Of a stretch of 64,000 nucleotides of DNA, positions 1-64,000 are shown piece by piece (positions within the stretch are counted from its first letter, which is position 1; every line of letters begins with the position of its first letter). The DNA lies in NCBI GenBank assembly GCA_947458455.1, contig CANGYJ010000013.1:1-64000 (forward strand), read 5' to 3'. Both the position numbers and the translations under genes were made by a program. The stretch comes from Verrucomicrobiaceae bacterium. Lineage in GTDB: Bacteria; Verrucomicrobiota; Verrucomicrobiia; Verrucomicrobiales; Verrucomicrobiaceae. The notes below the pieces were generated by a model, which was not told the DNA's origin, made no database searches, and saw nothing but the letters and a program-made list of their open reading frames with translations.

Positions 1-1
1 G

Positions 2-133
2 AGCGAAGGCCTCAACAGCCGCATCCAGGCGATCAAAAGCGCCGCGAGAGGCTTCCGCTCATTCGCCAACTACCGCACACGCATCCTCTTTCACTGCGGT
101 AGGCTTGATCTCAAGCCCTCCCCCGCCCACTAA
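2..133 (+). CDS. ISL3-family transposase, C-terminal 43 residues (cut by window edge)
   Basis: Reading from base 2 gives an open frame ending at the TAA at 131-133. It contains GLNSRIQAIKSAARGFR followed by NYRTRILFHCG, which is the conserved C-terminal end of ISL3-type DDE transposases: the stretch after the catalytic Glu, with the FxxYRTRILF-C-G ending. The rest of the protein lies left of the window, so completeness and activity cannot be judged. Its coding end lies directly against a decapitated sigma-factor gene, which indicates the element inserted into that gene. The family call rests on remembered motif similarity. Confidence 0.8.
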   Translation, partial: SEGLNSRIQAIKSAARGFRSFANYRTRILFHCGRLDLKPSPAH

Positions 134-608
134 AACCCGCGAAGAACCTGTTTATAGCCTCGTGCAGGACCCGCACGATGCCGATGACATCCTCCAGCAG
201 ACGAAAATGATCCTCTGGCGCTGCTTTGACCAATTCGAGACCGGCACTCATTTCCTGGCCTGGGCGCGGAAGACGGCTTTTCATCAGGTGCTCACCTATC
301 GTCGGCAAAAGAAGCGTGAGGCCATGCCGCTGAGTGATGATATTCTCGAACTGCTTCACGATGAGGTGGCCAAGCTCAACGACACCTCGGACCGTCGGCG
401 ATATGCGCTGCGGTCCTGCGTGGCGAAGCTGCCTGTGGCCCACCGGCAGCTCGTGGCGCTGCGTTACTATGAGGACATGGAGATCGAAGGCGTGGCGGAG
501 CGCATCCGCAGCACCGCCGGAGCCGTCTATCGTGCTCTCAGCCGTGTCCGCATGAATTTGCTGACCTGTGTGGAGAAGGAACTCAAACTGGAAGGAGCTG
601 GAGCATGA
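105..608 (+). CDS. Sigma-70 family (ECF-like) sigma factor, N-terminus replaced by IS sequence
   Basis: From residue 16 (VYSLVQDPHDADDILQQT) the protein matches region 2 of the short sigma factors common in Planctomycetes and Verrucomicrobia. Region 2.3/2.4 follows (FLAWARKTAFHQVL), then a region 4 helix-turn-helix (LPVAHRQLVALRYYEDMEIEGVAERI). The first 15 residues are encoded by the transposase tail and IS end read in another frame from a TTG codon, so roughly the first 20-25 native residues (start of region 2.1) are missing. The stop overlaps the next start by 4 bp (ATGA), so it was translationally coupled to the FecR gene. It is probably inactive unless the chimeric start is used; without the insertion it would be an intact ECF-like sigma gene. 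Confidence 0.8.
   Translation: MISSPPPPTKTREEPVYSLVQDPHDADDILQQTKMILWRCFDQFETGTHFLAWARKTAFHQVLTYRRQKKREAMPLSDDILELLHDEVAKLNDTSDRRRYALRSCVAKLPVAHRQLVALRYYEDMEIEGVAERIRSTAGAVYRALSRVRMNLLTCVEKELKLEGAGA
134..148. repeat. Putative right terminal inverted repeat of the ISL3-type element
   Basis: The bases just after the transposase stop end in CCCGCGAAGAACC. Read from the outside inward this begins GGTTCTTCGCGGG, which resembles ISL3-family ends (GG-T/C-TCTTC-type starts). The host reading frame resumes immediately to the right. The left end is outside the window, so neither the repeat partner nor the target duplication can be verified. Confidence 0.45.
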
Positions 609-2020
609 AACCCACTGATCAATTTCGCCTGCTGGAACTGTCCGAACGCTACGCGGACCAAAAACTCACGGCGGAGGAAATCGCCGCGCTCGAAAGCGAG
701 CTGCGCGAGTCCACCGAGTCGCGTGCTTTCTTTGCCAAGGCGTTGCATCAGCGGGCGGAGCTTTGCTTTGATGACTCATGGCATGCGCAAGCTGCGGCGG
801 AAGAGAAGGTCACCTCGCGGCCGGTGTGGTGGCGATATGCCGTCACCGCTGCGGCGGCGGCCTGCGTGACGTTTGGCTTTGTCTGGCTGCAAACCAGCCG
901 GGATGGCAGCGTGGCCACGCTGGTGCGTGCTCAGCAGTGCCAGTGGGCTGGCAGCAGCCTGCCGACGGTGGAAGGGGCTCGCTTGAAGCCCGGCATGCTC
1001 GATTTGATCGAAGGTCTCGCCGTGCTGCGATTCGACAGCGGCGCGGAACTCGTCCTCGAAGCCCCGGCGACGGTCGAGGTGCTCGATGCGATGAATTGCA
1101 AACTGCGTCGCGGCACGCTCGTGGCGGAGGTGCCGCCTCAAGCCAAGGGTTTCAGCATCGACACCAAAGACGCGAAGGTCATCGACTGGGGCACGAAATT
1201 CGGCGTCAGCGCTGATGACGATGGCAAGTACATGGTGCGTGTGATTGAAGGCCTCGTTGAGGTAGAGGACAAACACTCACCCGGTTCCCAAAAGCTCGAA
1301 AAAGGCCAGGGCGTCGATCGTGGCTGGACACGCAGTCAGCTCCAACCTGCCGTTGGAGACATGCCTGAGCCCAGCCGCTGGCAGCCCGCGACCGTCATGG
1401 ATGCCGGCGATGGCTGGCAGGCCATTACCACCGCGTTTGGTCGCGGCCGCGACAGCTACATCCAGTCCGGCTCGAAGCCCACGCCGGAGTTTGGCAAGCA
1501 TCCCTTCGTCCGTGTGAAGTGGACCACGCGGAAGCTGGAGCTGAACCGCAAAGGCTATCTGGCCTTCGACTTGAGCCAGTTCTCCGGCCGCCAGATCGAG
1601 GACGCGGAACTCGTGCTCACCATTGAGCCTAGCGAGCTCGGCTTTGCCAGCTTCGTGCCGGACAGCACTTTCGCCGTGTATGGCGTGATCGACGAAAAAG
1701 AAGACACCTGGGCCGAGGGCGACCTCTCCTGGCAAAACGCTCCGGCGCATGATCCATCGCAAGCCACCTTCAACATGCCGGTGGCATCCAAAGTGAAGCT
1801 CCTCGGCAAGTTTGAGATCGCCCAAGGCATCAATCGCGGCACACGCCAGCTTCGCGGCAAGGCCCTCGCCGACTTCCTCGCTGCGGACACCAATCAAATC
1901 GCCACGATCATCCTCTGCCGCGAAACCGACGAGACTGCCGACAGCGGCCTCGTGCATGCCTTTGCCACCAAAGAGAACGGCACACGCTCCGCACCGGTGC
2001 TTCGCGTGAAGTTGAAGTGA
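605..2020 (+). CDS. FecR-domain membrane protein with C-terminal DNRLRE/CBM96-like domain
   Basis: 471 residues. A cytoplasmic N-terminus with a short anti-sigma-like helical part (residues 5-60) is followed by one membrane segment at about 77-95. A FecR domain at about 105-245 contains the typical stretch RRGTLVAEVPPQAKGF and a DWGTKFGV motif. Residues about 275-471 form a beta-rich domain of the DNRLRE/CBM96 type (GYLAFDLSQFSGRQIEDAEL, then EDTWAEGDLSWQNAP). The start overlaps the sigma-factor stop, the usual sigma/FecR arrangement. The likely role is a transmembrane regulator coupling an extracellular, perhaps carbohydrate, signal to its sigma factor; that is inference. With the sigma gene truncated it may now lack its partner. 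Confidence 0.85.
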   Translation: MKPTDQFRLLELSERYADQKLTAEEIAALESELRESTESRAFFAKALHQRAELCFDDSWHAQAAAEEKVTSRPVWWRYAVTAAAAACVTFGFVWLQTSRDGSVATLVRAQQCQWAGSSLPTVEGARLKPGMLDLIEGLAVLRFDSGAELVLEAPATVEVLDAMNCKLRRGTLVAEVPPQAKGFSIDTKDAKVIDWGTKFGVSADDDGKYMVRVIEGLVEVEDKHSPGSQKLEKGQGVDRGWTRSQLQPAVGDMPEPSRWQPATVMDAGDGWQAITTAFGRGRDSYIQSGSKPTPEFGKHPFVRVKWTTRKLELNRKGYLAFDLSQFSGRQIEDAELVLTIEPSELGFASFVPDSTFAVYGVIDEKEDTWAEGDLSWQNAPAHDPSQATFNMPVASKVKLLGKFEIAQGINRGTRQLRGKALADFLAADTNQIATIILCRETDETADSGLVHAFATKENGTRSAPVLRVKLK

Positions 2021-2030
2021 GTGATGGGGC

Positions 2031-2921
2031 TTACGCCGCCGCCTTCCGGGCCTCGGTGATGAGGTTCATGAAAAGCTCACGCTGCTCGGCCAGCGCGGCC
2101 ACGATGTCGCCATCGGGGAGTTTGGCGGCTTCGAGGCAGACGTGGCCTTCGTAATCCGCCTCGACGAGCAGCTTGGCGAGCTTTGCGAAGGGATAATTCG
2201 GCGTGAGGCTCACCCCGCGGATGTGCGTGGTGTGACCGAGGCGGTCTTTGACCATCGCGAAGTTCGCCTCGATGCCCGCGCCTTCGAGATCGGTGTCGTT
2301 CGAGTTCCAGCAGACGCGGACGTTTTGCGCATCGGCACAGGCATCCATGATCGTTTTGATGTTCGGCAGCAGGGAGGTGTCCTTGCCATGCACTTCGAGG
2401 CGGATCTCCTGGCCAAAGCCGAGGGCATGATCACCGAGTTCCGCGAGCGCTTTGCCGATCTGCACGAGCGTTTTCTCGGTAGGCACATCCTTAGGCAGGG
2501 CGTTTGGCTTCACTTTCACGCCGGTACCGCCGATGTCGTGGCTGAGTTTGATGAAGGCCTTCGCGCCGTCGATGTTCTTGCGCACCTCGTCGGCATTGGC
2601 GGAATGGAATTCGAAGTTCGTGCCCATGCCGAGCAGCTTCACCGGAGCATCTTCAAACTGGCGGCGCACTTCCGCTCGCTGCGCCGGGGTGAGATCGGGC
2701 GTGACGTTGTGCTTGTGCTCCACACGCAGCTCCACGCCGCTCACTTTGGCGGTGGTGCAGTTCTGGATGATCGTGGGAATATCCCAATCTTTGCCCCATT
2801 GGTAGGTCACCAGACCGAATTGGATGTTCTCGCCGAGGTAGGAGAGCTTCGCGTCTTGGGCGAAGGCGGAGGCGGCGCTGGCACCGAGGAGGGCGGAGAG
2901 GAAATGGCGGCGGTTGTTCAT
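2031..2921 (-). CDS. Exported sugar phosphate isomerase/epimerase-like TIM-barrel protein
   Basis: 296 residues. The N-terminus carries a Tat-like signal (NNRRHFLSALLGASAASAFA) with cleavage expected near residue 21. The rest has the pattern of the xylose isomerase-like TIM-barrel family (AP endonuclease family 2), with acidic and His positions such as GVELRVEHKH, EIRLEVHGKD and VCWNSNDTD. Many PVC bacteria carry dozens of exported family members, and the substrate cannot be read from sequence. It is convergent with the FecR gene and divergent from the membrane-protein gene downstream. The reverse-strand frame is preferred over long antisense frames because of the signal peptide and the family pattern. 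Confidence 0.8.
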   Translation of the reverse strand: MNNRRHFLSALLGASAASAFAQDAKLSYLGENIQFGLVTYQWGKDWDIPTIIQNCTTAKVSGVELRVEHKHNVTPDLTPAQRAEVRRQFEDAPVKLLGMGTNFEFHSANADEVRKNIDGAKAFIKLSHDIGGTGVKVKPNALPKDVPTEKTLVQIGKALAELGDHALGFGQEIRLEVHGKDTSLLPNIKTIMDACADAQNVRVCWNSNDTDLEGAGIEANFAMVKDRLGHTTHIRGVSLTPNYPFAKLAKLLVEADYEGHVCLEAAKLPDGDIVAALAEQRELFMNLITEARKAAA

Positions 2922-3044
2922 GGCGACTGATATGCTGAGACATCCGACACGCGAAGTCGATGCCTGAATTTGCCATTTCAGCCTTCGACATCGCTGATTC
3001 CGCGTCCACGCTTTCGCCCGAAATCTCGAACCGCTCCCGCCGCC

Positions 3045-4085
3045 ATGCTCCAGACTCTCGATGTTGCCCTCGGGCTTTCGTTCATCTTCTTCCTCTTCAG
3101 CGTCCTCGTCTCGACCACGAGCGAGATGATCCTCTCGTGGTCAAACGCCCGTGGAAAGATGCTCTGGAAGGCCATCTCCCATCTGCTGCCCCAGAGCACG
3201 CATGGAAAAGACACGCTGCCCTTGCAGGAGTTTGTGGCGCATCCGCTCATGACGGCGATGCATCGCCACAACTCCGCCGATGCCAACGTGGCGAAAGATT
3301 TCCCCTCCTACATGTCGAACTCGCAGTTCAGCCAGGTGCTCATGGATCTGCTGGAGACCAAAGGCACCGCTGAAAAGGCCGAGACACGCTGGCATCTCGT
3401 CCAGAGCGGCATCCAAGCGCTGCCTGAGGCCGCGAAGGGTCCGCTCATGGCCCTCAGTCGCGATGCCGAGCGAAACCTCCTTCCCGGCCAGGAGCCGATG
3501 AGCGTCTTCCAATGCCTCGCCGGGCAATGGTTTGACTCCATGATGGACCGCACCACCGGCTGGTACAAGCGCCTCACCCAGGCGTGGAATTTCGGCGTGG
3601 GTCTCGTACTCGCGGTGGCCTGCAATTTGAACGTCATGGCCATGACGCGGGCGCTTTCCACCAATGATGAACTGCGGGCCGCCTTCGTGCAGAAGGCCGA
3701 GGCCTCCGTGAAAGCGCAGTCGGATCTCGCCGCTCGCATGGGGGTGGAGGAGTCCAAAGGCGCCCGAGCCGTGTTTGATGAGGCCGTCACAGAACTCGCC
3801 ACTGCCGGGTTCCCGGTCGGCTGGAACCAAACTACCGCCACGGCCTGGGCGCAGCATCCCATCAGCACTCTCTTTGAAAGCCTCCTCGGCTGGCTCATGG
3901 CCGGCGCGGCTGCGGCGCTCGGGGCACAGTTCTGGTTCGATCTCATGAAAAAGATCATCAACATGCGTGGCACCGGCTCACGGCCTGAGGCTGGACCCAA
4001 TATGCCTCTTGGTGATGTGGGCATGCCTGGCCCCATTCCGCCTGCCGGTTACATCGTCGATGAGACGCCCCCACGGCAGGGCTAG
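3045..4085 (+). CDS. Conserved membrane protein of unknown function
   Basis: About 346 residues. I chose the ATG at 3045 because the protein then begins with an amphipathic start and a first membrane segment (VALGLSFIFFLFSVLVS); the upstream TTG would add an unlikely Arg/Pro-rich extension. Two more membrane segments lie in the middle (FGVGLVLAVACNLNVMAM) and near the end (LGWLMAGAAAALGAQFWFDL), with long soluble regions between. The tail is Pro/Gly-rich. I do not recognise a catalytic motif. It resembles hypothetical membrane proteins of about this size seen in various Gram-negatives, but no function can be assigned. Confidence 0.7.
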   Translation: MLQTLDVALGLSFIFFLFSVLVSTTSEMILSWSNARGKMLWKAISHLLPQSTHGKDTLPLQEFVAHPLMTAMHRHNSADANVAKDFPSYMSNSQFSQVLMDLLETKGTAEKAETRWHLVQSGIQALPEAAKGPLMALSRDAERNLLPGQEPMSVFQCLAGQWFDSMMDRTTGWYKRLTQAWNFGVGLVLAVACNLNVMAMTRALSTNDELRAAFVQKAEASVKAQSDLAARMGVEESKGARAVFDEAVTELATAGFPVGWNQTTATAWAQHPISTLFESLLGWLMAGAAAALGAQFWFDLMKKIINMRGTGSRPEAGPNMPLGDVGMPGPIPPAGYIVDETPPRQG

Positions 4086-4254
4086 GCCGGGTGACAAAAC
4101 TTCCGGTTGCCAATTCCCAAAAAGCGGCGAAAAAGCGCCCGGTCACGTTAACCTGATAAAGGCTTAGTTCTGTGGTTCATCAGGTTGATGCTTGAGGTTC
4201 CGCACTGCAAACCAAGCTCGAGGCAGGAGACGGACGCTCAATACTCAGCTAGTC

Positions 4255-4755
4255 ATGAACACCAAAATGTATGTGGGCAATCTGCCCTTCACAGCCACTC
4301 AGGAGGACATCCAAGCCCTCTTTTCTCAATTCGGCGCCGTGACCGACGTCTTCCTTCCTATGGATCGCGTCACCGGTCGTCCTCGCGGCTTTGCCTTCGT
4401 CACCATGGGTACGCCCGAGGAAATGACGGCAGCCATCAACGGCCTCAACGGCCAGGACTTCGGCGGTCGCAAGCTCGGCATCAATGAGGCTCGTCCCAAG
4501 GAAGAACGCCCCGGCGGCTTCGGTGGTGGTGGCGGCGGTGGCGGTGGCCGTGGCGGCTACGGTGGTGGCGGCGGCGGCGGCGGTGGCCGTGGCGGCTACG
4601 GTGGTGGCGGCGGCGGCGGTGGCCGTGGCGGCTACGGTGGCGGCGGCGGCGGTGGCAAAGGCGGTTACGGTGGTGGCGGCGGCGGCGGTGGCCGTGGCGG
4701 CTACAGCCGTGGTAATCGCGACGGCTTCGGCGAAGAAGGCGGCGGCGGCTACTAA
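4255..4755 (+). CDS. RNA-binding protein with one RRM and a glycine-rich C-terminal tail
   Basis: 166 residues from the ATG at 4255. Residues about 4-80 form one RNA recognition motif, with RNP2 ([11 protein letters not shown]-type start) and RNP1 (RGFAFVTM) both intact. A tail of repeated GGGG-RGGY blocks, about 75 residues and very rich in Gly/Arg/Tyr, follows. This is the domain order of bacterial and cyanobacterial Rbp proteins and plant GRPs. Proteins of this type bind RNA and are often cold- or stress-inducible; the Gly/Arg/Tyr tail may promote condensation (inference). The gene ends just before a strong intrinsic terminator. Confidence 0.93.
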
Positions 4756-4778
4756 TCCCCACACAAAACTTTTCACAG

Positions 4779-4808
4779 CGGCATCCCGGAAACGGGATGC
4801 CGTTTTTT
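4779..4808. terminator. Intrinsic terminator after the RRM gene
   Basis: A perfect 10-bp stem (CGGCATCCCG / CGGGATGCCG) closes a GAAA tetraloop and is followed by six Ts at 4803-4808. It terminates the RRM gene on the plus strand. The stop codon of the convergent reductase gene lies in the T-run itself (4807-4809), so the hairpin sits between the two converging genes. On the minus strand the stem has no comparable T-tract, so it is probably one-directional. Confidence 0.92.
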
Positions 4809-6438
4809 ATTTCACCATGCCCGCCGTGATCCAGCCGCCGCTGATGTCCCTCGCATCAAAACCGTGCTGCATGAGCAGCCGCACCGCGTAGTAGGCTCGC
4901 TGGCCGACACCGCAATAGACATGCACGGGCTTCCCGGCGGGCAGTTCGTTCATTCGAGAACGCAGATCGTTCAGCGGGATGTTCATCGCACCCGCCGCGT
5001 GGCCTTCGGCGAACTCATCATCGTCACGCACATCGAGCAGGAAGGCATCGGTCGGCAAGGTGCTCCATTGCGAAAGAGGCAGATTACCACGCAGATGATT
5101 CGCGGCGATGAAGCCCGCGTAATTCAACGCATCCTTCGCCGCGCCGAATTGTGGGGCGTAGCACAGCTCTGCCTCTTCGAGATCGAAGACGGTGCCGTTT
5201 TTTTGGATCAAAGCGGAGACGACATCGACCTTGCGGGCCACATCGGTCGTGCCGACCGCCTGCAAGCCGAGGATGCGGCCATCGGGCTTCGAAAAGAGCA
5301 GCTTCAAATGCAGCGTCTGCGCTCCGGGATAGTAACCGACGTGGTGCTTCGGATGCAGATACACCTTTTCGTAGTTTGAGATGCCTGCGCGTTGCAGTGA
5401 CTTCTCGGTGGCACCGGTTTGCGCCACGGCGAGGTCAAAAAGGCCGCAAATCGCCGTGCCCTGCACGCCACGGAAGGAACTCTCGCGACCCGCGATGACA
5501 TCCGCTGCGATGCGGCCCTGGCGATTCGCCGGACCAGCGAGAGCGAGCAGGATGTCGGTATCGGTGAGCAGATCATGCACCTCCACCGCATCGCCGATGG
5601 CAAAGATCGCCGGATCACTCGTGCGCATCTGCGCATCCACGGAAATGCCGCCGCGTTTGCCCAGCGTGAGGCCTGCGGCCTTCGCGAGCGAGGTCTCGGG
5701 CCTCACACCGAGGCCGAGAATGACGAGATCGGTTTCGAGCGTGTCATTCACGACGAGTTTGTCTCCACGCTGCGTGACGCCAGTGAGCGGTGTGTTGAGT
5801 TGGAGCTGGATGCCGTGCTTTTCGAGGTGCGTGTGCAAAGGAGCGACCATCTCCGCATCCATCGAGATCATGACCTGCGGCCCGTTTTGCACCAACGTGA
5901 CCTCCAGACCGAGGTGGCGGAGGTTTTCGGCCATTTCGAGGCCGATGAAGCCGCCACCGGCCACGACGGCATGCTTCGCCTTCGTCTTCGCGATCCAGCC
6001 GAGAATCTCCCGCGTGTCGGGAATGCTGCGCACGGTGAAAACACCGGGCAGATCGAGTCCAGGTAGTTCCGGCCTAAACGGAGCGGCTCCAGGCGAAAGC
6101 ACGAGCGAGTCGTAAGGGGCATCAAACGTCTCGCCAGTTAGCAGATTCTTCACCGTGACCGTTTTGGCCTCACGCTGGATGGAAACGACCTCATGATGCA
6201 CCTGAACGCCGATGCGAAAGCGATCATGAAACAACTGCGGCGAAGCGAGCAGCAGACTCGCCTCATTCGGGATCACCCCGCCGACGTGATAAGGCAGCCC
6301 GCAGTTCGCAAAGCTCACAAAGGGGCCGCGATCATAGATGGTGATGCTCGCCCGTTCGTCGAGACGGCGCAGCCGCGTGGCGCAGGAGGCTCCACCCGCC
6401 ACACCACCGACGATGATGACTTTTTGAGGTTTTTTCAT
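4807..6438 (-). CDS. CoA-disulfide reductase-like FAD/NAD(P) oxidoreductase with C-terminal rhodanese domain
   Basis: 543 residues. An FAD-binding GxGxxG-type motif (VIIVGGVAGGASCA, residues 7-20) is followed by the single redox Cys46 in SFANCGLPY, as in CoA-disulfide reductases and NADH oxidases. An NAD(P)-binding motif (VVAGGGFIGLEMAENL), an ATG/GD FAD motif (AIFAIGDAVEV) and the CoADR-type ending YAPQFGAAKDALNYAGF come next. The last ~95 residues are a rhodanese domain with active-site Cys509 (YCGVGQRA). Such CoADR-RHD fusions reduce CoA disulfides or persulfides using NAD(P)H. It lies 3 bp from the preceding rhodanese gene, forming a two-gene operon divergent from an ArsR regulator. Confidence 0.9.
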   Translation of the reverse strand: MKKPQKVIIVGGVAGGASCATRLRRLDERASITIYDRGPFVSFANCGLPYHVGGVIPNEASLLLASPQLFHDRFRIGVQVHHEVVSIQREAKTVTVKNLLTGETFDAPYDSLVLSPGAAPFRPELPGLDLPGVFTVRSIPDTREILGWIAKTKAKHAVVAGGGFIGLEMAENLRHLGLEVTLVQNGPQVMISMDAEMVAPLHTHLEKHGIQLQLNTPLTGVTQRGDKLVVNDTLETDLVILGLGVRPETSLAKAAGLTLGKRGGISVDAQMRTSDPAIFAIGDAVEVHDLLTDTDILLALAGPANRQGRIAADVIAGRESSFRGVQGTAICGLFDLAVAQTGATEKSLQRAGISNYEKVYLHPKHHVGYYPGAQTLHLKLLFSKPDGRILGLQAVGTTDVARKVDVVSALIQKNGTVFDLEEAELCYAPQFGAAKDALNYAGFIAANHLRGNLPLSQWSTLPTDAFLLDVRDDDEFAEGHAAGAMNIPLNDLRSRMNELPAGKPVHVYCGVGQRAYYAVRLLMQHGFDARDISGGWITAGMVK

Positions 6439-6441
6439 GAT

Positions 6442-6999
6442 TTAGGAGCAGCAGGAGGTTTTCGAGCACGAAGCGCCATCGACGCGATTCCAGGGCATTT
6501 TGGCCAAAACCATCGCCAAACCGCAAAAGCCGCTCAAACCGGCAAACATCAGGCCCGCGCCGAAAAACATGCAGAGATAGATCCAGCGTGGATCGACATA
6601 GACGGTGAGCAGCGAACCCAGCAGCACAAAGAAGCCGATGGTGATCTGCACCTGACGCATCAGCGGCATCACCGCTTTGGAACCCGTGGCACAGGGCAAT
6701 CCGGCCGATTTCCAGGCGAGGATGCCACCTTCGAGATTCCGCACATCGCTGAAGCCGAGGGCGCGGAGTTTGTCAGCCGCTGCGGCACCGCGTTTCCCGG
6801 CCTGGCACATGACCATGACGGGCTTGGATTTGTCCAGCTCACCGCAGCGGGCTTCAACCTGGCCCAGCGGCAGCAGCTTTGCGCCGGAGACGTGGGATTC
6901 AGCGTGCTCGACCGGCTCACGCACGTCGATGAGCTGGCAGCCGCCCGCTTCGAGAGCGGCGGCGAGTTCGCGGGGGAGGATGCAGGCATCAGTTTTCAT
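6442..6999 (-). CDS. Rhodanese-like protein with C-terminal DUF2892 membrane domain (YgaP-like)
   Basis: 185 residues. The rhodanese domain (about 8-105) has active-site Cys65 in the loop CQAGKR. Two membrane segments follow (TIGFFVLLGSLLTVYV and WIYLCMFFGAGLMFAGLSGF), which is the DUF2892 arrangement of YgaP, a membrane sulfurtransferase. The C-terminus ends in a Cys-rich CSKTSCCS, unusual for the family and perhaps a sulfur-acceptor or metal site (inference). It is first in the operon with the CoADR-rhodanese fusion and starts 90 bp from the divergent ArsR-type regulator, which probably controls it. Confidence 0.88.
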   Translation of the reverse strand: MKTDACILPRELAAALEAGGCQLIDVREPVEHAESHVSGAKLLPLGQVEARCGELDKSKPVMVMCQAGKRGAAAADKLRALGFSDVRNLEGGILAWKSAGLPCATGSKAVMPLMRQVQITIGFFVLLGSLLTVYVDPRWIYLCMFFGAGLMFAGLSGFCGLAMVLAKMPWNRVDGASCSKTSCCS

Positions 7000-7040
7000 T
7001 GGAGTTCAGGCTTGGGGTTGGATAATTTGAATCAACAATT

Positions 7041-7068
7041 TTGCTGTATCGCTATATGGCGATATAAA
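7041..7068 (+). promoter_or_regulatory. Likely ArsR-family operator within a promoter
   Basis: An inverted repeat TATCGC-N6-GCGATA occupies 7047-7064, between the divergent rhodanese operon and the ArsR gene. It fills the 16-bp spacer between a -35-like TTGCTG (7041-7046) and a -10-like TATAAA (7063-7068) reading toward the ArsR gene. That placement fits autorepression by a dimeric winged-helix repressor. Palindromes of this sort are typical ArsR-family targets; binding by the adjacent regulator is inferred. Confidence 0.65.
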
Positions 7069-7088
7069 GTCAAGCACCACGACAAGCC

Positions 7089-7451
7089 ATGCCCAAAAAA
7101 GCCCCATCCAAGCCTGCCTCCACCGCGAAACAGCTCCCTGCTGCCGCGCTGGAGCTCATCGCCCACCGCTTCCGCGCCTTGTCCGAACCGGTGCGGCTGA
7201 AACTTCTCAGTGCCCTCATGCAGGGCGAAAAGAACGTGACCCAGCTCGTCGAAGCCGCCGGCACCGGCCAAGCGAACGTCTCGAAGCATCTCGCCATCCT
7301 CAAACAAGCCGGAATGATCGCCACCAAGCGCGAAGGCCTTTCCACGCTCTGCTCCATTTCGGATCCCGCCATCTTCCAGCTCTGCGAGATCATGTGTGCC
7401 AAACTGAAGGACGAGCATGCACAACGTTCCAAGCACCTGGAGGGCCTGTGA
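7089..7451 (+). CDS. ArsR-family winged-helix transcriptional regulator
   Basis: 120 residues. After a basic Ala/Pro/Lys N-terminus comes the ArsR fold: helix LAHRFRALSEPVRLKLLSAL-type at about 24-45, recognition helix region GQANVSKHLAILKQAGMI, and a wing (ATKREGLSTLCSI). The metal-box motif ELCVC of ArsR/SmtB alpha-3 is absent. There are three Cys near the C-terminus (LCSISD, LCEIMC). The neighbours are all rhodanese or CoA-persulfide enzymes, so sensing sulfane sulfur or persulfide is plausible, though the exact Cys pair of SqrR/BigR is not present. The gene is followed, with coupled spacing, by a membrane rhodanese. Confidence 0.9.
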   Translation: MPKKAPSKPASTAKQLPAAALELIAHRFRALSEPVRLKLLSALMQGEKNVTQLVEAAGTGQANVSKHLAILKQAGMIATKREGLSTLCSISDPAIFQLCEIMCAKLKDEHAQRSKHLEGL

Positions 7452-7453
7452 AG

Positions 7454-7852
7454 ATGATTTGGGCGTTCGTCATTGTGGTCGCCATCGTCGTGGGCTGGTT
7501 TGCCTTCGAAGGCACCTGGGATCGCCGACTATTCACCGAAGGCTGCCGCAATCTCAGCGCCAGCGAAGCCAAGGCATGGCTGCGCGAGCATCCCGAGACG
7601 CAGGTGCTCGACGTGCGCTCGAAAGGTGAGTATGACGGCGGTGCTTTGCCGAAGGCCGTGAACATCTCCCTCGGTGATCAGGCATTTGCTTCGAAGGTCG
7701 GTACACTCGACAAAGAAAAGCCGGTGCTGGTCTATTGCGCCGGAGGTTTTCGCAGTCGCAAGGCGGTCGCGAAGCTCAAGGAACTCGGCTTCAAAAACAT
7801 CCAGCACATCCACCGTGGCTACATGTCTTGGAAGCCGGATTCTTCTGGCTAA
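7454..7852 (+). CDS. Membrane-anchored rhodanese-like sulfurtransferase
   Basis: About 132 residues. I chose the ATG at 7454, since GGAGGG at 7439-7444 is well spaced for it; the GTG at 7448 overlapping the regulator stop is the alternative. One membrane segment (WAFVIVVAIVVGWFAF) is followed by a rhodanese domain with the DVRSKGEYDGG signature and active-site Cys95 in CAGGFR. It is the third rhodanese of this locus and is probably co-transcribed with the ArsR gene, giving a divergent regulator/sulfurtransferase cluster. Confidence 0.88.
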   Translation: MIWAFVIVVAIVVGWFAFEGTWDRRLFTEGCRNLSASEAKAWLREHPETQVLDVRSKGEYDGGALPKAVNISLGDQAFASKVGTLDKEKPVLVYCAGGFRSRKAVAKLKELGFKNIQHIHRGYMSWKPDSSG

Positions 7853-7900
7853 CGAAAAAACTTCTAATGTACAAGATGCGCGTCCGTTATATCGGCGCAC

Positions 7901-8500
7901 ATGCCCGCCAAACGCAAGACCACCATCCCGGAAGCCAGCCCCGAGGCCATTAATGAGAACCTCGGGAAGCGGGTGAAGAAGCTCCGTGGAGATCGCGGCT
8001 GGTCGTTGGAAGAGCTGGCGAACGTCAGCGGCGTGAGCCGCAGCATGCTCAGCGAGATCGAGCGCGAGAAGGCCAATCCCACGCTGACCGTCACCTTCCG
8101 CATTGCTCGTGCTTTCGGGCTCACGTTGCAGGAATTGATCGAAAGCGCCGAGGCCAGCACCTCCAAGATCCAGGTCATCCGTGCCAGTGATCGCGCTCAG
8201 GTCTTCCGAAGTGATAAACACGGCGAAATCCGCACGCTTTCGCCGCTGAATCTGGAGAAGGATGTCGAGTTTTACGAGGTCACACTCAAGCCCGGTGGTG
8301 CCCTGCGCAGCCAGCCGCATTTTGAAGGCACGCGTGAGTTTTTGACCGTCGAAGAAGGCAGCGTCCGCATCGAGTCCGATCAGGACACTGACGAACTCAC
8401 CAAAGGCGACTCCGGCACCTACCGCGCCGATGTATCCCACGCCATCATCAACACTGGCAAAAGCACCGCATTGGTGTTTTTGGTCGTTATTTATCGCTGA
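7901..8500 (+). CDS. XRE-family regulator with C-terminal cupin domain
   Basis: 199 residues. A helix-turn-helix of the Cro/CI type occupies about residues 20-78 (LGKRVKKLRGDRGWSLEELA, SGVSRSMLSEIEREKANPTL). A cupin_2 domain at about 120-199 contains the stretches PGGALRSQPHFEGTREFL and GDSGTYRADVSHAIIN. This is the architecture of regulators such as SutR and PuuR that sense small ligands through the cupin. The ligand is unknown. The gene is 48 bp after the membrane rhodanese gene on the same strand, so a link to sulfur metabolism is possible but not shown. Confidence 0.9.
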   Translation: MPAKRKTTIPEASPEAINENLGKRVKKLRGDRGWSLEELANVSGVSRSMLSEIEREKANPTLTVTFRIARAFGLTLQELIESAEASTSKIQVIRASDRAQVFRSDKHGEIRTLSPLNLEKDVEFYEVTLKPGGALRSQPHFEGTREFLTVEEGSVRIESDQDTDELTKGDSGTYRADVSHAIINTGKSTALVFLVVIYR

Positions 8501-8506
8501 TTAACC

Positions 8507-9049
8507 ATGACACGAATACTGCTCATATTGTCAATCATCACGGTTCTTCCGAGTTGCCTGATTATGCCACACTACGAAACGCTGACGGGAAAAGTCAGGG
8601 GACGTGTGGTGAATGCGAAAGGGCAGTCGGTTTCAGGAGCCATCATTGATTATCATCTGCGGAGCGACAGAATGTTGGGAACCACTGTTTCAGATTCGTC
8701 GGGCAACTTTGAGTTCGGCCCGTTCCGGCAGTGGTTTTACTTGGTTTATGTTGGCTCACCTGGTGTCTGTCCCGTTCCATACATGTTGTTGACGGACCAC
8801 GAACTGCCCGATGCATTAAAGGTGACTAATGATGGTGGCATTGCAGTTTACTGCCTTGGAGATTTCGAGACCCATAAGGAAAGGATAAAGGACAATCCTG
8901 GCTCCTCCGAGTTCGATCAACTCTCCAAAGCACGATGGGCAGGAAACCGCACGACAATAACTTTGGTGATCACTCCATTGATGCGTGACCGCCTTCCTCC
9001 TCGCAGACTATTCCATCTACCATCAGTGCCAGTTTATACGAATCGCTGA
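8507..9049 (+). CDS. Putative lipoprotein with carboxypeptidase-regulatory-like fold
   Basis: 180 residues. The start MTRILLILSIITVLPSC is a lipoprotein signal with the lipobox LPSC (Cys17). Residues about 28-85 contain GKVRGRVVNAKGQSVSGAII and a TVSDSSGNFEFGPF stretch, the usual pattern of carboxypeptidase-regulatory-like/CNA-B beta-sandwich domains. The remainder has no recognised motif. Base composition is more AT-rich than neighbouring genes, suggesting a lineage-specific or acquired gene. It starts 7 bp after the XRE-cupin stop. Confidence 0.7.
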   Translation: MTRILLILSIITVLPSCLIMPHYETLTGKVRGRVVNAKGQSVSGAIIDYHLRSDRMLGTTVSDSSGNFEFGPFRQWFYLVYVGSPGVCPVPYMLLTDHELPDALKVTNDGGIAVYCLGDFETHKERIKDNPGSSEFDQLSKARWAGNRTTITLVITPLMRDRLPPRRLFHLPSVPVYTNR

Positions 9050-9070
9050 ACGCCTTTCACCATCTCAACC

Positions 9071-11374
9071 ATGAACAACTATCTGCTCTCCATCCTTCAA
9101 TTTGGCTCACGCAAAGGCGCAAAGGCGCAAAGGTCTGAAAAGGATCGTTTCTCAAAACTTTGCGCCTTTGCGCCTTTGCGTGAGACTTTTCTGTTTCTGG
9201 CCTTCGCCTCCGTTTTGAACGCTCAAATGCCACCCGCGCTCGTCAGCGCCGAGCGAGCCAAAATCCTCGAAGGCGTGAAATCGGTGCCGAAGCTTGGTGC
9301 GCCCGGTCCGGTGGCGATTTGGGGGCAGATCGCGTTTCCGATTCTCTCGGCACCGGACAAAGACGGCGTGGAGATTGCGGTTGGAGCGGCGGCGGGTTTT
9401 CAAAAGGGTCGCGTCATTCTCTTCGGCCACAACAGCTACCTCAGCGGCGGTGAGGGCGGAGATCACGCGCAACTCCTCGCGAACTGCATCAAGTGGGCGG
9501 GCAACAAAGAGAAGCCTCGCGTGGGCCTCAAAGGCGTGAATGCCGCCGCGATGCTGAAGCAGCGTGGATTCAATGTGGAGAGCTTCGAGGCCGTGGAGAA
9601 GAAAAACCTCTCCGACTACGATGTCGTCATCGTGAACATGCAGGGCATCACCAGCGCCGAGGAAGGCGCGGCGGTGGCGGAGTATGTGAAAGGCGGCGGC
9701 GGATTCATCGGTGGCATGACGGGCTGGGCGTTTGGCCAGACGAGTGGCGGAAAAGACCTCGCAATGTCTCACGGGCTGAATCAAGCGCTGCTGCCGGCCG
9801 GTGTGGCCATCACGGACATGAGCGCGTTTGATCAACTGCGCTCCTTTGAAGCCCGCGCGGAGCTGCCGCAGTTGATGAATGCCTCTGAGGCCATTGCCGC
9901 GATCAAAAAGCAGCGTGATGGCGGGGCCTCGCTGACGGCAGAGCAGATGCGCCAGGGCACGAACGCCATTCAGATCGCCATGGCGGCGCAGCCACCGAAT
10001 CGCAGCAACTTGAAGAACGCCGTCCTCACCGCTCTCGGCAGCGCAGGGGGTGAGAGCGCCAGCCCCACGCCGCAGGCACCGCTCACAGATGCACAGCATG
10101 CCGCGCAGCGTCTGCGCCTCGGCATGGAGACGCGGGTGCTGCGGCTCGCCGCTGGTGAAGGCGTGGCACCTCATCCCGCGCATGAAGCTTTCCCCGGCAA
10201 GGTGCCTGCGAATGCGCCGCGCATCGGTGGTGAGATCGCCGTCACGCCCAGCATTCCCGGCTGGACCAGCACCGGCCTTTACGCCGTTGCGGGCGAGACG
10301 ATCACCGTCACGCTGCCGGAAAAAATGGCTGATAAAGGCTACGCCGTGCGCATCGGCTGCCACAGCGACACGCTTTACCATCTCGACAAATGGGAACGCG
10401 CTCCTGACATCACCCGCAGCGTGCCATTGACCACGGTCACGACGAAAACGGCCTCGGCCTTCGGTGGCCTCATCTACATCGAGGTGCCCGGCCGTGCGAA
10501 GGACGACGCGCCCTTCACCGCCGTCGTGCAAAACGCCGTGGCCGCGCCGCTGTTCGTGCTGGGCAATGATGACGACGCGAAGTGGAAGGAAATCCGCCAA
10601 CGCCCCGCGCCGTGGGCCGAGATGGCCTGTGACAAGCTCATCATCTCCTTCCCATCAGAAGTCGGTCGCCTCGTGAACAATCCCACCGAGCTGATGACCT
10701 TCTGGAAAAAGGTCGTCGAGGCCCAGGACGACATCGCCAACCAAGCCGCCGAGCGCACGCGGCCCGAGCGCATCGTGGCTGATGTGCAAATCAGCGCCGG
10801 TTACATGCACAGCGGCTATCCCATCATGATCCCCACCAGCGCCGCACCGGAGATGACCACGCTCACACGCCTGAAATTCCCCGGTTGGGGTTTTTATCAC
10901 GAGATCGGCCACAACCATCAGCGCGGCGATTTCACCTTCGATGGCACCGGCGAGGTCACCAACAACGTCCTCGGCATGTACTGCTACCACGAGGTGCTCA
11001 AAAAGGACTGGCTCATCGGTCACACCGCCATCACCGAGGAAGAGCGCAAAGAAAACGTGCAGAAGATCAAGAAGGCGGGCGACAAGTTCGCCCTCTGGAA
11101 GAGTTCACCCTTCCTCGCCCTCACGACCTACATCCAGCTCATTCAAGAATTCGGCTGGGAAAGCTGGCGCAAGTATCTGCACAGCTTCGCGGGCACCGAA
11201 TTCGGCCCTGCCCCCAAAGGCGATGACGAACGCCGTGACCAATTCCTCATTCGTTACTCCAAGATCACCAACAAGAACCTCGGCCCCTTCTTCGATTTCT
11301 GGGGTATCCCTGTCAGCAGCTCCGCGAAAGCAGAAGTGAGCAAGCTGGAGGCCTGGATGCCGAAGGGGCTGTGA
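9071..11374 (+). CDS. Secreted M60-family (enhancin-like) metallopeptidase
   Basis: 767 residues. The zinc site HEIGH (His610, Glu611, His614) lies in GWGFYHEIGHNHQRGDF and a downstream Glu628 (GEVTNN) fits the M60 HExGH(8-24)E pattern. Family members cleave glycoproteins such as mucins. The N-terminal ~270 residues contain a glutamine-amidotransferase-like region (RVILFGHNSYLSG, DYDVVIVNMQG, GGGGFIGGMTGWAFG), often fused to M60 in Verrucomicrobia. The hydrophobic core of the signal peptide (TFLFLAFASVLNA) is preceded by about 30 Arg/Lys-rich residues encoded by a palindromic repeat (9106-9184) lying between the ATG and the core. An export-competent start inside the repeat is not obvious, so the extended leader is probably translated. 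Confidence 0.88.
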   Translation: MNNYLLSILQFGSRKGAKAQRSEKDRFSKLCAFAPLRETFLFLAFASVLNAQMPPALVSAERAKILEGVKSVPKLGAPGPVAIWGQIAFPILSAPDKDGVEIAVGAAAGFQKGRVILFGHNSYLSGGEGGDHAQLLANCIKWAGNKEKPRVGLKGVNAAAMLKQRGFNVESFEAVEKKNLSDYDVVIVNMQGITSAEEGAAVAEYVKGGGGFIGGMTGWAFGQTSGGKDLAMSHGLNQALLPAGVAITDMSAFDQLRSFEARAELPQLMNASEAIAAIKKQRDGGASLTAEQMRQGTNAIQIAMAAQPPNRSNLKNAVLTALGSAGGESASPTPQAPLTDAQHAAQRLRLGMETRVLRLAAGEGVAPHPAHEAFPGKVPANAPRIGGEIAVTPSIPGWTSTGLYAVAGETITVTLPEKMADKGYAVRIGCHSDTLYHLDKWERAPDITRSVPLTTVTTKTASAFGGLIYIEVPGRAKDDAPFTAVVQNAVAAPLFVLGNDDDAKWKEIRQRPAPWAEMACDKLIISFPSEVGRLVNNPTELMTFWKKVVEAQDDIANQAAERTRPERIVADVQISAGYMHSGYPIMIPTSAAPEMTTLTRLKFPGWGFYHEIGHNHQRGDFTFDGTGEVTNNVLGMYCYHEVLKKDWLIGHTAITEEERKENVQKIKKAGDKFALWKSSPFLALTTYIQLIQEFGWESWRKYLHSFAGTEFGPAPKGDDERRDQFLIRYSKITNKNLGPFFDFWGIPVSSSAKAEVSKLEAWMPKGL
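9106..9184. repeat. Palindromic repeat (family A) inside the M60 signal-peptide region
   Basis: Two 27-bp arms (9106-9132 and 9158-9184) are perfect reverse complements around a 25-bp loop. Each arm is built from 8-bp units GCGCAAAG and opens with CTCAC. The element lies between the M60 start codon and its hydrophobic signal core and is read through in frame. A degenerate relative of nearly the same length lies at 24721-24797. Confidence 0.95.
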
Positions 11375-11425
11375 GATAGGTCGTGGTGAACATACCTTGC
11401 AGTTGGCACTCAAGTGCACTTGTCG

Positions 11426-11506
11426 TTCTGGAGTGCTCCAGCCCTCTGGAGCTTTCCGCAGGCCAAACGACGTTCGAAAGCGCCGGAGGTCCGGCGCACT
11501 CCAAGA
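11426..11506. repeat. Inverted repeat made of two covarying hairpins
   Basis: Arms 11426-11456 and 11476-11506 (31 bp each) are imperfect reverse complements. Each arm is itself a hairpin: CTCCAG/CTGGAG on the left, GCGCCGGA/TCCGGCGC on the right. The left and right hairpin stems differ in sequence but keep pairing, i.e. compensatory changes. It looks like a REP/BIME-type element in the gap after the M60 gene. Confidence 0.8.
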
Positions 11507-11658
11507 CGCTGACGCGAGCTTCGACAGCTTCGTGGACATTCTCCCGCCTAGGTGGTAGCTTCCGGCCGTGCGCTTAGGTCTGCTTTTGGATCTTCTCGGA
11601 GTTCTTGTTTCGCCTTTGAGGGCAGAATTCACGACGCTGTGCGGCATGGTCGCTTGGG

Positions 11659-12187
11659 GTTTGGGATGGTGATCCGCAGAATGAGTTTGGGAGTTCGACC
11701 TGGGATTACAACGCGGCTGCGGGCAGTGCGACGGACCTCGATAATGATTTTTAATTCGCGGGCAGCTATCCGGCACCCATCGGCATGGTGGCGGGGGAAC
11801 CAGCGACGAACTTTGAGCCGACGCTGGATGGCGGGAACCTGTCAGTAAGGCTGCATTTCAATCTTTCGCTCGCGCAGGCCACGAACACGGCCCGCATGCG
11901 GTTCAACATGCATCAGGTCTAGGGCGGCTGGCGGAATCCGGCGATCGATAATTACGCTGAAGGCTACGGCAGGCATTAGTTTAAGGTGTTTTGGAATGGC
12001 ACGCTGATCAAGACGGCGAATCACACGAAGGCCGACACGTTGATCGTCGAAGTCGATGCGGCGGCTTTCAATCCCGTGGTAGGAGCGAATGTGCTGGAGA
12101 TCCGGCGTGCGCCCGCACCGGCTTCCTTGCCGGATGCTGGGTGCAGTTTGATGCGCTTTCGCTGGAGCTGGATTTCAGTGGTGAGAG
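11659..12187 (+). pseudogene. Decayed gene for a secreted beta-rich protein (C-terminal part)
   Basis: The 883 bp between the M60 gene and the aldolase hold a degenerate coding stretch. In one frame it reads VWDGDPQNEFGSSTWDYN, then FAGSYPAPIGMVAGEP, LRLHFNL-type strands, FWNGTLIKTANHTKADTLIV and GANVLEIRRA. Three in-frame stops interrupt it (TAA 11752, TAG 11920, TAG 11977), and a frameshift near 12117-12135 moves the ending WVQFDALSLELDF to the next frame. This combination recalls the jelly-roll modules of exported polysaccharide-active proteins in Verrucomicrobia, but I cannot name the family. 11507-11658 holds nothing recognisable. Confidence 0.65.
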
Positions 12188-12257
12188 CTGCCAAGCGAAA
12201 ATCCACGCGAAGGGAAATGAGTTTGCTAGGCGGGCGGCCCTGCGTCATGCACGCCGC

Positions 12258-13184
12258 ATGCTGAATCTTCCTGATGCTCGTCGCCTGCACGGTCTGGTCA
12301 CTGCCACACACACGCCCTTTCACGAGGATGGTTCGTTGAATCTGGCTGAGGTGGAGAAGCAGGCGGCGTTTCTGCTTTCGAAGGGCGTGACGCAGGTGTT
12401 TATCGGCGGCAGCACGGGAGAGAGTCACTCGCTCACTTTTGAAGAGAGGCATCTGCTGACGAAATTCTGGATGGCGGTGGTGAAAGGGACGCCGATGCGG
12501 GTGATCGTGCATGTGGGGTCGAACTGTCTTTCGGATGCCAAAGATCTCGCGGAGCAGGCGGAGGATCTTGGGGCGCATGCGGTGGCGGCGCTGGCACCGA
12601 TGTATTTCAAGCCCCGCGATGTGGGCATGCTGGCGGAGACGATGGGGCAGATCGCAGCGGCGGCTCCTCAGACGCCGTTTTACTATTACGACATCCCGTT
12701 GCTGACGGGATTAAACCAGTCGATGCCGGAGTTTTTGCGTCAGGCGAAGGATCGCATTCCGAATCTCGCGGGCATCAAATTCACGAACTCGGACCTGATG
12801 GCTTATCAATACTGCCTGCGGGCAGATGAGGGGGCGTGGGATGTGCCGTTTGGCTTTGACGAGCACATGCTGGGGGCGCTGGCGATGGGTGCGAAGGGGG
12901 CGGTGGGCAGCGGGTTTAATTTTGCCGCGCCAGTTTACCTTCGCCTGATGGAGGCGTTTGCCAGGAATGATCTGGCGGCGGCTCGGGAGGAGCAGTTTCG
13001 CGGGGTGCGGATCATCAGCACGCTGGTGAATTATGGCTACATGGGCGCAGCGAAGGCGGTGATGGAGATGCTGGGCGTGGCGGTGGGGCCGCCGAGGCTG
13101 CCGAATGCGGCGCTGAGCTGCGAGCAAAAAGATCGACTGCGTGCCGAGCTGGAGGCGATGGGCTTCTTTGAATGGGTGGCGTGA
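12258..13184 (+). CDS. Dihydrodipicolinate synthase/N-acetylneuraminate lyase family aldolase
   Basis: 308 residues from the ATG at 12258; the frame is open further upstream but that part is the tail of the pseudogene. The DHDPS/NAL TIM barrel is complete: GGSTGE at 50-55 (carboxylate binding), YYYDIP with catalytic Tyr144, and the Schiff-base Lys174 in AGIKFTNSD. The YxIP and GIKxT forms are closer to N-acetylneuraminate lyases than to DapA. The reaction would be reversible cleavage of a 2-keto acid sugar such as sialic acid to pyruvate plus an aldehyde. An M60 (mucin-type) peptidase lies upstream, consistent with, but not proof of, host-glycan use. Confidence 0.85.
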   Translation: MLNLPDARRLHGLVTATHTPFHEDGSLNLAEVEKQAAFLLSKGVTQVFIGGSTGESHSLTFEERHLLTKFWMAVVKGTPMRVIVHVGSNCLSDAKDLAEQAEDLGAHAVAALAPMYFKPRDVGMLAETMGQIAAAAPQTPFYYYDIPLLTGLNQSMPEFLRQAKDRIPNLAGIKFTNSDLMAYQYCLRADEGAWDVPFGFDEHMLGALAMGAKGAVGSGFNFAAPVYLRLMEAFARNDLAAAREEQFRGVRIISTLVNYGYMGAAKAVMEMLGVAVGPPRLPNAALSCEQKDRLRAELEAMGFFEWVA

Positions 13185-13192
13185 GATGTGGG

Positions 13193-13237
13193 CACAAAAA
13201 AAACGCCGCGCTCGCTGAGGCGAACGCGGCGTAAAAA
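13193..13237 (-). terminator. Intrinsic terminator for the EF-hand gene
   Basis: On the minus strand a stem ACGCCGCG...CGCGGCGT (13225-13232 with 13203-13210), extended by a TCGC/GCGA pairing, is followed by eight Ts (complement of the A-run at 13195-13202). It lies just past the stop of the minus-strand EF-hand gene. The plus-strand side has a shorter T-tract complement (AAAAA on the other flank), so weak bidirectional use with the aldolase gene is possible. Confidence 0.85.
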
Positions 13238-13255
13238 GCCTGGAGGGGCGGAAGA

Positions 13256-13549
13256 TTATTTCTTCTTCTTGGGGGTCAGTTCTTCGAGGGACAGGGAGCC
13301 GTTCTTGTCCTTGTCCATCTTGCCGAAGCGCTCTTCGGCCTTGGCGCTGTCTTTCTTGGCCTGAGGGGAGGCAAGGAACTCTTCCTTGGAGATGGAGCCG
13401 TTGCCGTCCTTGTCGAGGTTTTTCATCATGGCCTCAGGGCTTGGTGGGGCCTTCTTCTTGCCGGCTTCGGGCTTCTTGGCGTCGCCTTCAGCGGCGTTGA
13501 CAAGGCCAGCAATGGCGAGCAGAGCGAGGGTGGTGGTGAGTGCTTTCAT
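13256..13549 (-). CDS. Small exported EF-hand protein
   Basis: 97 residues. A signal peptide (KALTTTLALLAIAGLVNA) precedes a Lys/Pro-rich linker and two EF-hand loops, DKDGNGSISKEEF and DKDKNGSLSLEEL, each with Asp/Asn/Ser/Glu at the calcium-ligand positions. The protein ends in KKKK. Small secreted EF-hand proteins of this type are frequent in PVC bacteria and probably bind calcium in the periplasm; the partner is unknown. It is a single gene with its own terminator. Confidence 0.88.
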   Translation of the reverse strand: MKALTTTLALLAIAGLVNAAEGDAKKPEAGKKKAPPSPEAMMKNLDKDGNGSISKEEFLASPQAKKDSAKAEERFGKMDKDKNGSLSLEELTPKKKK

Positions 13550-13741
13550 TTCGATGTATCTATGTTGGGTTGTGAGTTCGGCGCGGGAGTTTGGGGATCA
13601 AAGCCTGCGCTTGAGGCCGCGTTAAACGAGAGAGAGACGGTTCCGTTTCACAAAAAATGAGGCGAATTTTGCTCCTCGTCGCGCTGATGGCTCAAAGTTT
13701 GATTTTCTGGAATTCTAAGGGCGGGCCAGAAGTCGCGGCAT

Positions 13742-14116
13742 CTATTTCTCGACGGGTTTTCCGGCCGCCTCCCAGCCGCCAAAGCCGTCATCGAGGTGGA
13801 TGACCTGGGTGAAACCGAGCTTTTCGAAGGTTTTCAGAGCGCGGGAGCTACGGCCCCCGGCCTGGCAGTGGACGAGGGTGGGCTGGGATTTATCGAGCTT
13901 GGCGAGTTGCGCCTCGAAGTCGTCAGACATGATGTCGATGTTTTTGGCCCCTTTGATGTGGCCGTCTTTGAATTCTTCCGCGGTTCGCACATCGACGATG
14001 ACGGTTTTGCCTTCGGCGACGATCGTGGCGGCTTCGGCGGATTGGACGTGCTTCACCGGATCGGCGGCGAAGGTGGCGGTGGAGAGGAGGGTGAGGGCGA
14101 TGAGCAGGTTTTTCAT
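13742..14116 (-). CDS. Periplasmic single-domain rhodanese
   Basis: 124 residues. A signal peptide (KNLLIALTLLSTATFAA) is followed by a single rhodanese domain with DVRTAEEFKDGHIKGA and active-site Cys84 in the loop CQAGGR, ending in GFGGWEAAGKPVEK. It is the fourth rhodanese-type domain in the first 14 kb, but unlike the 6.4-7.9 kb cluster it is exported. It probably acts as a periplasmic sulfur carrier; the acceptor is unknown. Confidence 0.88.
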   Translation of the reverse strand: MKNLLIALTLLSTATFAADPVKHVQSAEAATIVAEGKTVIVDVRTAEEFKDGHIKGAKNIDIMSDDFEAQLAKLDKSQPTLVHCQAGGRSSRALKTFEKLGFTQVIHLDDGFGGWEAAGKPVEK

Positions 14117-14171
14117 GGAGTTGGGATGGTGGAACTGAAAATGGAGGAACTGAGAATGGCAAATGGGTGGA

Positions 14172-14699
14172 TCAGGTGGCGCAGCGGACCTCGACGGGCA
14201 TTTGAGCGAGCTTTTGATAAAGACGACGGAGGGCGAGGAGCGGCCACCAACGGTAGAGATAGATGTCGAGCGGCTTCCACATGGCTACCCAGCCGATGAT
14301 GGTGAGGCCTTCGCGGACAACAGCCTGCCAATGGACCACCGAGGGTGTGAGCAGCGTGGCACTGATCTGGCATACGATGAGGAAAAGCAGCCCGATGAGC
14401 AGGGAGATGCGGCCTTCCCGCATGAGGCGCTTCAGATCACGCAGGATCATCTGGGCACGGTACTCAAAGTAGTGCTCAATGGACTCCTGCGTGAGCTTCT
14501 GAGGATCAGCGATGCCTTCCGGCTTGCGGGCGAGATGCACGACGAGCTTCAAATCATGCTGCTTCGGATGCTCCTGCGCCCAACTGACGATGAACGCCTC
14601 CGCATCTCGATCGAGGTCCCTCTCATGGAAGGGGGAGGGGTCCATGGAATTGAACAGTTGGTTCAATTCCGTGAGCTTTACCTCGATGAGACCGGTCAT
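14172..14699 (-). CDS. Hypothetical membrane protein
   Basis: 175 residues. A charged cytoplasmic-looking N-terminal half (LIEVKLTELNQLFNSMDPSP, then DLDRDAEAFIVSWAQE) is followed by a helix with RDLKRLMREGR and two membrane segments (ISLLIGLLFLIVCQISATLL and VVREGLTIIGWVAMWKPLDI). It resembles small two-helix membrane proteins of unknown function found in many bacteria. The reverse frame is preferred over the long antisense frame because of its clear helix and membrane pattern. Confidence 0.7.
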   Translation of the reverse strand: MTGLIEVKLTELNQLFNSMDPSPFHERDLDRDAEAFIVSWAQEHPKQHDLKLVVHLARKPEGIADPQKLTQESIEHYFEYRAQMILRDLKRLMREGRISLLIGLLFLIVCQISATLLTPSVVHWQAVVREGLTIIGWVAMWKPLDIYLYRWWPLLALRRLYQKLAQMPVEVRCAT

Positions 14700-14732
14700 G
14701 GGGAAGTCAGAATGGCGTGATGAGTGAGTGCG

Positions 14733-14870
14733 GAGCGGGAAATGACGAATGGCGAATTTCGAATGATGAAGGAATGACGAAATCCGAATGCCGAAGTCGC
14801 GTCGCCGAGGTGCTACAAGACCTCGTTTAGGTTTTAGGCATTCGGACTTTTTTCGTCATTCGTCATTTGC
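14733..14870. repeat. Heptad-rich inverted repeat (family B), copy 1
   Basis: The left part is a run of 7-bp units of the type AATGACG/AATGGCG/AATTTCG. The right part (14845-14866) carries the complementary CGTCATT units. A GC-rich middle lies between. The right end overlaps the last codons of the superoxide dismutase gene, whose stop (14863-14865) lies in the repeat. The same start (GGAGCGGGAAATGACGAA) recurs at 27388-27546. Confidence 0.85.
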
Positions 14871-15582
14871 CAGCGGCTTGATGCAATTCCGCCACCTGCT
14901 TCCAGTTCACCACGTTCCACCAGGCGGCGATGTAGTCGGGGCGTTTGTTTTGATATTTCAGGTAGTAGGCGTGTTCCCAGACATCGAGGCCGAGAATGGG
15001 TGTGCCGAGGTCCTCATCAGCGACGATGCCTTTCATGAGCGGGTTGTCCTGATTGGGGGTGGAGGTGACTTTGAGCTTGCCGTCCTTGGAGACGATGAGC
15101 CAAGCCCAGCCGGAGCCGAAGCGCTTCGTTCCAGCCTCGCCGAAGAGCTTTTTGAAGTCGTCGATGCTGCCGAAGGTGCTTTGGATGGATTCGCCGAGCT
15201 TGCCTTCGGGGCCTTTCGGGCCGCTGCCAGCGGGAGCCATCCAGTTCCAGAACCAGGTGTGGTTCACATGACCGCCGCCGTTGTTGCGGACGAGCATGCG
15301 CTGAGCCTCGGGCACGGTGGAGAGATCGGAGATGATGGCCAGGGGATCGGTTTGAGCCACGCTGGCGGCTTTGAGCGCATCGCCGAGGTTCTTGACATAG
15401 GCGGCGTGGTGTTTGCCGTGATGGATGCCCATCGTGACGGCGTCGATATGCGGCTCCAGCGCCTCGGGGGCGTATGGCAGGGCGGCCTGGGTCAAATCGA
15501 GGGCGGCTTGGCTGCTGGTGGGGACGAGCAGTGAGGCGGCGGCGGTGGAAGCGGTGGTGGTGAGGAAGGTGCGGCGGTTCAT
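14863..15582 (-). CDS. Exported superoxide dismutase, Mn/Fe family (Mn-type signature)
   Basis: 239 residues. A Tat signal ([20 protein letters not shown]) is unusual for this normally cytoplasmic enzyme and suggests export. Metal ligands are visible: His54 in [12 protein letters not shown], a His in NHTWFW, and the Asp/His pair in [20 protein letters not shown] and STPNQDNP are Mn-type rather than Fe-type signatures. It would convert superoxide to oxygen and hydrogen peroxide in the periplasm. The last codons and stop lie in a family B repeat, so the C-terminus may have been altered by it. Confidence 0.92.
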
Positions 15583-15790
15583 GGGGTGGGTGGTGTGTGT
15601 GAAGAGGATACGAAGGTCGAGCCAGCGATGTCACGGTCTATTTTCGGAACGGAATCTGGAGTCGCGGAGTGATGGCGAATTGGGGTGATGGGGTTTTCAC
15701 CACTCCTTCGAGTCCCAATGGATTTCCGACTTGGGACGTGCATTCCCAAGCTGGAGTGATAACCTCCGCCCCGAACCCTCCCCCACCTGA

Positions 15791-16876
15791 ATGGCCACCC
15801 TGACCCACCCGCCTGAATGGACCACCGCGCCGCGTGCGGTGTATCGCTCGCGAGATGACTGGGCGCTGAAGTGGTGGGTGATGTTCGCCCTGATCCTCAG
15901 CGTGGTGTTTCACATGATGCTGTATATCGGCTTCGATACGCTGGGTCTCGCGGCGAATGACAAGCCAGTGCCGCGCAAGCTGCCGGAGCGCGTCCGCATC
16001 TCCGAAAAGCTCCTCCGCGAGCAGCAGGCCATCCAGCACATCCCAGAGACGGTGACGCCCACAACGGGCAATCTACCTGATGTGAAGGCTTTTGAGCCGA
16101 ATCTGGACATGATCGACAAGCTCCAGGAGCTGGCGCCGAATCAAGAGATCGACCTCACGCCGAATGTGAAGGAGATCACCAATTTCATCCGCAAGAACGA
16201 TCCGGGTGATGGAAATCCGGGCGCTCCGCAAACCAGCGAACTCGCCAAACTGCTCGCCGCGCCGCAAAGCATGGCCACGCCGGATCTCGCCGCCGAGATG
16301 GCAAGTGTGAAACGCGAGGTGCTGATGAAGCCCGTTTCTGAAAAGCAGATGCTTCTTGACTCTGGCGCTCTCGATCCCGGCCCCGGTGGTGAGATGGATG
16401 CCGGTCTGCTCGATGCCGTGAAAAGCCAGGGCACGGCCACCGCTGCTAGTGCGAAGGTGAAAGGCTTTAGCAATCTCGATGAACTGCTCAGCGGTAGCGG
16501 CGGGAAAGTGGGCGGCAGCACCGCCCCCATTCTGATGCCCACGGATCTGCTCTTTGAATATGGCAGTGACCAGCTCGCGGAAGGTGCTCGGCTTAGCCTG
16601 ATGAAGCTCGGCTTCCTCATTCAAAAGAACCCGGACTCCCTTTTCATCATCGAGGGGCACACGGACAGCTTTGGCGGCGAGGAATTTAATCTGGCGCTGA
16701 GCATGCGCCGCGCTCAGGCGGTCGTGTTGTGGCTTCAGGAGTCCCTTGGGCTCGGTGATGACCGCATCCGCGCCATGGGCATGGGCAAATCAAAACCCAT
16801 CGTGGATGTGAATGGCACGGTGGAGCAGCAGGGCATGAACCGCCGTGTGGAGATCAAGGTGCGGGCGAAGAAGTAG
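15791..16876 (+). CDS. OmpA-family peptidoglycan-binding protein with N-terminal membrane anchor
   Basis: 361 residues. A cytoplasmic N-terminus and one membrane segment (WWVMFALILSVVFHMMLYIG, about residues 28-50) come first. A ~180-residue periplasmic linker rich in Pro/Leu/Lys precedes an OmpA C-terminal domain at about 250-361, with LLFEYGSDQL, EGHTDSFGGEEFNLALSMRR and GMNRRVEIKV; the Asp and Arg positions that hold meso-DAP are present. It is TonB/MotB-like in layout. It likely tethers inner-membrane machinery to the wall; the partner is unknown. The gene stands alone. Confidence 0.88.
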   Translation: MATLTHPPEWTTAPRAVYRSRDDWALKWWVMFALILSVVFHMMLYIGFDTLGLAANDKPVPRKLPERVRISEKLLREQQAIQHIPETVTPTTGNLPDVKAFEPNLDMIDKLQELAPNQEIDLTPNVKEITNFIRKNDPGDGNPGAPQTSELAKLLAAPQSMATPDLAAEMASVKREVLMKPVSEKQMLLDSGALDPGPGGEMDAGLLDAVKSQGTATAASAKVKGFSNLDELLSGSGGKVGGSTAPILMPTDLLFEYGSDQLAEGARLSLMKLGFLIQKNPDSLFIIEGHTDSFGGEEFNLALSMRRAQAVVLWLQESLGLGDDRIRAMGMGKSKPIVDVNGTVEQQGMNRRVEIKVRAKK

Positions 16877-16915
16877 GTGAGGTGAAGCGGACCTGATTGA
16901 CGTTGTTGACGGGTG

Positions 16916-17554
16916 TCACAAGGCGCGGCGATAGGCTTCGACCTTGGCGAGGAAGGCGTTCCACTTCGGGCCGAGGCGGCCGTTATCGAGGAGGAAGTGC
17001 GGGCATTTCTTGTGTCCGAGATCGCGGTGATCGTCGTGGCGGATCATGCGCCAGTGCATGTGCGGAACCACATGGCTGAGCGGGATGCCGTGCTCTTTGA
17101 TGAGCCAGGCGGTGAGCCGTGCGGTGCGGTCGAGTGTGCGGGCGCGGTTATTGCCACGGTTTTCGCACATCTCGATGCCGATCGAGCTGCGATTGCCCCG
17201 GCCGTCGTAGTCGGCGTGCTCGCCGCGTTCGTTGGTGGGCAGGCTTTGATAGGTGGAGTGGTCATCCACGGTGAAGTGCCAGCCGATGTAGCCGATGGCG
17301 TTGTGCTCGCCTTTGAGGGAACCGCGTTTGAGCATCTGAGCATGCGAATAGGCCCCTGCGCCACGCGAACGGTTCTCGGTGGCATGGATGGTGATGAAGG
17401 CAGGATTCATCGGGCGGTGGATGCGGCGTGCATACATGCCCTTGGGCACGAGATCGACGGTGACATCCGGTGGCGTGCGATGGGAAAAGATGCCTGCGCA
17501 GGAAGCGATGAATAGCGATAAGGTGGCGAGCAGGAAGGCGCGGGCGATTTGCAT
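16916..17554 (-). CDS. N-acetylmuramoyl-L-alanine amidase lipoprotein (Amidase_2)
   Basis: 212 residues from the ATG at 17554; upstream codons give an unlikely basic extension. The lipobox IASC places the lipid on Cys19. The Amidase_2/AmpD fold shows zinc-site motifs: His in FITIHATENRS, GWHFTVDDHSTYQSLP, SIGIEMCENRGN, and the C-terminal KKCPHFLLD. It would cleave the MurNAc-L-Ala bond of peptidoglycan or muropeptides from a membrane-anchored position. The gene is divergent from the alpha/beta hydrolase gene. Confidence 0.9.
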   Translation of the reverse strand: MQIARAFLLATLSLFIASCAGIFSHRTPPDVTVDLVPKGMYARRIHRPMNPAFITIHATENRSRGAGAYSHAQMLKRGSLKGEHNAIGYIGWHFTVDDHSTYQSLPTNERGEHADYDGRGNRSSIGIEMCENRGNNRARTLDRTARLTAWLIKEHGIPLSHVVPHMHWRMIRHDDHRDLGHKKCPHFLLDNGRLGPKWNAFLAKVEAYRRAL

Positions 17555-17623
17555 GCGGCTGAGTGTAGCGGTGTGAAGTTCGTTTCGTCCAGACGCGATT
17601 GTTGTGCCAGATTGGGCCTCAAC

Positions 17624-18226
17624 ATGCCTGCCGCCAATCCTTCTGCTGAAATCGTCGTGATGCTTCATGGTCTCGCCCGCACGCCGCAGAGTATGCTGGG
17701 GGCGGGTTTGTGGTTCAGGAAGGCTGGCTATCGTGTGGCCTATGTGTCGTATCCATCGCGGAAAATCGGCGTGGAAAAGATGCACTTCGTCACGCACTCG
17801 CTCGGCGGCATCGTGTTTCGTGCCTGGGCCGCTTTGCATGCGGAAAAGCTCGTGGGCCGCGCCGTGCTGCTGGCACCGCCGAACAGCGGCAGCGAGATCG
17901 CCGATCAACTGGGCGATTGGATCGTGGCGAAGAAAATCATGGGGCCAGTGCTGCAAGAGCTGCGCACGGATGAAAATGCCACGCCCAAGCGCCTCGGCGC
18001 GGTGAAGGTCGAAACGGGTGTCATCACGGGTGATGAGGCCAATCTACCGTTCTTCCGTCAATGGCTCGATGGAGCTTCCGATGGCGTGGTGACGGTGGAA
18101 GGCGGACGCATCGGTGGGTTGAAGGACTTTCTCGTGCTGCCCGCCGGGCACACCTGGATCATGTGGCGGCCCAAGGTGCTGGAGGCGGCGGTGAGGTTTA
18201 TCCGCGAGGGGAGCTTTCCGAGATAA
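17624..18226 (+). CDS. Alpha/beta hydrolase, apparently internally shortened
   Basis: 200 residues from the ATG at 17624. An oxyanion-type HG (VVMLHGLART) and the nucleophile elbow THSLGG with the catalytic Ser are visible, with a late His (GHTWIMW) as the third catalytic residue. The stretch between YVSYPSRK and KMHFVTHSLGG is only a few residues long; relatives have about 20 more residues there, forming the helix before the nucleophile strand. This suggests an in-frame deletion, and the enzyme may be inactive. Relatives are lipases or esterases of the PGAP1/DUF676 type. Confidence 0.8.
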   Translation: MPAANPSAEIVVMLHGLARTPQSMLGAGLWFRKAGYRVAYVSYPSRKIGVEKMHFVTHSLGGIVFRAWAALHAEKLVGRAVLLAPPNSGSEIADQLGDWIVAKKIMGPVLQELRTDENATPKRLGAVKVETGVITGDEANLPFFRQWLDGASDGVVTVEGGRIGGLKDFLVLPAGHTWIMWRPKVLEAAVRFIREGSFPR

Positions 18227-18283
18227 TTCGTATCCGGGCTATTCTTGGCCCGCCTGAGGGAAGACGGGGCAGGAATGCCCCGA

Positions 18284-18556
18284 TTACTCCACATCACCAA
18301 AGCCGCTGCTCACCAGCTCTTCGAGATCCGTCATGGCCGCTTCGGCATCGGCTCCATCGGTGATGACCTTGATCGTCTCTCCTTTGCCGGCGGCCAGCAT
18401 CATGAGGCCCATGATGCTTTTGCCGTTCACGGATTCGTCATCCTTTTCCACCCAAATATCACACTGGTATTTGCCGGCTCGTTTCACGAACTGCGCGGCG
18501 GGACGGGCGTGCATACCCATCTTGTTGCGGATCGTGAGTTCTTTTTCGAGGCTCAT
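18284..18556 (-). CDS. ptsH: HPr, phosphocarrier protein
   Basis: 90 residues. The phosphorylatable His16 lies in GMHARPAA and the regulatory Ser47 in NGKSIMGLM, so both EI/PEP-dependent and HprK-dependent sites are kept. The gene is 37 bp after hprK on the same strand and no PTS permease is nearby. This is the arrangement of Gram-negatives in which HPr/HprK act in regulation rather than sugar import (established for other groups, inferred here). Confidence 0.95.
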   Translation of the reverse strand: MSLEKELTIRNKMGMHARPAAQFVKRAGKYQCDIWVEKDDESVNGKSIMGLMMLAAGKGETIKVITDGADAEAAMTDLEELVSSGFGDVE

Positions 18557-18593
18557 GCGGTGCGGGAGGTTGGTGAAGTTGGGCGGGAGGCGG

Positions 18594-19562
18594 CTAACCT
18601 AATTGGTTGTTTGTGATCTTTTGCAACAGCCTTTGGTCAAACTCCACCGCGCTGTTGTAGCCAAAGGCGCGGAGTTTGTAGTTCATGGCGGCAAGTTCGA
18701 TGAGGGCGGCCACATCACGACCGGGGGCCAGCGGCAGGGTGACATGGGGAATATCCAGGCCCATCACGGGGCGAACCGCCGTGGCGGTGCCCACGCGCTC
18801 CAGATCCTCCGTTTTTTGGCCGTGGACGAGAGTGACGATGAGGTCGAGACGCTTGCTGAGGCGCATGGCACCCACCCCGAAGAGAGCGGTGACGTTCAGC
18901 ACCCCCAGGCCGCGAATTTCGATCATGCCACGGAGGTTTTCCGGTGCCGTGGCCACGATTTCGCGATCTTCGACGACCCGCAGCTTCACCACATCATCGG
19001 CCACGAGAGCGGCTCCGCGCTGCAGCAGGCCGATCACGCTCTCGCTTTTCCCGCTACCGCTCTCCCCTTCGACGAGGACGCCGATGCCCTGCACATCCAC
19101 CATGCAGCCATGCAGGTTCTGGCTGGGAGAAAAGGCCCACTCGAGGCGGATGGTGGCCGCGTTGAGGAATTTCATCGTCGCCATGCTCGTCTGGAAGACG
19201 GAAATGCCGACGGCATTAGCGATGTCCACGAGCTCATCCTCGATGCGGTGGCCACGAGCGATGACGATGCAGGGGATTTCCTGTGTGCAGAGCTTGCTGA
19301 AACGGGAGGCGCGGAGGCCCGGATCGAGGCCTTCGAGGTAGGAGTGCTCCGAATTGCCAAAGACCTGCACGCGCTTGTAGGCGAAGTAGGTGTCAAAACC
19401 GGCCAGCAGCAGGCCGGGACGGTTCACGGAGGGTTCGCTGATCTTGCGGGCAAAGCCCACATCCTTTCCGATGAGGTGCAGGCGCAGCTCCTCGCGGTTG
19501 TTTTGGAAAAAATCGCCCACCGTGATCGAGGAAGGCTTTTTGACACGCTGCGTGGGATTCAT
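18594..19562 (-). CDS. hprK: HPr kinase/phosphorylase
   Basis: 322 residues, the usual HprK length. The Walker A motif GESGSGKS occupies 166-173, preceded by the LHGCMVDVQGIGVLV segment. The family signature ENLRGMIEIRGLGVLNV lies near 217-233. The N-terminal half (SITVGDFFQNN onward) is the DUF-type N domain seen in full-length HprK. The enzyme phosphorylates and dephosphorylates HPr on Ser in response to metabolites. It sits between an NTF2-like gene and ptsH on the same strand. Confidence 0.95.
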   Translation of the reverse strand: MNPTQRVKKPSSITVGDFFQNNREELRLHLIGKDVGFARKISEPSVNRPGLLLAGFDTYFAYKRVQVFGNSEHSYLEGLDPGLRASRFSKLCTQEIPCIVIARGHRIEDELVDIANAVGISVFQTSMATMKFLNAATIRLEWAFSPSQNLHGCMVDVQGIGVLVEGESGSGKSESVIGLLQRGAALVADDVVKLRVVEDREIVATAPENLRGMIEIRGLGVLNVTALFGVGAMRLSKRLDLIVTLVHGQKTEDLERVGTATAVRPVMGLDIPHVTLPLAPGRDVAALIELAAMNYKLRAFGYNSAVEFDQRLLQKITNNQLG

Positions 19563-19586
19563 GGCGGGGAAGGGGATGGAGGCTGC

Positions 19587-20006
19587 TCAAGCCGCGCCTA
19601 CTTGGCGCAGCCAGTCCTGCAGGTTGTAGTAGTTCGTGATGCGCTTCACCACGTTGTTTTCGATCTCGAAAAAGGCACCCACAGGCAGCCGGTAGCGCTG
19701 CCCGGTGGCGGGAGGCAGGCCTTCGTCCGTCGAGAGATACTCCCCCTTGATGACAAACTCCGCCGCGCCGCGTTTCCCATCCTCACTGGCAAAGGAAACA
19801 AGCTCCACCACCTGCTCACGATAGCAGCGGTCCATGCGCTGGAGAAAGGCGCGGAAGGCCTCCTTGCCCACCTCACAGCCGCCTTGATTGATGTCGTGCG
19901 CCACGTCATCGGCGAGCAAATCGAGGAAGGCCACGCGGTTGCCACGGTTGAAGGTTTCGTAGTAGGTGCGGATGAGCTGGAGCGATGAAGTCTGGGCGGA
20001 GGACAT
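19587..20006 (-). CDS. NTF2-like/SnoaL-type protein
   Basis: 139 residues from the ATG at 20006; an upstream start at 20042 adds 12 low-complexity residues. The pattern LIRTYYETFNRGNRVAFLDLLADDV, then GAFFEIENNVVKRITNYYNL, is typical of NTF2-like ketosteroid-isomerase-related proteins of the SnoaL type. A catalytic role cannot be established. It lies 24 bp upstream of hprK on the same strand and may be co-transcribed. Confidence 0.78.
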   Translation of the reverse strand: MSSAQTSSLQLIRTYYETFNRGNRVAFLDLLADDVAHDINQGGCEVGKEAFRAFLQRMDRCYREQVVELVSFASEDGKRGAAEFVIKGEYLSTDEGLPPATGQRYRLPVGAFFEIENNVVKRITNYYNLQDWLRQVGAA

Positions 20007-20092
20007 GCCCCGCGAGGATGCGGAGGCGGCGCGGGGCGTCAATCAGCGCGTTACACTCAGAATCGAGAGCGGCGCTACCTCTGCCTAGGCTC

Positions 20093-20326
20093 TCAGGGAT
20101 TCATCCAAGCATCAAAGGCCGCATCCACGCGCTGGAGCATCTCCGCCGTGCTGCGCTTCGCATCCGTGAATTGATTCCACTTCGTCGCATCGTGGTTCTT
20201 TCCTGTGCCTTCGATCTCCGCGATGAATTCCTCCACAAGAGCCAACTGCTGAGGGTGCTGCTCACGGAGATGCGCTTTGCAGGTGCTACTCGATTGGTTG
20301 AGACGATTTTTGGTGCCGATACTCAT
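20093..20326 (-). CDS. Small hypothetical protein
   Basis: 77 residues with a helical, charged pattern (CKAHLREQHPQQLALVEEF, then TKWNQFTDAKRSTAEMLQRV) and no membrane segment. I do not recognise a family. The codon choice and amino-acid order look protein-like, and no better frame covers the gap between the NTF2-like and YifB genes. Confidence 0.5.
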   Translation of the reverse strand: MSIGTKNRLNQSSSTCKAHLREQHPQQLALVEEFIAEIEGTGKNHDATKWNQFTDAKRSTAEMLQRVDAAFDAWMNP

Positions 20327-20467
20327 GAGGGTGGAATCATGGCGCGGGAAAGCGATGGTGCGCTCGTTTTTACATCACGATGGCGAATTGGCCGCACCGC
20401 CATCTTGGTGCTGAGAAGCTAAAATGCCTTCTTGCAGGACGGCGCGGCTCCTGAATAATCGCCATAC

Positions 20468-22000
20468 ATGGTCGCCCGCACCTATTCAGCCACCCTCTCA
20501 GGCGTGAACGCCATCGAAATCGAGATCGAGTCCCACGACGGCGGCGGGAATCCGAAGATGATGATCGTGGGGCTGCCGGATGCTTCGGTGAAGGAAAGTC
20601 GCGAGCGGGTGAGCGCGGCGATTCAGAGCAGCGGCTTTGCGATGAATGAGGGCGTGACGACAGTGAACCTGGCTCCGGCGGATCTGAAGAAGGAAGGGCC
20701 GGGCTTTGATCTGCCGATTGCCATCTCATTGATTGCGCATCGCTCGCGGATTCCGATCCCAGTGCTCAGCGAAACGGCGATGATCGGCGAATTGGCCTTA
20801 AATGGCGAGCTGAGGCCGGTGCGGGGTCTTTTGGCCGTGGCTCTCGAAGCTCGTGCGAAGGGCCGCAAACGCCTCCTCGTGCCCAAACGGGCCGCTTTGG
20901 AGGCGAGCGTGGTTTCTGGCATCGATATCATCGGCGTGTCGAATCTGCGTGAGGCGGTCGATTTCCTCAAAAGTGACTTCGACATCGCTCCGGAGCCCTG
21001 CCGGGCAGCGGAGTTCTTCGCGGCGGTCTCGCATTACGAGATCGACTTTGCCGATGTGAAAAGCCAAGGCGATGCCAAACGAGCCATCGAGGTGGCGGTG
21101 GCAGGTGGGCATAATATCCTCATGGTAGGCCCGCCGGGCACCGGGAAGTCGATGATCGCCAAACGGATCGCCACGATCATGCCGGCGATGCGTGAGGAGG
21201 AGGCCATTGAGACGACGAAGATCCACAGCGCGGCCGGTTTGCTCAGTGAGACGAATGCCTTCATCGCCACGCGGCCCTTTCGCTCGCCGCATCACACGAT
21301 CAGCGATGCTGGGCTGCTCGGCGGCGGCACGAATCCGGGGCCTGGCGAAGTTTCGCTGGCGCATCATGGCGTGCTGTTTCTCGATGAACTGCCGGAGTTC
21401 CGCCGCAGCACGCTGGAGGTGCTGCGTCAGCCTTTGGAAGATGGCAAGGTGACGATTTCCCGTGCGGCGGGCACGATGACCTTTCCCGCGCAGTTCATGC
21501 TGGTGGCGGCGATGAATCCATGTCCCTGCGGCTTCTTCGGGGATTTGAAACGCGAGTGCCGGTGCAGCCCGCCGATGATCCAAAAGTATCGCCAGCGCAT
21601 CAGCGGCCCGCTTTTGGATCGCATTGATCTTCACATCGAGGTGCCGCTGGTGGAATACAAAGCGCTTTCATCGAGCGAGAGCGGCGAATCCTCACAAACG
21701 ATCCGCCAGCGGGTGGAAATGGCCCGCTCCATCCAGCGGGAGCGCTTCGCGAAGAGTCCCGGCATCCACACGAACAGCGCGATGACGCCTCGATTGCTGA
21801 AAAAGCACTGCGAGCTCGGCCAGCAGGCCGCTGCGATGCTCGAACATGCGATGGCGGACATGAATTTCAGCGCCCGGGCGCATGATCGCATCCTGAAGGT
21901 GGCCCGTACGATGGCTGATCTGGCGGGAAACGACCGCATCGAGGAAAACCACGTTTTTGAAGCCATCGCCTACCGCAGCCTCGACCGCACGCGGTGGTGA
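20468..22000 (+). CDS. comM: YifB/ComM family Mg-chelatase-like AAA+ ATPase
   Basis: 510 residues. The N-terminal ChlI-like domain begins [16 protein letters not shown]-like and runs to about 175. The AAA+ core has Walker A GPPGTGKS and Walker [10 protein letters not shown], and [13 protein letters not shown] and [17 protein letters not shown] are family signatures. [10 protein letters not shown] with a nearby CRC gives the Cys cluster typical of YifB. The C-terminal Mg_chelatase_C region ends with [14 protein letters not shown]. ComM in other bacteria is a hexameric helicase for branch migration in natural transformation. The gene is 16 bp upstream of mutM. Confidence 0.93.
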
Positions 22001-22016
22001 ATTTTCGCCTGTTTCC

Positions 22017-22829
22017 ATGCCTGAGCTTCCTGAAGTCGAAACCACTCTCCGCGGCGTCTCTCCGCATCTGATCCGTCATCGTATCACGGAGGTGATCGTG
22101 CGGGATAAACGGCTCCGCTGGCCCGTGCCGGATGCCATGCATGATTTGGAAGGTCAGCGCATCACGGCGGGCGAGCGGCGGGCGAAGTATCTGCTCTTTC
22201 AAACCTCCAAAGGCACGCTGCTGCTGCATCTCGGCATGTCCGGCAGCCTCCGTATCGTGCCGCCAGAGACGCCTTGGCGGAAGCATGATCACTTTGCGCT
22301 GACGATGGATAGTGGAAAGCAGCTGCGCCTGCATGACCCGCGTCGATTTGGTGCTGCGTTGCTCATCGAGGGCAATCCGCATGATCACAAACTCCTCTGC
22401 GATCTCGGTCCCGAGCCACTCGGGCCTGATTTCATGGCCCAGCTTCTCAAAGCCGCCTGTGCTGGCAAAACGGCTGCCATCAAGCTCGTCATCATGGATG
22501 CGCATGTCGTCGTGGGCGTGGGGAATATCTATGCCAGCGAGGCGCTCTTCATGGCAGGCATTGATCCTCGCAAGCCGGCCGGAAAAGTGGGCTTGCCGCG
22601 ACTCGAAAAACTCGTCGCCGCCATCCGCGAGGTGCTCGCGGCTTCCATCGAGATGGGCGGCACCACGCTGCGGGATTTCCTCAACGAAAAAGGCGAGCCC
22701 GGCTACTTCCAGCAAACCCTCCGCGTCTATGACCGTGCCGGTGAACCCTGCCGTGTTTGCGGTGCCAAGGTGAAAAAGATCGTCCTCGGCCAGCGCTCGA
22801 CGTTCTTTTGCCCGAAGTGCCAGAAGTGA
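22017..22829 (+). CDS. mutM: Formamidopyrimidine-DNA glycosylase
   Basis: 270 residues. The start MPELPEVETTLRG supplies the catalytic N-terminal Pro and Glu. The H2TH region (VGVGNIYASEALFMAGIDP) is intact, and the zinc finger CRVC...CPKC closes the protein. It excises 8-oxoguanine and other oxidised purines. It follows the YifB gene with 16 bp between, probably in one transcript. Confidence 0.96.
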   Translation: MPELPEVETTLRGVSPHLIRHRITEVIVRDKRLRWPVPDAMHDLEGQRITAGERRAKYLLFQTSKGTLLLHLGMSGSLRIVPPETPWRKHDHFALTMDSGKQLRLHDPRRFGAALLIEGNPHDHKLLCDLGPEPLGPDFMAQLLKAACAGKTAAIKLVIMDAHVVVGVGNIYASEALFMAGIDPRKPAGKVGLPRLEKLVAAIREVLAASIEMGGTTLRDFLNEKGEPGYFQQTLRVYDRAGEPCRVCGAKVKKIVLGQRSTFFCPKCQK

Positions 22830-22886
22830 ACCTCTCATCTGGAAGTCAAAGGTTGACCGTCAGGGGCTGTGAGAACATCTTCCAGC

Positions 22887-23084
22887 ATGCCAGTCACTCT
22901 CACAGCATCCGCTGCCACAGTCGCCTCGCCAAACCTCGTGGACGCGGGGCGGGCCAAGCAAAAACGTGAGGCATTGCAGATCAAAGACTGGCGCAAGGCG
23001 GCAGGCCGCATCGATCATACATCGGATGCCCAAGATGCCTGGGAGCTGGGCGAGGCATGGCGGAAAGCACAGCAAGAGGTCTGA
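22887..23084 (+). CDS. Antitoxin of a VapBC-type pair (putative)
   Basis: 65 residues from the ATG at 22887. The small protein is Ala-rich then strongly charged (GRAKQKREALQIKDWRKAAG), with no recognisable DNA-binding fold. Its stop is 3 bp before the PIN-toxin start, the usual antitoxin-toxin arrangement. The call is by position. Confidence 0.6.
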   Translation: MPVTLTASAATVASPNLVDAGRAKQKREALQIKDWRKAAGRIDHTSDAQDAWELGEAWRKAQQEV

Positions 23085-23087
23085 GCC

Positions 23088-23516
23088 GTGCTTTACCTGC
23101 TCGACACCAATCATTTCCGTGAGCTGGCCTGGAGACCGGAAACGGCAAGCGGGGAGCGATTGAGGCAGCGGATGGGGCAGTCCGGTGGTGACTTTGCCAC
23201 GACCATCATCACAGCGGATGAGACACTGCGCGGCTGGCTGGCGAAGGTGGCCTCTGCCAAAACTGCCGGGCAGCAAATATGGGCCTATGATCAGCTTGGC
23301 GCCGCCGTGCTTTGCTTGGCTGACTATTCCATGTTGCCGTGGGACGCTGAGGCGGTGGCTCGTTTCGAGGCTTTTCAAGTTCTCAAGCTGCGTGCTGGAA
23401 CGATGGATCTGCGCATCGCATGCATCGCCCTTGAATACGATGCGACCATTCTCACACGCAACACGGCTGACTTTGCCAAGATCCCCGGTGTGAGGTTTGA
23501 GAACTGGTTGGATTGA
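23088..23516 (+). CDS. PIN-domain ribonuclease toxin (VapC-like)
   Basis: 142 residues with a GTG start. The PIN acidic quartet is visible: Asp6 (LLDTNHF), Glu45 (ADETLRGW), Asp107 (MDLRIACIAL) and Asp128 (NTADF). VapC toxins of this type cleave tRNA or rRNA. It follows the small putative antitoxin with 3 bp between. All four acidic positions are intact, so it is probably functional. Confidence 0.88.
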   Translation: MLYLLDTNHFRELAWRPETASGERLRQRMGQSGGDFATTIITADETLRGWLAKVASAKTAGQQIWAYDQLGAAVLCLADYSMLPWDAEAVARFEAFQVLKLRAGTMDLRIACIALEYDATILTRNTADFAKIPGVRFENWLD

Positions 23517-23621
23517 TCACCCGAACCGGAAATAGCGCACTTCTGCCTTCGACATTCATCGTGGATTCGACAGCTTCCAGAGGAACCGCAGATTGCTGAT
23601 TGTTGAAATTTTTACCCCGCC

Positions 23622-24677
23622 ATGTCCACCAGCCTTCCCCCTCTTCGTTCCACGCTCGATCTTGAACGCGTGCTCGAGTTTGAATTCGTCCGTGCCACGG
23701 AAAACGCGGCGCTTCAGGCCATTCACTGGCTGGGTCGTGGCGAAAAAGAGCTGGCGGATGGCGCGGCTTGCTCGGCGATTTATGGCGTGTTCGATATTCT
23801 CGACATCCGTGGCGAGGTGGTCATCGGCGAAGGCATCAAGGACAAGGCTCCGGGCATCTTCATTGGCGAGCATCTTGGCACCTGGCGGGATGGCTCACCG
23901 AGGTTCAACATTGCGCTCGATCCCATTGATGGCACTAGCAACATCGCGAAAGGCATGCCGAACAGTGTCTCCGTGATCGCCGCCGCTCAGGTGCCGGATG
24001 GTGCTCCGTGTGCGATGAAGAATCTGCCTTCCTTCTACTCCCACAAGATCGCTTACGGACCTGCGGTGAAGAAGGCACTCGTCGAAAAGGGAGATCGATG
24101 CTTCCTCGACATGCCCTTGAGTGATGTTATCGCCTTTGTGGCGGCTTCTTTGGGCAAGCGCACGCGTGATCTCGTGGTCTCGACGATGGATCGCCCGCGT
24201 CATGCGGACATCGTTCGCCAGATTCGCGAGACGGGTGCTGCGCTGCGCATGATTTCGGATGGCGACATCGCCGCGGCCGTTGCGCCGTCGCTGCCCGATT
24301 CGAACGTCGATCTCTACATCGGCATGGGGGGCTCACCGGAAGGCATTTTGGCTGCCGCCGCGCTGAAATGCCTCGGGGGTGATATGCAGCTCCGCATGTG
24401 GCCGCACACGGAGGAACACCGCGCCGAGATCATCGCCGAAGTGGGTGAAGAAGAACTGAACAAGGTCTTCCGCATTGATGACCTCATCCTGGGCGAGAGC
24501 GCTCTTTTCTGCGCCACCGGCATCAGCGATAGCCCGCTGCTGCCCGGCTGCCGTTTGGTGGGGCATCGGGTGGAGACGCATTCCATCCTCATGCGTGCCC
24601 GCAGCGGCACGGTGCGCCGGATTCACGCCGTTCACGATCTTGATCGCAAAGTGGTGCCGCTGAGAGAGATGCGTTGA
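23622..24677 (+). CDS. glpX: Class II fructose-1,6-bisphosphatase (GlpX type)
   Basis: 351 residues. The lithium-sensitive phosphatase motif DPIDGT occupies residues 100-104. YGVFDILDIRGEVVIGEG and GGSPEGILAAAALKCLGG are GlpX family signatures. It hydrolyses fructose-1,6-bisphosphate to fructose-6-phosphate in gluconeogenesis. It is a single gene followed by a palindromic repeat. Confidence 0.94.
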   Translation: MSTSLPPLRSTLDLERVLEFEFVRATENAALQAIHWLGRGEKELADGAACSAIYGVFDILDIRGEVVIGEGIKDKAPGIFIGEHLGTWRDGSPRFNIALDPIDGTSNIAKGMPNSVSVIAAAQVPDGAPCAMKNLPSFYSHKIAYGPAVKKALVEKGDRCFLDMPLSDVIAFVAASLGKRTRDLVVSTMDRPRHADIVRQIRETGAALRMISDGDIAAAVAPSLPDSNVDLYIGMGGSPEGILAAAALKCLGGDMQLRMWPHTEEHRAEIIAEVGEEELNKVFRIDDLILGESALFCATGISDSPLLPGCRLVGHRVETHSILMRARSGTVRRIHAVHDLDRKVVPLREMR

Positions 24678-24720
24678 GGTCTCTTCAAATCGCATGCCGG
24701 CATGATTTTGGAGGACATGG

Positions 24721-24797
24721 CTCACACAAAGGCAAGAAGGCATCAAGTCTCAGAATAGGGCTGTTTCAGTCTTCGTGGCTTTGTGCCTTCGTGTGAG
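24721..24797. repeat. Palindromic repeat (family A), degenerate copy
   Basis: Arms 24721-24747 and 24771-24797 are imperfect 27-bp reverse complements that start CTCACAC and end in CAAG/GAAG, as in the perfect copy at 9106-9184. The total length (77 vs 79 bp) and the arm length agree. It lies between glpX and a proline-rich gene, outside coding sequence. Confidence 0.85.
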
Positions 24798-24814
24798 ACT
24801 CTCTAATTCTGGCC

Positions 24815-26149
24815 TCAATCTCCCCGCCACCAGGAACGCCAGGTCTTGCGGGCTTTTTGTTCGCGGTGGAGGACGACAGGGGCGGTTGGAATGATGGGCG
24901 GAGCAGGTGAGGCGGGGGGCTCAGTGGCGAGGAAGGGCGTGTCCAGAGGAGGCGCTTCGACGGGATCGATGGGGGCGACTTCGGGTTCCTTCAGTTGAGC
25001 AAGGGAGGCTCCGAATCCGCGAGGGCGGACGACGATTTCGGCCTTGATGACGGGGGCGTGAGGGCGGAGGGGCGGAGGTGGGGGGAAGCCGCCGGGGATG
25101 CCGGATGGATTTTCCTCCAGGGCGGCGAGGGGATCATCGAAAGTGGCTTCTCCTGGGCTGGCGAGGGTGACGGGCACGAGCTCGGGCAGGCTGAGAATGG
25201 TTTCGGGCTCGGGCGATGGCTCGACGGGGGCTGGTGGAGGCGGCGGGGCAGGGAAGGGGATGGCTTCGAAGGCCGTGAAGGCTCCGACGGAAGGTGCGGC
25301 CGGTTCGAGGACCGGTGCTGGTATGGATTCTTCGGTAACGGTGATTTCATCCGGCAAGGCACCGCCTTGGAAGAGGGATGGGATGAAGAGGGGCTGGATC
25401 GGGGCGGGAGACGGAGACGGAGACGGAGTAGGATCTAGGGCGGGCTGCGGGGTGTAGCTGGCGGCTCCGGGAGGCTCGGCGAGGAAGGCAAAATCTGAGG
25501 AGGATCTTGGCGGGGCGGAGGCGGGATCAGCGGTGAGCTCATCCCAACTGGGCAGGGGCTCGATGCCGAGCAGCCAAGAGGTATTCGATGGGGCCGATGG
25601 CAGGGCAGGATGGAGGTTTAAAAACGGCGCGGGGGGGGCTTCGAGCGGCTCCGAAGGGAAAAGGAAGCCTGCACCATCGGTTTCCGCTTGGGGCATTGAA
25701 AATGGCTCAATCGGGGCGGTGGCCGGTTTTTCGGCGGGCATGCTCCAGGAGGGAAAAACCTCCGGTAGGGCTGCTTGGGCGGTTTCGAGCGGTTCGGGAG
25801 CCGGGGAAAGGGTTTCGCGCAAGGTCTCGACATCCAGCGTGATGATGGGGGCCTGCTGCTCACGCTCGACCTGCCGGGCGAGCCAGGCATCCACTTCTAC
25901 GCGAGGTGGCGGCGCTGGCTCGGGTGGGCGCTGCGGCAGTAATTCGAGGGGACGTGAGGCTGGGACGATGCGTTTGCGACCAAGAAAAGCCACGGCGGCC
26001 GCTCCAGCGAGGAACATGAGCGGGGAGGGCTTCATGCGCATGGCCACGAGGCCGCCAGCGGAGATGGCGGCAAGCACGCCGAGCGCCTTGGAGGCGCCGC
26101 TGGAATGGCTGGCGTTGTCTGTTTCCATGAGTTGCTCGTGCGGAGCCAT
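24815..26149 (-). CDS. Proline-rich membrane protein next to PilT
   Basis: About 444 residues from an ATG at 26149; starts at 26176 and 26128 are equally possible, as none has a clear ribosome site. Two hydrophobic segments near the N-terminus (ALGVLAAISAGGLVAM and PLMFLAGAAAVAFLG) precede about 360 residues rich in Pro, Ala, Glu and Ser with no repeat unit I can define. It ends in a basic, Trp-rich tail (KARKTWRSWWRGD). The function is unknown. It is downstream of pilT on the same strand and could be a spacer or scaffold for the motility machinery. Confidence 0.6.
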   Translation of the reverse strand: MAPHEQLMETDNASHSSGASKALGVLAAISAGGLVAMRMKPSPLMFLAGAAAVAFLGRKRIVPASRPLELLPQRPPEPAPPPRVEVDAWLARQVEREQQAPIITLDVETLRETLSPAPEPLETAQAALPEVFPSWSMPAEKPATAPIEPFSMPQAETDGAGFLFPSEPLEAPPAPFLNLHPALPSAPSNTSWLLGIEPLPSWDELTADPASAPPRSSSDFAFLAEPPGAASYTPQPALDPTPSPSPSPAPIQPLFIPSLFQGGALPDEITVTEESIPAPVLEPAAPSVGAFTAFEAIPFPAPPPPPAPVEPSPEPETILSLPELVPVTLASPGEATFDDPLAALEENPSGIPGGFPPPPPLRPHAPVIKAEIVVRPRGFGASLAQLKEPEVAPIDPVEAPPLDTPFLATEPPASPAPPIIPTAPVVLHREQKARKTWRSWWRGD

Positions 26150-26232
26150 GCGAAAAGGTCTCACGACGATCATCATGACCGTCGTGCGGTAGATATAACC
26201 TGAAGCCCGGCGATGGGAAAGGACGCTCGCGG

Positions 26233-27336
26233 TTATTTTTTGCTCTCGCCACCACCGGCGTTGGCGATCTCAGCATCCTCGGGCGGGAGGAAGTTCTTGA
26301 AGCGGCTCTTGTCGATGGCCTTCATGTAGGCCTCCATCGGAGAGACATAGCCGTCACGGAGCTTCTGCCAGATGGCGTCGTCCATGAACTGCATGCCCTG
26401 GGCTTTGCCGCCGATGATGACGTCGTAGAGCTTCTGCGTGGCGCCTTCACGGATGATGGCGCCCACGGCGGCATTGGAGATCATGATTTCGTTCACGGCG
26501 CAGCGGCCACCGCCATCGTGGCGCTTCATGAGGAGCTGGGCCACGACACCACGCAGCGAGGCGGCGAGCATGGTGCGCACCTGGCTCTGCTGATCGGAAG
26601 GGAAGACGTCGATGATACGGTCAACGGTCTTGCGAGCGTTGTTGGTGTGCAGGGTGCCGAAGACGAGAAGGCCGGTTTCGGCGGCGGTGAGGGCGAGCGA
26701 GATGGTTTCGAGATCTCGCATTTCGCCTACGAGCACGATGTCCGCATCTTCACGGAGGGCGGCGCGGAGGCCATCGGCGAAGGATGGCGTCTGGATGGGT
26801 ACCTCACGTTGGGTGATGATGCTCTTTTTATTGCGGTGAACGAACTCGATGGGCTCTTCGACGGTGATGATGTGGCGGCGGAAGTTCGTGTTGATGTAAT
26901 CGAGCAGGGCCGCAAGCGTGGTGGACTTTCCAGAGCCGGTGGGGCCGGTGACGAGGACGAGACCGCTTCGCAGATGGCCGAATTCTTTGACGATCGGCGG
27001 GATGTTGAGCTGCTCGAGGCTGGCGATCTTTGTGGGAATGATACGGAAGACGCAGGCGAGCCCGTGCTGCTGCTTGAGGTAGTTGCAGCGGAAGCGGTTA
27101 TCGGCGTCCATCTCGTAGGCGAAGTCGAGGTCGCCTTTGTCGATGTATTTCTGCCAGGCTTTGGGATCGCAGATTTCCGTCATCATCGTCTCCATGGCCT
27201 CAGCGTCGAGGACTTCATCGGCGATGGGCTTGATGCTGCCGTGGACACGCACCTTGGGAGGCTGGCCCTGGCTGAGGTGAAGGTCGGAGCCGCCGAGTTC
27301 GATGAGCTGGCGGAAGTATTTGTCGATGGCGGGCAT
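26233..27336 (-). CDS. pilT: Type IV pilus retraction ATPase PilT
   Basis: 367 residues, the usual PilT size. The secretion-ATPase core has Walker A GPTGSGKSTT, an Asp box (ITVEEPIEF), Walker B (ADIVLVGEMRDLET) and a His box (LVFGTLHTNNA). The AIRNLIRE-type motif needed for retraction appears as AAVGAIIREGATQKLYDVI. It hydrolyses ATP to depolymerise pili in twitching motility and DNA uptake. A second PilT-type gene lies upstream after a 250-bp repeat-filled gap. Confidence 0.93.
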   Translation of the reverse strand: MPAIDKYFRQLIELGGSDLHLSQGQPPKVRVHGSIKPIADEVLDAEAMETMMTEICDPKAWQKYIDKGDLDFAYEMDADNRFRCNYLKQQHGLACVFRIIPTKIASLEQLNIPPIVKEFGHLRSGLVLVTGPTGSGKSTTLAALLDYINTNFRRHIITVEEPIEFVHRNKKSIITQREVPIQTPSFADGLRAALREDADIVLVGEMRDLETISLALTAAETGLLVFGTLHTNNARKTVDRIIDVFPSDQQSQVRTMLAASLRGVVAQLLMKRHDGGGRCAVNEIMISNAAVGAIIREGATQKLYDVIIGGKAQGMQFMDDAIWQKLRDGYVSPMEAYMKAIDKSRFKNFLPPEDAEIANAGGGESKK

Positions 27337-27387
27337 GGGCGGAAAAGATGAAGGATGTAATCTAAAAGATGAAGGCGGCGCTAGCAG

Positions 27388-27546
27388 GAGCGGGAAATGA
27401 CGAAATCCTAAGCTCGAATGACGAAGGAATGCCGAAGGCCTAATGACAAGAGCAAGACTGCGACCTCGCGTTTCACGCAGAGGCTTTCGTCATTCGTCAT
27501 TGGAGCTTTTTTCGTCATTCGGATTTAGAAATTCGTCATTCAGGAG
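27388..27546. repeat. Heptad-rich inverted repeat (family B), copy 2
   Basis: The element begins with GGAGCGGGAAATGACGAA as in copy 1 at 14733 and continues with AATGACG/AATGCCG units. CGTCATT units return on the other strand at 27487-27546. The middle is GC-rich (CGACCTCGCG...). It occupies most of the gap between the two PilT-type genes. Confidence 0.85.
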
Positions 27547-27589
27547 CGGGCGGCTGGCCCTTGAAGGCATCCGTGTGTCCCGTGGATCA

Positions 27590-28702
27590 CTACGACTCGA
27601 AATACTTTCGCATGAGGATCTTGTCCTCGGCGCGGGATTCGCACTCCTCACGGCTGATGTGGCCTTCGGAGTAAAGATTGCGCAGGGAATCGTCCATCGT
27701 GATCATGCCGACGTTTTTGCCGGTCTGCATGACGCCCGCGAGCATGAAGGTCTTGCCTTCACGGATGCAGTTGGCCACGGCGGGGGTGTTGACGAGCACT
27801 TCGAGGGCCATGGCACGACCGTTGCCATCCAATTTGGGCACGAGCTGCTGGGAAAGGATGCCGCGAAGGGATTCACTCACCATGATGCGGATCTGCTCAC
27901 GCTGATCGAGGGGGAACACATCGAGCACGCGGTCAAGCGTTCGGGCGGAGCTGCCGGTGTGGAGGGTGCCGAGCACCAAGTGACCCGTTTCCGCGGCCGT
28001 GATGGCGAGCGAGATGGTCTCAAGGTCACGCATTTCACCCACCATGATCACATCCGGATCTTCACGCAGGGCTCCACGGAGGGCGGCGGCAAAGGATTGA
28101 GTATGGGTGTGGACCTCACGCTGATTGACATGGCAGCCTTTGGGCGGGATGACGAATTCGATGGGGTCTTCCAGCGTGATGATGTGGTCCTGGCGCTCTT
28201 CATTGATGGCATCGACGAGGGCGGCGAGGGTGGTGGACTTCCCACAACCCACGGGGCCGGTGACGAGGATGAGGCCGTTGTGGAAGCGAGTGAGGGTGCG
28301 GACGGTTTCTGGCAGGCCGAGCTCGTCCACGGAGCTGACCTTCGTTTTGATGACGCGGAAGACCATGTCGATGCCGAGGCGCTGACGCACCACGGAGGCG
28401 CGGAAGCGGCCGTAACCGGGCGAATAGGCGAAATCGGCATCACCACGCTCTTCGATGAGTTTTTTCTGCGACTCGCCCATGAAAGCGTAGGCCAGCCTGT
28501 GAGTCTCCTCGGCGGTGAGCACGGCGGCATTGTTCCAGATGGGCTGGAGATTGCCGTAACGCCGCCAGATGGGCTGGGAGCCGGTGGCGAGGTGCAAATC
28601 GGACGCGTCGTACTGCATGCAGAACTGCAGATATTCGTCCACGGAGCCGAGCGTCGGGATGGTGTCGGCGGGGGCTTGTTGAGGGTCGGTAGTCTCGGAC
28701 AT
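27590..28702 (-). CDS. PilT/PilU-type ATPase
   Basis: 370 residues. The same core as PilT: Walker A GPVGCGKSTT, Asp box ITLEDPIEF, Walker B PDVIMVGEMRDLET and His box LVLGTLHTGSS, with AVANCIREGKTFMLAG in the retraction-motif position. The Walker A is GPVGCGKS instead of GPTGSGKS, and the N-terminus is longer. It is more like the accessory retraction ATPase PilU than PilT, but the assignment is by paralogy. It sits upstream of pilT on the same strand. Confidence 0.88.
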   Translation of the reverse strand: MSETTDPQQAPADTIPTLGSVDEYLQFCMQYDASDLHLATGSQPIWRRYGNLQPIWNNAAVLTAEETHRLAYAFMGESQKKLIEERGDADFAYSPGYGRFRASVVRQRLGIDMVFRVIKTKVSSVDELGLPETVRTLTRFHNGLILVTGPVGCGKSTTLAALVDAINEERQDHIITLEDPIEFVIPPKGCHVNQREVHTHTQSFAAALRGALREDPDVIMVGEMRDLETISLAITAAETGHLVLGTLHTGSSARTLDRVLDVFPLDQREQIRIMVSESLRGILSQQLVPKLDGNGRAMALEVLVNTPAVANCIREGKTFMLAGVMQTGKNVGMITMDDSLRNLYSEGHISREECESRAEDKILMRKYFES

Positions 28703-28719
28703 GAATTAATGGTGATTTT

Positions 28720-29151
28720 CTAGCGGATCGGCGGCTGGCTGTCATCAGCCGTCTTTGCGGCCTTGGCTTGCAGCCAGTTTTGGACGAACTGCATGCCGTA
28801 GTTCGTGACGGCTTTGCGCCCCATGCTGATGAGCGGTCCGGCGAGAAGGCCCAGCAGGCCGCTGGAGAGACCACGTGACGGCTGCGGACGCTCGAGTTCG
28901 AGGTCGTCATCCTCGTCCAACACCGGGGAGGAGCGGGACGGGAGGAGCAGCTTGATCGCGGCGAGCCCGGCCACCACGCCGCCAGCGATCCAGAAGATGC
29001 GGTGACGTTCAAAGCTACGCGCCATGAAGGCTCGCGGGCTCCATTCCTCGGCCACGAGGCCGGTCTCACGGGCCAGCTCATGGCGGGCGAGCTCGAGATC
29101 GCGGAGGGCCTGCTGCTTCGGTGTCAGTCGTTGGAGGTGCTGGCTAGCCAT
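28720..29151 (-). CDS. Small membrane protein in YqjK position
   Basis: 143 residues. A charged, helical N-terminus (LTPKQQALRDLELARHEL) is followed by a membrane segment (IFWIAGGVVAGLAAIKLLL) and an acidic stretch (DEDDDLELE). A second hydrophobic segment (SSGLLGLLAGPLISMG) lies near the end. It starts 28 bp inside the YqjE-like gene, so the two are translationally coupled. In enterobacteria the order is yqjD-yqjE-yqjK; here it is the third gene, but the sequence match is weak. Confidence 0.65.
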   Translation of the reverse strand: MASQHLQRLTPKQQALRDLELARHELARETGLVAEEWSPRAFMARSFERHRIFWIAGGVVAGLAAIKLLLPSRSSPVLDEDDDLELERPQPSRGLSSGLLGLLAGPLISMGRKAVTNYGMQFVQNWLQAKAAKTADDSQPPIR

Positions 29152-29534
29152 TCGCGGTCGCGGCGGAATTGGTTGAAGGTTTCCTCAAACAGCTTCAGGC
29201 GCTTCAGCCGGGCTTTGAGGAAGAGAAGAAGGATAAATCCGATGAAAAGATGCGCTCCAGCTCCGCACAGGGCAACTTTGGCCCAATGCCAGCCGCTGCG
29301 CTCGGCGATGATCCAGATGAGGGCGGGCGTGGCGAGCATCCAGCCGATCACGAGGCTGGCGAGGGTGAGCATGACGTGGCCGGTGAGCGAAGAGGCCTTC
29401 ACGCCAGCTTCCTGACCTTCGATTTGCAGCAATCGACCGCGTGCCTCGACATATAAGGCTATGGCACGCAGGAGCCCCGCGACACGGGAAGAATGCCCGG
29501 CGGAGGCCGTGGGAGCAGTGGGGCCGTTTTCCAT
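29124..29534 (-). CDS. YqjE/holin-like membrane protein
   Basis: 136 residues. An amphipathic N-terminal helix (SRVAGLLRAIALYVEARGRL) and two long membrane segments (VMLTLASLVIGWMLATPALIWI and VALCGAGAHLFIGFILLLFL) match the YqjE/phage-holin superfamily III layout. It lies 30 bp after the DUF883 gene and overlaps the next gene by 28 bp, forming a three-gene membrane operon. Confidence 0.75.
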   Translation of the reverse strand: MENGPTAPTASAGHSSRVAGLLRAIALYVEARGRLLQIEGQEAGVKASSLTGHVMLTLASLVIGWMLATPALIWIIAERSGWHWAKVALCGAGAHLFIGFILLLFLKARLKRLKLFEETFNQFRRDREWLASTSND

Positions 29535-29564
29535 GATGTTGCTGGCCTAGTGGAGGAGCGCCGA

Positions 29565-29939
29565 TCAGCGGCGCATGAGCAGTCCGAGCACGAAACCAAT
29601 GCCGAAGGCGGTGGCGAGAGCCTGCACGGGCTTCTCACGGGCGAATTTTTCGGCCTCCACACGCAGATCCGCGCAGCGGGCGCGGGCCTCGTGCAGGGTA
29701 TCGTCGGCATACTGGCGGAACTCGTCGGCCTTTTCCTTGATGTCCGTGGCGGCGGTCGAGGCAGACTCGCGCCAATGCTGGGCGCGCTGCTCGGCCACGT
29801 TGCGTAGTTCGGAGGCTTTTTGGGCGGCGGCGCTGCGGAGTTCCTCGGCGGCCTTGAGGGCGCTGGCCTTCGCGGCCTGGAAAGGATCGAGCGGTGTGGC
29901 AGCTCCAAAGGGGGAATCAGCGGTGGGATTGTCAGACAT
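29565..29939 (-). CDS. YqjD/ElaB-like (DUF883) ribosome- or membrane-associated protein
   Basis: 124 residues. A long Ala-rich helix of Glu/Lys/Arg heptads (AAEELRSAAAQKASELRNVA) ends in a C-terminal hydrophobic anchor (QALATAFGIGFVLGLLMRR), as in DUF883 proteins YqjD and ElaB. In E. coli these tail-anchored proteins bind ribosomes in stationary phase. It is the first gene of a YqjD-YqjE-YqjK-like trio upstream of the PilT-type genes. Confidence 0.85.
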   Translation of the reverse strand: MSDNPTADSPFGAATPLDPFQAAKASALKAAEELRSAAAQKASELRNVAEQRAQHWRESASTAATDIKEKADEFRQYADDTLHEARARCADLRVEAEKFAREKPVQALATAFGIGFVLGLLMRR

Positions 29940-30019
29940 GGTGTGAAGTGGGGTTGTCGTTACTGGCGCTGTTTTAGAACATCCGCTCCACCTTGGCGAG
30001 AGGAAAAGCAGGCGCGGCG

Positions 30020-31272
30020 TCAGCCGGGCATTTGCTCGCGTTCCTTCCAGCGGCGCTCGTGGCGGTTCATCTTGCGGAAGAATTCCTCTTCCTCCTGTGG
30101 CGTGGCGTTGGGATCGAGCGGCATCCGCAGGCGGATTTCGAGGCCGCGTGGATCTAGCATGCGTGCCTCGGCGGTGCCACCGTGAAGGTGCATCGTCACA
30201 TCAATGGCCATCATATTCACGCCGAAATCATCCGGGCGGCGGCTGCGGGTGAAAAACGGCTCAAAGAGGTTCGCACTGCGGTCGTGCGCATGCCTCAGGC
30301 CGGTGTCACGCAGGCACACCACGAGGTGGCTGCGGCCAGCGGCATCGACTTCGGTGGTGGAGCTGATTTGAATGCTATCCCCGTCGGCCAGGTGAGTGAT
30401 TTCCTCGACGAAAAGCAGACGCCAGATCTGCCGGAAGCGACCGCCGTGAACCATGAGCGGCGGGAGATTCGGATCGAGCTCCACATCGACGTGCAGATTT
30501 TTTTCCACGAGCTGCTGGCCGAAGACGTTCAGCATCTCGCCGAGGATGCCCTGGAGCGTGCATTCATCCGCCCGCATCAGCCTTTTCGCCTGCGAGGCAT
30601 CCGCCAGCCGGGAGAGCAGCGTCTGAAGGCGGTCGATCTGCGTGGCCGCCTGGCTTTGAATGTCGAGCCAGAAGCTGCCATCACGCGGCGGGGCACCGTT
30701 CAGCTCCTCAATGATCTTCAGAGGAGCCAGGTCGATGAAGGCCCTCACCACGGTCAAAGCATTGCGCAGATGATGGTTCAAGCCTTCCGCCATGATGCCC
30801 AGGCCGGAGACGCGGTCTGTGGCGAGCATGTGGTGCACTGTATCCGCCTTTTCCGCCAGCAGGCGCTCACGCTCCAAGAGTACCTGGTAGTAATCGAGCG
30901 CATATTTGATGGTATGAGAGAGCTCCTCGGGGTCCCAGGGCTTGTGCGGGTGGCGGAAAACACGGACGTCATTCACCGCGTCCACCGCAGCTTGGTAAGC
31001 TGTGTAGGCCTTGACGAGGATGCGCACGTCATTCGGCGAGAGGTTACGGGCCTGCTCTAGCAGTTCCACGCCGCTGGCACCGGGCATGCGCTGATCCGTC
31101 AGCAGCAGGCCGATCTGCGGGCCGTAGGCTTCGAGGATCTTGTAGCCGTCGAGGGCATTGTTGGCGATGTGGACGACATAAGCGTCGAAAAAATCACTCG
31201 GAAGTAGTGAGGCGCCTTCTCTTCGTCATCGACGTAGAGGATGTGACAGGGCGAGAGGCGCTGGGCGGACAT
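30020..31272 (-). pseudogene. Response-regulator/histidine-kinase hybrid split by a frameshift
   Basis: From the ATG at 31272 a REC domain begins (CHILYVDDEEKAPHYFR), with the acidic pair. At about 31197-31207, near six As on the plus strand, the frame is lost and it continues in a second frame as SDFFDAYVVHIANNALDGYK, then LLLTDQRMPGASG with the phosphoacceptor Asp. A kinase-like region follows with His in GLNHHLRNALTVV and an HATPase-type end (LRDTGLRHAHDR, LFEPFFTRSRRPDDFG). One missing base between CG and AGT would restore a continuous protein of about 417 residues. It is either a real null mutation or a sequencing error. Confidence 0.8.
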
Positions 31273-31387
31273 GCGGCACTCATCCAAGCTCCGCCTGCCG
31301 GATGCGGCAACCACTTTGCTACATCCAAAGCCGTATCACCGGGAATGGTTTATTTGTCGGGGGTGTAAGAGTTTTTGCTGGTGGTAT

Positions 31388-31417
31388 TTGACCATCTTTG
31401 GTATTCCCAAGAATAAT
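31388..31417 (+). promoter_or_regulatory. Putative sigma-70-like promoter for the TSP3 gene
   Basis: TTGACC at 31388-31393 and AATAAT at 31412-31417, 18 bp apart, each match consensus at five of six positions. The element lies about 34 bp before the TSP3 start in an AT-rich intergenic stretch. It may serve the TSP3 and Rhs genes together. Confidence 0.45.
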
Positions 31418-31450
31418 TGCTTAATCATTCACCCTCCACGGTGAGTCTTG

Positions 31451-33886
31451 ATGCAAGAGCTTCGAGCCACTCTGTTTATGAACACGAATTCGACCTCAAG
31501 CGCTTCTCGGCCTCATGGCCAATCGGATACCACCCTTCGCCGACTCCGACGTTTGAGATGGCCCCTGTGGCTCCAGGTGGCGGCCGTTTTTTTCTGGACC
31601 CTAGGTCTCCCCGCCACTCGTGCTGCCTATGTGCCTGACTCGACCGGCCAGCCCGCCTGGGATGGCAATGGCGATGAACCCACCGAAGGACCGGACCTCG
31701 GAAATAGCGATTACGACCTTCTTCCCAACTGGTACGAAGACTACATTGGCACTGACAAAAACAATCCCGATAGCGATGGCGATGGCGTGACGGATTCCGA
31801 CGAGGTGCTCATACTTGGCACAAATCCCCTCATGGCCGACACCAACGACAACGGTTGGGATGATCTGGCTGATGCCACGGGAGATAGTGATGCAGATGCC
31901 GATCCTGATAATGATGGGATTCCCAATTCCATCGAGACCAATCATTCTACCAATCCCCAGGTCGCTGATACCGATGGGGACGGCCTAAACGACGGCTTGG
32001 AGATCAATAGTGACGGCGCATACAGCCCGCTGAACCCCGACACGGACAGTGACGGCACTGGCCACTATGATCAATACTATGGCATCACGCCCTCCACGGA
32101 TAGCGGCACGAGCGATCCAGCAGGCGCATCCGAAAGTGACGCCAGCACCACTGCGGATGCCTCGACGGAGACCGATCCTGCCCAGATCGATTCAGACAAC
32201 GACGGCCTCCCTGATCTGCTGGAGCAGCAGCTTCAGCAGTCTGGAGAATTCTCTAGTTCCTACCTTGATTACGATAGTGACGATGATGGTCTTCACGATG
32301 GCCTGGAATATCAGCTCGGCACAAATCCTGACGCGAGTGATACGGATGGCGACGAGCTTGATGATGCGACTGAGGTGGCCATTGGCAGCCGTCCGCTGGT
32401 GATTGATTCGGACGGGGACGAGTTGCTCGATGGTTACGAGTTTTTCCAGTTTGGAAGCAGCCCCACTGACCCCGACAGCGATGATGACGGCCTTGGCGAC
32501 CACCAAGAATGGACGATTGGCACCTCGCCCAATGATACGGACTCAGACGATGACGGACTCAGCGACTACGCAGAGGTGACCAATGCCAGCACCACCAACC
32601 CACTAGTTGACGACACGAATGTTAATGGCACGAGCGACTACGAGGAAACCTTCGGACAGCCTGAGCCGGAGCCTCCGGCGGATTCGGATCAAGACGGGCT
32701 GAATGATGAACAGGAGGCTCTCTATGGCACAAATCCCTCGGATACCGATACGGATGACGACGGTCTGAGTGACGGATTTGAGGTCTCTTGGGGCAGCAAT
32801 CCCACCACCCAGGATACCGATGGAGACGGGCTCACCGATGATGTGGAATACCAGCTTTCCTTGGAGCCGGCGGATGCGGACAGTGATGACGACCAGATTT
32901 CCGACGGGGCCGAGCTCACCAGCGATGAACCCACAGATGCCACCGATCCCGATTCGGATGGCGATGGCCTCACGGATTGGGCGGAAATGTCCACTTATGG
33001 GACCGACCCAAATCACACCGATACCGATGGAGATCACCTCACGGATTTTGAGGAAGTGAACGCAGCAGACCTGTTTTCCGGCCTTTCCATCACGCTGAAT
33101 CCTCTGGCAGCAGACTCCGATGGGGATGGCTTTCCCGATTACATCGCTGTTTCCAGCTACCTCACCGATAGCGATGGCGGCGGTATTCCGGACCGCATTG
33201 AGGCCCTTTACCAGCTCGATCCCATGAATGCTGCTGACGACACCGGTGATCTGGACGGTGATGGCACGAACAATCTGGATGAGTACAATGCGGGGCAGGC
33301 ACTCAACGGCGATTTCGTCGAGAACTATGACACCGATGCCGATGGCATGAGTGATGTTTGGGAGCTGTCTTGGGGCTTTGATCCCAATAACCGCGAGGAT
33401 GCGGCAGGTGACTCGGATTCTGACTGGATGACCAATTTGGAAGAATTCAGATCAGGTTCCAATCCAGTCATGTCTGATTCCGGCATCTCCAATCCCACCC
33501 CTGCGGAATACTATCTCATTTCGGGTAGTGATGACTGGGATCAAGATGGTGTGTCGAATCTCGACGAGATGCTCGTGACTCACACAGATCCTCGCGTTCC
33601 CAATTCCACCACCACGGATACGACCACCACAGACACGACGACGACCACCACGGATACGACCACGACCAATACGGATACGACGACTACTTACACGGATACG
33701 ACGACGACCAATACGGATACGACGACGACCACAGGCATTACAGGTTCCATGTATTCATGCACCTGCGGTGGAAACCACGCCTCATCTGCCGATTGCGGAC
33801 AGAACTCGAACACGACAAACAACAACACGACAAACAACCAAAGTGGAGACGAAGACGGCTCCACCTGTCCTGCCGATGGCAATTGA
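31451..33886 (+). CDS. Secreted thrombospondin type-3 repeat (calcium-binding) protein
   Basis: About 811 residues; starts at 31448 (TTG), 31451 or 31478 are possible. An Arg-rich N-terminus precedes a hydrophobic segment (WPLWLQVAAVFFWTLGLPA) that serves as signal or anchor. Residues about 95-690 are packed with Asp-rich TSP3-type loops such as DSDGDGVTDSDEV, DTDGDGLNDGLEI and DPDNDGIPNSIET. A Thr/Asp-rich linker and a short Cys-containing tail (YSCTCGGNH, CGQNSN) close the protein. TSP3 loops bind calcium and make stiff extracellular stalks. It is followed 63 bp later by the Rhs gene, with which it may work. Confidence 0.88.
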   Translation: MQELRATLFMNTNSTSSASRPHGQSDTTLRRLRRLRWPLWLQVAAVFFWTLGLPATRAAYVPDSTGQPAWDGNGDEPTEGPDLGNSDYDLLPNWYEDYIGTDKNNPDSDGDGVTDSDEVLILGTNPLMADTNDNGWDDLADATGDSDADADPDNDGIPNSIETNHSTNPQVADTDGDGLNDGLEINSDGAYSPLNPDTDSDGTGHYDQYYGITPSTDSGTSDPAGASESDASTTADASTETDPAQIDSDNDGLPDLLEQQLQQSGEFSSSYLDYDSDDDGLHDGLEYQLGTNPDASDTDGDELDDATEVAIGSRPLVIDSDGDELLDGYEFFQFGSSPTDPDSDDDGLGDHQEWTIGTSPNDTDSDDDGLSDYAEVTNASTTNPLVDDTNVNGTSDYEETFGQPEPEPPADSDQDGLNDEQEALYGTNPSDTDTDDDGLSDGFEVSWGSNPTTQDTDGDGLTDDVEYQLSLEPADADSDDDQISDGAELTSDEPTDATDPDSDGDGLTDWAEMSTYGTDPNHTDTDGDHLTDFEEVNAADLFSGLSITLNPLAADSDGDGFPDYIAVSSYLTDSDGGGIPDRIEALYQLDPMNAADDTGDLDGDGTNNLDEYNAGQALNGDFVENYDTDADGMSDVWELSWGFDPNNREDAAGDSDSDWMTNLEEFRSGSNPVMSDSGISNPTPAEYYLISGSDDWDQDGVSNLDEMLVTHTDPRVPNSTTTDTTTTDTTTTTTDTTTTNTDTTTTYTDTTTTNTDTTTTTGITGSMYSCTCGGNHASSADCGQNSNTTNNNTTNNQSGDEDGSTCPADGN
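33607..33737 (+). repeat. Thr/Asp linker tract (TTTD repeats) in the TSP3 gene
   Basis: Short near-identical units of the ACGACCACC-ACGGATACG type repeat across about 130 bp, encoding TTTD/TTTTD runs. Slippage here would change linker length in multiples of a few residues. It separates the TSP3 loops from the Cys-containing tail. Confidence 0.8.
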
Positions 33887-33949
33887 TGCGTCGCTTTGTT
33901 TTCCCTCGTCACTTCACTCCGATTTCCAGCGCTTTCTTTTCCGCACGCC

Positions 33950-36900
33950 ATGAAACGTCTCACCTCATACTTCTCACGTCTCACCACGGCTACCCATTCG
34001 GCCCTACGCCCCATCCTCTCTCTTCTCGTCCTCTCCCAGTCTCCTCTTCTCGCTCTTCCCGTTGACCTCGCAGCCCCTCCCGGCGGCCTTGGCCCCACCA
34101 GTGACCAGGGCGCTGCCATCCATTGGGTCGAGATGGTGGAGATTGATTTTGGCGGTGGCATGACGTTCCCGTTACGCATGTCCTTCCTCAGCAGCCGTGA
34201 TGAGGGGGATGGTCGTGATTTCGGCCCCGGTCACTGGCGCACGCCGCTTCACGACTCCCGCCTCATGACAAAGACGGACGGTCGCTGGCCACTTTTGCTG
34301 CCTTGCGGTAAGGTCATGGGCCTCTTCTCCAAAGCCGGAGAACCAGGAGCATGGGCCACGGCGGATGAAGAATGGATCGCCCGGCCCAAAGGAGCAAACA
34401 CCCTCGTCACGCGTGAGGATGGCTGGGAGCTGGAGTTCAGCGCCAAAGGATACCTCATTCGGCTCAAGGCAGACAATGGCCGCACGTTACTCTGGACAAG
34501 GGATGCCGATGGCTCCCTGCGCAGCGTGGCAGAATTCGCTGGCGGCAAGCTTCTCGCCCCGGCCTACAGTGTCACGCGTGATCCTGCCACCCGCCGGGTG
34601 AAGTCCCTCCGTGTCAGCACCCGCATTGGCTCCAAAGAATGGCGCTATGGCTACGATGCTTCGGGCCGCCTCACCTCCATCGCCTTCCCGGACACCTCTG
34701 TGGTAAAAAACACCTACGGCAGCCGTGAAGACGGGCAGCCCTGGATCAGCATCACCGGGCGGGATGCCATCGCCACCACCCTCACCTGGCATAAAGACAA
34801 CGGCAGCCTCCTCCACGACGGCGTCTGGAGCTACGACATCCAGCCCCAGCCCGGCAATAACCCCGTCATGCGCCGCACCGGCCCCCACGGCGAGCTGGAG
34901 ATCCAGCATGACGATGCCCTCAACCACCGCACCCTCTTCACCGCCGCTGAAGGCACCCAGACCATCAAGCAGCGTGTTACCTCCGGCCCGGCCAAAGGAA
35001 AGCTTGAGAGCATCACGCGAATCCTCTCCTCCAACCAAGAACCAAAAACCAAGAGCCAGAAACAGGTTCTGTACTCCGCCACCTACGACTCCCGCGGCCT
35101 TCTCGAAACCGATACAAACGCACTCGGCCACAAAACAACCCACGCCTACACCCTGCATGGCTCCAGCATTCACACCGGCATCAAAACCCACATCACCACG
35201 AAACCTCTGGGAAGCAAAACAACTCGGGAATTTGATGCGCACGGCAACCTAATCGCTGAAACCAACGCCCTCGGCCACACCTTCCGTCAGGAATACGACG
35301 ACCAGAACCGCCTCCTAAAAATCACTGGCCCCGACGGCGCCGTCCTCGAATCGGTCACTTACACCGCCAGCGGTCGCATCCAAACCCGCATGGATGCCAT
35401 CGGTGCCACTACCACCTATAGCTACGACCGCGAAGGTAACCGCACCTCCATCACCGACGCCCTCGGCCACACCACCAAGCACGAATACGACGTTCGCGGC
35501 AACCGCACTGCCACCACCGACGCCCTAGGTCACACAACCCGCTACGAGTTCGACGAAGGCGGCAGACTCACCGCGACCATCCTACCCCCGGTGGACGGTG
35601 GACAGTCAGCAGTAGGCAGTGGTCAGTCCACCGCCAACAGCCAACCGCCGAGCACCACCCGCTACACCTACGACTTCGCCGGCCGCAAACTCACCACCAC
35701 GGCCCCTGACGGCACCGTCACCGAAGCCAACACCTATGACGCCCTGGGCCGTCTCACCTCCCGCACCAACGCCCTCGGCCACACCACCCGCTACGAGTAC
35801 GACGTCAAACGTGGCAGCACCGGCTGCCTCTCGTGTTCCACCAGCGGCCTCCCCACCCGCATCATTTCTCCCACTGGCCGCATCACGGAGCGCAGCTACG
35901 ACGCCGACCGCCACCTGCTGTCTGAAACCATTGCCGCTGACGCGCCATCCGCCGCCACGACCGCTCATGTGCATGACTCGGCGGGCAATCGCCTCGCCAC
36001 CACTGATCCCCTTGGTCGCATTACCACCTTCCAATATGACAGCGCAGGCAACCGCACCAAGATCATCCACCCAGACAAGACAGAAATAACCTTCACCTAC
36101 AACGCCTTGGGCCAGATGATCGCCGAAACCAACGAACTCGGCCACACCACCAAGAAGCAATACGACCCCTACGGCAACCTCGTCGCTGTCACCACCCCCG
36201 AAGGCCACACTACCCGCACGTTGTTCGGAGAAAGTGGAACAGGTTTGCAACCTGTGGTCTCCCCAACCGGCGCAGCCGCAAACGCCACTCCAAGCTCCAA
36301 GCCCCAAGCTCTCAGCTTGCGCCCCGGTTCCGCCGCTCGCCACCTCCCCCACGCCATCATCTCTCCCTCCGGCATCACCACCGCGTTCTACTACGACCTC
36401 CTCGGCCGCAAAATCACTGTCACCAAGGCCCCAGGCACGCCTGAAGCAGCCACGACAACCCACCAATTCGATGCCGTTGGCAACGAAATCGCCTCTCTCA
36501 CCCCCACCGGCATCAAAACCACCCACACCTACGATGCCCGCCGCCGCCGCATCGCCACCACGGATGCCATCAACCGCACCTGGACCTTCACCTACACCGA
36601 CACCGCAGGCCCCAGCGGCGCTCCTCCCTGCTGCGGAGCCGACCCCGCCTCCAACTCCCGTGCTGCCACCACCATCCACCCCGACGGCACCCGCGACGAA
36701 AAACTCTACAACGCCCTCGGCCAACTCATCGAATCCCGCGACGCCAACATCACCACCGCCAACGACGAACTAAGAACCAAGAACCAAGAACAAAAATCCG
36801 GCATCCGATACGCCTACGACGAAGACGGCCGGCTCACTACCCTCACCGACGCCCGCGGCAGCGTGACCAAGTGGCGCTACGACGCCCGTGGCAAACTCCA

Positions 36901-38905
36901 ATCCAAAACCTACCCCGACAACACCGTCGAAGCCTACGAGCACGACGCCGCCGGCCAGCTTGTCTCCCGCCTCCGCCCCAACGGCGTCAGCGCCAGCTAC
37001 ACTTACTCCCCACGCGGCCAGCTCCTCACCATCCGCTGGAGCGATGACAAAACCGAACCCAGCACCTTCGCCTACGACGCCGCTGGCAACATGACCCTCG
37101 CTGAAAACCACAGCGCCAAAATCACCCGCACCCACACTCCTGAAGGCCGCCTGCTCCAAGAAACCCAGCGAATCAACTACGCGACCGTCCTTCCTCCAGG
37201 CTCCACGCCCCAAGCTCCAAGCCCCTTCGTGGCCGAAGTAGGCTACCAATACAACCCAGACGGCAAACTTTCCCAACTCCTCTACCCCGACCAATCCACC
37301 ATCTCCTACCTCTACAACGAGCGCGGTGATCTCGAAGAGGTTCAGGACTCAGAGCAAACTCTCCACCCACAACTCAAAAATCAAAACTACCGCTACTCTC
37401 GCCGCTCCGATGGCCGCATTACCAGCCTCTCGATGCCCAACGGCACGACAACAACGCGCACTTACGACCCGGTCGGTCGCCTCAGCGAAATCCAGCACAC
37501 GGCCCCCGATGGCAGCATCCTCTTCAGCGAGGCCAGCCGCTATGATGACCGCAACCGCCGCACCGCACGAGTGCATGGCGGCGGCAGCGCCGACCTCTTC
37601 GCCTACGACCCCGCCGGCCAAGTCACCGCCGCTGCTTACGGGCAAAGTGGTGCTGCCGTCCAGGCTGATCGAGACAACCCGAAACCTGAAACTTGGAACT
37701 TAGAACCTAATCAAATCTTCGCCTACGATCCGGCCGGCAACCGCACCTCATTCACAGATAACGACACAACCACCAACTACGCCGCGAACGAAGCTAACCA
37801 ATACACCTCAATTACCGCTGGCACCGGCATTCTCGAACCACAGTTCGACCCCGTCGGCAATCTCCTACACGACGACCAAAACACCTGCACCTGGGACAGC
37901 GACATTCACCTCCTCTCAGTAGAAACCAAAGTCCCAAATCAAAAATCTCAACTCAGCAATTTCCGATATGACGCCCTCCACCGCCGGGTTGCACGAACTG
38001 AATCCGCCACAAACACCACGACTCTCTTCGTAATGGACGGCTGGAATGTAATTTTCGAGTTCAGTTCAAGAACAAATCAGGAATTAATTCAGTCTCTCCG
38101 CCTCGCTTGGTCGGAAGACATCTCGGGCACTCTCCAAGGCGCTGGCGGCATCGGTGGGCTAGTTTCAACGCAGAATAAAGAAGACGGCTACATCAGTTTT
38201 TTCCACTGCGATAGCAACAGCAACGTCGCGCACATAAGTGACGTTAAAGGAAAAAGTGTTGCCCAATACCAGTACGACACCTTTGGCAAAACCAAACTGG
38301 CCAAAGGTTCCATCGCAATGAAGAATCGATACCAATTCAGCACTAAACAAATCGAGCAGGGGAACGGGTTGATGTATTATGGCTACAGGTACTACTCTTC
38401 AAGTCTAGGAAGGTGGGCATGTTGTGATCCTATCAAAAATTATTCCTTTGTTGCAATTTACTCCCAAGGTGAGGCAAGGTCAAAGTACACTGCGGCGCAC
38501 CTTTCCATAGAGTTTGCTTCCGTTGACTTAAACCTTTATGCCGCTATGGAAAATTCAGCGGAGAATAATCATGATTTGTTGTGGCTGATTGGACTCGGAT
38601 TGATTGTGGAGGCAATGCAAGCTTATTTTGATGATCCCTCTAACCCGGTGGCCGAAGCTGAAGACTTGGACGACTGTTTACGTCGCTGCAACGATGATCA
38701 TCAAGAGGATACCGCTTGGGATACAGCAGCTTGGGGGGCGGATATGTTTGAGTCTGCCGCTGCCTCAGCAGCACATCCAATAGCTGGAGCAATAGACGCA
38801 GTCGTCTCAACCTGCATTTGGTTTGCGAAGATCGACGATAACAGAGAGGCTTTTGATCTTTGCAGGCAAGCATGTAATCGTGCATTCCAAGAACCCTTAC
38901 CCTAA
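33950..38905 (+). CDS. Secreted Rhs/YD-repeat protein with a variable C-terminal domain
   Basis: 1651 residues from the ATG at 33950. A signal peptide (RPILSLLVLSQSPLLALP) is followed by a DUF6531-like region and dozens of YD repeats (e.g. YDREGNRTSITDALGHTT, YDPVGRLSEIQ). The Rhs core ends with MYYGYRYYSSSLGRWACCDPI at about residue 1485. The last ~157 residues (from KNYSFVAIYSQ) are unlike the core, more AT-rich, and contain paired Cys (CLRRCNDDH, DLCRQACNR). Rhs/WapA-type proteins carry toxin domains after such a core; this domain's activity is not recognisable. Several linkers between YD repeats are encoded by tandem 7-bp repeats. Confidence 0.9.
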   Translation: MKRLTSYFSRLTTATHSALRPILSLLVLSQSPLLALPVDLAAPPGGLGPTSDQGAAIHWVEMVEIDFGGGMTFPLRMSFLSSRDEGDGRDFGPGHWRTPLHDSRLMTKTDGRWPLLLPCGKVMGLFSKAGEPGAWATADEEWIARPKGANTLVTREDGWELEFSAKGYLIRLKADNGRTLLWTRDADGSLRSVAEFAGGKLLAPAYSVTRDPATRRVKSLRVSTRIGSKEWRYGYDASGRLTSIAFPDTSVVKNTYGSREDGQPWISITGRDAIATTLTWHKDNGSLLHDGVWSYDIQPQPGNNPVMRRTGPHGELEIQHDDALNHRTLFTAAEGTQTIKQRVTSGPAKGKLESITRILSSNQEPKTKSQKQVLYSATYDSRGLLETDTNALGHKTTHAYTLHGSSIHTGIKTHITTKPLGSKTTREFDAHGNLIAETNALGHTFRQEYDDQNRLLKITGPDGAVLESVTYTASGRIQTRMDAIGATTTYSYDREGNRTSITDALGHTTKHEYDVRGNRTATTDALGHTTRYEFDEGGRLTATILPPVDGGQSAVGSGQSTANSQPPSTTRYTYDFAGRKLTTTAPDGTVTEANTYDALGRLTSRTNALGHTTRYEYDVKRGSTGCLSCSTSGLPTRIISPTGRITERSYDADRHLLSETIAADAPSAATTAHVHDSAGNRLATTDPLGRITTFQYDSAGNRTKIIHPDKTEITFTYNALGQMIAETNELGHTTKKQYDPYGNLVAVTTPEGHTTRTLFGESGTGLQPVVSPTGAAANATPSSKPQALSLRPGSAARHLPHAIISPSGITTAFYYDLLGRKITVTKAPGTPEAATTTHQFDAVGNEIASLTPTGIKTTHTYDARRRRIATTDAINRTWTFTYTDTAGPSGAPPCCGADPASNSRAATTIHPDGTRDEKLYNALGQLIESRDANITTANDELRTKNQEQKSGIRYAYDEDGRLTTLTDARGSVTKWRYDARGKLQSKTYPDNTVEAYEHDAAGQLVSRLRPNGVSASYTYSPRGQLLTIRWSDDKTEPSTFAYDAAGNMTLAENHSAKITRTHTPEGRLLQETQRINYATVLPPGSTPQAPSPFVAEVGYQYNPDGKLSQLLYPDQSTISYLYNERGDLEEVQDSEQTLHPQLKNQNYRYSRRSDGRITSLSMPNGTTTTRTYDPVGRLSEIQHTAPDGSILFSEASRYDDRNRRTARVHGGGSADLFAYDPAGQVTAAAYGQSGAAVQADRDNPKPETWNLEPNQIFAYDPAGNRTSFTDNDTTTNYAANEANQYTSITAGTGILEPQFDPVGNLLHDDQNTCTWDSDIHLLSVETKVPNQKSQLSNFRYDALHRRVARTESATNTTTLFVMDGWNVIFEFSSRTNQELIQSLRLAWSEDISGTLQGAGGIGGLVSTQNKEDGYISFFHCDSNSNVAHISDVKGKSVAQYQYDTFGKTKLAKGSIAMKNRYQFSTKQIEQGNGLMYYGYRYYSSSLGRWACCDPIKNYSFVAIYSQGEARSKYTAAHLSIEFASVDLNLYAAMENSAENNHDLLWLIGLGLIVEAMQAYFDDPSNPVAEAEDLDDCLRRCNDDHQEDTAWDTAAWGADMFESAAASAAHPIAGAIDAVVSTCIWFAKIDDNREAFDLCRQACNRAFQEPLP
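35032..37960. repeat. Tandem heptanucleotide repeats inside Rhs linkers (eight sites)
   Basis: At 35032-35065, 35590-35629, 36286-36315, 36767-36797, 37196-37226, 37362-37390, 37681-37711 and 37921-37960 short arrays with 7-bp periodicity interrupt the YD repeats. Unit types differ between sites: GAACCAA, GGACAGT/GGTCAGT, CAAGCTC/CAAGCCC, GAAACCT, AAATCAA. All lie between YD motifs and keep the frame. A palindrome ACAGGTT-TGC-AACCTGT at 36239-36255 lies beside one of them. Confidence 0.85.
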
Positions 38906-38912
38906 AGCACCC

Positions 38913-39170
38913 GTGAGTGTTCGCATAATCTTTGTTTACATAGCCACTGCATTTTTGCTTTGGTTTTTTGGAAGTGGTTTATGCCCTCGCTTACCAGTGA
39001 ATCGGAGACTTTTTCGCGCTGGTGTAGGCATTTTAATTGCAGTAATCCCTTTTATTTTCGCTGCGCCGAACACAGACAGTCCGTATTCTTTTTTTCACTT
39101 CTTTGGCACATTGGTTGGAGTGGCAGTTTTCTTTTATTCTTTAGTCAAATGGAAGTCGGCAGGTAATTGA
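38913..39170 (+). CDS. Small membrane protein, putative immunity to the Rhs C-terminal domain
   Basis: 85 residues from a GTG at 38913, 7 bp after the Rhs stop. It has a first membrane segment (IIFVYIATAFLLWFFGSGL), a short basic loop, a second (FRAGVGILIAVIPFIFA) and a third (FFHFFGTLVGVAVFFYSLV). It is AT-rich like the Rhs C-terminal domain and unlike the Rhs core. Position directly after a variable Rhs C-terminus is where immunity genes lie in Rhs and CDI loci. That role is inferred from position alone. Confidence 0.6.
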   Translation: MSVRIIFVYIATAFLLWFFGSGLCPRLPVNRRLFRAGVGILIAVIPFIFAAPNTDSPYSFFHFFGTLVGVAVFFYSLVKWKSAGN

Positions 39171-39239
39171 AAAGGGAAACGGAGTTAGGCTGCAACTGCT
39201 TGACAGATTGTAAATAATCATAACGCCGCGATAAATCAC

Positions 39240-39908
39240 ATGAAGAAGACACCTTGGATCAAGCTTTTCGCCCTCGGAGCGATGGTGTGGATGGTGTTTG
39301 GTGCTTCGGCTGTGGGACTTTCGTTGGTGATAGGCTTTGGATTTTTATTCGCGCTTCTGGATGCGTCGGCGGGGGCGGAAGAGGGCAGTGGCGAGAAGAG
39401 AGAGGATCGAAAAAGGCAAAAGCCCTTGATGGAGGATTCAGGTGCCTTGATTCGGCAGTTGTTCAGCCGGCGGGTGGGGCCGTTTTATCTGGCGCTGGCG
39501 ATGCTGACCTGGGCGGGGAGGTCGGAAAGACAAGGAGAGGGGGAGATGGGGAGACTGGGGGATGGCAAGGGGCTGGCGGCCACTCGTGGGTGGGGCACGG
39601 AGGTGGGTTCAGCGCATGAACCGGGGAAAAGCGGGCTCTACGCCTATGGGAAGCCGCTGGGGCATGGCAAGACCGCTGCTCCCCCAATCACGCCGGAGGA
39701 AGTCGCCAAACGGGCGGAGGCCATTCAAAAGCGAACGATGAAGCCCGTTCCGCGCAGCTTGCCTGCCGCTAACCTCCCCGGCATCGGCCCCAATGCGAAG
39801 CCGTTACCACCTGGCCTCAAGCCCAATCCCAATGCCAAGCTGCCCGACAGTGCTCAGCAGCTCCTCGACAGCCAGAAAGTCGTGGAGCCTCCACCGCCTG
39901 GAAAATGA
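39240..39908 (+). CDS. Hypothetical membrane-anchored protein
   Basis: 222 residues. A basic start and a membrane segment (LGAMVWMVFGASAVGLSLVIGFGFLFALL) precede a charged region and a Pro/Lys-rich C-terminal half (PEEVAKRAEAIQKRTMKPVP, then PPGLKPNPNAKLPD). No family is recognised. Composition returns to the GC-rich average of the window after the AT-rich 38.4-39.2 kb patch. Confidence 0.55.
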   Translation: MKKTPWIKLFALGAMVWMVFGASAVGLSLVIGFGFLFALLDASAGAEEGSGEKREDRKRQKPLMEDSGALIRQLFSRRVGPFYLALAMLTWAGRSERQGEGEMGRLGDGKGLAATRGWGTEVGSAHEPGKSGLYAYGKPLGHGKTAAPPITPEEVAKRAEAIQKRTMKPVPRSLPAANLPGIGPNAKPLPPGLKPNPNAKLPDSAQQLLDSQKVVEPPPPGK

Positions 39909-40069
39909 GGTGTGAGTCTATGCCAAGTCATCTGACGGGAGCGCTTGGCGAAGGCTGCCAACTCGCTGAATCCAAACTCACTGATTCACAACCAGCGTGA
40001 CTTTCCGGTTGCTGCCCCGGCTGCCAGCGCCTTAATCCGCCCTCCCTCCCCACCAGCCCCCGTATTCCC

Positions 40070-41605
40070 ATGCTTGAGTTCTTTCGCCGCAACCGCGGAG
40101 CCTTCCTGATCATCCTCACGATCGTCATCATCATCACCTTCTCCGTCTCGGGAGCTTGGCGCTATGACAAGAACGCCCAGGTGGCGCAGGCCCTGCCCAC
40201 GGATCATGCCATGACCGTCTTCGGTAAGGACTACACAAATGCCGAAGCGGGTCAGGTGAGCCGCTCGCTGCAATTCGCGATGCAGCACCTCAGCATGTTC
40301 GATCTCTACATCGGCCTCAGCAGCCTCGGCAAGCAGGATGGCTCGAACAGCGGCGGCGGCATCGTCGGCACCGCCCTCGTGCTCCAGCAGTTGCTCGAAG
40401 ACACTGGCATCCGCGCCAGCGACGCCGAAGCCGTCGAGGCTCTCAAAAAACTGCCGAACATGCAAACCAACGGCATCTTTGATCCTTCCCGCGGCCAGCA
40501 GGTCGAGGAAACCGCCGGCATGTATGGCCTCAGCACCGCCGATCTCCTCGACATCATGCGCCTCAAAATCGGCCTCGAGAAGCTCAAGGAACTCGTCACG
40601 AAGAACTACGCCGTTTCCAGACTCGCCGCTGAAAAGCAGTATGCCAGCAGCCAGCAGACGATGAAGGTCTCCACCATCGCTTTTGACACCGAAGCCTTCA
40701 AAAAAGACCTCAAAGTCACCGACGAAGAAATCCAGAAAGCCTACGACGAGAGCAAGGAAACCTACAAAACCGTTGAAAAGCGTGCCGTGAAGCATGTCTT
40801 CTTCGAAACACCGACGGACCTCGACAAGAAGCCTCTCGAAGAGCGCCAGAAGCTCCAAAAAGCCGTCTCCGACCGCCTGAACGCCTTCACCGAAAAAGCC
40901 CTCGCCGCTGGCCGCGAAGCCAACCTCGAAAAACTCGCCGCCGAGCTCAAAGAGAAGGTCGAAACCATTGCCGCCTTCGAGCAGGCCACACCGCCGGAAG
41001 CCCTCAAAACCGAAGCTGCCCTCGTTGAGGCCATTTTCAGCCAGCCCAAGACACAACCTGTCTCCGACGCCGTCAAAACCGACAAAGGCTGGTATGTTTT
41101 CACCGTCTCCGCCATCGAGGAACCGAAGCAGCAGGAACTCGCCACCGTGAAGGACAAGGTGAAGGATGGCCTCATCGCCAAGAAAGCCGCCGAAGCACGC
41201 TCGAAGGCCGTGAACGAGGTTCGCGACTTCATCGCCGCTGGTCTGAAGGACAAAAAGAAGATCGAAGACCTCGTGAAGGAGAAGAAGCTCACCCTTTCCC
41301 CAGTGACCGATCTCGATGCCGCCACGCCTGCTCCGAATGTCCCCAACAGTACGCAAATCGCTGCCGAGGCCGCCAAGACCGGCATCGGCCAGATTTCCCA
41401 GGCTGTGGACACCGATAAGGGCACCGTCCTCGTCTATGTGAACGCCAAGGAACTGCGCAAGAGCGACAACGCCGCCAGCCTCCGCAAGCAGCAGGCTGAT
41501 AGCCTCGCCGATCGCGAAGGTGAAGGTGTGTTCCAGGCTTGGTTTGCCAAAAAGGTCGAAGAGGCCCGCATCGAAACACCGGTGCGCACCGAAACCGCCG
41601 CGTGA
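40070..41605 (+). CDS. PpiD/SurA-like membrane-anchored periplasmic chaperone (peptidyl-prolyl isomerase-like)
   Basis: 511 residues. The start MLEFFRRNRGAFLIILTIVIIITF is a basic-plus-membrane anchor as in PpiD. A SurA_N-type helical region with FGKDYTNAEAGQVSRSLQF follows. A parvulin-like core is suggested by VKHVFFETP and later KTDKGWYVFTVSAIEEPK, but the parvulin catalytic residues are not all evident, as in many PpiD proteins. It probably assists folding of exported proteins at the inner membrane. It overlaps the TPR gene by 4 bp (GTGA). Confidence 0.85.
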   Translation: MLEFFRRNRGAFLIILTIVIIITFSVSGAWRYDKNAQVAQALPTDHAMTVFGKDYTNAEAGQVSRSLQFAMQHLSMFDLYIGLSSLGKQDGSNSGGGIVGTALVLQQLLEDTGIRASDAEAVEALKKLPNMQTNGIFDPSRGQQVEETAGMYGLSTADLLDIMRLKIGLEKLKELVTKNYAVSRLAAEKQYASSQQTMKVSTIAFDTEAFKKDLKVTDEEIQKAYDESKETYKTVEKRAVKHVFFETPTDLDKKPLEERQKLQKAVSDRLNAFTEKALAAGREANLEKLAAELKEKVETIAAFEQATPPEALKTEAALVEAIFSQPKTQPVSDAVKTDKGWYVFTVSAIEEPKQQELATVKDKVKDGLIAKKAAEARSKAVNEVRDFIAAGLKDKKKIEDLVKEKKLTLSPVTDLDAATPAPNVPNSTQIAAEAAKTGIGQISQAVDTDKGTVLVYVNAKELRKSDNAASLRKQQADSLADREGEGVFQAWFAKKVEEARIETPVRTETAA

Positions 41606-41949
41606 TCGAAACACCACCCAGCCCCGAGGTGGAGGAAATCTTCGACGAGGCCAACGGCCACGTCGCCTTGGGTGAACTGGCGGAGTCCATCCCGCTCTTT
41701 CGCCGGTGCGTGGAGCTTCAATCCGGTTTTTTCGATGGCTGGCATGCCCTCGGCATGGCGCTCCTCAAAAACGATCAAGTCACCGAAGCCATCGGGGCCG
41801 CGCTCATGGCCACCACCCTGCGTCCGAACGATCTTCTCGCCTGGACCGCTCTCTCGCAGATGTATGTGCGTAACAAGCAGATCGCCGAAGCCGAGGACGC
41901 CAAATCGAATGCTCGTATTCTCTCGCTCGGCGGCAAGGTGGTGAAGTGA
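41602..41949 (+). CDS. Small TPR protein coupled to the PpiD-like gene
   Basis: 115 residues from the GTG at 41602, whose first bases overlap the upstream stop (GTGA). Two to three tetratricopeptide-like helices are visible (LGELAESIPLFRRCVELQSG, DGWHALGMALLKNDQVTEAI). TPRs mediate protein contacts. The coupling suggests it works with the PpiD-like chaperone. It is convergent with gspK, whose stop lies 11 bp away. Confidence 0.78.
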   Translation: MIETPPSPEVEEIFDEANGHVALGELAESIPLFRRCVELQSGFFDGWHALGMALLKNDQVTEAIGAALMATTLRPNDLLAWTALSQMYVRNKQIAEAEDAKSNARILSLGGKVVK

Positions 41950-41959
41950 AGGCGAATAC

Positions 41960-42991
41960 TCACTCCTCCATCCGCCCGAGGTAGGTCACGGCGTTGGTTT
42001 CGCTGTTGCGGCGGGTCACGACGATGATTTCGGCACGCTTATCTCCCACCCAGCCCACGCTGGTGATGCGGCGGAGGGTCGTGTCGTCATCGTTCAAGAT
42101 GGCGCGGAGGGCGTTCAGCTTGTCGCCAGTGAGTCCGAGGAGTTGATAGGCCTCCTCGTCGCGGATGCGGCGGTCGTCCTCGGTGCCGGGAATGCCATCG
42201 CCCCCGTCACGCTCGCGGATGAAGCGGGTCACGTCGTTCTCCGAGGTGCCGGTGATGGCAAGCAACACGTCTTTGAAGACGGTGCGCAGGTCGATCTGGC
42301 CTTCGCCATAAACGCTGAAGTATTCGCGCCAGTCCGGCTTCTTGCGGTCCACCGCATCCATGCCGCGCACGAGGAGCATCTCATCTACGCGAAGGAAGCC
42401 CTGGTTTCGCGGTGAATCAAAGATGCCGAGGTTTTGGTAATACTCCTCCTCCGCACCGTTGGCTCGGGCGTTGTCGTCATTGTCGATCCAGTCCGCCAAA
42501 GAATCAGCGGCGATGCTGGCCTCCTCGGCGTTGAGCTGCCAGTGAACGAGAAGGTTGTAGATGGCTTCGCGGAGACGTTCGTCCGTGGCGTAGTTGATGG
42601 GGATGCGGGCGCCTTCGTAGTTGATGACCACGTCAAAGCCACTGTCCGTGCCGATCTTCTGCTTCAAAACAAGATCGCCACGACGTGTATTCGGATGCAG
42701 GCCCACCGCCAGGCCGCTTTCGGCAAGGTGCAGCGCTTTGAATTGATACGCTGCCTGCACACTTTCCGCCGCGCTGGCGCGAATGTATTCCACCACACCC
42801 AAAACGGTGACGGACATCAGCAGGATGGCCCAGATCATGAGCATGAGAGCAGAGCCTTGATTGGAGCGGTGAGGGGGACTGAAAACTGAAAACTGAGAAC
42901 TTAGAACTGAAAATTGGCTGGCGCAGGCTTTCGCGTGCCGGGTGGCATGCGAGGCGTCCCCAATTTTAAGTCTCCAATTTTCAGTTTTCAT
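41960..42991 (-). CDS. gspK: Type II secretion minor pseudopilin GspK
   Basis: 343 residues. After the leader, GSALMLMIWAILLMSVTVLGV gives the hydrophobic N-terminal helix with Gly before the mature start; GspK normally lacks the Glu at +5 and so does this one. GspK-like features follow: DSLADWIDNDDNARANGAEE and a helix-rich C-terminal domain with LNALRAILNDDD. The first ~45 residues, upstream of the processing site, are encoded by an inverted repeat of ACTGAAA-type heptads (42878-42999), the ATG included. It is the last gene of the gsp operon here and starts 20 bp after gspJ. Confidence 0.88.
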   Translation of the reverse strand: MKTENWRLKIGDASHATRHAKACASQFSVLSSQFSVFSPPHRSNQGSALMLMIWAILLMSVTVLGVVEYIRASAAESVQAAYQFKALHLAESGLAVGLHPNTRRGDLVLKQKIGTDSGFDVVINYEGARIPINYATDERLREAIYNLLVHWQLNAEEASIAADSLADWIDNDDNARANGAEEEYYQNLGIFDSPRNQGFLRVDEMLLVRGMDAVDRKKPDWREYFSVYGEGQIDLRTVFKDVLLAITGTSENDVTRFIRERDGGDGIPGTEDDRRIRDEEAYQLLGLTGDKLNALRAILNDDDTTLRRITSVGWVGDKRAEIIVVTRRNSETNAVTYLGRMEE

Positions 42992-42999
42992 TTTTCAGT
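42878..42999. repeat. Heptad inverted repeat forming the gspK start
   Basis: Plus-strand ACTGAAA-type heptads (ACTGAAA, ACTGAAA, ACTGAGA, ACTTAGA, ACTGAAA) at 42878-42912 are mirrored as TTTTCAG/CAATTTT units at 42961-42999. A GC-rich hairpin (CGCGTGCC / GGCATGCG) lies between. The gspK start codon (42989-42991) lies in the right arm. Confidence 0.85.
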
Positions 43000-43011
43000 G
43001 CGTTCGAGTTT

Positions 43012-43884
43012 TCAATTTCCACCGCCTTGAGGAGGTCCACCACCTTCGCGGTTTCCGCCACCGCCACCGTCGCCTCGACCACCACCGCCTCCATTACCAC
43101 GACCACCGCCGCCGCCTGCTGCACTGGGTGTGTTTGTTGAATTCGAGGCGCTTGTTGAACCCGTCGTGCTTCGTGGTGCTTGGCCTGCGGTGATGGTGAT
43201 GACTGGCACGCCAAAGACCATGCGGATGGGCAGCGTGCGGTTTTTGAGGGTGAGGCTGCCCTCGATGAGATCAGGCCACTCCGTCTTGCTCCATTCCTCA
43301 TACCACGTTTTGTCCTTCTCGACGTAAAAGCGCCATTTGAAGGCGATCACATCCGGCAGCAGCGGCATCCAGTAGCGACCCTCTTCGTCGGGGGCGTAGA
43401 TGCCGGTGGTCTCCTGGCGGATGCCGTTTTGCGGATCGTTCTCCGGGATCAAATCCTCGCGGGAGAGGCTGAGGTAGTGAATGGGCATGCCGGCCTCGTC
43501 GGCGACCTCGTCCGGGTGCGGGCGGAGGCGCAGGATGGTATCCTTGAAGGTGATGGGATGCGCTCCGGCGGGAAAACAATCCGGCGAGCCCGCGATGGTC
43601 AGCTCCTGGATCACTGGCTCGGTCGTTTGAACCAGTTTGAGCGACAGCGTGGCCGTGGCTGGCAGCGAGGCAAAGGCGCGACGGCTTAATTCGATGAAGC
43701 GATTCACCGAATCACTCTCCCGCTGCGTCCGCTCGATCTCCGCTGCGGATTGCACTGAGCCACGGATGATCGCAAACAGCGTCACTGTGATCATCGACAG
43801 CAGCGTGATGCCGATGACGACCTCGATGAGCGTGAAGGCGTGCGCCCCCCGCCGCGCTTTATTGCTGGGCGGGTTTGTGAACAT
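43012..43884 (-). CDS. gspJ: Type II secretion minor pseudopilin GspJ
   Basis: About 290 residues from the ATG at 43884; a start at 43917 adds 11 residues. The prepilin signal HAFTLIEVVIGITLLSMITV has Glu at +5 and Ala before the cleavage site. GspJ-like beta strands follow (GRYWMPLLPDVIAFKWRFYV). The C-terminus is a Gly/Arg-rich tail (GGGGGRGNGGGGGRGDGG), not usual for GspJ. It overlaps gspI by 26 bp. Confidence 0.85.
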   Translation of the reverse strand: MFTNPPSNKARRGAHAFTLIEVVIGITLLSMITVTLFAIIRGSVQSAAEIERTQRESDSVNRFIELSRRAFASLPATATLSLKLVQTTEPVIQELTIAGSPDCFPAGAHPITFKDTILRLRPHPDEVADEAGMPIHYLSLSREDLIPENDPQNGIRQETTGIYAPDEEGRYWMPLLPDVIAFKWRFYVEKDKTWYEEWSKTEWPDLIEGSLTLKNRTLPIRMVFGVPVITITAGQAPRSTTGSTSASNSTNTPSAAGGGGGRGNGGGGGRGDGGGGGNREGGGPPQGGGN

Positions 43885-44302
43885 AGACGCTGAGGGTGGC
43901 CTCCTCGGGGATGCCATTGAACTCGGAGGTGGCTTTGATGGTGACGTTGTAGAGATCCGGCAGCGTGCTGCCGTTCGTGGTGCGCAGGCTCACGGGCTCG
44001 GTGGAGCTCGTGTAGGTGATGCCGTAGGTCGTATCCATGGAGGAGGTGCTCATGTCCGTGAGCGGCTTCCGCCGGATTTCTTCGAAGAAGTTCCGCATGC
44101 CGATGCGGACGATTTGATCCCGCTTGAGCAGGTTGGCGGTATCGAGCGATTGATTGAGCGCTTTCGCCAGTCCGAGCACCGCGATGGAGAAAATGGTGAT
44201 CGCGAGCACGAGTTCGAACAGGATGTAGCCCCGTACACCGCCTCTCCGAGGCGGACGCTGGGATGATCCGCCTCGGAGAGGCGGTGTACATGAGGGCTTC
44301 AT
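43859..44302 (-). CDS. gspI: Type II secretion minor pseudopilin GspI
   Basis: 147 residues from the ATG at 44302, which overlaps the gspH stop by 4 bp. The mature helix starts after Gly: GYILFELVLAITIFSIAVLG, with Glu at +5. The leader before it (PLRGGSSQRPPRRGG) is encoded by a 57-bp palindrome with 23-bp perfect arms at 44233-44289. The rest is GspI-like (GLAKALNQSLDTANLL, FFEEIRRKPL). Minor pseudopilin I forms the tip complex with J and K. Confidence 0.82.
   Translation of the reverse strand: MKPSCTPPLRGGSSQRPPRRGGVRGYILFELVLAITIFSIAVLGLAKALNQSLDTANLLKRDQIVRIGMRNFFEEIRRKPLTDMSTSSMDTTYGITYTSSTEPVSLRTTNGSTLPDLYNVTIKATSEFNGIPEEATLSVYVHKPAQQ
44233..44289. repeat. 57-bp perfect palindrome encoding the GspI leader
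   Basis: Two 23-bp arms (44233-44255 and 44267-44289), perfect reverse complements, flank an 11-bp loop. Each arm is also self-complementary around CGCCTC...GAGGCG. It lies wholly in the gspI leader region between the start codon and the processing site, in frame. Confidence 0.95.
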
Positions 44303-44985
44303 CGTAGATCGACGGATTCTTTGACGATGTCGGCCGTGAGGGCGGCGAATTCGACATCGAAGGTGGAGCTGTCTCGCTCGACGTGGACCTTCAGCGGCTG
44401 GCAGACGCCGCTGGGCTGGAAGACCCACAGCTTCACCAAATCGCCCTCGAGGTAGGTGGTGTCGGTGTCGAACCAGAATTGCATCCCCAGCTTCATGTCC
44501 GGCGGAGCCTCGTAGTTCTGCGTCCAGTGCTCGTCATACTTCGGCGGAGGCGGTGCAAGGGTGAGCTGGGTGGTCTTCGTGACTCCGCCGCCGCTTTCGA
44601 GGTCGTTCTTCTCGATCTCCGGCTGCTCGGCGGGTGGGTTTTTGCTCGTTTCGATGAGTTCGATCAGCTCCGCCCGCGTGAGATAGGGATTCGAGTAACG
44701 TGAGGCTGTGAAGCCGGTGGCATGCAATGCCACCTGATAAGGCCTTTTCTCCGTCATCGCCCGCATGCGTGCCTCGCGAGCCAGTTTCACCAGGGCCGCC
44801 ACCGGTTCGCGGGCGATTCGCTCGTCGTTGAATCCCTTCAGCATCGGAATCGTCGCCGCCGCGAGCACCGCGACGATGGTGAGAGCGATGATGATTTCGA
44901 CGAGCGTGAATCCTGATTGAAATCCAAGTTGCCCGGTCTTGAGGCGCAGACCGGGTTTGGGACTGAATCTGGAATCAAGATTCAT
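44299..44985 (-). CDS. gspH: Type II secretion minor pseudopilin GspH
   Basis: 228 residues. A 25-residue leader is followed by SGFTLVEIIIALTIVAVLAA, with Gly before Phe and Glu at +5. The rest has GspH/FimT-like strands (REARMRAMTEKRPYQVALH) and an insertion rich in Pro and Glu. Part of the leader (PKPGLRLKTGQ) is encoded by a palindrome around 44932-44955. It lies 11 bp after gspG and overlaps gspI by 4 bp. Confidence 0.85.
   Translation of the reverse strand: MNLDSRFSPKPGLRLKTGQLGFQSGFTLVEIIIALTIVAVLAAATIPMLKGFNDERIAREPVAALVKLAREARMRAMTEKRPYQVALHATGFTASRYSNPYLTRAELIELIETSKNPPAEQPEIEKNDLESGGGVTKTTQLTLAPPPPKYDEHWTQNYEAPPDMKLGMQFWFDTDTTYLEGDLVKLWVFQPSGVCQPLKVHVERDSSTFDVEFAALTADIVKESVDLR
44915..44976. 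repeat. Palindrome in the GspH leader
   Basis: A perfect 8-bp stem (CCCGGTCT 44932-44939 / AGACCGGG 44948-44955) with an 8-bp loop has imperfect outer arms that both end in GATT-type sequence (44915 and 44976). It encodes the middle of the gspH leader. The central stem is certain; the outer arms are approximate. Confidence 0.65.
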
Positions 44986-44995
44986 AAATCAGGAA

Positions 44996-45457
44996 TTACT
45001 TGGCGGGTGCTCCACGCTTCCAATTGCCGAGATCGTCATCCGTGCCGTCTTTGCCATCGGGACCCATGGACCACACGTCGTAGTCGTCCTTCGATTTCTG
45101 GGCGGGGATGCGATACTTGTATTCCTGGCCCCAGGGGTCCTTCGGCATGTCCTTCATGAAGGCGCGGTAGTTTTCGGGGATGGGCTCGATGGTGGGTTTT
45201 TCGACGAGGGCCTTGATGCCCTGCTCGGTGGTGGGCTTGCGCAGGGCGCGGGACTCGTAGCTTTGCAGCGCGAGGCCGATGGCCTGGAGGTCGCTGTCCA
45301 CGCGGGTGTCCTTGGCGGAGTCGATCTGGCCTTTGAGGAGGTAAATCGAGCCGGAGGCGAGGATGGCGATGATCGTCAGGGTGATGACGATTTCGATCAG
45401 CGTGAAGGCGGGGGATTTATGATTTACGATTTTTGATTTATGATTTCGCATGTTCAT
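44996..45457 (-). CDS. gspG: Type II secretion major pseudopilin GspG
   Basis: 153 residues. PAFTLIEIVITLTIIAILAS is the prepilin helix with Glu at +5 and Ala before the site. GspG signatures follow: LQAIGLALQSYESRALRKPTTEQGIKALV, PKDPWGQEYKYRIP and a calcium-loop-like YDVWSMGPDGKDGTDDDLGNW. The leader MNMRNHKSKIVNHKS is encoded by five exact-period 7-bp repeats (45412-45446). It forms the shaft of the T2SS pseudopilus. It lies between gspF and gspH. Confidence 0.93.
   Translation of the reverse strand: MNMRNHKSKIVNHKSPAFTLIEIVITLTIIAILASGSIYLLKGQIDSAKDTRVDSDLQAIGLALQSYESRALRKPTTEQGIKALVEKPTIEPIPENYRAFMKDMPKDPWGQEYKYRIPAQKSKDDYDVWSMGPDGKDGTDDDLGNWKRGAPAK
45412..45446. repeat. Five-copy heptad array encoding the GspG leader
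   Basis: On the plus strand GATTT recurs at exactly 7-bp spacing at 45414, 45421, 45428, 45435 and 45442, with two variable bases between. On the coding strand the unit is AAATCNN. It ends a few bases before the processing-site codons. Confidence 0.92.
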
Positions 45458-45483
45458 GGCGGTTGGAGGGTGGTGAATAAATG

Positions 45484-45511
45484 GAAACTTGGAACCTGAA
45501 ACTTAAAACTA
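45484..45511. repeat. Heptad array at the gspF stop codon
   Basis: Units AAACTTG, GAACCTG, AAACTTA and AAACTAG lie in tandem in the 51-bp gap between gspF and gspG. The gspF stop (TAG on the minus strand, 45509-45511) is part of the last unit, so the array has probably replaced the original end of gspF. Confidence 0.75.
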
Positions 45512-46738
45512 GCTCCGGCGGATGCCGGTGACGCTTTGGGCGATGGCGGCGACGATGGAGTAGGCGACGGTGCCGACCATGATTGCCATGAAGACGAGGA
45601 TGATCGGGGTGATCATGGAGGTCATGCGCTTGATGCGGGTATCGAGCTCTTTGTCGTATCGCACAGCGCATTTCTCCATCGACTTGCCGAGCTGGCCGGT
45701 CTGCTCGCCCACGGCGATCATGTCGGAGAGCAGCAGCGGGAAATTGCCCACTTTTTTGAGCGAGGAGGAAAGTGGTGCGCCTTCCGAGACGAAGGTGGAG
45801 ACCTTCGCCAGCAGCGATTGGATGAAAACGTTCGCGGAGATCTTCGAGACGAGGCGCAGGCTGTTCATGAGCGGCACGCCGTTGGTCACGAGACTGCCCA
45901 AAGAGTGCGAAAACTGCGCGTAGAAGCGCATCGCGATGATCGGGCCAAACAGCGGCAGTTTCAGCCGGGTCTGATCCCACCACATCCGGCCCGCTGGCGA
46001 GCTGATGTAACCTCGGAAGAGCATGAACAAGGCCGTGATGGCGATGAGGATGATCCACCACCACGAGGCGAGGAAGTTGTTGAAGCTGATGAGCAACTGC
46101 GTGGCCGCCGGAAGCTGCTGGCCGTTCTTCGACATCAAATCCGTGATCTGCGGCACCATGAAGGTCATGAAGACCACCATCAGCACGATGCACGCACCGA
46201 TCAAAAAGGCCGGGTAGATCATCGCCGAAGTCACCTTGGATTGCAGGTCCGCCATGACTGCGAGGTTGTTCGCCAGCCTTCGCAGGATGCTCGGCAGCGA
46301 TCCGCTAACCTCACCTGCGGCGACGAGATTGCAGTATAACTCATCAAAGCTCGGCGAGGCCTTTTTCAGTGCCTTCGCCACGGTGGAGCCTTCGCGGATT
46401 TCGTGGCGTAGTATGCATGCCACTTGGCGCAGTGACTCGGCCTCCTGCCTCTCTTGCAGTACCCACAGCGCCTGCTCGATCTGCAAACCGCCATCGAGCA
46501 TGTCCGCCAGCTCCTCGGTGAACAAAATGAGCTGCGCCCGCTTTAGCTTCACCGGCCCGCTGGCCTCATCCGCTTTCTTTGCCTGCGCGGCGGCGGCTTT
46601 TTCATCCGGCATCACCTTCACGGGCGTTAGTGATTGTGATTCGAGCTGCCGGAAGGCCTCGGCCTTCGAGGTCACGGTCAATGAACCGGAAACAGTCTGT
46701 CCGGTGGCCGTGAGAGCGGTGTAAGTGAAGGCTGGCAC
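45509..46738 (-). CDS. gspF: Type II secretion inner-membrane platform protein GspF
   Basis: 409 residues. Two GspF domains: an N-terminal one (FTEELADMLDGGLQIEQAL, then FDELYCNLVAAGEVSG) and a C-terminal one (FSHSLGSLVTNGVPLMNSL, then LLLSDMIAVGEQTGQLGKSM). Three membrane segments are seen (AFLIGACIVLMVVFMTFMVP, WWIILIAITALFMLF, IILVFMAIMVGTVAYSIVAA). It couples the GspE ATPase to pseudopilin assembly. It is separated from gspE by a toxin-antitoxin pair. Confidence 0.93.
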   Translation of the reverse strand: MPAFTYTALTATGQTVSGSLTVTSKAEAFRQLESQSLTPVKVMPDEKAAAAQAKKADEASGPVKLKRAQLILFTEELADMLDGGLQIEQALWVLQERQEAESLRQVACILRHEIREGSTVAKALKKASPSFDELYCNLVAAGEVSGSLPSILRRLANNLAVMADLQSKVTSAMIYPAFLIGACIVLMVVFMTFMVPQITDLMSKNGQQLPAATQLLISFNNFLASWWWIILIAITALFMLFRGYISSPAGRMWWDQTRLKLPLFGPIIAMRFYAQFSHSLGSLVTNGVPLMNSLRLVSKISANVFIQSLLAKVSTFVSEGAPLSSSLKKVGNFPLLLSDMIAVGEQTGQLGKSMEKCAVRYDKELDTRIKRMTSMITPIILVFMAIMVGTVAYSIVAAIAQSVTGIRRS

Positions 46739-46743
46739 TTGGG

Positions 46744-47040
46744 TTATCGGGAGCTTAGTTCCTCGCGGAGGGCGGCAGGATCACGGCGGAGGTCTAGCAC
46801 GGCACAGACCTGGGTTGTGTCTTGCTGGGTGCGGAAATAGATACCGATGGGGAAGCGGCGCATTTGGATGAAACGAAAGCCTAAACGCTGACGGCGCGGT
46901 TCAGTTGCCTCTAAAAGTCGGGGAACTTCCTGACGAAAGTGCTGCAAGAAGTAGCCTCCGGCACCGGACTCGCATTTTTCGTAGAACCGGATGATGGCTC
47001 GAATGTCAGCCTGGGCGGCACGTTCGATGATTACTTGCAT
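46744..47040 (-). CDS. ParE/RelE-type toxin inserted in the gsp operon
   Basis: 98 residues from the ATG at 47040. The pattern VIIERAAQADIRAIIRFYEK, then RRLPIGIYFR-like (RRFPIGIYFRTQQDTTQVCA) and VLDLRRDP is that of the ParE/RelE toxin fold. It overlaps the antitoxin gene by 10 bp and stops 5 bp before gspF, so it is probably co-transcribed with the secretion genes. The target (gyrase for ParE, ribosomal mRNA for RelE) cannot be told from sequence. Confidence 0.85.
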   Translation of the reverse strand: MQVIIERAAQADIRAIIRFYEKCESGAGGYFLQHFRQEVPRLLEATEPRRQRLGFRFIQMRRFPIGIYFRTQQDTTQVCAVLDLRRDPAALREELSSR

Positions 47041-47273
47041 GCCAGCTCGGCCTGAAGTTCGTCCATCGCTTGATTGAAGTCCAACCACTCAGCTTCGCCT
47101 TTCTCAAGGCGCTCCATTCTTCCTCTCAGGATCGGCTCATGCCAGGCTGGGGATTCGATTTCACTGGAATGATCCTCGACGACCTCTTTCCAGAGAAACT
47201 GGAAGGCTTCCCACTTCTGGTCCGCCGTGAGCTGGGAGAGGAGGGCTGGTAGGTTAGCTGCGGTGAGAGTCAT
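47031..47273 (-). CDS. Addiction-module antitoxin
   Basis: 80 residues. LTAANLPALLSQLTADQKWE and a C-terminal WLDFNQAMDELQAEL match the small putative addiction-module component family that accompanies ParE-type toxins, with sequence EPILRGRMERLEKGEAEW in the middle. It precedes the toxin with a 10-bp overlap. The pair lies between gspE and gspF, breaking a normally tight gene order. Confidence 0.85.
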   Translation of the reverse strand: MTLTAANLPALLSQLTADQKWEAFQFLWKEVVEDHSSEIESPAWHEPILRGRMERLEKGEAEWLDFNQAMDELQAELACK

Positions 47274-47323
47274 GCTGGATAGTATTTACCTGTGAATCGG
47301 AATCCAGAAGGGTTTTTGCGGGG

Positions 47324-49015
47324 CTACTCACTCGCCGCCGTGACCGTGAGCACTTCTTCGAGTGTGGTGATGCCTTCGCTGGCTTTGCGGAAGCCGTATT
47401 GGCGCATGGGGATCATGCCGTCTTTGAGGGCCTGGGCTTTCAATTCGATGGTGTTGGCCCGCTTGTTGACTTTGTCCTGAATGGCTTCGGTCATGAGGCA
47501 GATTTCCATGATGGCGAGACGGCCGGTAAAGCCAGTGCCACGGCAGGCACGGCAGCCGACGGGCTTGTAGAAGGTGCGCTTGAACTCGTCAGGAATGCCG
47601 ATGTTCTTCAAATAGGCCTCTTCGTAATGTGCGGGCTGCTTGCAGGAGCCGCAGAGCGTGCGGACAAGGCGCTGCGCCTGGAAGGCCCGCACGCTGGAGG
47701 CGACCATGAAGGGCTCGATGCCCATATCGAGCAGGCGGGAGATGCCGCCGACAGCGTCATTCGTGTGGAGCGTGGAGAGCACCAAGTGACCGGTCAATGC
47801 ACCGCGAATGGCGATCTCGACCGTTTCCTGGTCGCGCATTTCACCCACCATGATGACGTTCGGGTCGCCACGGAGGATGCTGCGCAGGCCGGCGGCAAAG
47901 GTAAGATCAATTTCCGGCTTCACGGCGATCTGCACGACGCCGTCGAGCTTGTTTTCCACCGGGTCTTCGATGGTGACGATGCGGCGGTCCTTGGTGTTCA
48001 GCTCCTTGAGCAGGGTGTAGAGCGTGGTCGATTTACCACTGCCGGTGGGGCCGGTGACAAGGATGATGCCGTTCGGCGCGGCGATGAGTTTTCTCAAGGT
48101 GGCCTCGGTGTGCGGATCGAGGCCGATAGCGTTCATATCGAACTTTTTGCGAGTGAGCAGACGCAGCGCTACGGACTCGCCGTTCACGCTGGGAATGGTG
48201 GCCACACGCACGTCGATGGGGTCGCCGTCGAGTTCGAGGTTGATACGACCGTCCTGTGGCAGGCGGCGCTCGGCGATGTCGAGGTGCGCCATGATCTTGA
48301 GGCGCGAGACGAGCGAGTTTTGCAGCAGTCGCATGTTTGGCGGCACGGGGACTTCGAGCAGCTTGCCATCGACGCGGTAACGAATGCGCAGATCCTTCTC
48401 CAAAGGCTCCACATGGATGTCCGTGGCACGTTCCTTGAGCGCCTCGCGGAAGATTTGGTTCACAAAGTTGAGCACGGTGGCCTCTTCATCGGCCTCGTCG
48501 AGCACCGTGGTCTCTTGCTTGAGATCGTCGTTGTCGTCCCCGGCCTCGCGACCTTCCAGAAGCTCCTCGAAGTTCTCCGCGCCGACGCCGTAGCCCTGAT
48601 GCAGCGCTTCGAGGATGCGATGACGCGGGGCGATCTGCCAGTGGACTCGCTTGCGCAGCTCCTGGCCGACGGCCTGGCGGGCGGAGAGGTCAAAGGGGTT
48701 GTAGGTGATGAGCGTGGCCTCGGTGTTCGAGAGCTGAGTCGGGAAAACGCGATGTCGCAGGGCGATTTTGGCCGGAAAGCGGTTGTGGATGCCTTCGGGT
48801 GCATCGGCGGCTCCATTTTCATCAAACGGGATGCCCAGGCCGGTGGCCAGCTTTTCGAAAAAGCGGTCCTCATCGACCATGTTCGCATCCACGAGGGCAT
48901 CCATCAGCGGCTGGCGCTTGTCCGCGGCGATTTCGAGCGAGTGGCGGAGGCGTGTGGGCTCGGCACAACCGGCGGAGGCAGCGGTCTGGACGAGGACATC
49001 AATCAAAGTGGGCAT
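47324..49015 (-). CDS. gspE: Type II secretion ATPase GspE
   Basis: 563 residues from the ATG at 49015; an upstream start at 49111 is less likely. An N1E-like domain is followed by the secretion ATPase core: Walker A GPTGSGKSTT, Asp box IVTIEDPVENKL, Walker B PNVIMVGEMRDQET and His box LVLSTLHTNDA. The zinc-binding tetracysteine CGSCKQ...CRACRGTGFTGR is intact, the mark of GspE/PilB rather than PilT. It powers pseudopilus assembly. gspC, D, L and M are not in the window. Confidence 0.93.
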   Translation of the reverse strand: MPTLIDVLVQTAASAGCAEPTRLRHSLEIAADKRQPLMDALVDANMVDEDRFFEKLATGLGIPFDENGAADAPEGIHNRFPAKIALRHRVFPTQLSNTEATLITYNPFDLSARQAVGQELRKRVHWQIAPRHRILEALHQGYGVGAENFEELLEGREAGDDNDDLKQETTVLDEADEEATVLNFVNQIFREALKERATDIHVEPLEKDLRIRYRVDGKLLEVPVPPNMRLLQNSLVSRLKIMAHLDIAERRLPQDGRINLELDGDPIDVRVATIPSVNGESVALRLLTRKKFDMNAIGLDPHTEATLRKLIAAPNGIILVTGPTGSGKSTTLYTLLKELNTKDRRIVTIEDPVENKLDGVVQIAVKPEIDLTFAAGLRSILRGDPNVIMVGEMRDQETVEIAIRGALTGHLVLSTLHTNDAVGGISRLLDMGIEPFMVASSVRAFQAQRLVRTLCGSCKQPAHYEEAYLKNIGIPDEFKRTFYKPVGCRACRGTGFTGRLAIMEICLMTEAIQDKVNKRANTIELKAQALKDGMIPMRQYGFRKASEGITTLEEVLTVTAASE

Positions 49016-49240
49016 AAAGCGAAGGGCAGGGGGCCGGAGGAAGCCGCTGTGAAACGCGACCCGCGAGGGGAAGTTGCCCTTTAAACCGGCTTTTTCGCTT
49101 CGGGCGGTCACATTTTCGCCGGGCTACTCTCCAGCCTGGGATGCAAAGCATTGCCAGTGGCGACGAGACTTCGTATTCGCGGAGAGAATGCTTGCCAAAC
49201 CGGCGCGGCGGCGGCGTAATCTGCGCTCCCCATTTTTGCC

Positions 49241-49420
49241 ATGATCTCCCGTCTTGCTCTTCTTTCCCTTAGCTGCTGCGGCCTCGCTCTCGCCTCGCAG
49301 CCGAACTCCGTCGCCGATCTGCCGGATGCGAACCCATCTTTTTGGGGTGGCAGATGAACAGGGGTGCCGGGGGCTATGGGTCGTTTCGAGAACGATCTGG
49401 TAAGTTCGACCGCTTCTTTT
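49241..49420 (+). pseudogene. Remnant of a second PVC-type dehydrogenase gene
   Basis: From the ATG at 49241 a 38-residue frame reads ISRLALLSLSCCGLALASQP, then NSVADLPDANP, and stops at 49355-49357. The intact dehydrogenase at 53440 starts almost identically (LASQPTSLADLPDANP). Beyond the stop, GGGGCTATGGGTCGTTTCGAG resembles the intact gene's codons for GRLWVVSS. So this is the 5' end of a paralogue with an internal deletion, followed by nothing recognisable to 49584. Confidence 0.8.
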
Positions 49421-49584
49421 GACGTGCAAGAACAGTGATAGGAACGCAGGCGAACATATGATTCTGCTCAGTGGCTTCAGCACAGAGGAAACGTTCCAAG
49501 TGTGATAAATGGCCTGCCAATCAGTTCGGTTGCTCCGTTGCTAGACGTTTTGCTACACCTCGTCATGATTCAATCAACTTAGTC

Positions 49585-52332
49585 ATGAATGACTCAAATG
49601 ATTTTTCAGATTCAGAGGAACGACCGCATCTCAGATGGAGTACCGTTGTTCTGGTGATGATTGTCGGTATCTGTGTTTGGAAGGGAGCGACGCGACACCA
49701 AGAGGCCTCAGACATCTCCGCTATGTTTGTGGGAGGTGGGGATGTACAACGGATTGCAGTGCTTCCCACAGTTGTTGATTTTGAGAGGGGCAGTGCGTTG
49801 AGTAAAGACATTGGCGCTTTTGAGTCGAGGCTGCAGGCGGAGCTCCTCAAGTCATGGGATGTGGATTTGCTGATCCGTGCAGGTATGACCGAGTTCGTGT
49901 TCGAGCAGAAACTTCATCAAGCCAAGACTGCACATCAAATTGGGGCGACGATTCTTCCAGCGGATTGCGTTTTGCTCAGTGCTCTTGATTATCACCGCAG
50001 GGAGTTGAGAATATTTCCGGTGATGGTTGGTGAGAGGATGAAGCTCCCTGCGCCGATTATCATTTCGATTGGGGACTCATCGACTTTGGCAACGAGCGTT
50101 CCCGAACAAGCCGCACAAATGCTGGCTCGTCAGATTAAACTTCGCAAAGCGGCCGACAGTGGCATTTCAGGGACCATGACGAAGGATGCATCTGCTCGAA
50201 AGAAGGTTGTTTGTGCAGTTCTCGATCCGATCAGTTCACTTGGAAACACTTCGAGCCTTCCTCAGATTTCGGCATCGATTCGCGCGGTCTTGGATCGGTC
50301 TCTCGCTGCCTTGGGCGAAAGGGTTGAATTGGTGGATCGAAGTCAGTTGTCGGCTCTACTTCAAGAGCATGTGCTGGAAGGTGTCAGCGCTGGTTTTTCG
50401 GGAGCTCAAGTGGGCCGGTTGGTGAATGCGGACCTTGTCTTTGTTCCTTATGTCCACTTTCGTTCCGATGAAAACGTTTCCACGGACCTGTTTGTCGTGA
50501 ATCCATCTACTGGAAGCATCCTTGCAGCGGCTTCGTGGACGGGTGGGGCGCTCTCCGAACCGCCAAATCACATGATCGAGTCTTTAGTCAGCGACGCCTT
50601 GGGGAAAAGCTGGAGCCGAGAAAGTGATGGAACGAGGGATGATCGTGAGAGGCGGCATCAGGAGGCCAGATTTATCACTTCGCTCCGGGGGGGGGGCTTT
50701 CAGGCTGGTTTGCGACCTGACAAGGCGACAAGCGTCAAACAGTCGATTCGCTGGTCTGATGCAGCGCTCTCTCTGGCTCATGATGATGAGAGTCAGATGA
50801 TGGAGATTGCGGAACAATTGCTCTACTATTCGACTGCTTCGCTGCGGCATCCGTCACACGCTGAACTGCATCCAGACTATACAGGGATGGAGATTTTGAA
50901 GCCTTTGCTGAAAAATGCGGCTTTGACGAAGCAATTGAACGAAGCGGCGAAGCGAGTTTATGAATTGCCGTTGACTGGGCTGCTCAAGGCGGGTCATTCA
51001 AGGGCTTGTATCCCCCTGGCAGATTTGTGGATTTCAACTGGTGATGCCCAAAAGGCTGTGGACATGCTCAGTAAAGAAAAGGGTGTTATCAGCTTGGACA
51101 TCGAAAGCCATGATGCCCGAACTTGCATGTGCCGTGCATTGATGAATTTGGGGCGTAATAAAGAGGCGGCGGATTTCATGCTGCAGACTAAGGAGCAATC
51201 CGAGCTTAGCAGTGAGCTTGCAGCGGATGCCCTTCACTTGTGCAAGGATTTTGACCGGGAAATGAAACTGCTATGGGATTTTCGGAGCAATTTCATGACG
51301 GAGTCCTCTTTTGTGGGGCGTTTTCTTGGGGTGCTGACCCTCAAAGGCCGAGCGCGAGAGGCTTTAGATTTCGTCACCAGGAAGGCGAGTCACCTGGCGT
51401 TTAGTAAGAGCGAGGTATGGATTCCTTTAGTTCGAGCAAGGCTGGCTACTGGACAAAAGGAGTTGGCCATTTCGGGTGCTCAATGTGCGCTGCTGGCGGC
51501 TCGTTATGGAGAATACAATGAAGAGGAAACCGCTTTGCGCGAACTGTTGGCGGAGATTGGGGCTGCTCCGCTCGGCAAGCTGCCAAAGATTGCGCAGGGG
51601 GTGCGCTGGCCCGCTGATAGCTGTATTCATTTCGTTCACGATGATACTGTCAATGCGCCGCTGGCTTTGGGCGTGGCGCGTCAGATGGCGGAATTCTGGG
51701 GGTGCAGGGTTAAAGTTTGGGTTTTGCATAGCATGAGCCTACAGCAGCTTTCTTTTTACCGGCCTGTTTCCAAAGTGGTCTCAAGTCGTCGCCTGTCTGA
51801 CATGTGTGCCCGCGTAAAGTTTCCGGAAGAGGTCAGTTTGGGCGTGGTGTTGCTGACTTTGGACAAATTTCATCACGGCAATGGAGAGGATGCAACCGAC
51901 AGTTCCGGAACAAGCACGGGAGCGTTTTCAGTGAGGTCAGGGTATTACGTTGATAAGTTTCATCCTCGCCGAAATCGGCCCTTCGAGGAGGAGCTTGCCG
52001 TGTTGACGAGCAGTCTATGGGGAGTGCAGAGCTTCTTGATAGACGATTCTAATGTCAGACATCCTGATGACGGCTGGTTTTCCCCTTTCCCGCCCGATGT
52101 TTTTTCGAAGCAATGGTCGCTTTCTGTGGGGCTTCTGGATCTCGGTGTGGCCCCACATACTCTCAAGTTGTTGAAGGAGATAGATATGCAGGAAATGATT
52201 CTGACGATCCAGCAAGAGCATGAGATGGCTAGAAGGGATGCACCTCATGATTTTGGTCCTGATCAACGCTTCGTGAAGCTTTGGTCGGATGAATTGGCTT
52301 CACAAAAGCCTGTCGTCGTATCCCCACGGTGA
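49585..52332 (+). CDS. Large membrane-anchored protein with CsgG-like domains
   Basis: 915 residues from the ATG at 49585. One N-terminal membrane segment (WSTVVLVMIVGICVWKG) precedes two CsgG-like regions. The first has RIAVLPTVVDFERGSALSKD and IGATILPADCVLLSALD; the second has ELVDRSQLSALLQEHVLEG and GRLVNADLVFVPYVHF. The remaining ~550 residues contain TPR-like helices and a C-terminal region of unknown fold. CsgG-family proteins form outer-membrane pores for curli. Base composition is lower in GC than the neighbours. A run of ten Gs lies at 50687-50696. The next gene has related domains, so the two probably act together. Confidence 0.6.
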   Translation: MNDSNDFSDSEERPHLRWSTVVLVMIVGICVWKGATRHQEASDISAMFVGGGDVQRIAVLPTVVDFERGSALSKDIGAFESRLQAELLKSWDVDLLIRAGMTEFVFEQKLHQAKTAHQIGATILPADCVLLSALDYHRRELRIFPVMVGERMKLPAPIIISIGDSSTLATSVPEQAAQMLARQIKLRKAADSGISGTMTKDASARKKVVCAVLDPISSLGNTSSLPQISASIRAVLDRSLAALGERVELVDRSQLSALLQEHVLEGVSAGFSGAQVGRLVNADLVFVPYVHFRSDENVSTDLFVVNPSTGSILAAASWTGGALSEPPNHMIESLVSDALGKSWSRESDGTRDDRERRHQEARFITSLRGGGFQAGLRPDKATSVKQSIRWSDAALSLAHDDESQMMEIAEQLLYYSTASLRHPSHAELHPDYTGMEILKPLLKNAALTKQLNEAAKRVYELPLTGLLKAGHSRACIPLADLWISTGDAQKAVDMLSKEKGVISLDIESHDARTCMCRALMNLGRNKEAADFMLQTKEQSELSSELAADALHLCKDFDREMKLLWDFRSNFMTESSFVGRFLGVLTLKGRAREALDFVTRKASHLAFSKSEVWIPLVRARLATGQKELAISGAQCALLAARYGEYNEEETALRELLAEIGAAPLGKLPKIAQGVRWPADSCIHFVHDDTVNAPLALGVARQMAEFWGCRVKVWVLHSMSLQQLSFYRPVSKVVSSRRLSDMCARVKFPEEVSLGVVLLTLDKFHHGNGEDATDSSGTSTGAFSVRSGYYVDKFHPRRNRPFEEELAVLTSSLWGVQSFLIDDSNVRHPDDGWFSPFPPDVFSKQWSLSVGLLDLGVAPHTLKLLKEIDMQEMILTIQQEHEMARRDAPHDFGPDQRFVKLWSDELASQKPVVVSPR

Positions 52333-52375
52333 AAAAGGTTGTTGGGAAGGATTGGAAACGCTACCCCATGTCATT

Positions 52376-53371
52376 ATGAAAATGACCAATTTGCTTCTTT
52401 GCTCGCTGATGTTCGCAGTTGTCCATGAGCCTTCATTGGCTGCGGTGCCTGTGGCAGTTCGTTACACAAACACGAGTGATTCGAAGGACAATGTCGGTCG
52501 GTTTGTGTTTGAAGTGATGCAAATGAAGCTCTCGGAGAATGCCGGATATGAGTTGGTGCATCGAGATAAGCTCGAAGATGTCCTTGGGGAACTCCAACTC
52601 GGAGCGGCTGGCTTTACCAATGATCAAGCGGTGAAGCTGGGGAATCTGATGGGAGCGAAGTATCTCGTTTTCGGCAGTGACATGCATGTAGCTGCGAATC
52701 ACGCGGTGAACTGCCGCGTCATTCAGGTGAGCACAGGTGTCTTTAAACCGGTTTTGGCTACGATGGTGAAGGATGAGGATCCGATGGTTTTCGGCGCAAG
52801 ACTGGCGGACCAAGTGATTGCAGCATTGGAAAAACTGGAAGGACGCCAAGCTGAGGTCACGTCTTCTCTTCCGAGCAAATTCGAAATTCCCAAGGGGGTT
52901 GCCCTTCCCGCGGTGGCCATACGAGTGCCAGAAAGCAGTGCGACAAAGCAGACGAGGCCAGATCCGGCGGCTGAGAAGACGCTAGAGAGCTTCCTTCAAA
53001 CACATGGCTTCAAACTCGTGAAGCTTTCGAAACCTAGCCAGTCGGTTTCTCCTGATTCTGCGACCCAATTGGAAGGAGAGGAGCATGAGAAGCTGCTGAG
53101 TGAAGCCCGCGAGAAAGGAGTGGGCGTACTTGTATTGGGCGCTGCCACCTCGGACCTGTCGACACGCATCGGGGGATTCACAGCCGCACGAGCCAGAGTC
53201 GAGCTATCTCTAGTTTCGACCTCGAACAGCCGCATCCTTGCCTCAGGAAGTCACTACGGAACAGGTACAGATGTAAGTGACTTCGTGGCCGAGAAGAAGG
53301 CTATCGAGGCGGCAACCCGGTTTCTACAGGAGTCACTGATCAAGGAATGGTCTGGAAAGCTCGGCCAGTGA
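52376..53371 (+). CDS. CsgG-like exported protein
   Basis: 331 residues from the ATG at 52376. A signal peptide (NLLLCSLMFAVVHEPSLAA) precedes a CsgG-like domain: ELVHRDKLEDVLGELQLGA, KLGNLMGAKYLVFGSDMHV and GARLADQVIAALEKLEG. A second, more divergent one lies at about 190-331. This family builds oligomeric pores or assembles surface fibres. The gene follows the large CsgG-like gene with 43 bp between and ends where the dehydrogenase upstream region starts. Confidence 0.65.
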   Translation: MKMTNLLLCSLMFAVVHEPSLAAVPVAVRYTNTSDSKDNVGRFVFEVMQMKLSENAGYELVHRDKLEDVLGELQLGAAGFTNDQAVKLGNLMGAKYLVFGSDMHVAANHAVNCRVIQVSTGVFKPVLATMVKDEDPMVFGARLADQVIAALEKLEGRQAEVTSSLPSKFEIPKGVALPAVAIRVPESSATKQTRPDPAAEKTLESFLQTHGFKLVKLSKPSQSVSPDSATQLEGEEHEKLLSEAREKGVGVLVLGAATSDLSTRIGGFTAARARVELSLVSTSNSRILASGSHYGTGTDVSDFVAEKKAIEAATRFLQESLIKEWSGKLGQ

Positions 53372-53439
53372 GCCAAGTGACTTTTTGCACAGAACACTTG
53401 CCAGAGTCGCGCGGTGTGGCCGTACTGGAAGGCCCTTTT

Positions 53440-56400
53440 ATGAGATTGTCTTTTGTTCTCTTTTTCTCCCTCGCGGTGGCTTTTTCGGCCGGTGTGGCAC
53501 TTGCCTCGCAGCCGACCTCCCTCGCCGATCTGCCGGACGCGAACCCGGATGCGGAGTTGAAGGCCTTTGTGGTGCCAGAGGGCTTTGAGGTGAACCTGTT
53601 TGCTGGTGAGCCGATGATCCAGAAGCCGGTGCAGATGAACTGGGATGCGCAGGGCAGGCTGTGGGTCGTTTCAAGCACGACGTATCCGCACATCAAGCCG
53701 GGCGAGGAGGCCAAGGACCAGGTGGTGGTGCTGGAAGACACCGATGGCGATGGCAAGGCGGATAAATCGACGCCTTTCGCCGATGGGCTACACATCCCGA
53801 CGGCGCTGGCTCCGGGCGATGGTGGTCTTTATGTGGCGAATTCGACCGAAGTGCTGTTTTTGAAGGACAAGGACGGCGATTTGAAGGCGGACGAACGGAC
53901 GATCCTGCTCAGCGGCTTCGGCACGGAGGACACGCACCACCTCCTGCACACCTTCCGCTGGGGTCCGGAAGGGATGCTGTATTTCAACCAATCGATCTAC
54001 ATCCACACGCACATGGAGACGCCGTATGGCGTGCGTCGCCTGATGGGTGGCGGCATTTGGGAGTTCCGGCCGGAGACGCGGCGGGCGGAAATCATCAGCA
54101 AGGGGCTGATCAATCCCTGGGGTTTTGAGTTCGACCGCTGGGGCCAGAGCTTTGCCTGCGACGGCGCGGGCGGAGAAGGGATCAATTTCATCTTCCCAGG
54201 CAGTGTTTTTGCCACGTCGCCGGGGGCGAAGCGCATCGTGCATGGCCTGAGCCCCGGCCAGCCAAAGCAGTGCGGCATGGAGGTGATTGAGGACCCGCAT
54301 TGGCCGGCGGACTGGCAGGGGACGATGGTGCTGAATGACTTCCGCGGGAATCGTGTGAACCGTTTCGCCCTCACGCCGAGCGGCAGCAGCTACATCGCGA
54401 AGCAGCTCCCGGATGTGCTGGCGAGCACGCACCGGGCTTTTCGGCCGATTGATGTCAAAGTGGGTCCAGACGGTGCCATTTACATCGCAGACTGGTACAA
54501 CCCCATCATCCAGCACGGCGAGGTCGATTTCCGTGATCCGCGTCGCGATCAGTTCCACGGCCGTATTTGGCGGGTGACGGCGAAGGGGCGTCCGCTGAGT
54601 CCGAGGCCGAAAATCGCCGGGGCGAGCACCGCCGAGCTGCTGGAGATGCTGAAAAGTGACCGCAAGTATGTGCGGACCTTTGCGAAGCGTGAACTCCGCG
54701 ATCAAGGCGCGGAGAAGGTGACGGCCGGGCTGGACGCCTGGGCGGCGCAGCAGACGGATGGGCATGCGCTGCTGGAGGCGGCCTGGGCTCGTGAGGGCGT
54801 GAATTCCTTCTCGCCGACGCTTTGGCGCAAACTTTGGGAAAACAGCGATGCCCGCATCCGTGCGGCGGCGCTGCGCATCCTGAGCCATCGCTGGAAGGAA
54901 CTGCCAGAGGCGATGAAAGTGCTCGAAAAGGCCGTGGCGGACGAAAACGCCCAGGTGCGCCTTTGGGCCGTGGCCGTGCTGGCGGATATGGGCAAGGCGG
55001 GGGCGATCAATCTGGCGCTGCGGGTGCTGGACCTGCCGATGGATGAGAGTCTCGACTTTTTGCTCGAACTGACCTGCCGTGAGCAGGCGGAGATTTGGAT
55101 GCCGGCGGTGGTCAGTGGGAAATTGAAGCTGGAGGATCGCCCGAAGCAGTTCGTCTATGCGATGAAGAGCACGGGCCGTTCGGATGCCCTGCCGCCGCTG
55201 TTTGCAGCGCTGAAAGGCGGCAAATTGAGCCCGGAAGATGCTGCCGCCGTGCTGGCGATGGCTGGCGACGCGGCGGACGCGGCTCAGGCCAAGGTGATGG
55301 CGGACATGGTCAATGACCCAGACATGACGGCGCACTTCATCGGCCTCCAGGACGCCCTGGTGAAGGCCGCCACGGACCGGAAAGTCGTGCCGGAAGGCGC
55401 TGCGGAGATGGTGACGGCCTGGTTTGACCGTCCGGAACCGCATGTGGTGCATCGCACGGCCATTTTGGCAGGTCTTTGGAAGGTGGAGCCGGCCCGCGAG
55501 AAGCTCGTGGCCCTGCTCACCGATGCGAAAACGATCCCGGCGATCCGCGATGGAGCCACCCGTGGCCTGACGGCTCTCGGCGGCGTGAAGACGCGGGATC
55601 TGTTCGATAAGCTGTTCGTCGAGTCGGCCGATCTGGGCCTCAAATCGCTCATGATCGACGGTTTGACCGCCGTGGGGCCGCAACTGGCCGCGAAGCGTGC
55701 GGTGGAGTTTCTGGCCACCGCCGAGGTGGAGGCCGCGAAACCGGTTCTGGGGGCGTTTTTGAAGAATAAGCAGCTTCCAGGCGTGCTGGCGAAGGAGCTG
55801 GCGGGCAAGACGATTCCTGACCTCGTGGCCGTGGAAGGCATCCGCATGGTGAGCACCCGTGGCATCCAGGGGCCGCTGGCTGAGGCGCTCAAAAAAGCAG
55901 GCAATGTGAAGCAGATGGACAAGCCGCTGACAGGCCCGGAAATGACCGCGATGGTCGAAAAAGTGAAGAAAAACGGCGATCCGGTTCGAGGTGAGGCGGT
56001 GTATCGCCGCCAGCAGCTTCTTTGCATGACCTGCCACGCCATCGGAGAGAGCGGCGGGATTTTGGGGCCGAATCTGGTCAGCATCGGAGCCTCCGCACCG
56101 GTGGATTACCTCATCGAGAGCCTGCTGGAGCCGAGCAAGAAGATCAAAGAAGGCTATCACATGGTCATCGTGAGCAAAAAAGACGGCGGCGTGGTCGCGG
56201 GCGGACTCGTGAACGATGGCGCGGACGAGTTGACGATTCGTGACCCGGCCAACCAGATCGTGAAAGTGGCCAAATCCGCCGTGGCGAGCCGCCAGATGAG
56301 CCCGGTGAGCATGATGCCAGCCGGGTTGACCGCCAGCCTGCGGGAAGACGAATTCGTCGATCTGGTGCGCTTTTTGAGCGAACTGGGCCGGGAAGGGGCC

Positions 56401-56850
56401 TTCAAAACGCAGCCGAACCGCTACGTCCGCACCTGGAAGGTCATGGGCAAGATGGAGCAGGCTGATATCGACCATGTGCGTCATGTGGGCAGCTTTGCCC
56501 TGAACGACGAGAAGCACGCCTACCCTTGGCTGCCTTCTTTCAGCCAGGTGAATGGCGACCTCCCGCTGGCTGATCTGGTGCCGGCTCAGAAGATGTATCC
56601 TTGGTTCCCAAAAATCGCCCAATTTGGGCTGAAATTAGACGCCGCCGGGAAGGTCAAACTGGGCCTGAGTTCCGTAAAGGGAATCGTGGTGGCGGTGGAC
56701 GGGGCCGAGCTGAAGGAACTCTCCCCGGAATTGACCCTCGATTTGGCCGCCGGAACGCACCGGATCAGCGTGCTGATCACCCGTGATTCCGGTGATCTCG
56801 CGGCTTTCCGGGTGGAAATCTTAGACGGTGCGGCGGTGGCGGTGCCGTAA
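53440..56850 (+). CDS. PVC-type membrane-bound dehydrogenase with HEAT repeats and heme c site
   Basis: 1136 residues from the ATG at 53440, chosen because a signal peptide (SFVLFFSLAVAFSAGVALA) then begins the protein. An N-terminal beta-propeller region follows (GFEVNLFAGEPMIQKPVQMN, DQVVVLEDTDGDGKADKSTP). HEAT-like helical repeats run over about 420-820. The heme attachment motif CMTCH lies at Cys862-Cys865-His866, in LLCMTCHAIGESGGILGP. The end is a beta-sandwich. These proteins, abundant in Planctomycetes and Verrucomicrobia, are thought to oxidise sugars or alcohols in the periplasm. The substrate is unknown. A fragment of a paralogue lies at 49241. Confidence 0.88.
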   Translation: MRLSFVLFFSLAVAFSAGVALASQPTSLADLPDANPDAELKAFVVPEGFEVNLFAGEPMIQKPVQMNWDAQGRLWVVSSTTYPHIKPGEEAKDQVVVLEDTDGDGKADKSTPFADGLHIPTALAPGDGGLYVANSTEVLFLKDKDGDLKADERTILLSGFGTEDTHHLLHTFRWGPEGMLYFNQSIYIHTHMETPYGVRRLMGGGIWEFRPETRRAEIISKGLINPWGFEFDRWGQSFACDGAGGEGINFIFPGSVFATSPGAKRIVHGLSPGQPKQCGMEVIEDPHWPADWQGTMVLNDFRGNRVNRFALTPSGSSYIAKQLPDVLASTHRAFRPIDVKVGPDGAIYIADWYNPIIQHGEVDFRDPRRDQFHGRIWRVTAKGRPLSPRPKIAGASTAELLEMLKSDRKYVRTFAKRELRDQGAEKVTAGLDAWAAQQTDGHALLEAAWAREGVNSFSPTLWRKLWENSDARIRAAALRILSHRWKELPEAMKVLEKAVADENAQVRLWAVAVLADMGKAGAINLALRVLDLPMDESLDFLLELTCREQAEIWMPAVVSGKLKLEDRPKQFVYAMKSTGRSDALPPLFAALKGGKLSPEDAAAVLAMAGDAADAAQAKVMADMVNDPDMTAHFIGLQDALVKAATDRKVVPEGAAEMVTAWFDRPEPHVVHRTAILAGLWKVEPAREKLVALLTDAKTIPAIRDGATRGLTALGGVKTRDLFDKLFVESADLGLKSLMIDGLTAVGPQLAAKRAVEFLATAEVEAAKPVLGAFLKNKQLPGVLAKELAGKTIPDLVAVEGIRMVSTRGIQGPLAEALKKAGNVKQMDKPLTGPEMTAMVEKVKKNGDPVRGEAVYRRQQLLCMTCHAIGESGGILGPNLVSIGASAPVDYLIESLLEPSKKIKEGYHMVIVSKKDGGVVAGGLVNDGADELTIRDPANQIVKVAKSAVASRQMSPVSMMPAGLTASLREDEFVDLVRFLSELGREGAFKTQPNRYVRTWKVMGKMEQADIDHVRHVGSFALNDEKHAYPWLPSFSQVNGDLPLADLVPAQKMYPWFPKIAQFGLKLDAAGKVKLGLSSVKGIVVAVDGAELKELSPELTLDLAAGTHRISVLITRDSGDLAAFRVEILDGAAVAVP

Positions 56851-56892
56851 GGCTCTGCGAAGGGGGAATTTCGTATGGGCCATGTATTTGCG

Positions 56893-56922
56893 TTGACGGG
56901 GTAAAGGCGTCTTCGCTATTCT
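56893..56922 (+). promoter_or_regulatory. Putative promoter of the giant adhesin
   Basis: TTGACG at 56893-56898 and TATTCT at 56917-56922 are 18 bp apart. Expected transcription start is near 56929, giving a ~207-nt untranslated leader before the ATG at 57136. Consensus match is five of six at -35 and four of six at -10. Confidence 0.5.
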
Positions 56923-56936
56923 GAACGTTACGACCA

Positions 56937-56973
56937 GAAATCCTGTCTCACGCAGACAAGATTTCCTGTCTTG
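56937..56973 (+). promoter_or_regulatory. Overlapping alternative hairpins in the adhesin leader
   Basis: Hairpin one pairs GAAATCCTGTCT (56937-56948) with AGACAAGATTTC (56954-56965), one mismatch. Hairpin two pairs AGACA (56954-56958) with TGTCT (56967-56971). They share 56954-56965, so only one can form. This sits just after the putative transcription start. Confidence 0.4.
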
Positions 56974-57135
56974 TTCACAACCCGCCCCCACATGCCCCAT
57001 TTCCCCCTCGCCGCTCGACTGATTCCAAGTCTGATTTGGATGCCCTCGTGCCGCGCTTTGTGACGTTCAACGCCGCTTAGGCTTTCCTTTTGTATCTCGA
57101 TTTTTCTCCGAACTCTTTTTCCGCCCTTTAACACG

Positions 57136-60100
57136 ATGAAAATACTCCGCCGCAATCGCCTCCTCCTCGGATGGTTCATGACCTTCCTGATGGCCATGGT
57201 TCAGGTGACTCAGCCTCTTCAAGCCGCCACCGTCTGGTGGGCCATTGAAACCAGCACTGGAACCACACCGAGCAATCCTGTTTTCTCTCGGACCTCTGGC
57301 GCATCTACCAATATTCCATCGTCCCAGGTACAGCTTGGAAACAACGTGATCACCATGGCGAGCAGTACCGGGCTGAGCGTCGGCCAGGTGATCACTGGTT
57401 CCGGAATCCCCGCAGGCACCGTGACGATCACGGAGATCATTTCTCCCACCCAGATTCGAATTTCCGCCAATGGCAGTTCAAACATCACCAGCACCTTGTC
57501 GGTGACGAACCCGTGGACGCTGACAGGTAACAACTTCACCTCCGTAGCTCCGAACGGCACGATCACCAGCCTGGGCACTTGGAACAATAGTGGGGCGGAT
57601 GTGGCTGCGTTTGGCACGATGAGCGGTGCCTCAACCTTCTCGACAACGATTGGGACGATTAGCGCCGCTTCAGCGCTCAATGTCGCCGGTCTGCGCTTCA
57701 CGAACGCTGGCGTTAATCCCATCACTCTGAACGGTAGTCAGGCCAATTTTTCGGCAGGCATCACCGAGGGCAGTAATACGGTGACGGTGGCAAGTACCAC
57801 GGGGCTTTTTGCGGGCCAGACGATCACTGGCGTCGGGATTCCTGAGGGATCCACGATCACGTCTGTCGTCCCCAGTAGCAGTTTGAGTTCTGCTTCGGTG
57901 ATTGCTAATAACAATATTGTCAGTCTTACAAGTACCGCAGGCCTCATTGTAGGGCAGGTGATTTCTGGCACCGGGATTCCAACTGGAACGACCATCAGTG
58001 CCATTGGCCCAGGGAACCAGATTACGATCTCAAATGGCGGCACCCAGACAATCACCACGAACCTGACCGCCAACCCGGCCATCACGGTCTCCGCTTCCGC
58101 CACACAGACGCTTGGCTCCGCCGGTCTGCGGGCTGTGAACTCATTGGCGATCAATCTGCAAGGGGTTACCCCCAAGATCACCCTGGGCCATTCTATAACG
58201 AATGGTGATGCTGTTAACGCTACCACCGATGTGTTTGCCAACATCAGCGCTCACCTCACCGGCTCGAATGGATTGCGAATTGAGACCGTTTCCCCGGGAA
58301 TTTTGACGGGAACTCTGACGCTGGGTTCCACCTCCGCTGGAGGTGTGCTGCCGAATCAACTCACGGGCGGCATCACCATCGGGGGAAAGACGACCGTCTT
58401 GGCGCAGACCTCAAGCAATGCGGCCTACAATTCTATTTTGGACAATAACAGCACCAACAACCCGCTCGGAAACAATCTGATCACGTTGGAGGCGGGTGCT
58501 ACGCTCAATCTCAGCGGCACCAAGACGATCAACGGTATCTCTGGCCGTCTGTTCAATCTTTCTGCTTACACCGATTCGAGCCGTATTGACTTCAGCCAGC
58601 CAGCCACTGGGGAGATCATCCCGACACAGAGCTTCATTACCTCGGGGAGTTCGGGGCAGAGCCTCCTGACGGTGACTAACACAGCGGTTTTGGAGGCCGG
58701 TCAGCTAATCACTGGTGCTGGCATTCCTGCTGGTGCCCAGGTGAGGATCGTGAACGGCACCACCATCGAGGTGGTGAATAGCCTGAGCCAGCCGCTGAAC
58801 ATCACCGCAGCAAACCCGACGATCACCGTGCTGCCTACTCAGCCGAATCCAACCATGCCCAACGCGCCGTTTTTTAATACCACGGCCCCGCAAGGTGATG
58901 GGCGCACTTCGATCCGTTACATCGATGCGAATGGTGCCACGCAAACGGTCGCCAACTATGGCGTGCAGTATGTGGGCAATGTGAACATCTCGACGGCGGG
59001 TAACTACACTTTCTTTGCCCGGCCGGATGATGCAGCGCGTATCTACATTGATGGGGTGCTGATCTTGAACAATGACGGGGGCAAAGGGGCCATTGATCTT
59101 TCCAGCGCTCCGATCCCTCTGAACGCGGGCACGCACGAGATCCGCGTGGACTATGTGCAGGGCACGGGTGGTGGTTCTTTGGAGTTGGCTTATGCCAACA
59201 ATAACGGGATCAATGCCACCAACAACCCTCGTACGTCTCTTTCCGGCTCCCTGCTTACGCGGGCGGAGACCCTTTCATCCACCACGGCGAGCGGAGCCAT
59301 CACGTTAGGGAATGCGGTCCGCCTCACTGGAAACGCGGCTCTCAATATCCAGAACACCAATTCCCCAGGTTTTATCATGGGTGCCCTGCAAATTGACAAT
59401 GGGACGACGCTTTCATCCCGTTTGATGACGAGCGCCACGCAGGAAGTGGCCGCTGGTGGGGACGGTTTTGGCCCGGCGATTCGCTTCGGCGGCACGACTG
59501 CTAGCCCGAGTTTGCTGGGGCATACGGGCACAACGGGGACCGTGAACATCAATGCGAACACGGGTATCGCCTTTGATGGGGTGGTTTCCGATGGCGGGCG
59601 GAACATGACCTTGGTGAAGAGCGGTGTCGGCCGCCTTTACTTCAGTGGCACCACGCAACAGAGCACCTTGGGCAGCGGCACGACGATCGAGATGTTGGGG
59701 GCGAGCCCTAGCACAACGGGTAGCGCCACTATCAACGCAACCTCGCTTACGGGGGTGAATTCAGCCAACCTGTTGCCAGGGATGATGGTGACAGGCCCAA
59801 ACATCCTGCCAGGCACCTTCATCACGCAGATCACCAATCCGGGACCAACCGCCACGGTGGCTCTATCCACCCGTGTCACGGCGGTTAGCAGCAATGCTAC
59901 ATATAACTTTACCTCTTCTCCCTCGCTGGTGCTGACGGGCGGCTCTGCGGCTGGCTCATTCAATCCCATCGGCTCCGCAGCCATCAAACTGAATGGCGGA
60001 AATCTCTTCTTGGACACCACGGGGGCAACTTCGGCGGGCCTGGGGGCTACTTTCGTCAACAACGTCGATCTCGTGAAGAGTGGATTCATTCGTTCGATGC

Positions 60101-63100
60101 AAAACAATGCCACCATTACTCTGGGCGGCACGCGGACGATGAGTGGCACGACCAATAGCACGATCACGGTGAGCGTGGCGAGCACGGCAGGCCTGCGGGT
60201 GGGCCAGCCGGTCAGCGGAGCAGGCATTCCGGCCGGTGCTCGGGTGGCCACGATCGTCGATGGAACCAGTTATACCCTTACCAGCGCCGCCACCAGCAGC
60301 GTCACAGGCACCCTGACCTACGGCACGATCATCGGCATCTCCCCCAACCAGACGCTGGTGCTTGACGCGGTCGCGGGCGGTCTCCCCGTGGGCAATCCTG
60401 GAGCCACCCTCAAAATCGCCTCCGATCTGGTGGGTAATGCGATGACCTCGATCACCTTGCGTTCGACCGTGCTGAACGGTGTGACCAATATCACCGTGGA
60501 GGAGGGCGAAGAACTGGGCACTCCTACGCGAACCGGTAACAACAATGTCACCCGAGGCGTGGTGGCCCTCAGTGGTAATAATTCGGCCTTCCTGGGTACA
60601 TTGAACTTTGAGCCGGATGCAGGGCTTCGCCTCGAAGGGGTTGATTCGCTGAATAGCCGCACTTTTGCGCTCAACCGGAACAATACCCTGACCCTCGCTG
60701 ATGATGGCGATGGCACAGGTGGGAACCAGGTTTTCAATTTCAACCACGCCATCACTATCAACAATGACAATACCCTGGCGGTGGGTCGTGTGGGCACGGA
60801 CTATTTACCTTATTACGCCCAGGCGCAGAACAAAACGATGCAGATCAATACCTTGAGCACCGGACGGAACACGGTGATCCTGGCCAACAACAACGGCTAC
60901 AACCTTCAGGTGACCGGCGGCACCACGCTGAATGGGGGGCTAACGCTTCAGGTTAACAATGCCAGTGATTCCAACCTGCTCTCCGGGCTACGTCTCAGCG
61001 GGGCGGTGACTGGAAGTGGCAGTCTTTTGAAATCGGGCGGTGGCACCCTTTCGCTGGAGAATGCAGTCAATACCTTTGGCTCGATTAGCAATTTTACAGG
61101 GACCAACGCAGGTCCCGGTGGATCGACCAATGCGAACACGCTGACCGCAGAAAGCGTGACCAATTTGGTTCCCGGGCAGTTGGTCACCGGGACCGGCATC
61201 GCAGCAAACACCCGCATCGCGAATGTGAATGTGCAAAACTTTGCTGGGGTGGGGGCCACTGGCGGAAGCACGCTGACCTTGGCGGTTGATCCTGCTGGTG
61301 TTTTTGCCGTTGGCATGCCGGTTTCAGGGAATGGGATTGCGGCCGGAACGACCATTTTTTCCATCAACAACAATGTAACCAACACCACCACCGGCACGAG
61401 CGGTACCAATACCGTTACGGTCACGGGAGGAACAGGTGGCGCTTTCCGTGCGGGTGAGGTTCTGGCAGCCAGCACCGGCATTACCGCTGGCACCTATGTC
61501 GTCTCCGTGGCCGGAAACGTTCTTACCCTCAGCCAAGACATCACTGCAGCCGGTCCCACCCTCGTCCGCCGCCAAGTGACCCTGAACAACGCGGTCACCG
61601 CGAATGACCCGACCTTGGCTCTTTCCCAGCTTGTGCTGTCGAATTCATTTACTGGCACGCCCAGCGCTGTCACCGCCACCCCAGTGATCAACATCACCGC
61701 TGGTGTGGTGGCTGCGAATAGTGATGCGGCCTTGGGCAATGCAGCCAACCAAGTTTTGCTCAACGTCAATGCCGCCACGGGAGCCGGTCTGCGTGCCACC
61801 GGCACCTTCTCGACCAGCCGTGACATCGTGCTCAACCAGGACAACAACGCCATCGAGGTGACCCAGGGGAATACCCTCACCCTGAATTCGGCCTTCCAGC
61901 ATACCGAGAGCAATCGGGGACTTCGCAAGAATGATCTGGGCACCTTGGTTCTTACCCAACCACAGCCTAGCTGGAATGGCCTGCTGATCGCGGGGCAGGG
62001 AAGCCTCCAGATCAATAATTTGGGCGCATTCGGTAGCTCGGGTTTTGTAAGCAGTTCCAATACGTTCAACGGCCCTCGCACGATCATCGCTGAAACGGGT
62101 GCGGAAGTAGCCTTGAACCTCCCCGGCACGAACACGATCAACGAGACCTTCCAGTTTGTTATGCAATCCGGTCGGCCCTTTAGTGGCATCAACAGCCAAG
62201 GTGCGATCCGTAACATGGCGGGCAACAATACCATCGTAAATCCCGTGAATATCGGCGATAGTGCGAGTAATCAGGCGGTCATTGCAGGGGTGGATAATGG
62301 CACCTCGCTCACTCTTGCGGGCGGTGCCCGCTTCTCCTCGGGAAGCGGTGCCACATACTACCTGGGTGCGAATGGAACGGGCGTGGGCATGCTCGCCGGG
62401 CCGCTCGCTAATTTTCACAACACGCCTGCCTCGGCCACGTTCATGAAGATCGGCGGCGGCACTTGGAATTTCACGGATGCCAATGTGTTCAAGCCCGAGC
62501 TCAGTGCGACCACGACGGCCAGCAGCAACGTAGTGACGCTTGGAAGCACCAACGGCCTTTCCACCGGCCTCGTGCTGCACGGGAACAGCAGTATCCCTGC
62601 CGGTGCCACAATCACGGAGATCATCAGTGACACCCAGGTGCGCATCTCGCTGAATGCCACGGTTGCAGGCACCTCAGCCACCACCTTTGGTTCTGCGGTC
62701 GATGTGGCTGGCGGGCAGACCTTCGCGGCCACCACTGTGAATGGGAGCACAGATTTGACCGTCAGTTCGACCACGGGGCTGGTGGCTGGCATGGAGATCT
62801 CCGGCACAGGGATTCCTGCCGGGGCGGTGATCACCCAGGTCCTGAGTGGGAACTCTCTCCGCATCTCCGCTGCCGCCACGGCAGGGGGGGGGGGCACGGC
62901 CACCATCGCCACCTCGCCCGTGGCTGCCGTGTCCTCCACGGTGAACAGCAATGTGGTCGATGTGCTCAATCACACCGGTTTTGCCACCGGGATGACCATG
63001 ATGAACAACCCGAACATCCCTAAAGGCACCACCATTACGGCACTCATCACCCCGAGCGCCGCCAACGGAAACAAATTCCAACTCCAGCTCTCCGCACCTG

Positions 63101-64000
63101 CGACGGTTACGGCGGCTAATGTGGGCACCACGTTTGCCCGGCCGAGTGTGAGTTCTCTTCAGGTGGCGCAAGGAACACTCGTTCTTTCCGGCGCCGGTAG
63201 CCTCGGGGGCGCGGGCAGCATTCTGCTGAATCCAGGAACCACACTCCGGCTCGATAACACGGGCACCAATGTGAATGACAGGCTTTCCCGCTACGCGCTC
63301 TCCTCGGCTGGGGCGAATGTGGAACTGACTGGAAACGCCAGTGCCTCCACGACGGAGGTTTTGGGGGGCACCAGCTTTTTGAGGGGAGACACGACGATCA
63401 CACTCACACCCTCTGGAACGCAGGGGCTGAAATGGGTGCTGGGCAACACTGCGGCGGTAAGCCGCACGGCCGGGGGCACGGTGTTGTTCCGCGGCGGCAA
63501 CCTCGGAGATGATGAAGGCCCCGGCGTGGCGGCAGTCAGCGGTTCCTTGGCAGGCACAGGGTTGGCATTCACCGGGCAGGCGGGCATCACTGGCACGACG
63601 AACAAGTCCATCATCCCCTGGGCCATCGTGGATGACAGCGCTGCGGGCTCAGGTGCTTCTTTTGCCACGGCAGATTCGCTGGCGGGCATCACCACCACCG
63701 GAGCCAATCTGCTCCGTGCACTCAGCCCCGGCGAGTATGTGGAGAACACTCTCGCCAATCAGGCCAACGTGTATCTCAACGCCTCCACTCAGAATGTGAC
63801 GGCGAATACCTCGATCAACTCGCTGACGCTTCAAAACAATGGTGGCGTGAATATCCCCTTTCCATTCGCCTTGAATATCGAAAGTGGTGGCGTGCTGGCC
63901 CAAGCGGGCAACCTGGGCATTCAGGGAGGTCTTCTCACGACGACAACCGGTAGGGAATTGATCGTTCATTCCGTCGGGAACACCACGCTTTCGAGTGTGA
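57136..64000 (+). CDS. Giant secreted adhesin with autotransporter-type beta-strand repeats (3' end beyond window)
   Basis: At least 2288 residues, open to the window edge. A signal peptide (RRNRLLLGWFMTFLMAMVQV) is followed by a beta-helix with passenger-associated repeats such as VKSGVGRLYFSGT, LKSGGGTLSLENAV and KNDLGTLVLTQPQPSWNG. A PA14-type domain occupies about 58861-59200 (NYTFFARPDDAARIYIDG). About twelve copies of a module with consensus TxGLxxGQxIxGxGIPAGT are interspersed. Such proteins mediate surface adhesion or sugar binding. The C-terminal beta-barrel or anchor is not visible. Confidence 0.85.
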   Translation, partial: MKILRRNRLLLGWFMTFLMAMVQVTQPLQAATVWWAIETSTGTTPSNPVFSRTSGASTNIPSSQVQLGNNVITMASSTGLSVGQVITGSGIPAGTVTITEIISPTQIRISANGSSNITSTLSVTNPWTLTGNNFTSVAPNGTITSLGTWNNSGADVAAFGTMSGASTFSTTIGTISAASALNVAGLRFTNAGVNPITLNGSQANFSAGITEGSNTVTVASTTGLFAGQTITGVGIPEGSTITSVVPSSSLSSASVIANNNIVSLTSTAGLIVGQVISGTGIPTGTTISAIGPGNQITISNGGTQTITTNLTANPAITVSASATQTLGSAGLRAVNSLAINLQGVTPKITLGHSITNGDAVNATTDVFANISAHLTGSNGLRIETVSPGILTGTLTLGSTSAGGVLPNQLTGGITIGGKTTVLAQTSSNAAYNSILDNNSTNNPLGNNLITLEAGATLNLSGTKTINGISGRLFNLSAYTDSSRIDFSQPATGEIIPTQSFITSGSSGQSLLTVTNTAVLEAGQLITGAGIPAGAQVRIVNGTTIEVVNSLSQPLNITAANPTITVLPTQPNPTMPNAPFFNTTAPQGDGRTSIRYIDANGATQTVANYGVQYVGNVNISTAGNYTFFARPDDAARIYIDGVLILNNDGGKGAIDLSSAPIPLNAGTHEIRVDYVQGTGGGSLELAYANNNGINATNNPRTSLSGSLLTRAETLSSTTASGAITLGNAVRLTGNAALNIQNTNSPGFIMGALQIDNGTTLSSRLMTSATQEVAAGGDGFGPAIRFGGTTASPSLLGHTGTTGTVNINANTGIAFDGVVSDGGRNMTLVKSGVGRLYFSGTTQQSTLGSGTTIEMLGASPSTTGSATINATSLTGVNSANLLPGMMVTGPNILPGTFITQITNPGPTATVALSTRVTAVSSNATYNFTSSPSLVLTGGSAAGSFNPIGSAAIKLNGGNLFLDTTGATSAGLGATFVNNVDLVKSGFIRSMQNNATITLGGTRTMSGTTNSTITVSVASTAGLRVGQPVSGAGIPAGARVATIVDGTSYTLTSAATSSVTGTLTYGTIIGISPNQTLVLDAVAGGLPVGNPGATLKIASDLVGNAMTSITLRSTVLNGVTNITVEEGEELGTPTRTGNNNVTRGVVALSGNNSAFLGTLNFEPDAGLRLEGVDSLNSRTFALNRNNTLTLADDGDGTGGNQVFNFNHAITINNDNTLAVGRVGTDYLPYYAQAQNKTMQINTLSTGRNTVILANNNGYNLQVTGGTTLNGGLTLQVNNASDSNLLSGLRLSGAVTGSGSLLKSGGGTLSLENAVNTFGSISNFTGTNAGPGGSTNANTLTAESVTNLVPGQLVTGTGIAANTRIANVNVQNFAGVGATGGSTLTLAVDPAGVFAVGMPVSGNGIAAGTTIFSINNNVTNTTTGTSGTNTVTVTGGTGGAFRAGEVLAASTGITAGTYVVSVAGNVLTLSQDITAAGPTLVRRQVTLNNAVTANDPTLALSQLVLSNSFTGTPSAVTATPVINITAGVVAANSDAALGNAANQVLLNVNAATGAGLRATGTFSTSRDIVLNQDNNAIEVTQGNTLTLNSAFQHTESNRGLRKNDLGTLVLTQPQPSWNGLLIAGQGSLQINNLGAFGSSGFVSSSNTFNGPRTIIAETGAEVALNLPGTNTINETFQFVMQSGRPFSGINSQGAIRNMAGNNTIVNPVNIGDSASNQAVIAGVDNGTSLTLAGGARFSSGSGATYYLGANGTGVGMLAGPLANFHNTPASATFMKIGGGTWNFTDANVFKPELSATTTASSNVVTLGSTNGLSTGLVLHGNSSIPAGATITEIISDTQVRISLNATVAGTSATTFGSAVDVAGGQTFAATTVNGSTDLTVSSTTGLVAGMEISGTGIPAGAVITQVLSGNSLRISAAATAGGGGTATIATSPVAAVSSTVNSNVVDVLNHTGFATGMTMMNNPNIPKGTTITALITPSAANGNKFQLQLSAPATVTAANVGTTFARPSVSSLQVAQGTLVLSGAGSLGGAGSILLNPGTTLRLDNTGTNVNDRLSRYALSSAGANVELTGNASASTTEVLGGTSFLRGDTTITLTPSGTQGLKWVLGNTAAVSRTAGGTVLFRGGNLGDDEGPGVAAVSGSLAGTGLAFTGQAGITGTTNKSIIPWAIVDDSAAGSGASFATADSLAGITTTGANLLRALSPGEYVENTLANQANVYLNASTQNVTANTSINSLTLQNNGGVNIPFPFALNIESGGVLAQAGNLGIQGGLLTTTTGRELIVHSVGNTTLSSV

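What the first reader, a model, noticed from the sequence alone, without database searches (positions are those of the whole stretch)
42878..45457. Pseudopilin leaders of the gsp operon are encoded by repeats
Four of the five pseudopilin genes have leaders built from small repeats: gspG (heptads), gspH (palindrome), gspI (57-bp perfect palindrome) and gspK (inverted heptad repeat). All are in frame and lie upstream of the prepilin cleavage site, so the mature proteins are untouched. Leaders are removed by the prepilin peptidase and need only basic charge and a small residue before the cut, so they look like tolerated landing sites. Palindromic elements inside ORFs are known in Rickettsia; this leader preference is one I do not recall being described.
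Basis: partly seen in the sequence, partly recalled or inferred. Interest (0 to 1): 0.85.

Follow-up and report, generated by a model that had tools for sequence, protein, structure and literature searches.

The report
Repeat-built leaders of secretion pseudopilins
In this bacterium and its relatives, small DNA repeats (often 7-base units in hairpin pairs) sit in frame inside the throw-away leader of secretion pseudopilins and hardly ever in the finished part, so repeat DNA seems to be tolerated there and sometimes to become the leader.

Summary
The repeats are real and mostly as described. In gspG, gspH, gspI and gspK they lie upstream of the prepilin cleavage site, in frame, with no later start codon that would skip them. 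Two kinds are present. gspI carries an inverted pair of a dispersed REP-like palindrome (perfect 23-bp arms, 11-nt spacer). gspG, gspK and the start of gspH carry degenerate 7-bp repeats (heptads), in gspK as an inverted pair. Among 33 genus operons, lag-7 segments (score >=10) occur 30 times in 10.3 kb of leaders and 0 times in 103 kb of mature coding; repeat-free orthologues are the majority at every site. In the home genome (40% sampled, home-made gene calls) heptads are about 11 times denser in Sec-like leaders than in mature coding, and densest in short co-directional gene gaps. At least one Sec-like leader is a single inverted heptad: purine arm charged, pyrimidine arm hydrophobic. Best reading: gene-junction repeats that leaders tolerate and sometimes adopt. 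The REP-like palindrome shows no leader preference. Heptads, in-frame palindromes and a mobile element forming part of a signal peptide (Yersinia) are in print; inverted heptads as leaders I found in no paper listed by eight searches.

The parts
44996..45457 (-). gspG, major pseudopilin; leader MNMRNHKSKIVNHKSPA|FTLIE
   Evidence: TIGR01710 116.5 bits over cut-off 88.85; leader
45414..45446 (-). heptad array in the gspG leader; same letters in the close relative G029
   Evidence: lag-7 score 18; G029
45479..45510 (.). heptad array in the gspF-gspG gap
   Evidence: lag-7 score 11
44299..44985 (-). gspH pseudopilin; leader MNLDSRFSPKPGLRLKTGQLGFQSG|FTLVE
   Evidence: N_methyl 28.7 bits over 21.2; TIGR01708 29.6 bits, below cut-off 80
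44911..44994 (-). gspH leader hairpin: outer stem plus inner 8-bp palindrome 44932-44955
   Evidence: RNA fold -31.6 kcal/mol, z -4.35; inner palindrome 1 match in genome
44965..44996 (-). degenerate heptads over the gspH start codon
   Evidence: lag-7 score 9
43859..44302 (-). gspI pseudopilin; leader MKPSCTPPLRGGSSQRPPRRGGVRG|YILFE; start overlaps gspH stop (ATGA)
   Evidence: TIGR01707 21.8 bits, below cut-off 44.35
44233..44289 (-). inverted pair of a dispersed REP-like palindrome (23-bp arms, 11-nt spacer) inside the gspI leader
   Evidence: 12 matches at 10 sites, control 0; RNA fold -61.9 kcal/mol, z -11.06
43012..43884 (-). gspJ pseudopilin; start overlaps gspI end; no repeat in its leader here
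   Evidence: T2SSJ 18.9 bits, below cut-off 28; fold z -1.56
41960..42991 (-). gspK pseudopilin; 46-aa leader before G|SALML
   Evidence: T2SSK_1st 52.5 bits over 26.2
42878..42999 (-). inverted heptad pair forming most of the gspK leader; the ATG lies in the first arm
   Evidence: 40-nt arms, 80%; lag-7 scores 22 and 12; RNA fold -50.4 kcal/mol, z -6.15

Best explanation
Short repeats that live at gene junctions, above all degenerate heptad arrays often arranged as inverted pairs (purine-rich arm first), insert or expand at the boundaries between co-directional genes. In coding DNA they survive mainly where the 5' end of the gene encodes a cleaved leader, because a prepilin or Sec leader needs only a start, some basic charge, for Sec a hydrophobic stretch, and a small residue before the cut. 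Period 7 is coprime with 3, so a heptad array reads the same cyclic 7-residue repeat in all frames; the pyrimidine-rich arm is stop-free and mostly hydrophobic, the purine-rich arm is hydrophilic and charged and can hold ATG and TGA. An inverted pair can therefore supply much of a leader in either orientation. In gsp, leaders have changed this way repeatedly; in gspI of this species a REP-like inverted pair did the same. Shown: presence, location, absence from mature pseudopilins, repeat-free orthologues, changes on the tree, arm order. Inferred: that they insert rather than grow in place, that tolerance rather than function keeps them, and that these leaders are translated and cleaved.
For: 33 genus operons, lag-7 >=10: 30 in 10,323 bp of leaders counted from the last ATG, 8 in 1,908 bp of gaps before them (gspG gap not counted), 0 in 102,978 bp of mature coding; control lags give 0-3 in leaders plus gaps. 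26 of 164 leaders have a heptad (>=9) downstream of the last possible start. Fewest changes on the quick operon tree: G 3, H 7, I 4, J 1, K 4; in the closest trio (support 100*) gspI holds a REP-like pair in G000 and different heptads in G029 and G014. Home genome sample, per kb at >=10: intergenic 0.454 (89), Sec-like leader 0.300 (19), other first 35 codons 0.160 (17), mature 0.027 (48), prepilin-like leader 1 in 752 bp; from predicted Sec start to cleavage, 10 segments in 41.3 kb against a mean of 0.4 (max 2) in 100 codon permutations. Purine arm first 21, pyrimidine first 2, mixed 8 of 31 pairs; among the 22 intergenic ones 14, 1 and 7. Arm translations. L078:8275-8363: Sec-like leader MRNGEWRMTNGRWRMLAAAFCILHSAFGIHA from one pair, its ATG overlapping the upstream stop.
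Against: gsp leaders exceed even short co-directional gaps of the home genome (2.1-fold, p 0.0015; species are not independent and other genomes may carry more heptads), which plain tolerance does not predict. First 35 codons of genes without a predicted leader are also raised (0.160/kb), in part by over-extended starts. 48 heptads lie in sequence called mature, 7 of them in one Rhs gene. No transposase or insertion footprint was found.
Confidence: 0.68

Rival explanations
1. The leader repeats are functional mRNA hairpins that set the translation of each pseudopilin (stoichiometry control), and are kept by selection.
For: Leaders of gspI, gspK and gspH fold far better than shuffles (z -11.06, -6.15, -4.35); 15 of 33 gspH leaders hold an inverted repeat better than all 30 shuffles, K 6 of 29, I 4 of 20, J 2 of 8, G 1 of 33; the gspH-gspI junction and the L078 gene have ATGA stop-start overlaps.
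Against: 138 of 164 orthologous leaders lack a heptad downstream of their last start; arm sequence differs between sister species; gspG leader folds weakly (z -1.61).
Confidence: 0.15
2. Insertion bias: a mobile or copying process targets gene starts or co-directional junctions (for example ATGA or the purine-rich ribosome-binding region), regardless of what the leader tolerates.
For: Short co-directional gaps carry 45 heptads in 32.8 kb against 44 in 153.8 kb of other gaps.
Against: Promoter-free short gaps may simply be the least constrained; I looked for no target duplications and saw no recombinase linked to heptads; REP-like copies land in ORF bodies as well.
Confidence: 0.25
3. Annotation artefact: the true starts lie downstream and the repeats are 5' untranslated sequence.
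For: Many heptads elsewhere sit in gaps and create doubtful N-terminal extensions.
Against: In gspG, gspI and gspK no start codon lies between repeat and cleavage site; in gspH the ATG is the only one; 26 of 164 leaders have a heptad after the last possible start.
Confidence: 0.04
4. Chance or codon composition of leaders.
For: Control lags are somewhat raised in Sec-like leaders too (0 to 0.063 per kb against 0.006-0.015 in mature).
Against: Lag 7 (0.300 per kb) stands about 5 times above the highest control lag there; codon permutation gives 0.4 against 10; REP control 0.
Confidence: 0.01

Closest known systems
Enterobacterial small mobile sequences RU-1/RU-2 (YPAL)/RU-3 in ORFs (PMC2759123, passages; PMC2229807, abstract, outline, section 9 and passages)
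   Same: Small stem-loop repeats translated in frame; [quoted passage not shown] RU-1f fusions give predicted membrane helices and one predicted signal peptide
   Different: Defined 103-168 bp elements in enterobacteria, single cases found by similarity; no heptads, no prepilin leaders, and in the passages read no test of leaders against mature coding
Heptameric tandem repeats: TAACTGA repeats of Beggiatoaceae, Cyanobacteria and Bacteroidetes (PMC4679880, passages), GGGAATC-type repeats of Xanthomonas and Nostoc (PMC4692102, passages)
   Same: 7-bp units, mainly between genes, the second kind preferring gaps between aligned ORFs; the first paper says insertion might be tolerated at the beginning or end of a protein, and lists one inverted and ten ORF-internal sets
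   Different: Here many unit sequences, often inverted pairs with the purine arm first, read through as leaders; the term 'signal peptide' is found 0 times in both papers
Rickettsia palindromic elements (PMC2229807, section 9)
   Same: Palindromic repeats of 105-146 bp, in frame in 19 reading frames, tolerated
   Different: Leaders are not mentioned in that section; other bacteria; sequences not compared here
REPINs and RAYT transposases (PMC3116915, passages)
   Same: The gspI element is an inverted pair of short palindromes forming a hairpin, dispersed in the genome
   Different: Core motif absent from the flanks of all 12 Y1_Tnp loci; several copies lie inside open frames; REPINs are described as extragenic
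Random sequences acting as signal peptides (recalled, no call)
   Same: Leaders tolerate many sequences of the right make-up
   Different: Here the sequences come from a defined repeat class

Membership tests
REPIN | Inverted doublet of a short palindrome | tested here: met
   Perfect 23-bp arms, 11-nt spacer; further inverted pairs at G000:C4:340078 and, imperfect, C15:102797
REPIN | Dispersed, over-represented family | tested here: met
   12 matches at 10 sites, control 0; in 4 of 56 genomes: G000 11, G029 6, G016 2, G032 1 matches
REPIN | Mainly extragenic | tested here: inconclusive
   Of 10 sites, gspI, L085, L086 and L089 lie in long open frames, L079 near the end of one, L081 in a 664-codon open frame that may not be a gene
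REPIN | Cognate RAYT flanked by the same palindrome | tested here: not met
   0 of 12 PF01797 loci hold the core CCGCCTC-N2-4-GAGGCGG within the fetched flanks of up to 1.5 kb
Heptameric tandem repeats | Tandem 7-bp periodicity above control periods | tested here: met
   142 against 8-14 at eight control lags
Heptameric tandem repeats | Mainly intergenic, between co-directional genes | tested here: met
   77 of 142 intergenic; co-directional short gaps densest among larger classes
Heptameric tandem repeats | One fixed unit sequence (e.g. TAACTGA) | tested here: not met
   Many unit sequences in one genome
Rickettsia palindromic element | Sequence homology to RPE | not tested
   No RPE sequence was fetched
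Enterobacterial RU elements | Sequence homology to RU-1/2/3 | not tested
   No RU sequence was fetched
T2SS pseudopilin leader | Prepilin cleavage motif and GspG profile | tested here: met
   TIGR01710 over cut-off for G; N_methyl over cut-off for G and H, just under for J, below for I, none for K
T2SS pseudopilin leader | Leader is translated and cleaved | not testable with these tools
   Inferred from the absence of other start codons

The most novel reading that the evidence does not exclude
Purine-first inverted heptads are a portable gene-start and export-signal cassette. Wherever one lands between co-directional genes it can supply a stop for the upstream gene, a start codon, a charged and often basic n-region and a hydrophobic core, in any frame and either orientation. 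By this route repeat DNA has repeatedly founded new Sec and prepilin leaders in Verrucomicrobiota and perhaps Planctomycetota.
Probability: 0.3. Interest if true: 0.8.

Novelty: new variant of a known kind. Interest (0 to 1): 0.55.

Why it matters
It gives a concrete sequence source for new export leaders and offers a reason why leaders change fast while mature proteins do not. Heptad units are coprime with the codon, so frame does not matter, and inverted pairs make strand irrelevant; both points can be tested in thousands of genomes. The known Yersinia case (a mobile element forming part of one signal peptide) would become one example of a wider route. It also warns that start calling and signal-peptide prediction in such genomes are confounded by repeats.

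Tried and rejected
REPIN membership of the gspI element: not filed, because no RAYT flank carries it. gspH palindrome as a dispersed family: 1 match in the genome. A mis-called start: no alternative start codon in gsp. Leader preference of the REP-like family: not supported. Orthologues of the 795-aa Sec-like protein: 18 of 34 genomes match; alignments begin at residue 1 in G000 and G014 and between 10 and 31 in the other same-genus matches, so they do not cleanly show absence of the leader; not used as evidence. It has no Pfam family at E 0.001. Phylum scan of one GAATGAC pattern: 16 of 288 genomes match, but the reversed control (itself a heptad unit) matches in 6 other genomes, so only patchy spread is claimed.

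Paper searches: listings seen; five papers opened in part (PMC2229807, PMC4679880, PMC4692102, PMC3116915, PMC2759123).

Weak points of the counts: my signal-peptide caller often ends the leader early, so some clear-looking cases (C1:119078, C2:380214, C5:293180) were not counted as leader. Conversely several of the Sec hits lie before a second possible start (e.g. C5:73719) and may be untranslated. Among the 31 inverted pairs two share one arm (C3:197675/197721), and the N-terminal pair C2:380214-380386 is really two leaders of divergent genes 113 nt apart, not one element. Inverted-repeat shuffles keep only base composition. The operon tree is the quick kind, with G016 on a long branch.
Full report
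What is there. The gsp operon runs on the minus strand: gspE, gspF, then G (44996-45457), H (44299-44985), I (43859-44302), J (43012-43884), K (41960-42991). gspG passes its curated NCBIfam cut-off and gspK a Pfam one; H, I and J are named by weaker hits and gene order. In gspG, gspI and gspK no start codon lies between repeat and cleavage site, and in gspH the ATG is the only one, so the repeats must be translated if the leaders are.

Two kinds of repeat. The gspI arm belongs to a dispersed palindrome family: 12 matches at 10 sites of the home genome with up to 3 mismatches, none for the reversed control. With up to 2 mismatches it occurs in 4 of 56 genomes: G000, G029, G016 and G032. It resembles a REPIN, but none of 12 Y1_Tnp loci carries the core in its fetched flanks, and copies also sit inside long open frames (L085, L086, L089). 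The other kind is heptads: 142 lag-7 segments of score >=11 in 2.144 Mb (40% of the genome) against 8-14 at eight control lags; lag 8 (49) and the multiples 14 (98) and 16 (28) are also raised.

Where heptads lie in the operon. In G000 and 32 of 34 same-genus relatives (G020 and G022 were not fetched), lag-7 segments >=10 number 30 in 10,323 bp of leaders from the last ATG, 8 in 1,908 bp of gaps and 0 in 102,978 bp of mature coding. At >=8, three mature hits appear against 55 in leaders plus gaps. Of 164 leaders, 26 contain a heptad (>=9) after their last possible start: G 3 of 33, H 11 of 33, I 7 of 33, J 1 of 33, K 4 of 32. Leaders without any lag-7 segment >=8 from the first ATG on are the majority: 30, 20, 25, 31 of 33 and 27 of 32. 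On the tree of mature parts the fewest changes are 3, 7, 4, 1 and 4. G000, G029 and G014 form a 100* clade, yet their gspI leaders hold a REP-like pair, one set of heptads, and another set. The gspG heptads are shared by G000 and G029. gspJ is rarely hit; its last ATG lies inside the end of gspI in 32 of 33 operons.

Genome-wide test. With a home-made gene and signal-peptide caller (1,665 genes; 615 Sec-like, 12 prepilin-like), heptads >=10 per kb are: intergenic 0.454 (89 in 195.8 kb), Sec-like leaders 0.300 (19 in 63.4 kb), other first 35 codons 0.160 (17 in 106.3 kb), mature 0.027 (48 in 1,775.8 kb), prepilin-like leaders 1 in 752 bp. Sec-like leader against mature is 11-fold (p 8e-13). Restricting to predicted start to cleavage gives 10 segments in 8 genes against a mean of 0.4 in 100 codon permutations. 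Control lags give 0-4 segments each in Sec-like leaders. Short co-directional gaps are dense: 45 in 32.8 kb, 4.8-fold over other gaps. So the landing zone seems to be the junction between co-directional genes, with leaders as its translated edge.

Leaders made by inverted heptads. Of 31 inverted pairs in the sample, 22 are intergenic, 8 at N-termini and 1 internal; the purine-rich arm comes first in 21, the pyrimidine arm in 2, mixed 8. Intergenic pairs show the same order (14, 1, 7), so it is a property of the element rather than of leaders. Of four example heptads, purine arms translate to hydrophilic, charged residues (two of the four with in-frame stops), and pyrimidine arms are stop-free in all frames with positive mean hydropathy except in one frame of each of two. 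At L078:8275-8363 the pair gives MRNGEWRMTNGRWRM + LAAAFCILHSAFGIHA, a Sec-like leader whose ATG overlaps the upstream stop. Similar leaders were read at C2:236403, C2:505876, C4:282781 and C5:158002. Hydrophobic cores LFALCPSLFA and close variants from heptads were read in seven genes. No independent signal-peptide program was at hand.

Spread. The exact inverted GAATGAC pattern was found in 14 loci from 9 named genomes, whose titles name Pirellula, Planctomyces, Pirellulales, Phycisphaerales, Spartobacteria, Chthoniobacter, Prosthecobacter (two) and Verrucomicrobia; it is one unit sequence only, and records near the home genome may be left out. In several loci open frames begin inside the element, in some (L216, L220) it lies inside one; I did not test which are genes.

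How it most likely works. Shown: repeats in leaders, absence at this threshold from mature pseudopilins, changes on the tree, enrichment in Sec-like leaders, junction preference, arm order. Inferred: heptads arise or insert at junctions, selection removes them from mature domains, leaders tolerate them, and some inverted pairs have become the leader. The strong hairpins (gspI z -11.06, gspK -6.15, gspH -4.35) leave a regulatory role open. That gsp leaders exceed even short co-directional gaps 2.1-fold is not explained by tolerance alone, though species are not independent.

Compared with what is known. Heptameric repeats are known and mainly intergenic (PMC4679880, PMC4692102; passages); the first paper remarks that insertion might be tolerated at the beginning or end of a protein. 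In-frame palindromes are known in Rickettsia (PMC2229807, section 9), REPINs in Pseudomonas and others (PMC3116915, passages). [quoted passage not shown] passages). Eight paper searches listed none whose title or abstract, or the passages I read, report heptads as leaders or repeats in prepilin leaders; the library holds openly licensed papers only.

Noticed in passing
33896-38905 (+): An Rhs-repeat gene (1669 aa, 11 RHS stretches) carries 6 heptad arrays of score >=11 (7 at >=10) inside its body, e.g. 35033-35058, 36761-36807, 37676-37709: an exception to bodies being nearly free of them.
   Followed up: partly
home genome sample: Period 8 is also over-represented (49 segments at score >=11 against 8-14 at control lags), mostly in gaps and N-termini by density.
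   Followed up: no
L085, L086, L089: The REP-like palindrome from gspI sits inside long open frames (813, 737 and 750 codons), twice as an inverted pair.
   Followed up: partly
L064 (G009 gspI) and L045 (G013, upstream of gspK): Other direct duplications: VGVQALAC twice in the G009 gspI leader; a long stretch read through twice upstream of the gspK start in G013.
   Followed up: no
gspH leaders of G001, G002, G008, G017, G021 and others: A shared leader of the form CRSTK.SHDASD...RH.SF looks like an eroded ancient inverted heptad.
   Followed up: partly
L078:8240-8440, L212-L225: The GAATGAC unit holds ATGA, an overlapping start and stop, so arrays can in principle end one gene and start the next.
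   Followed up: no
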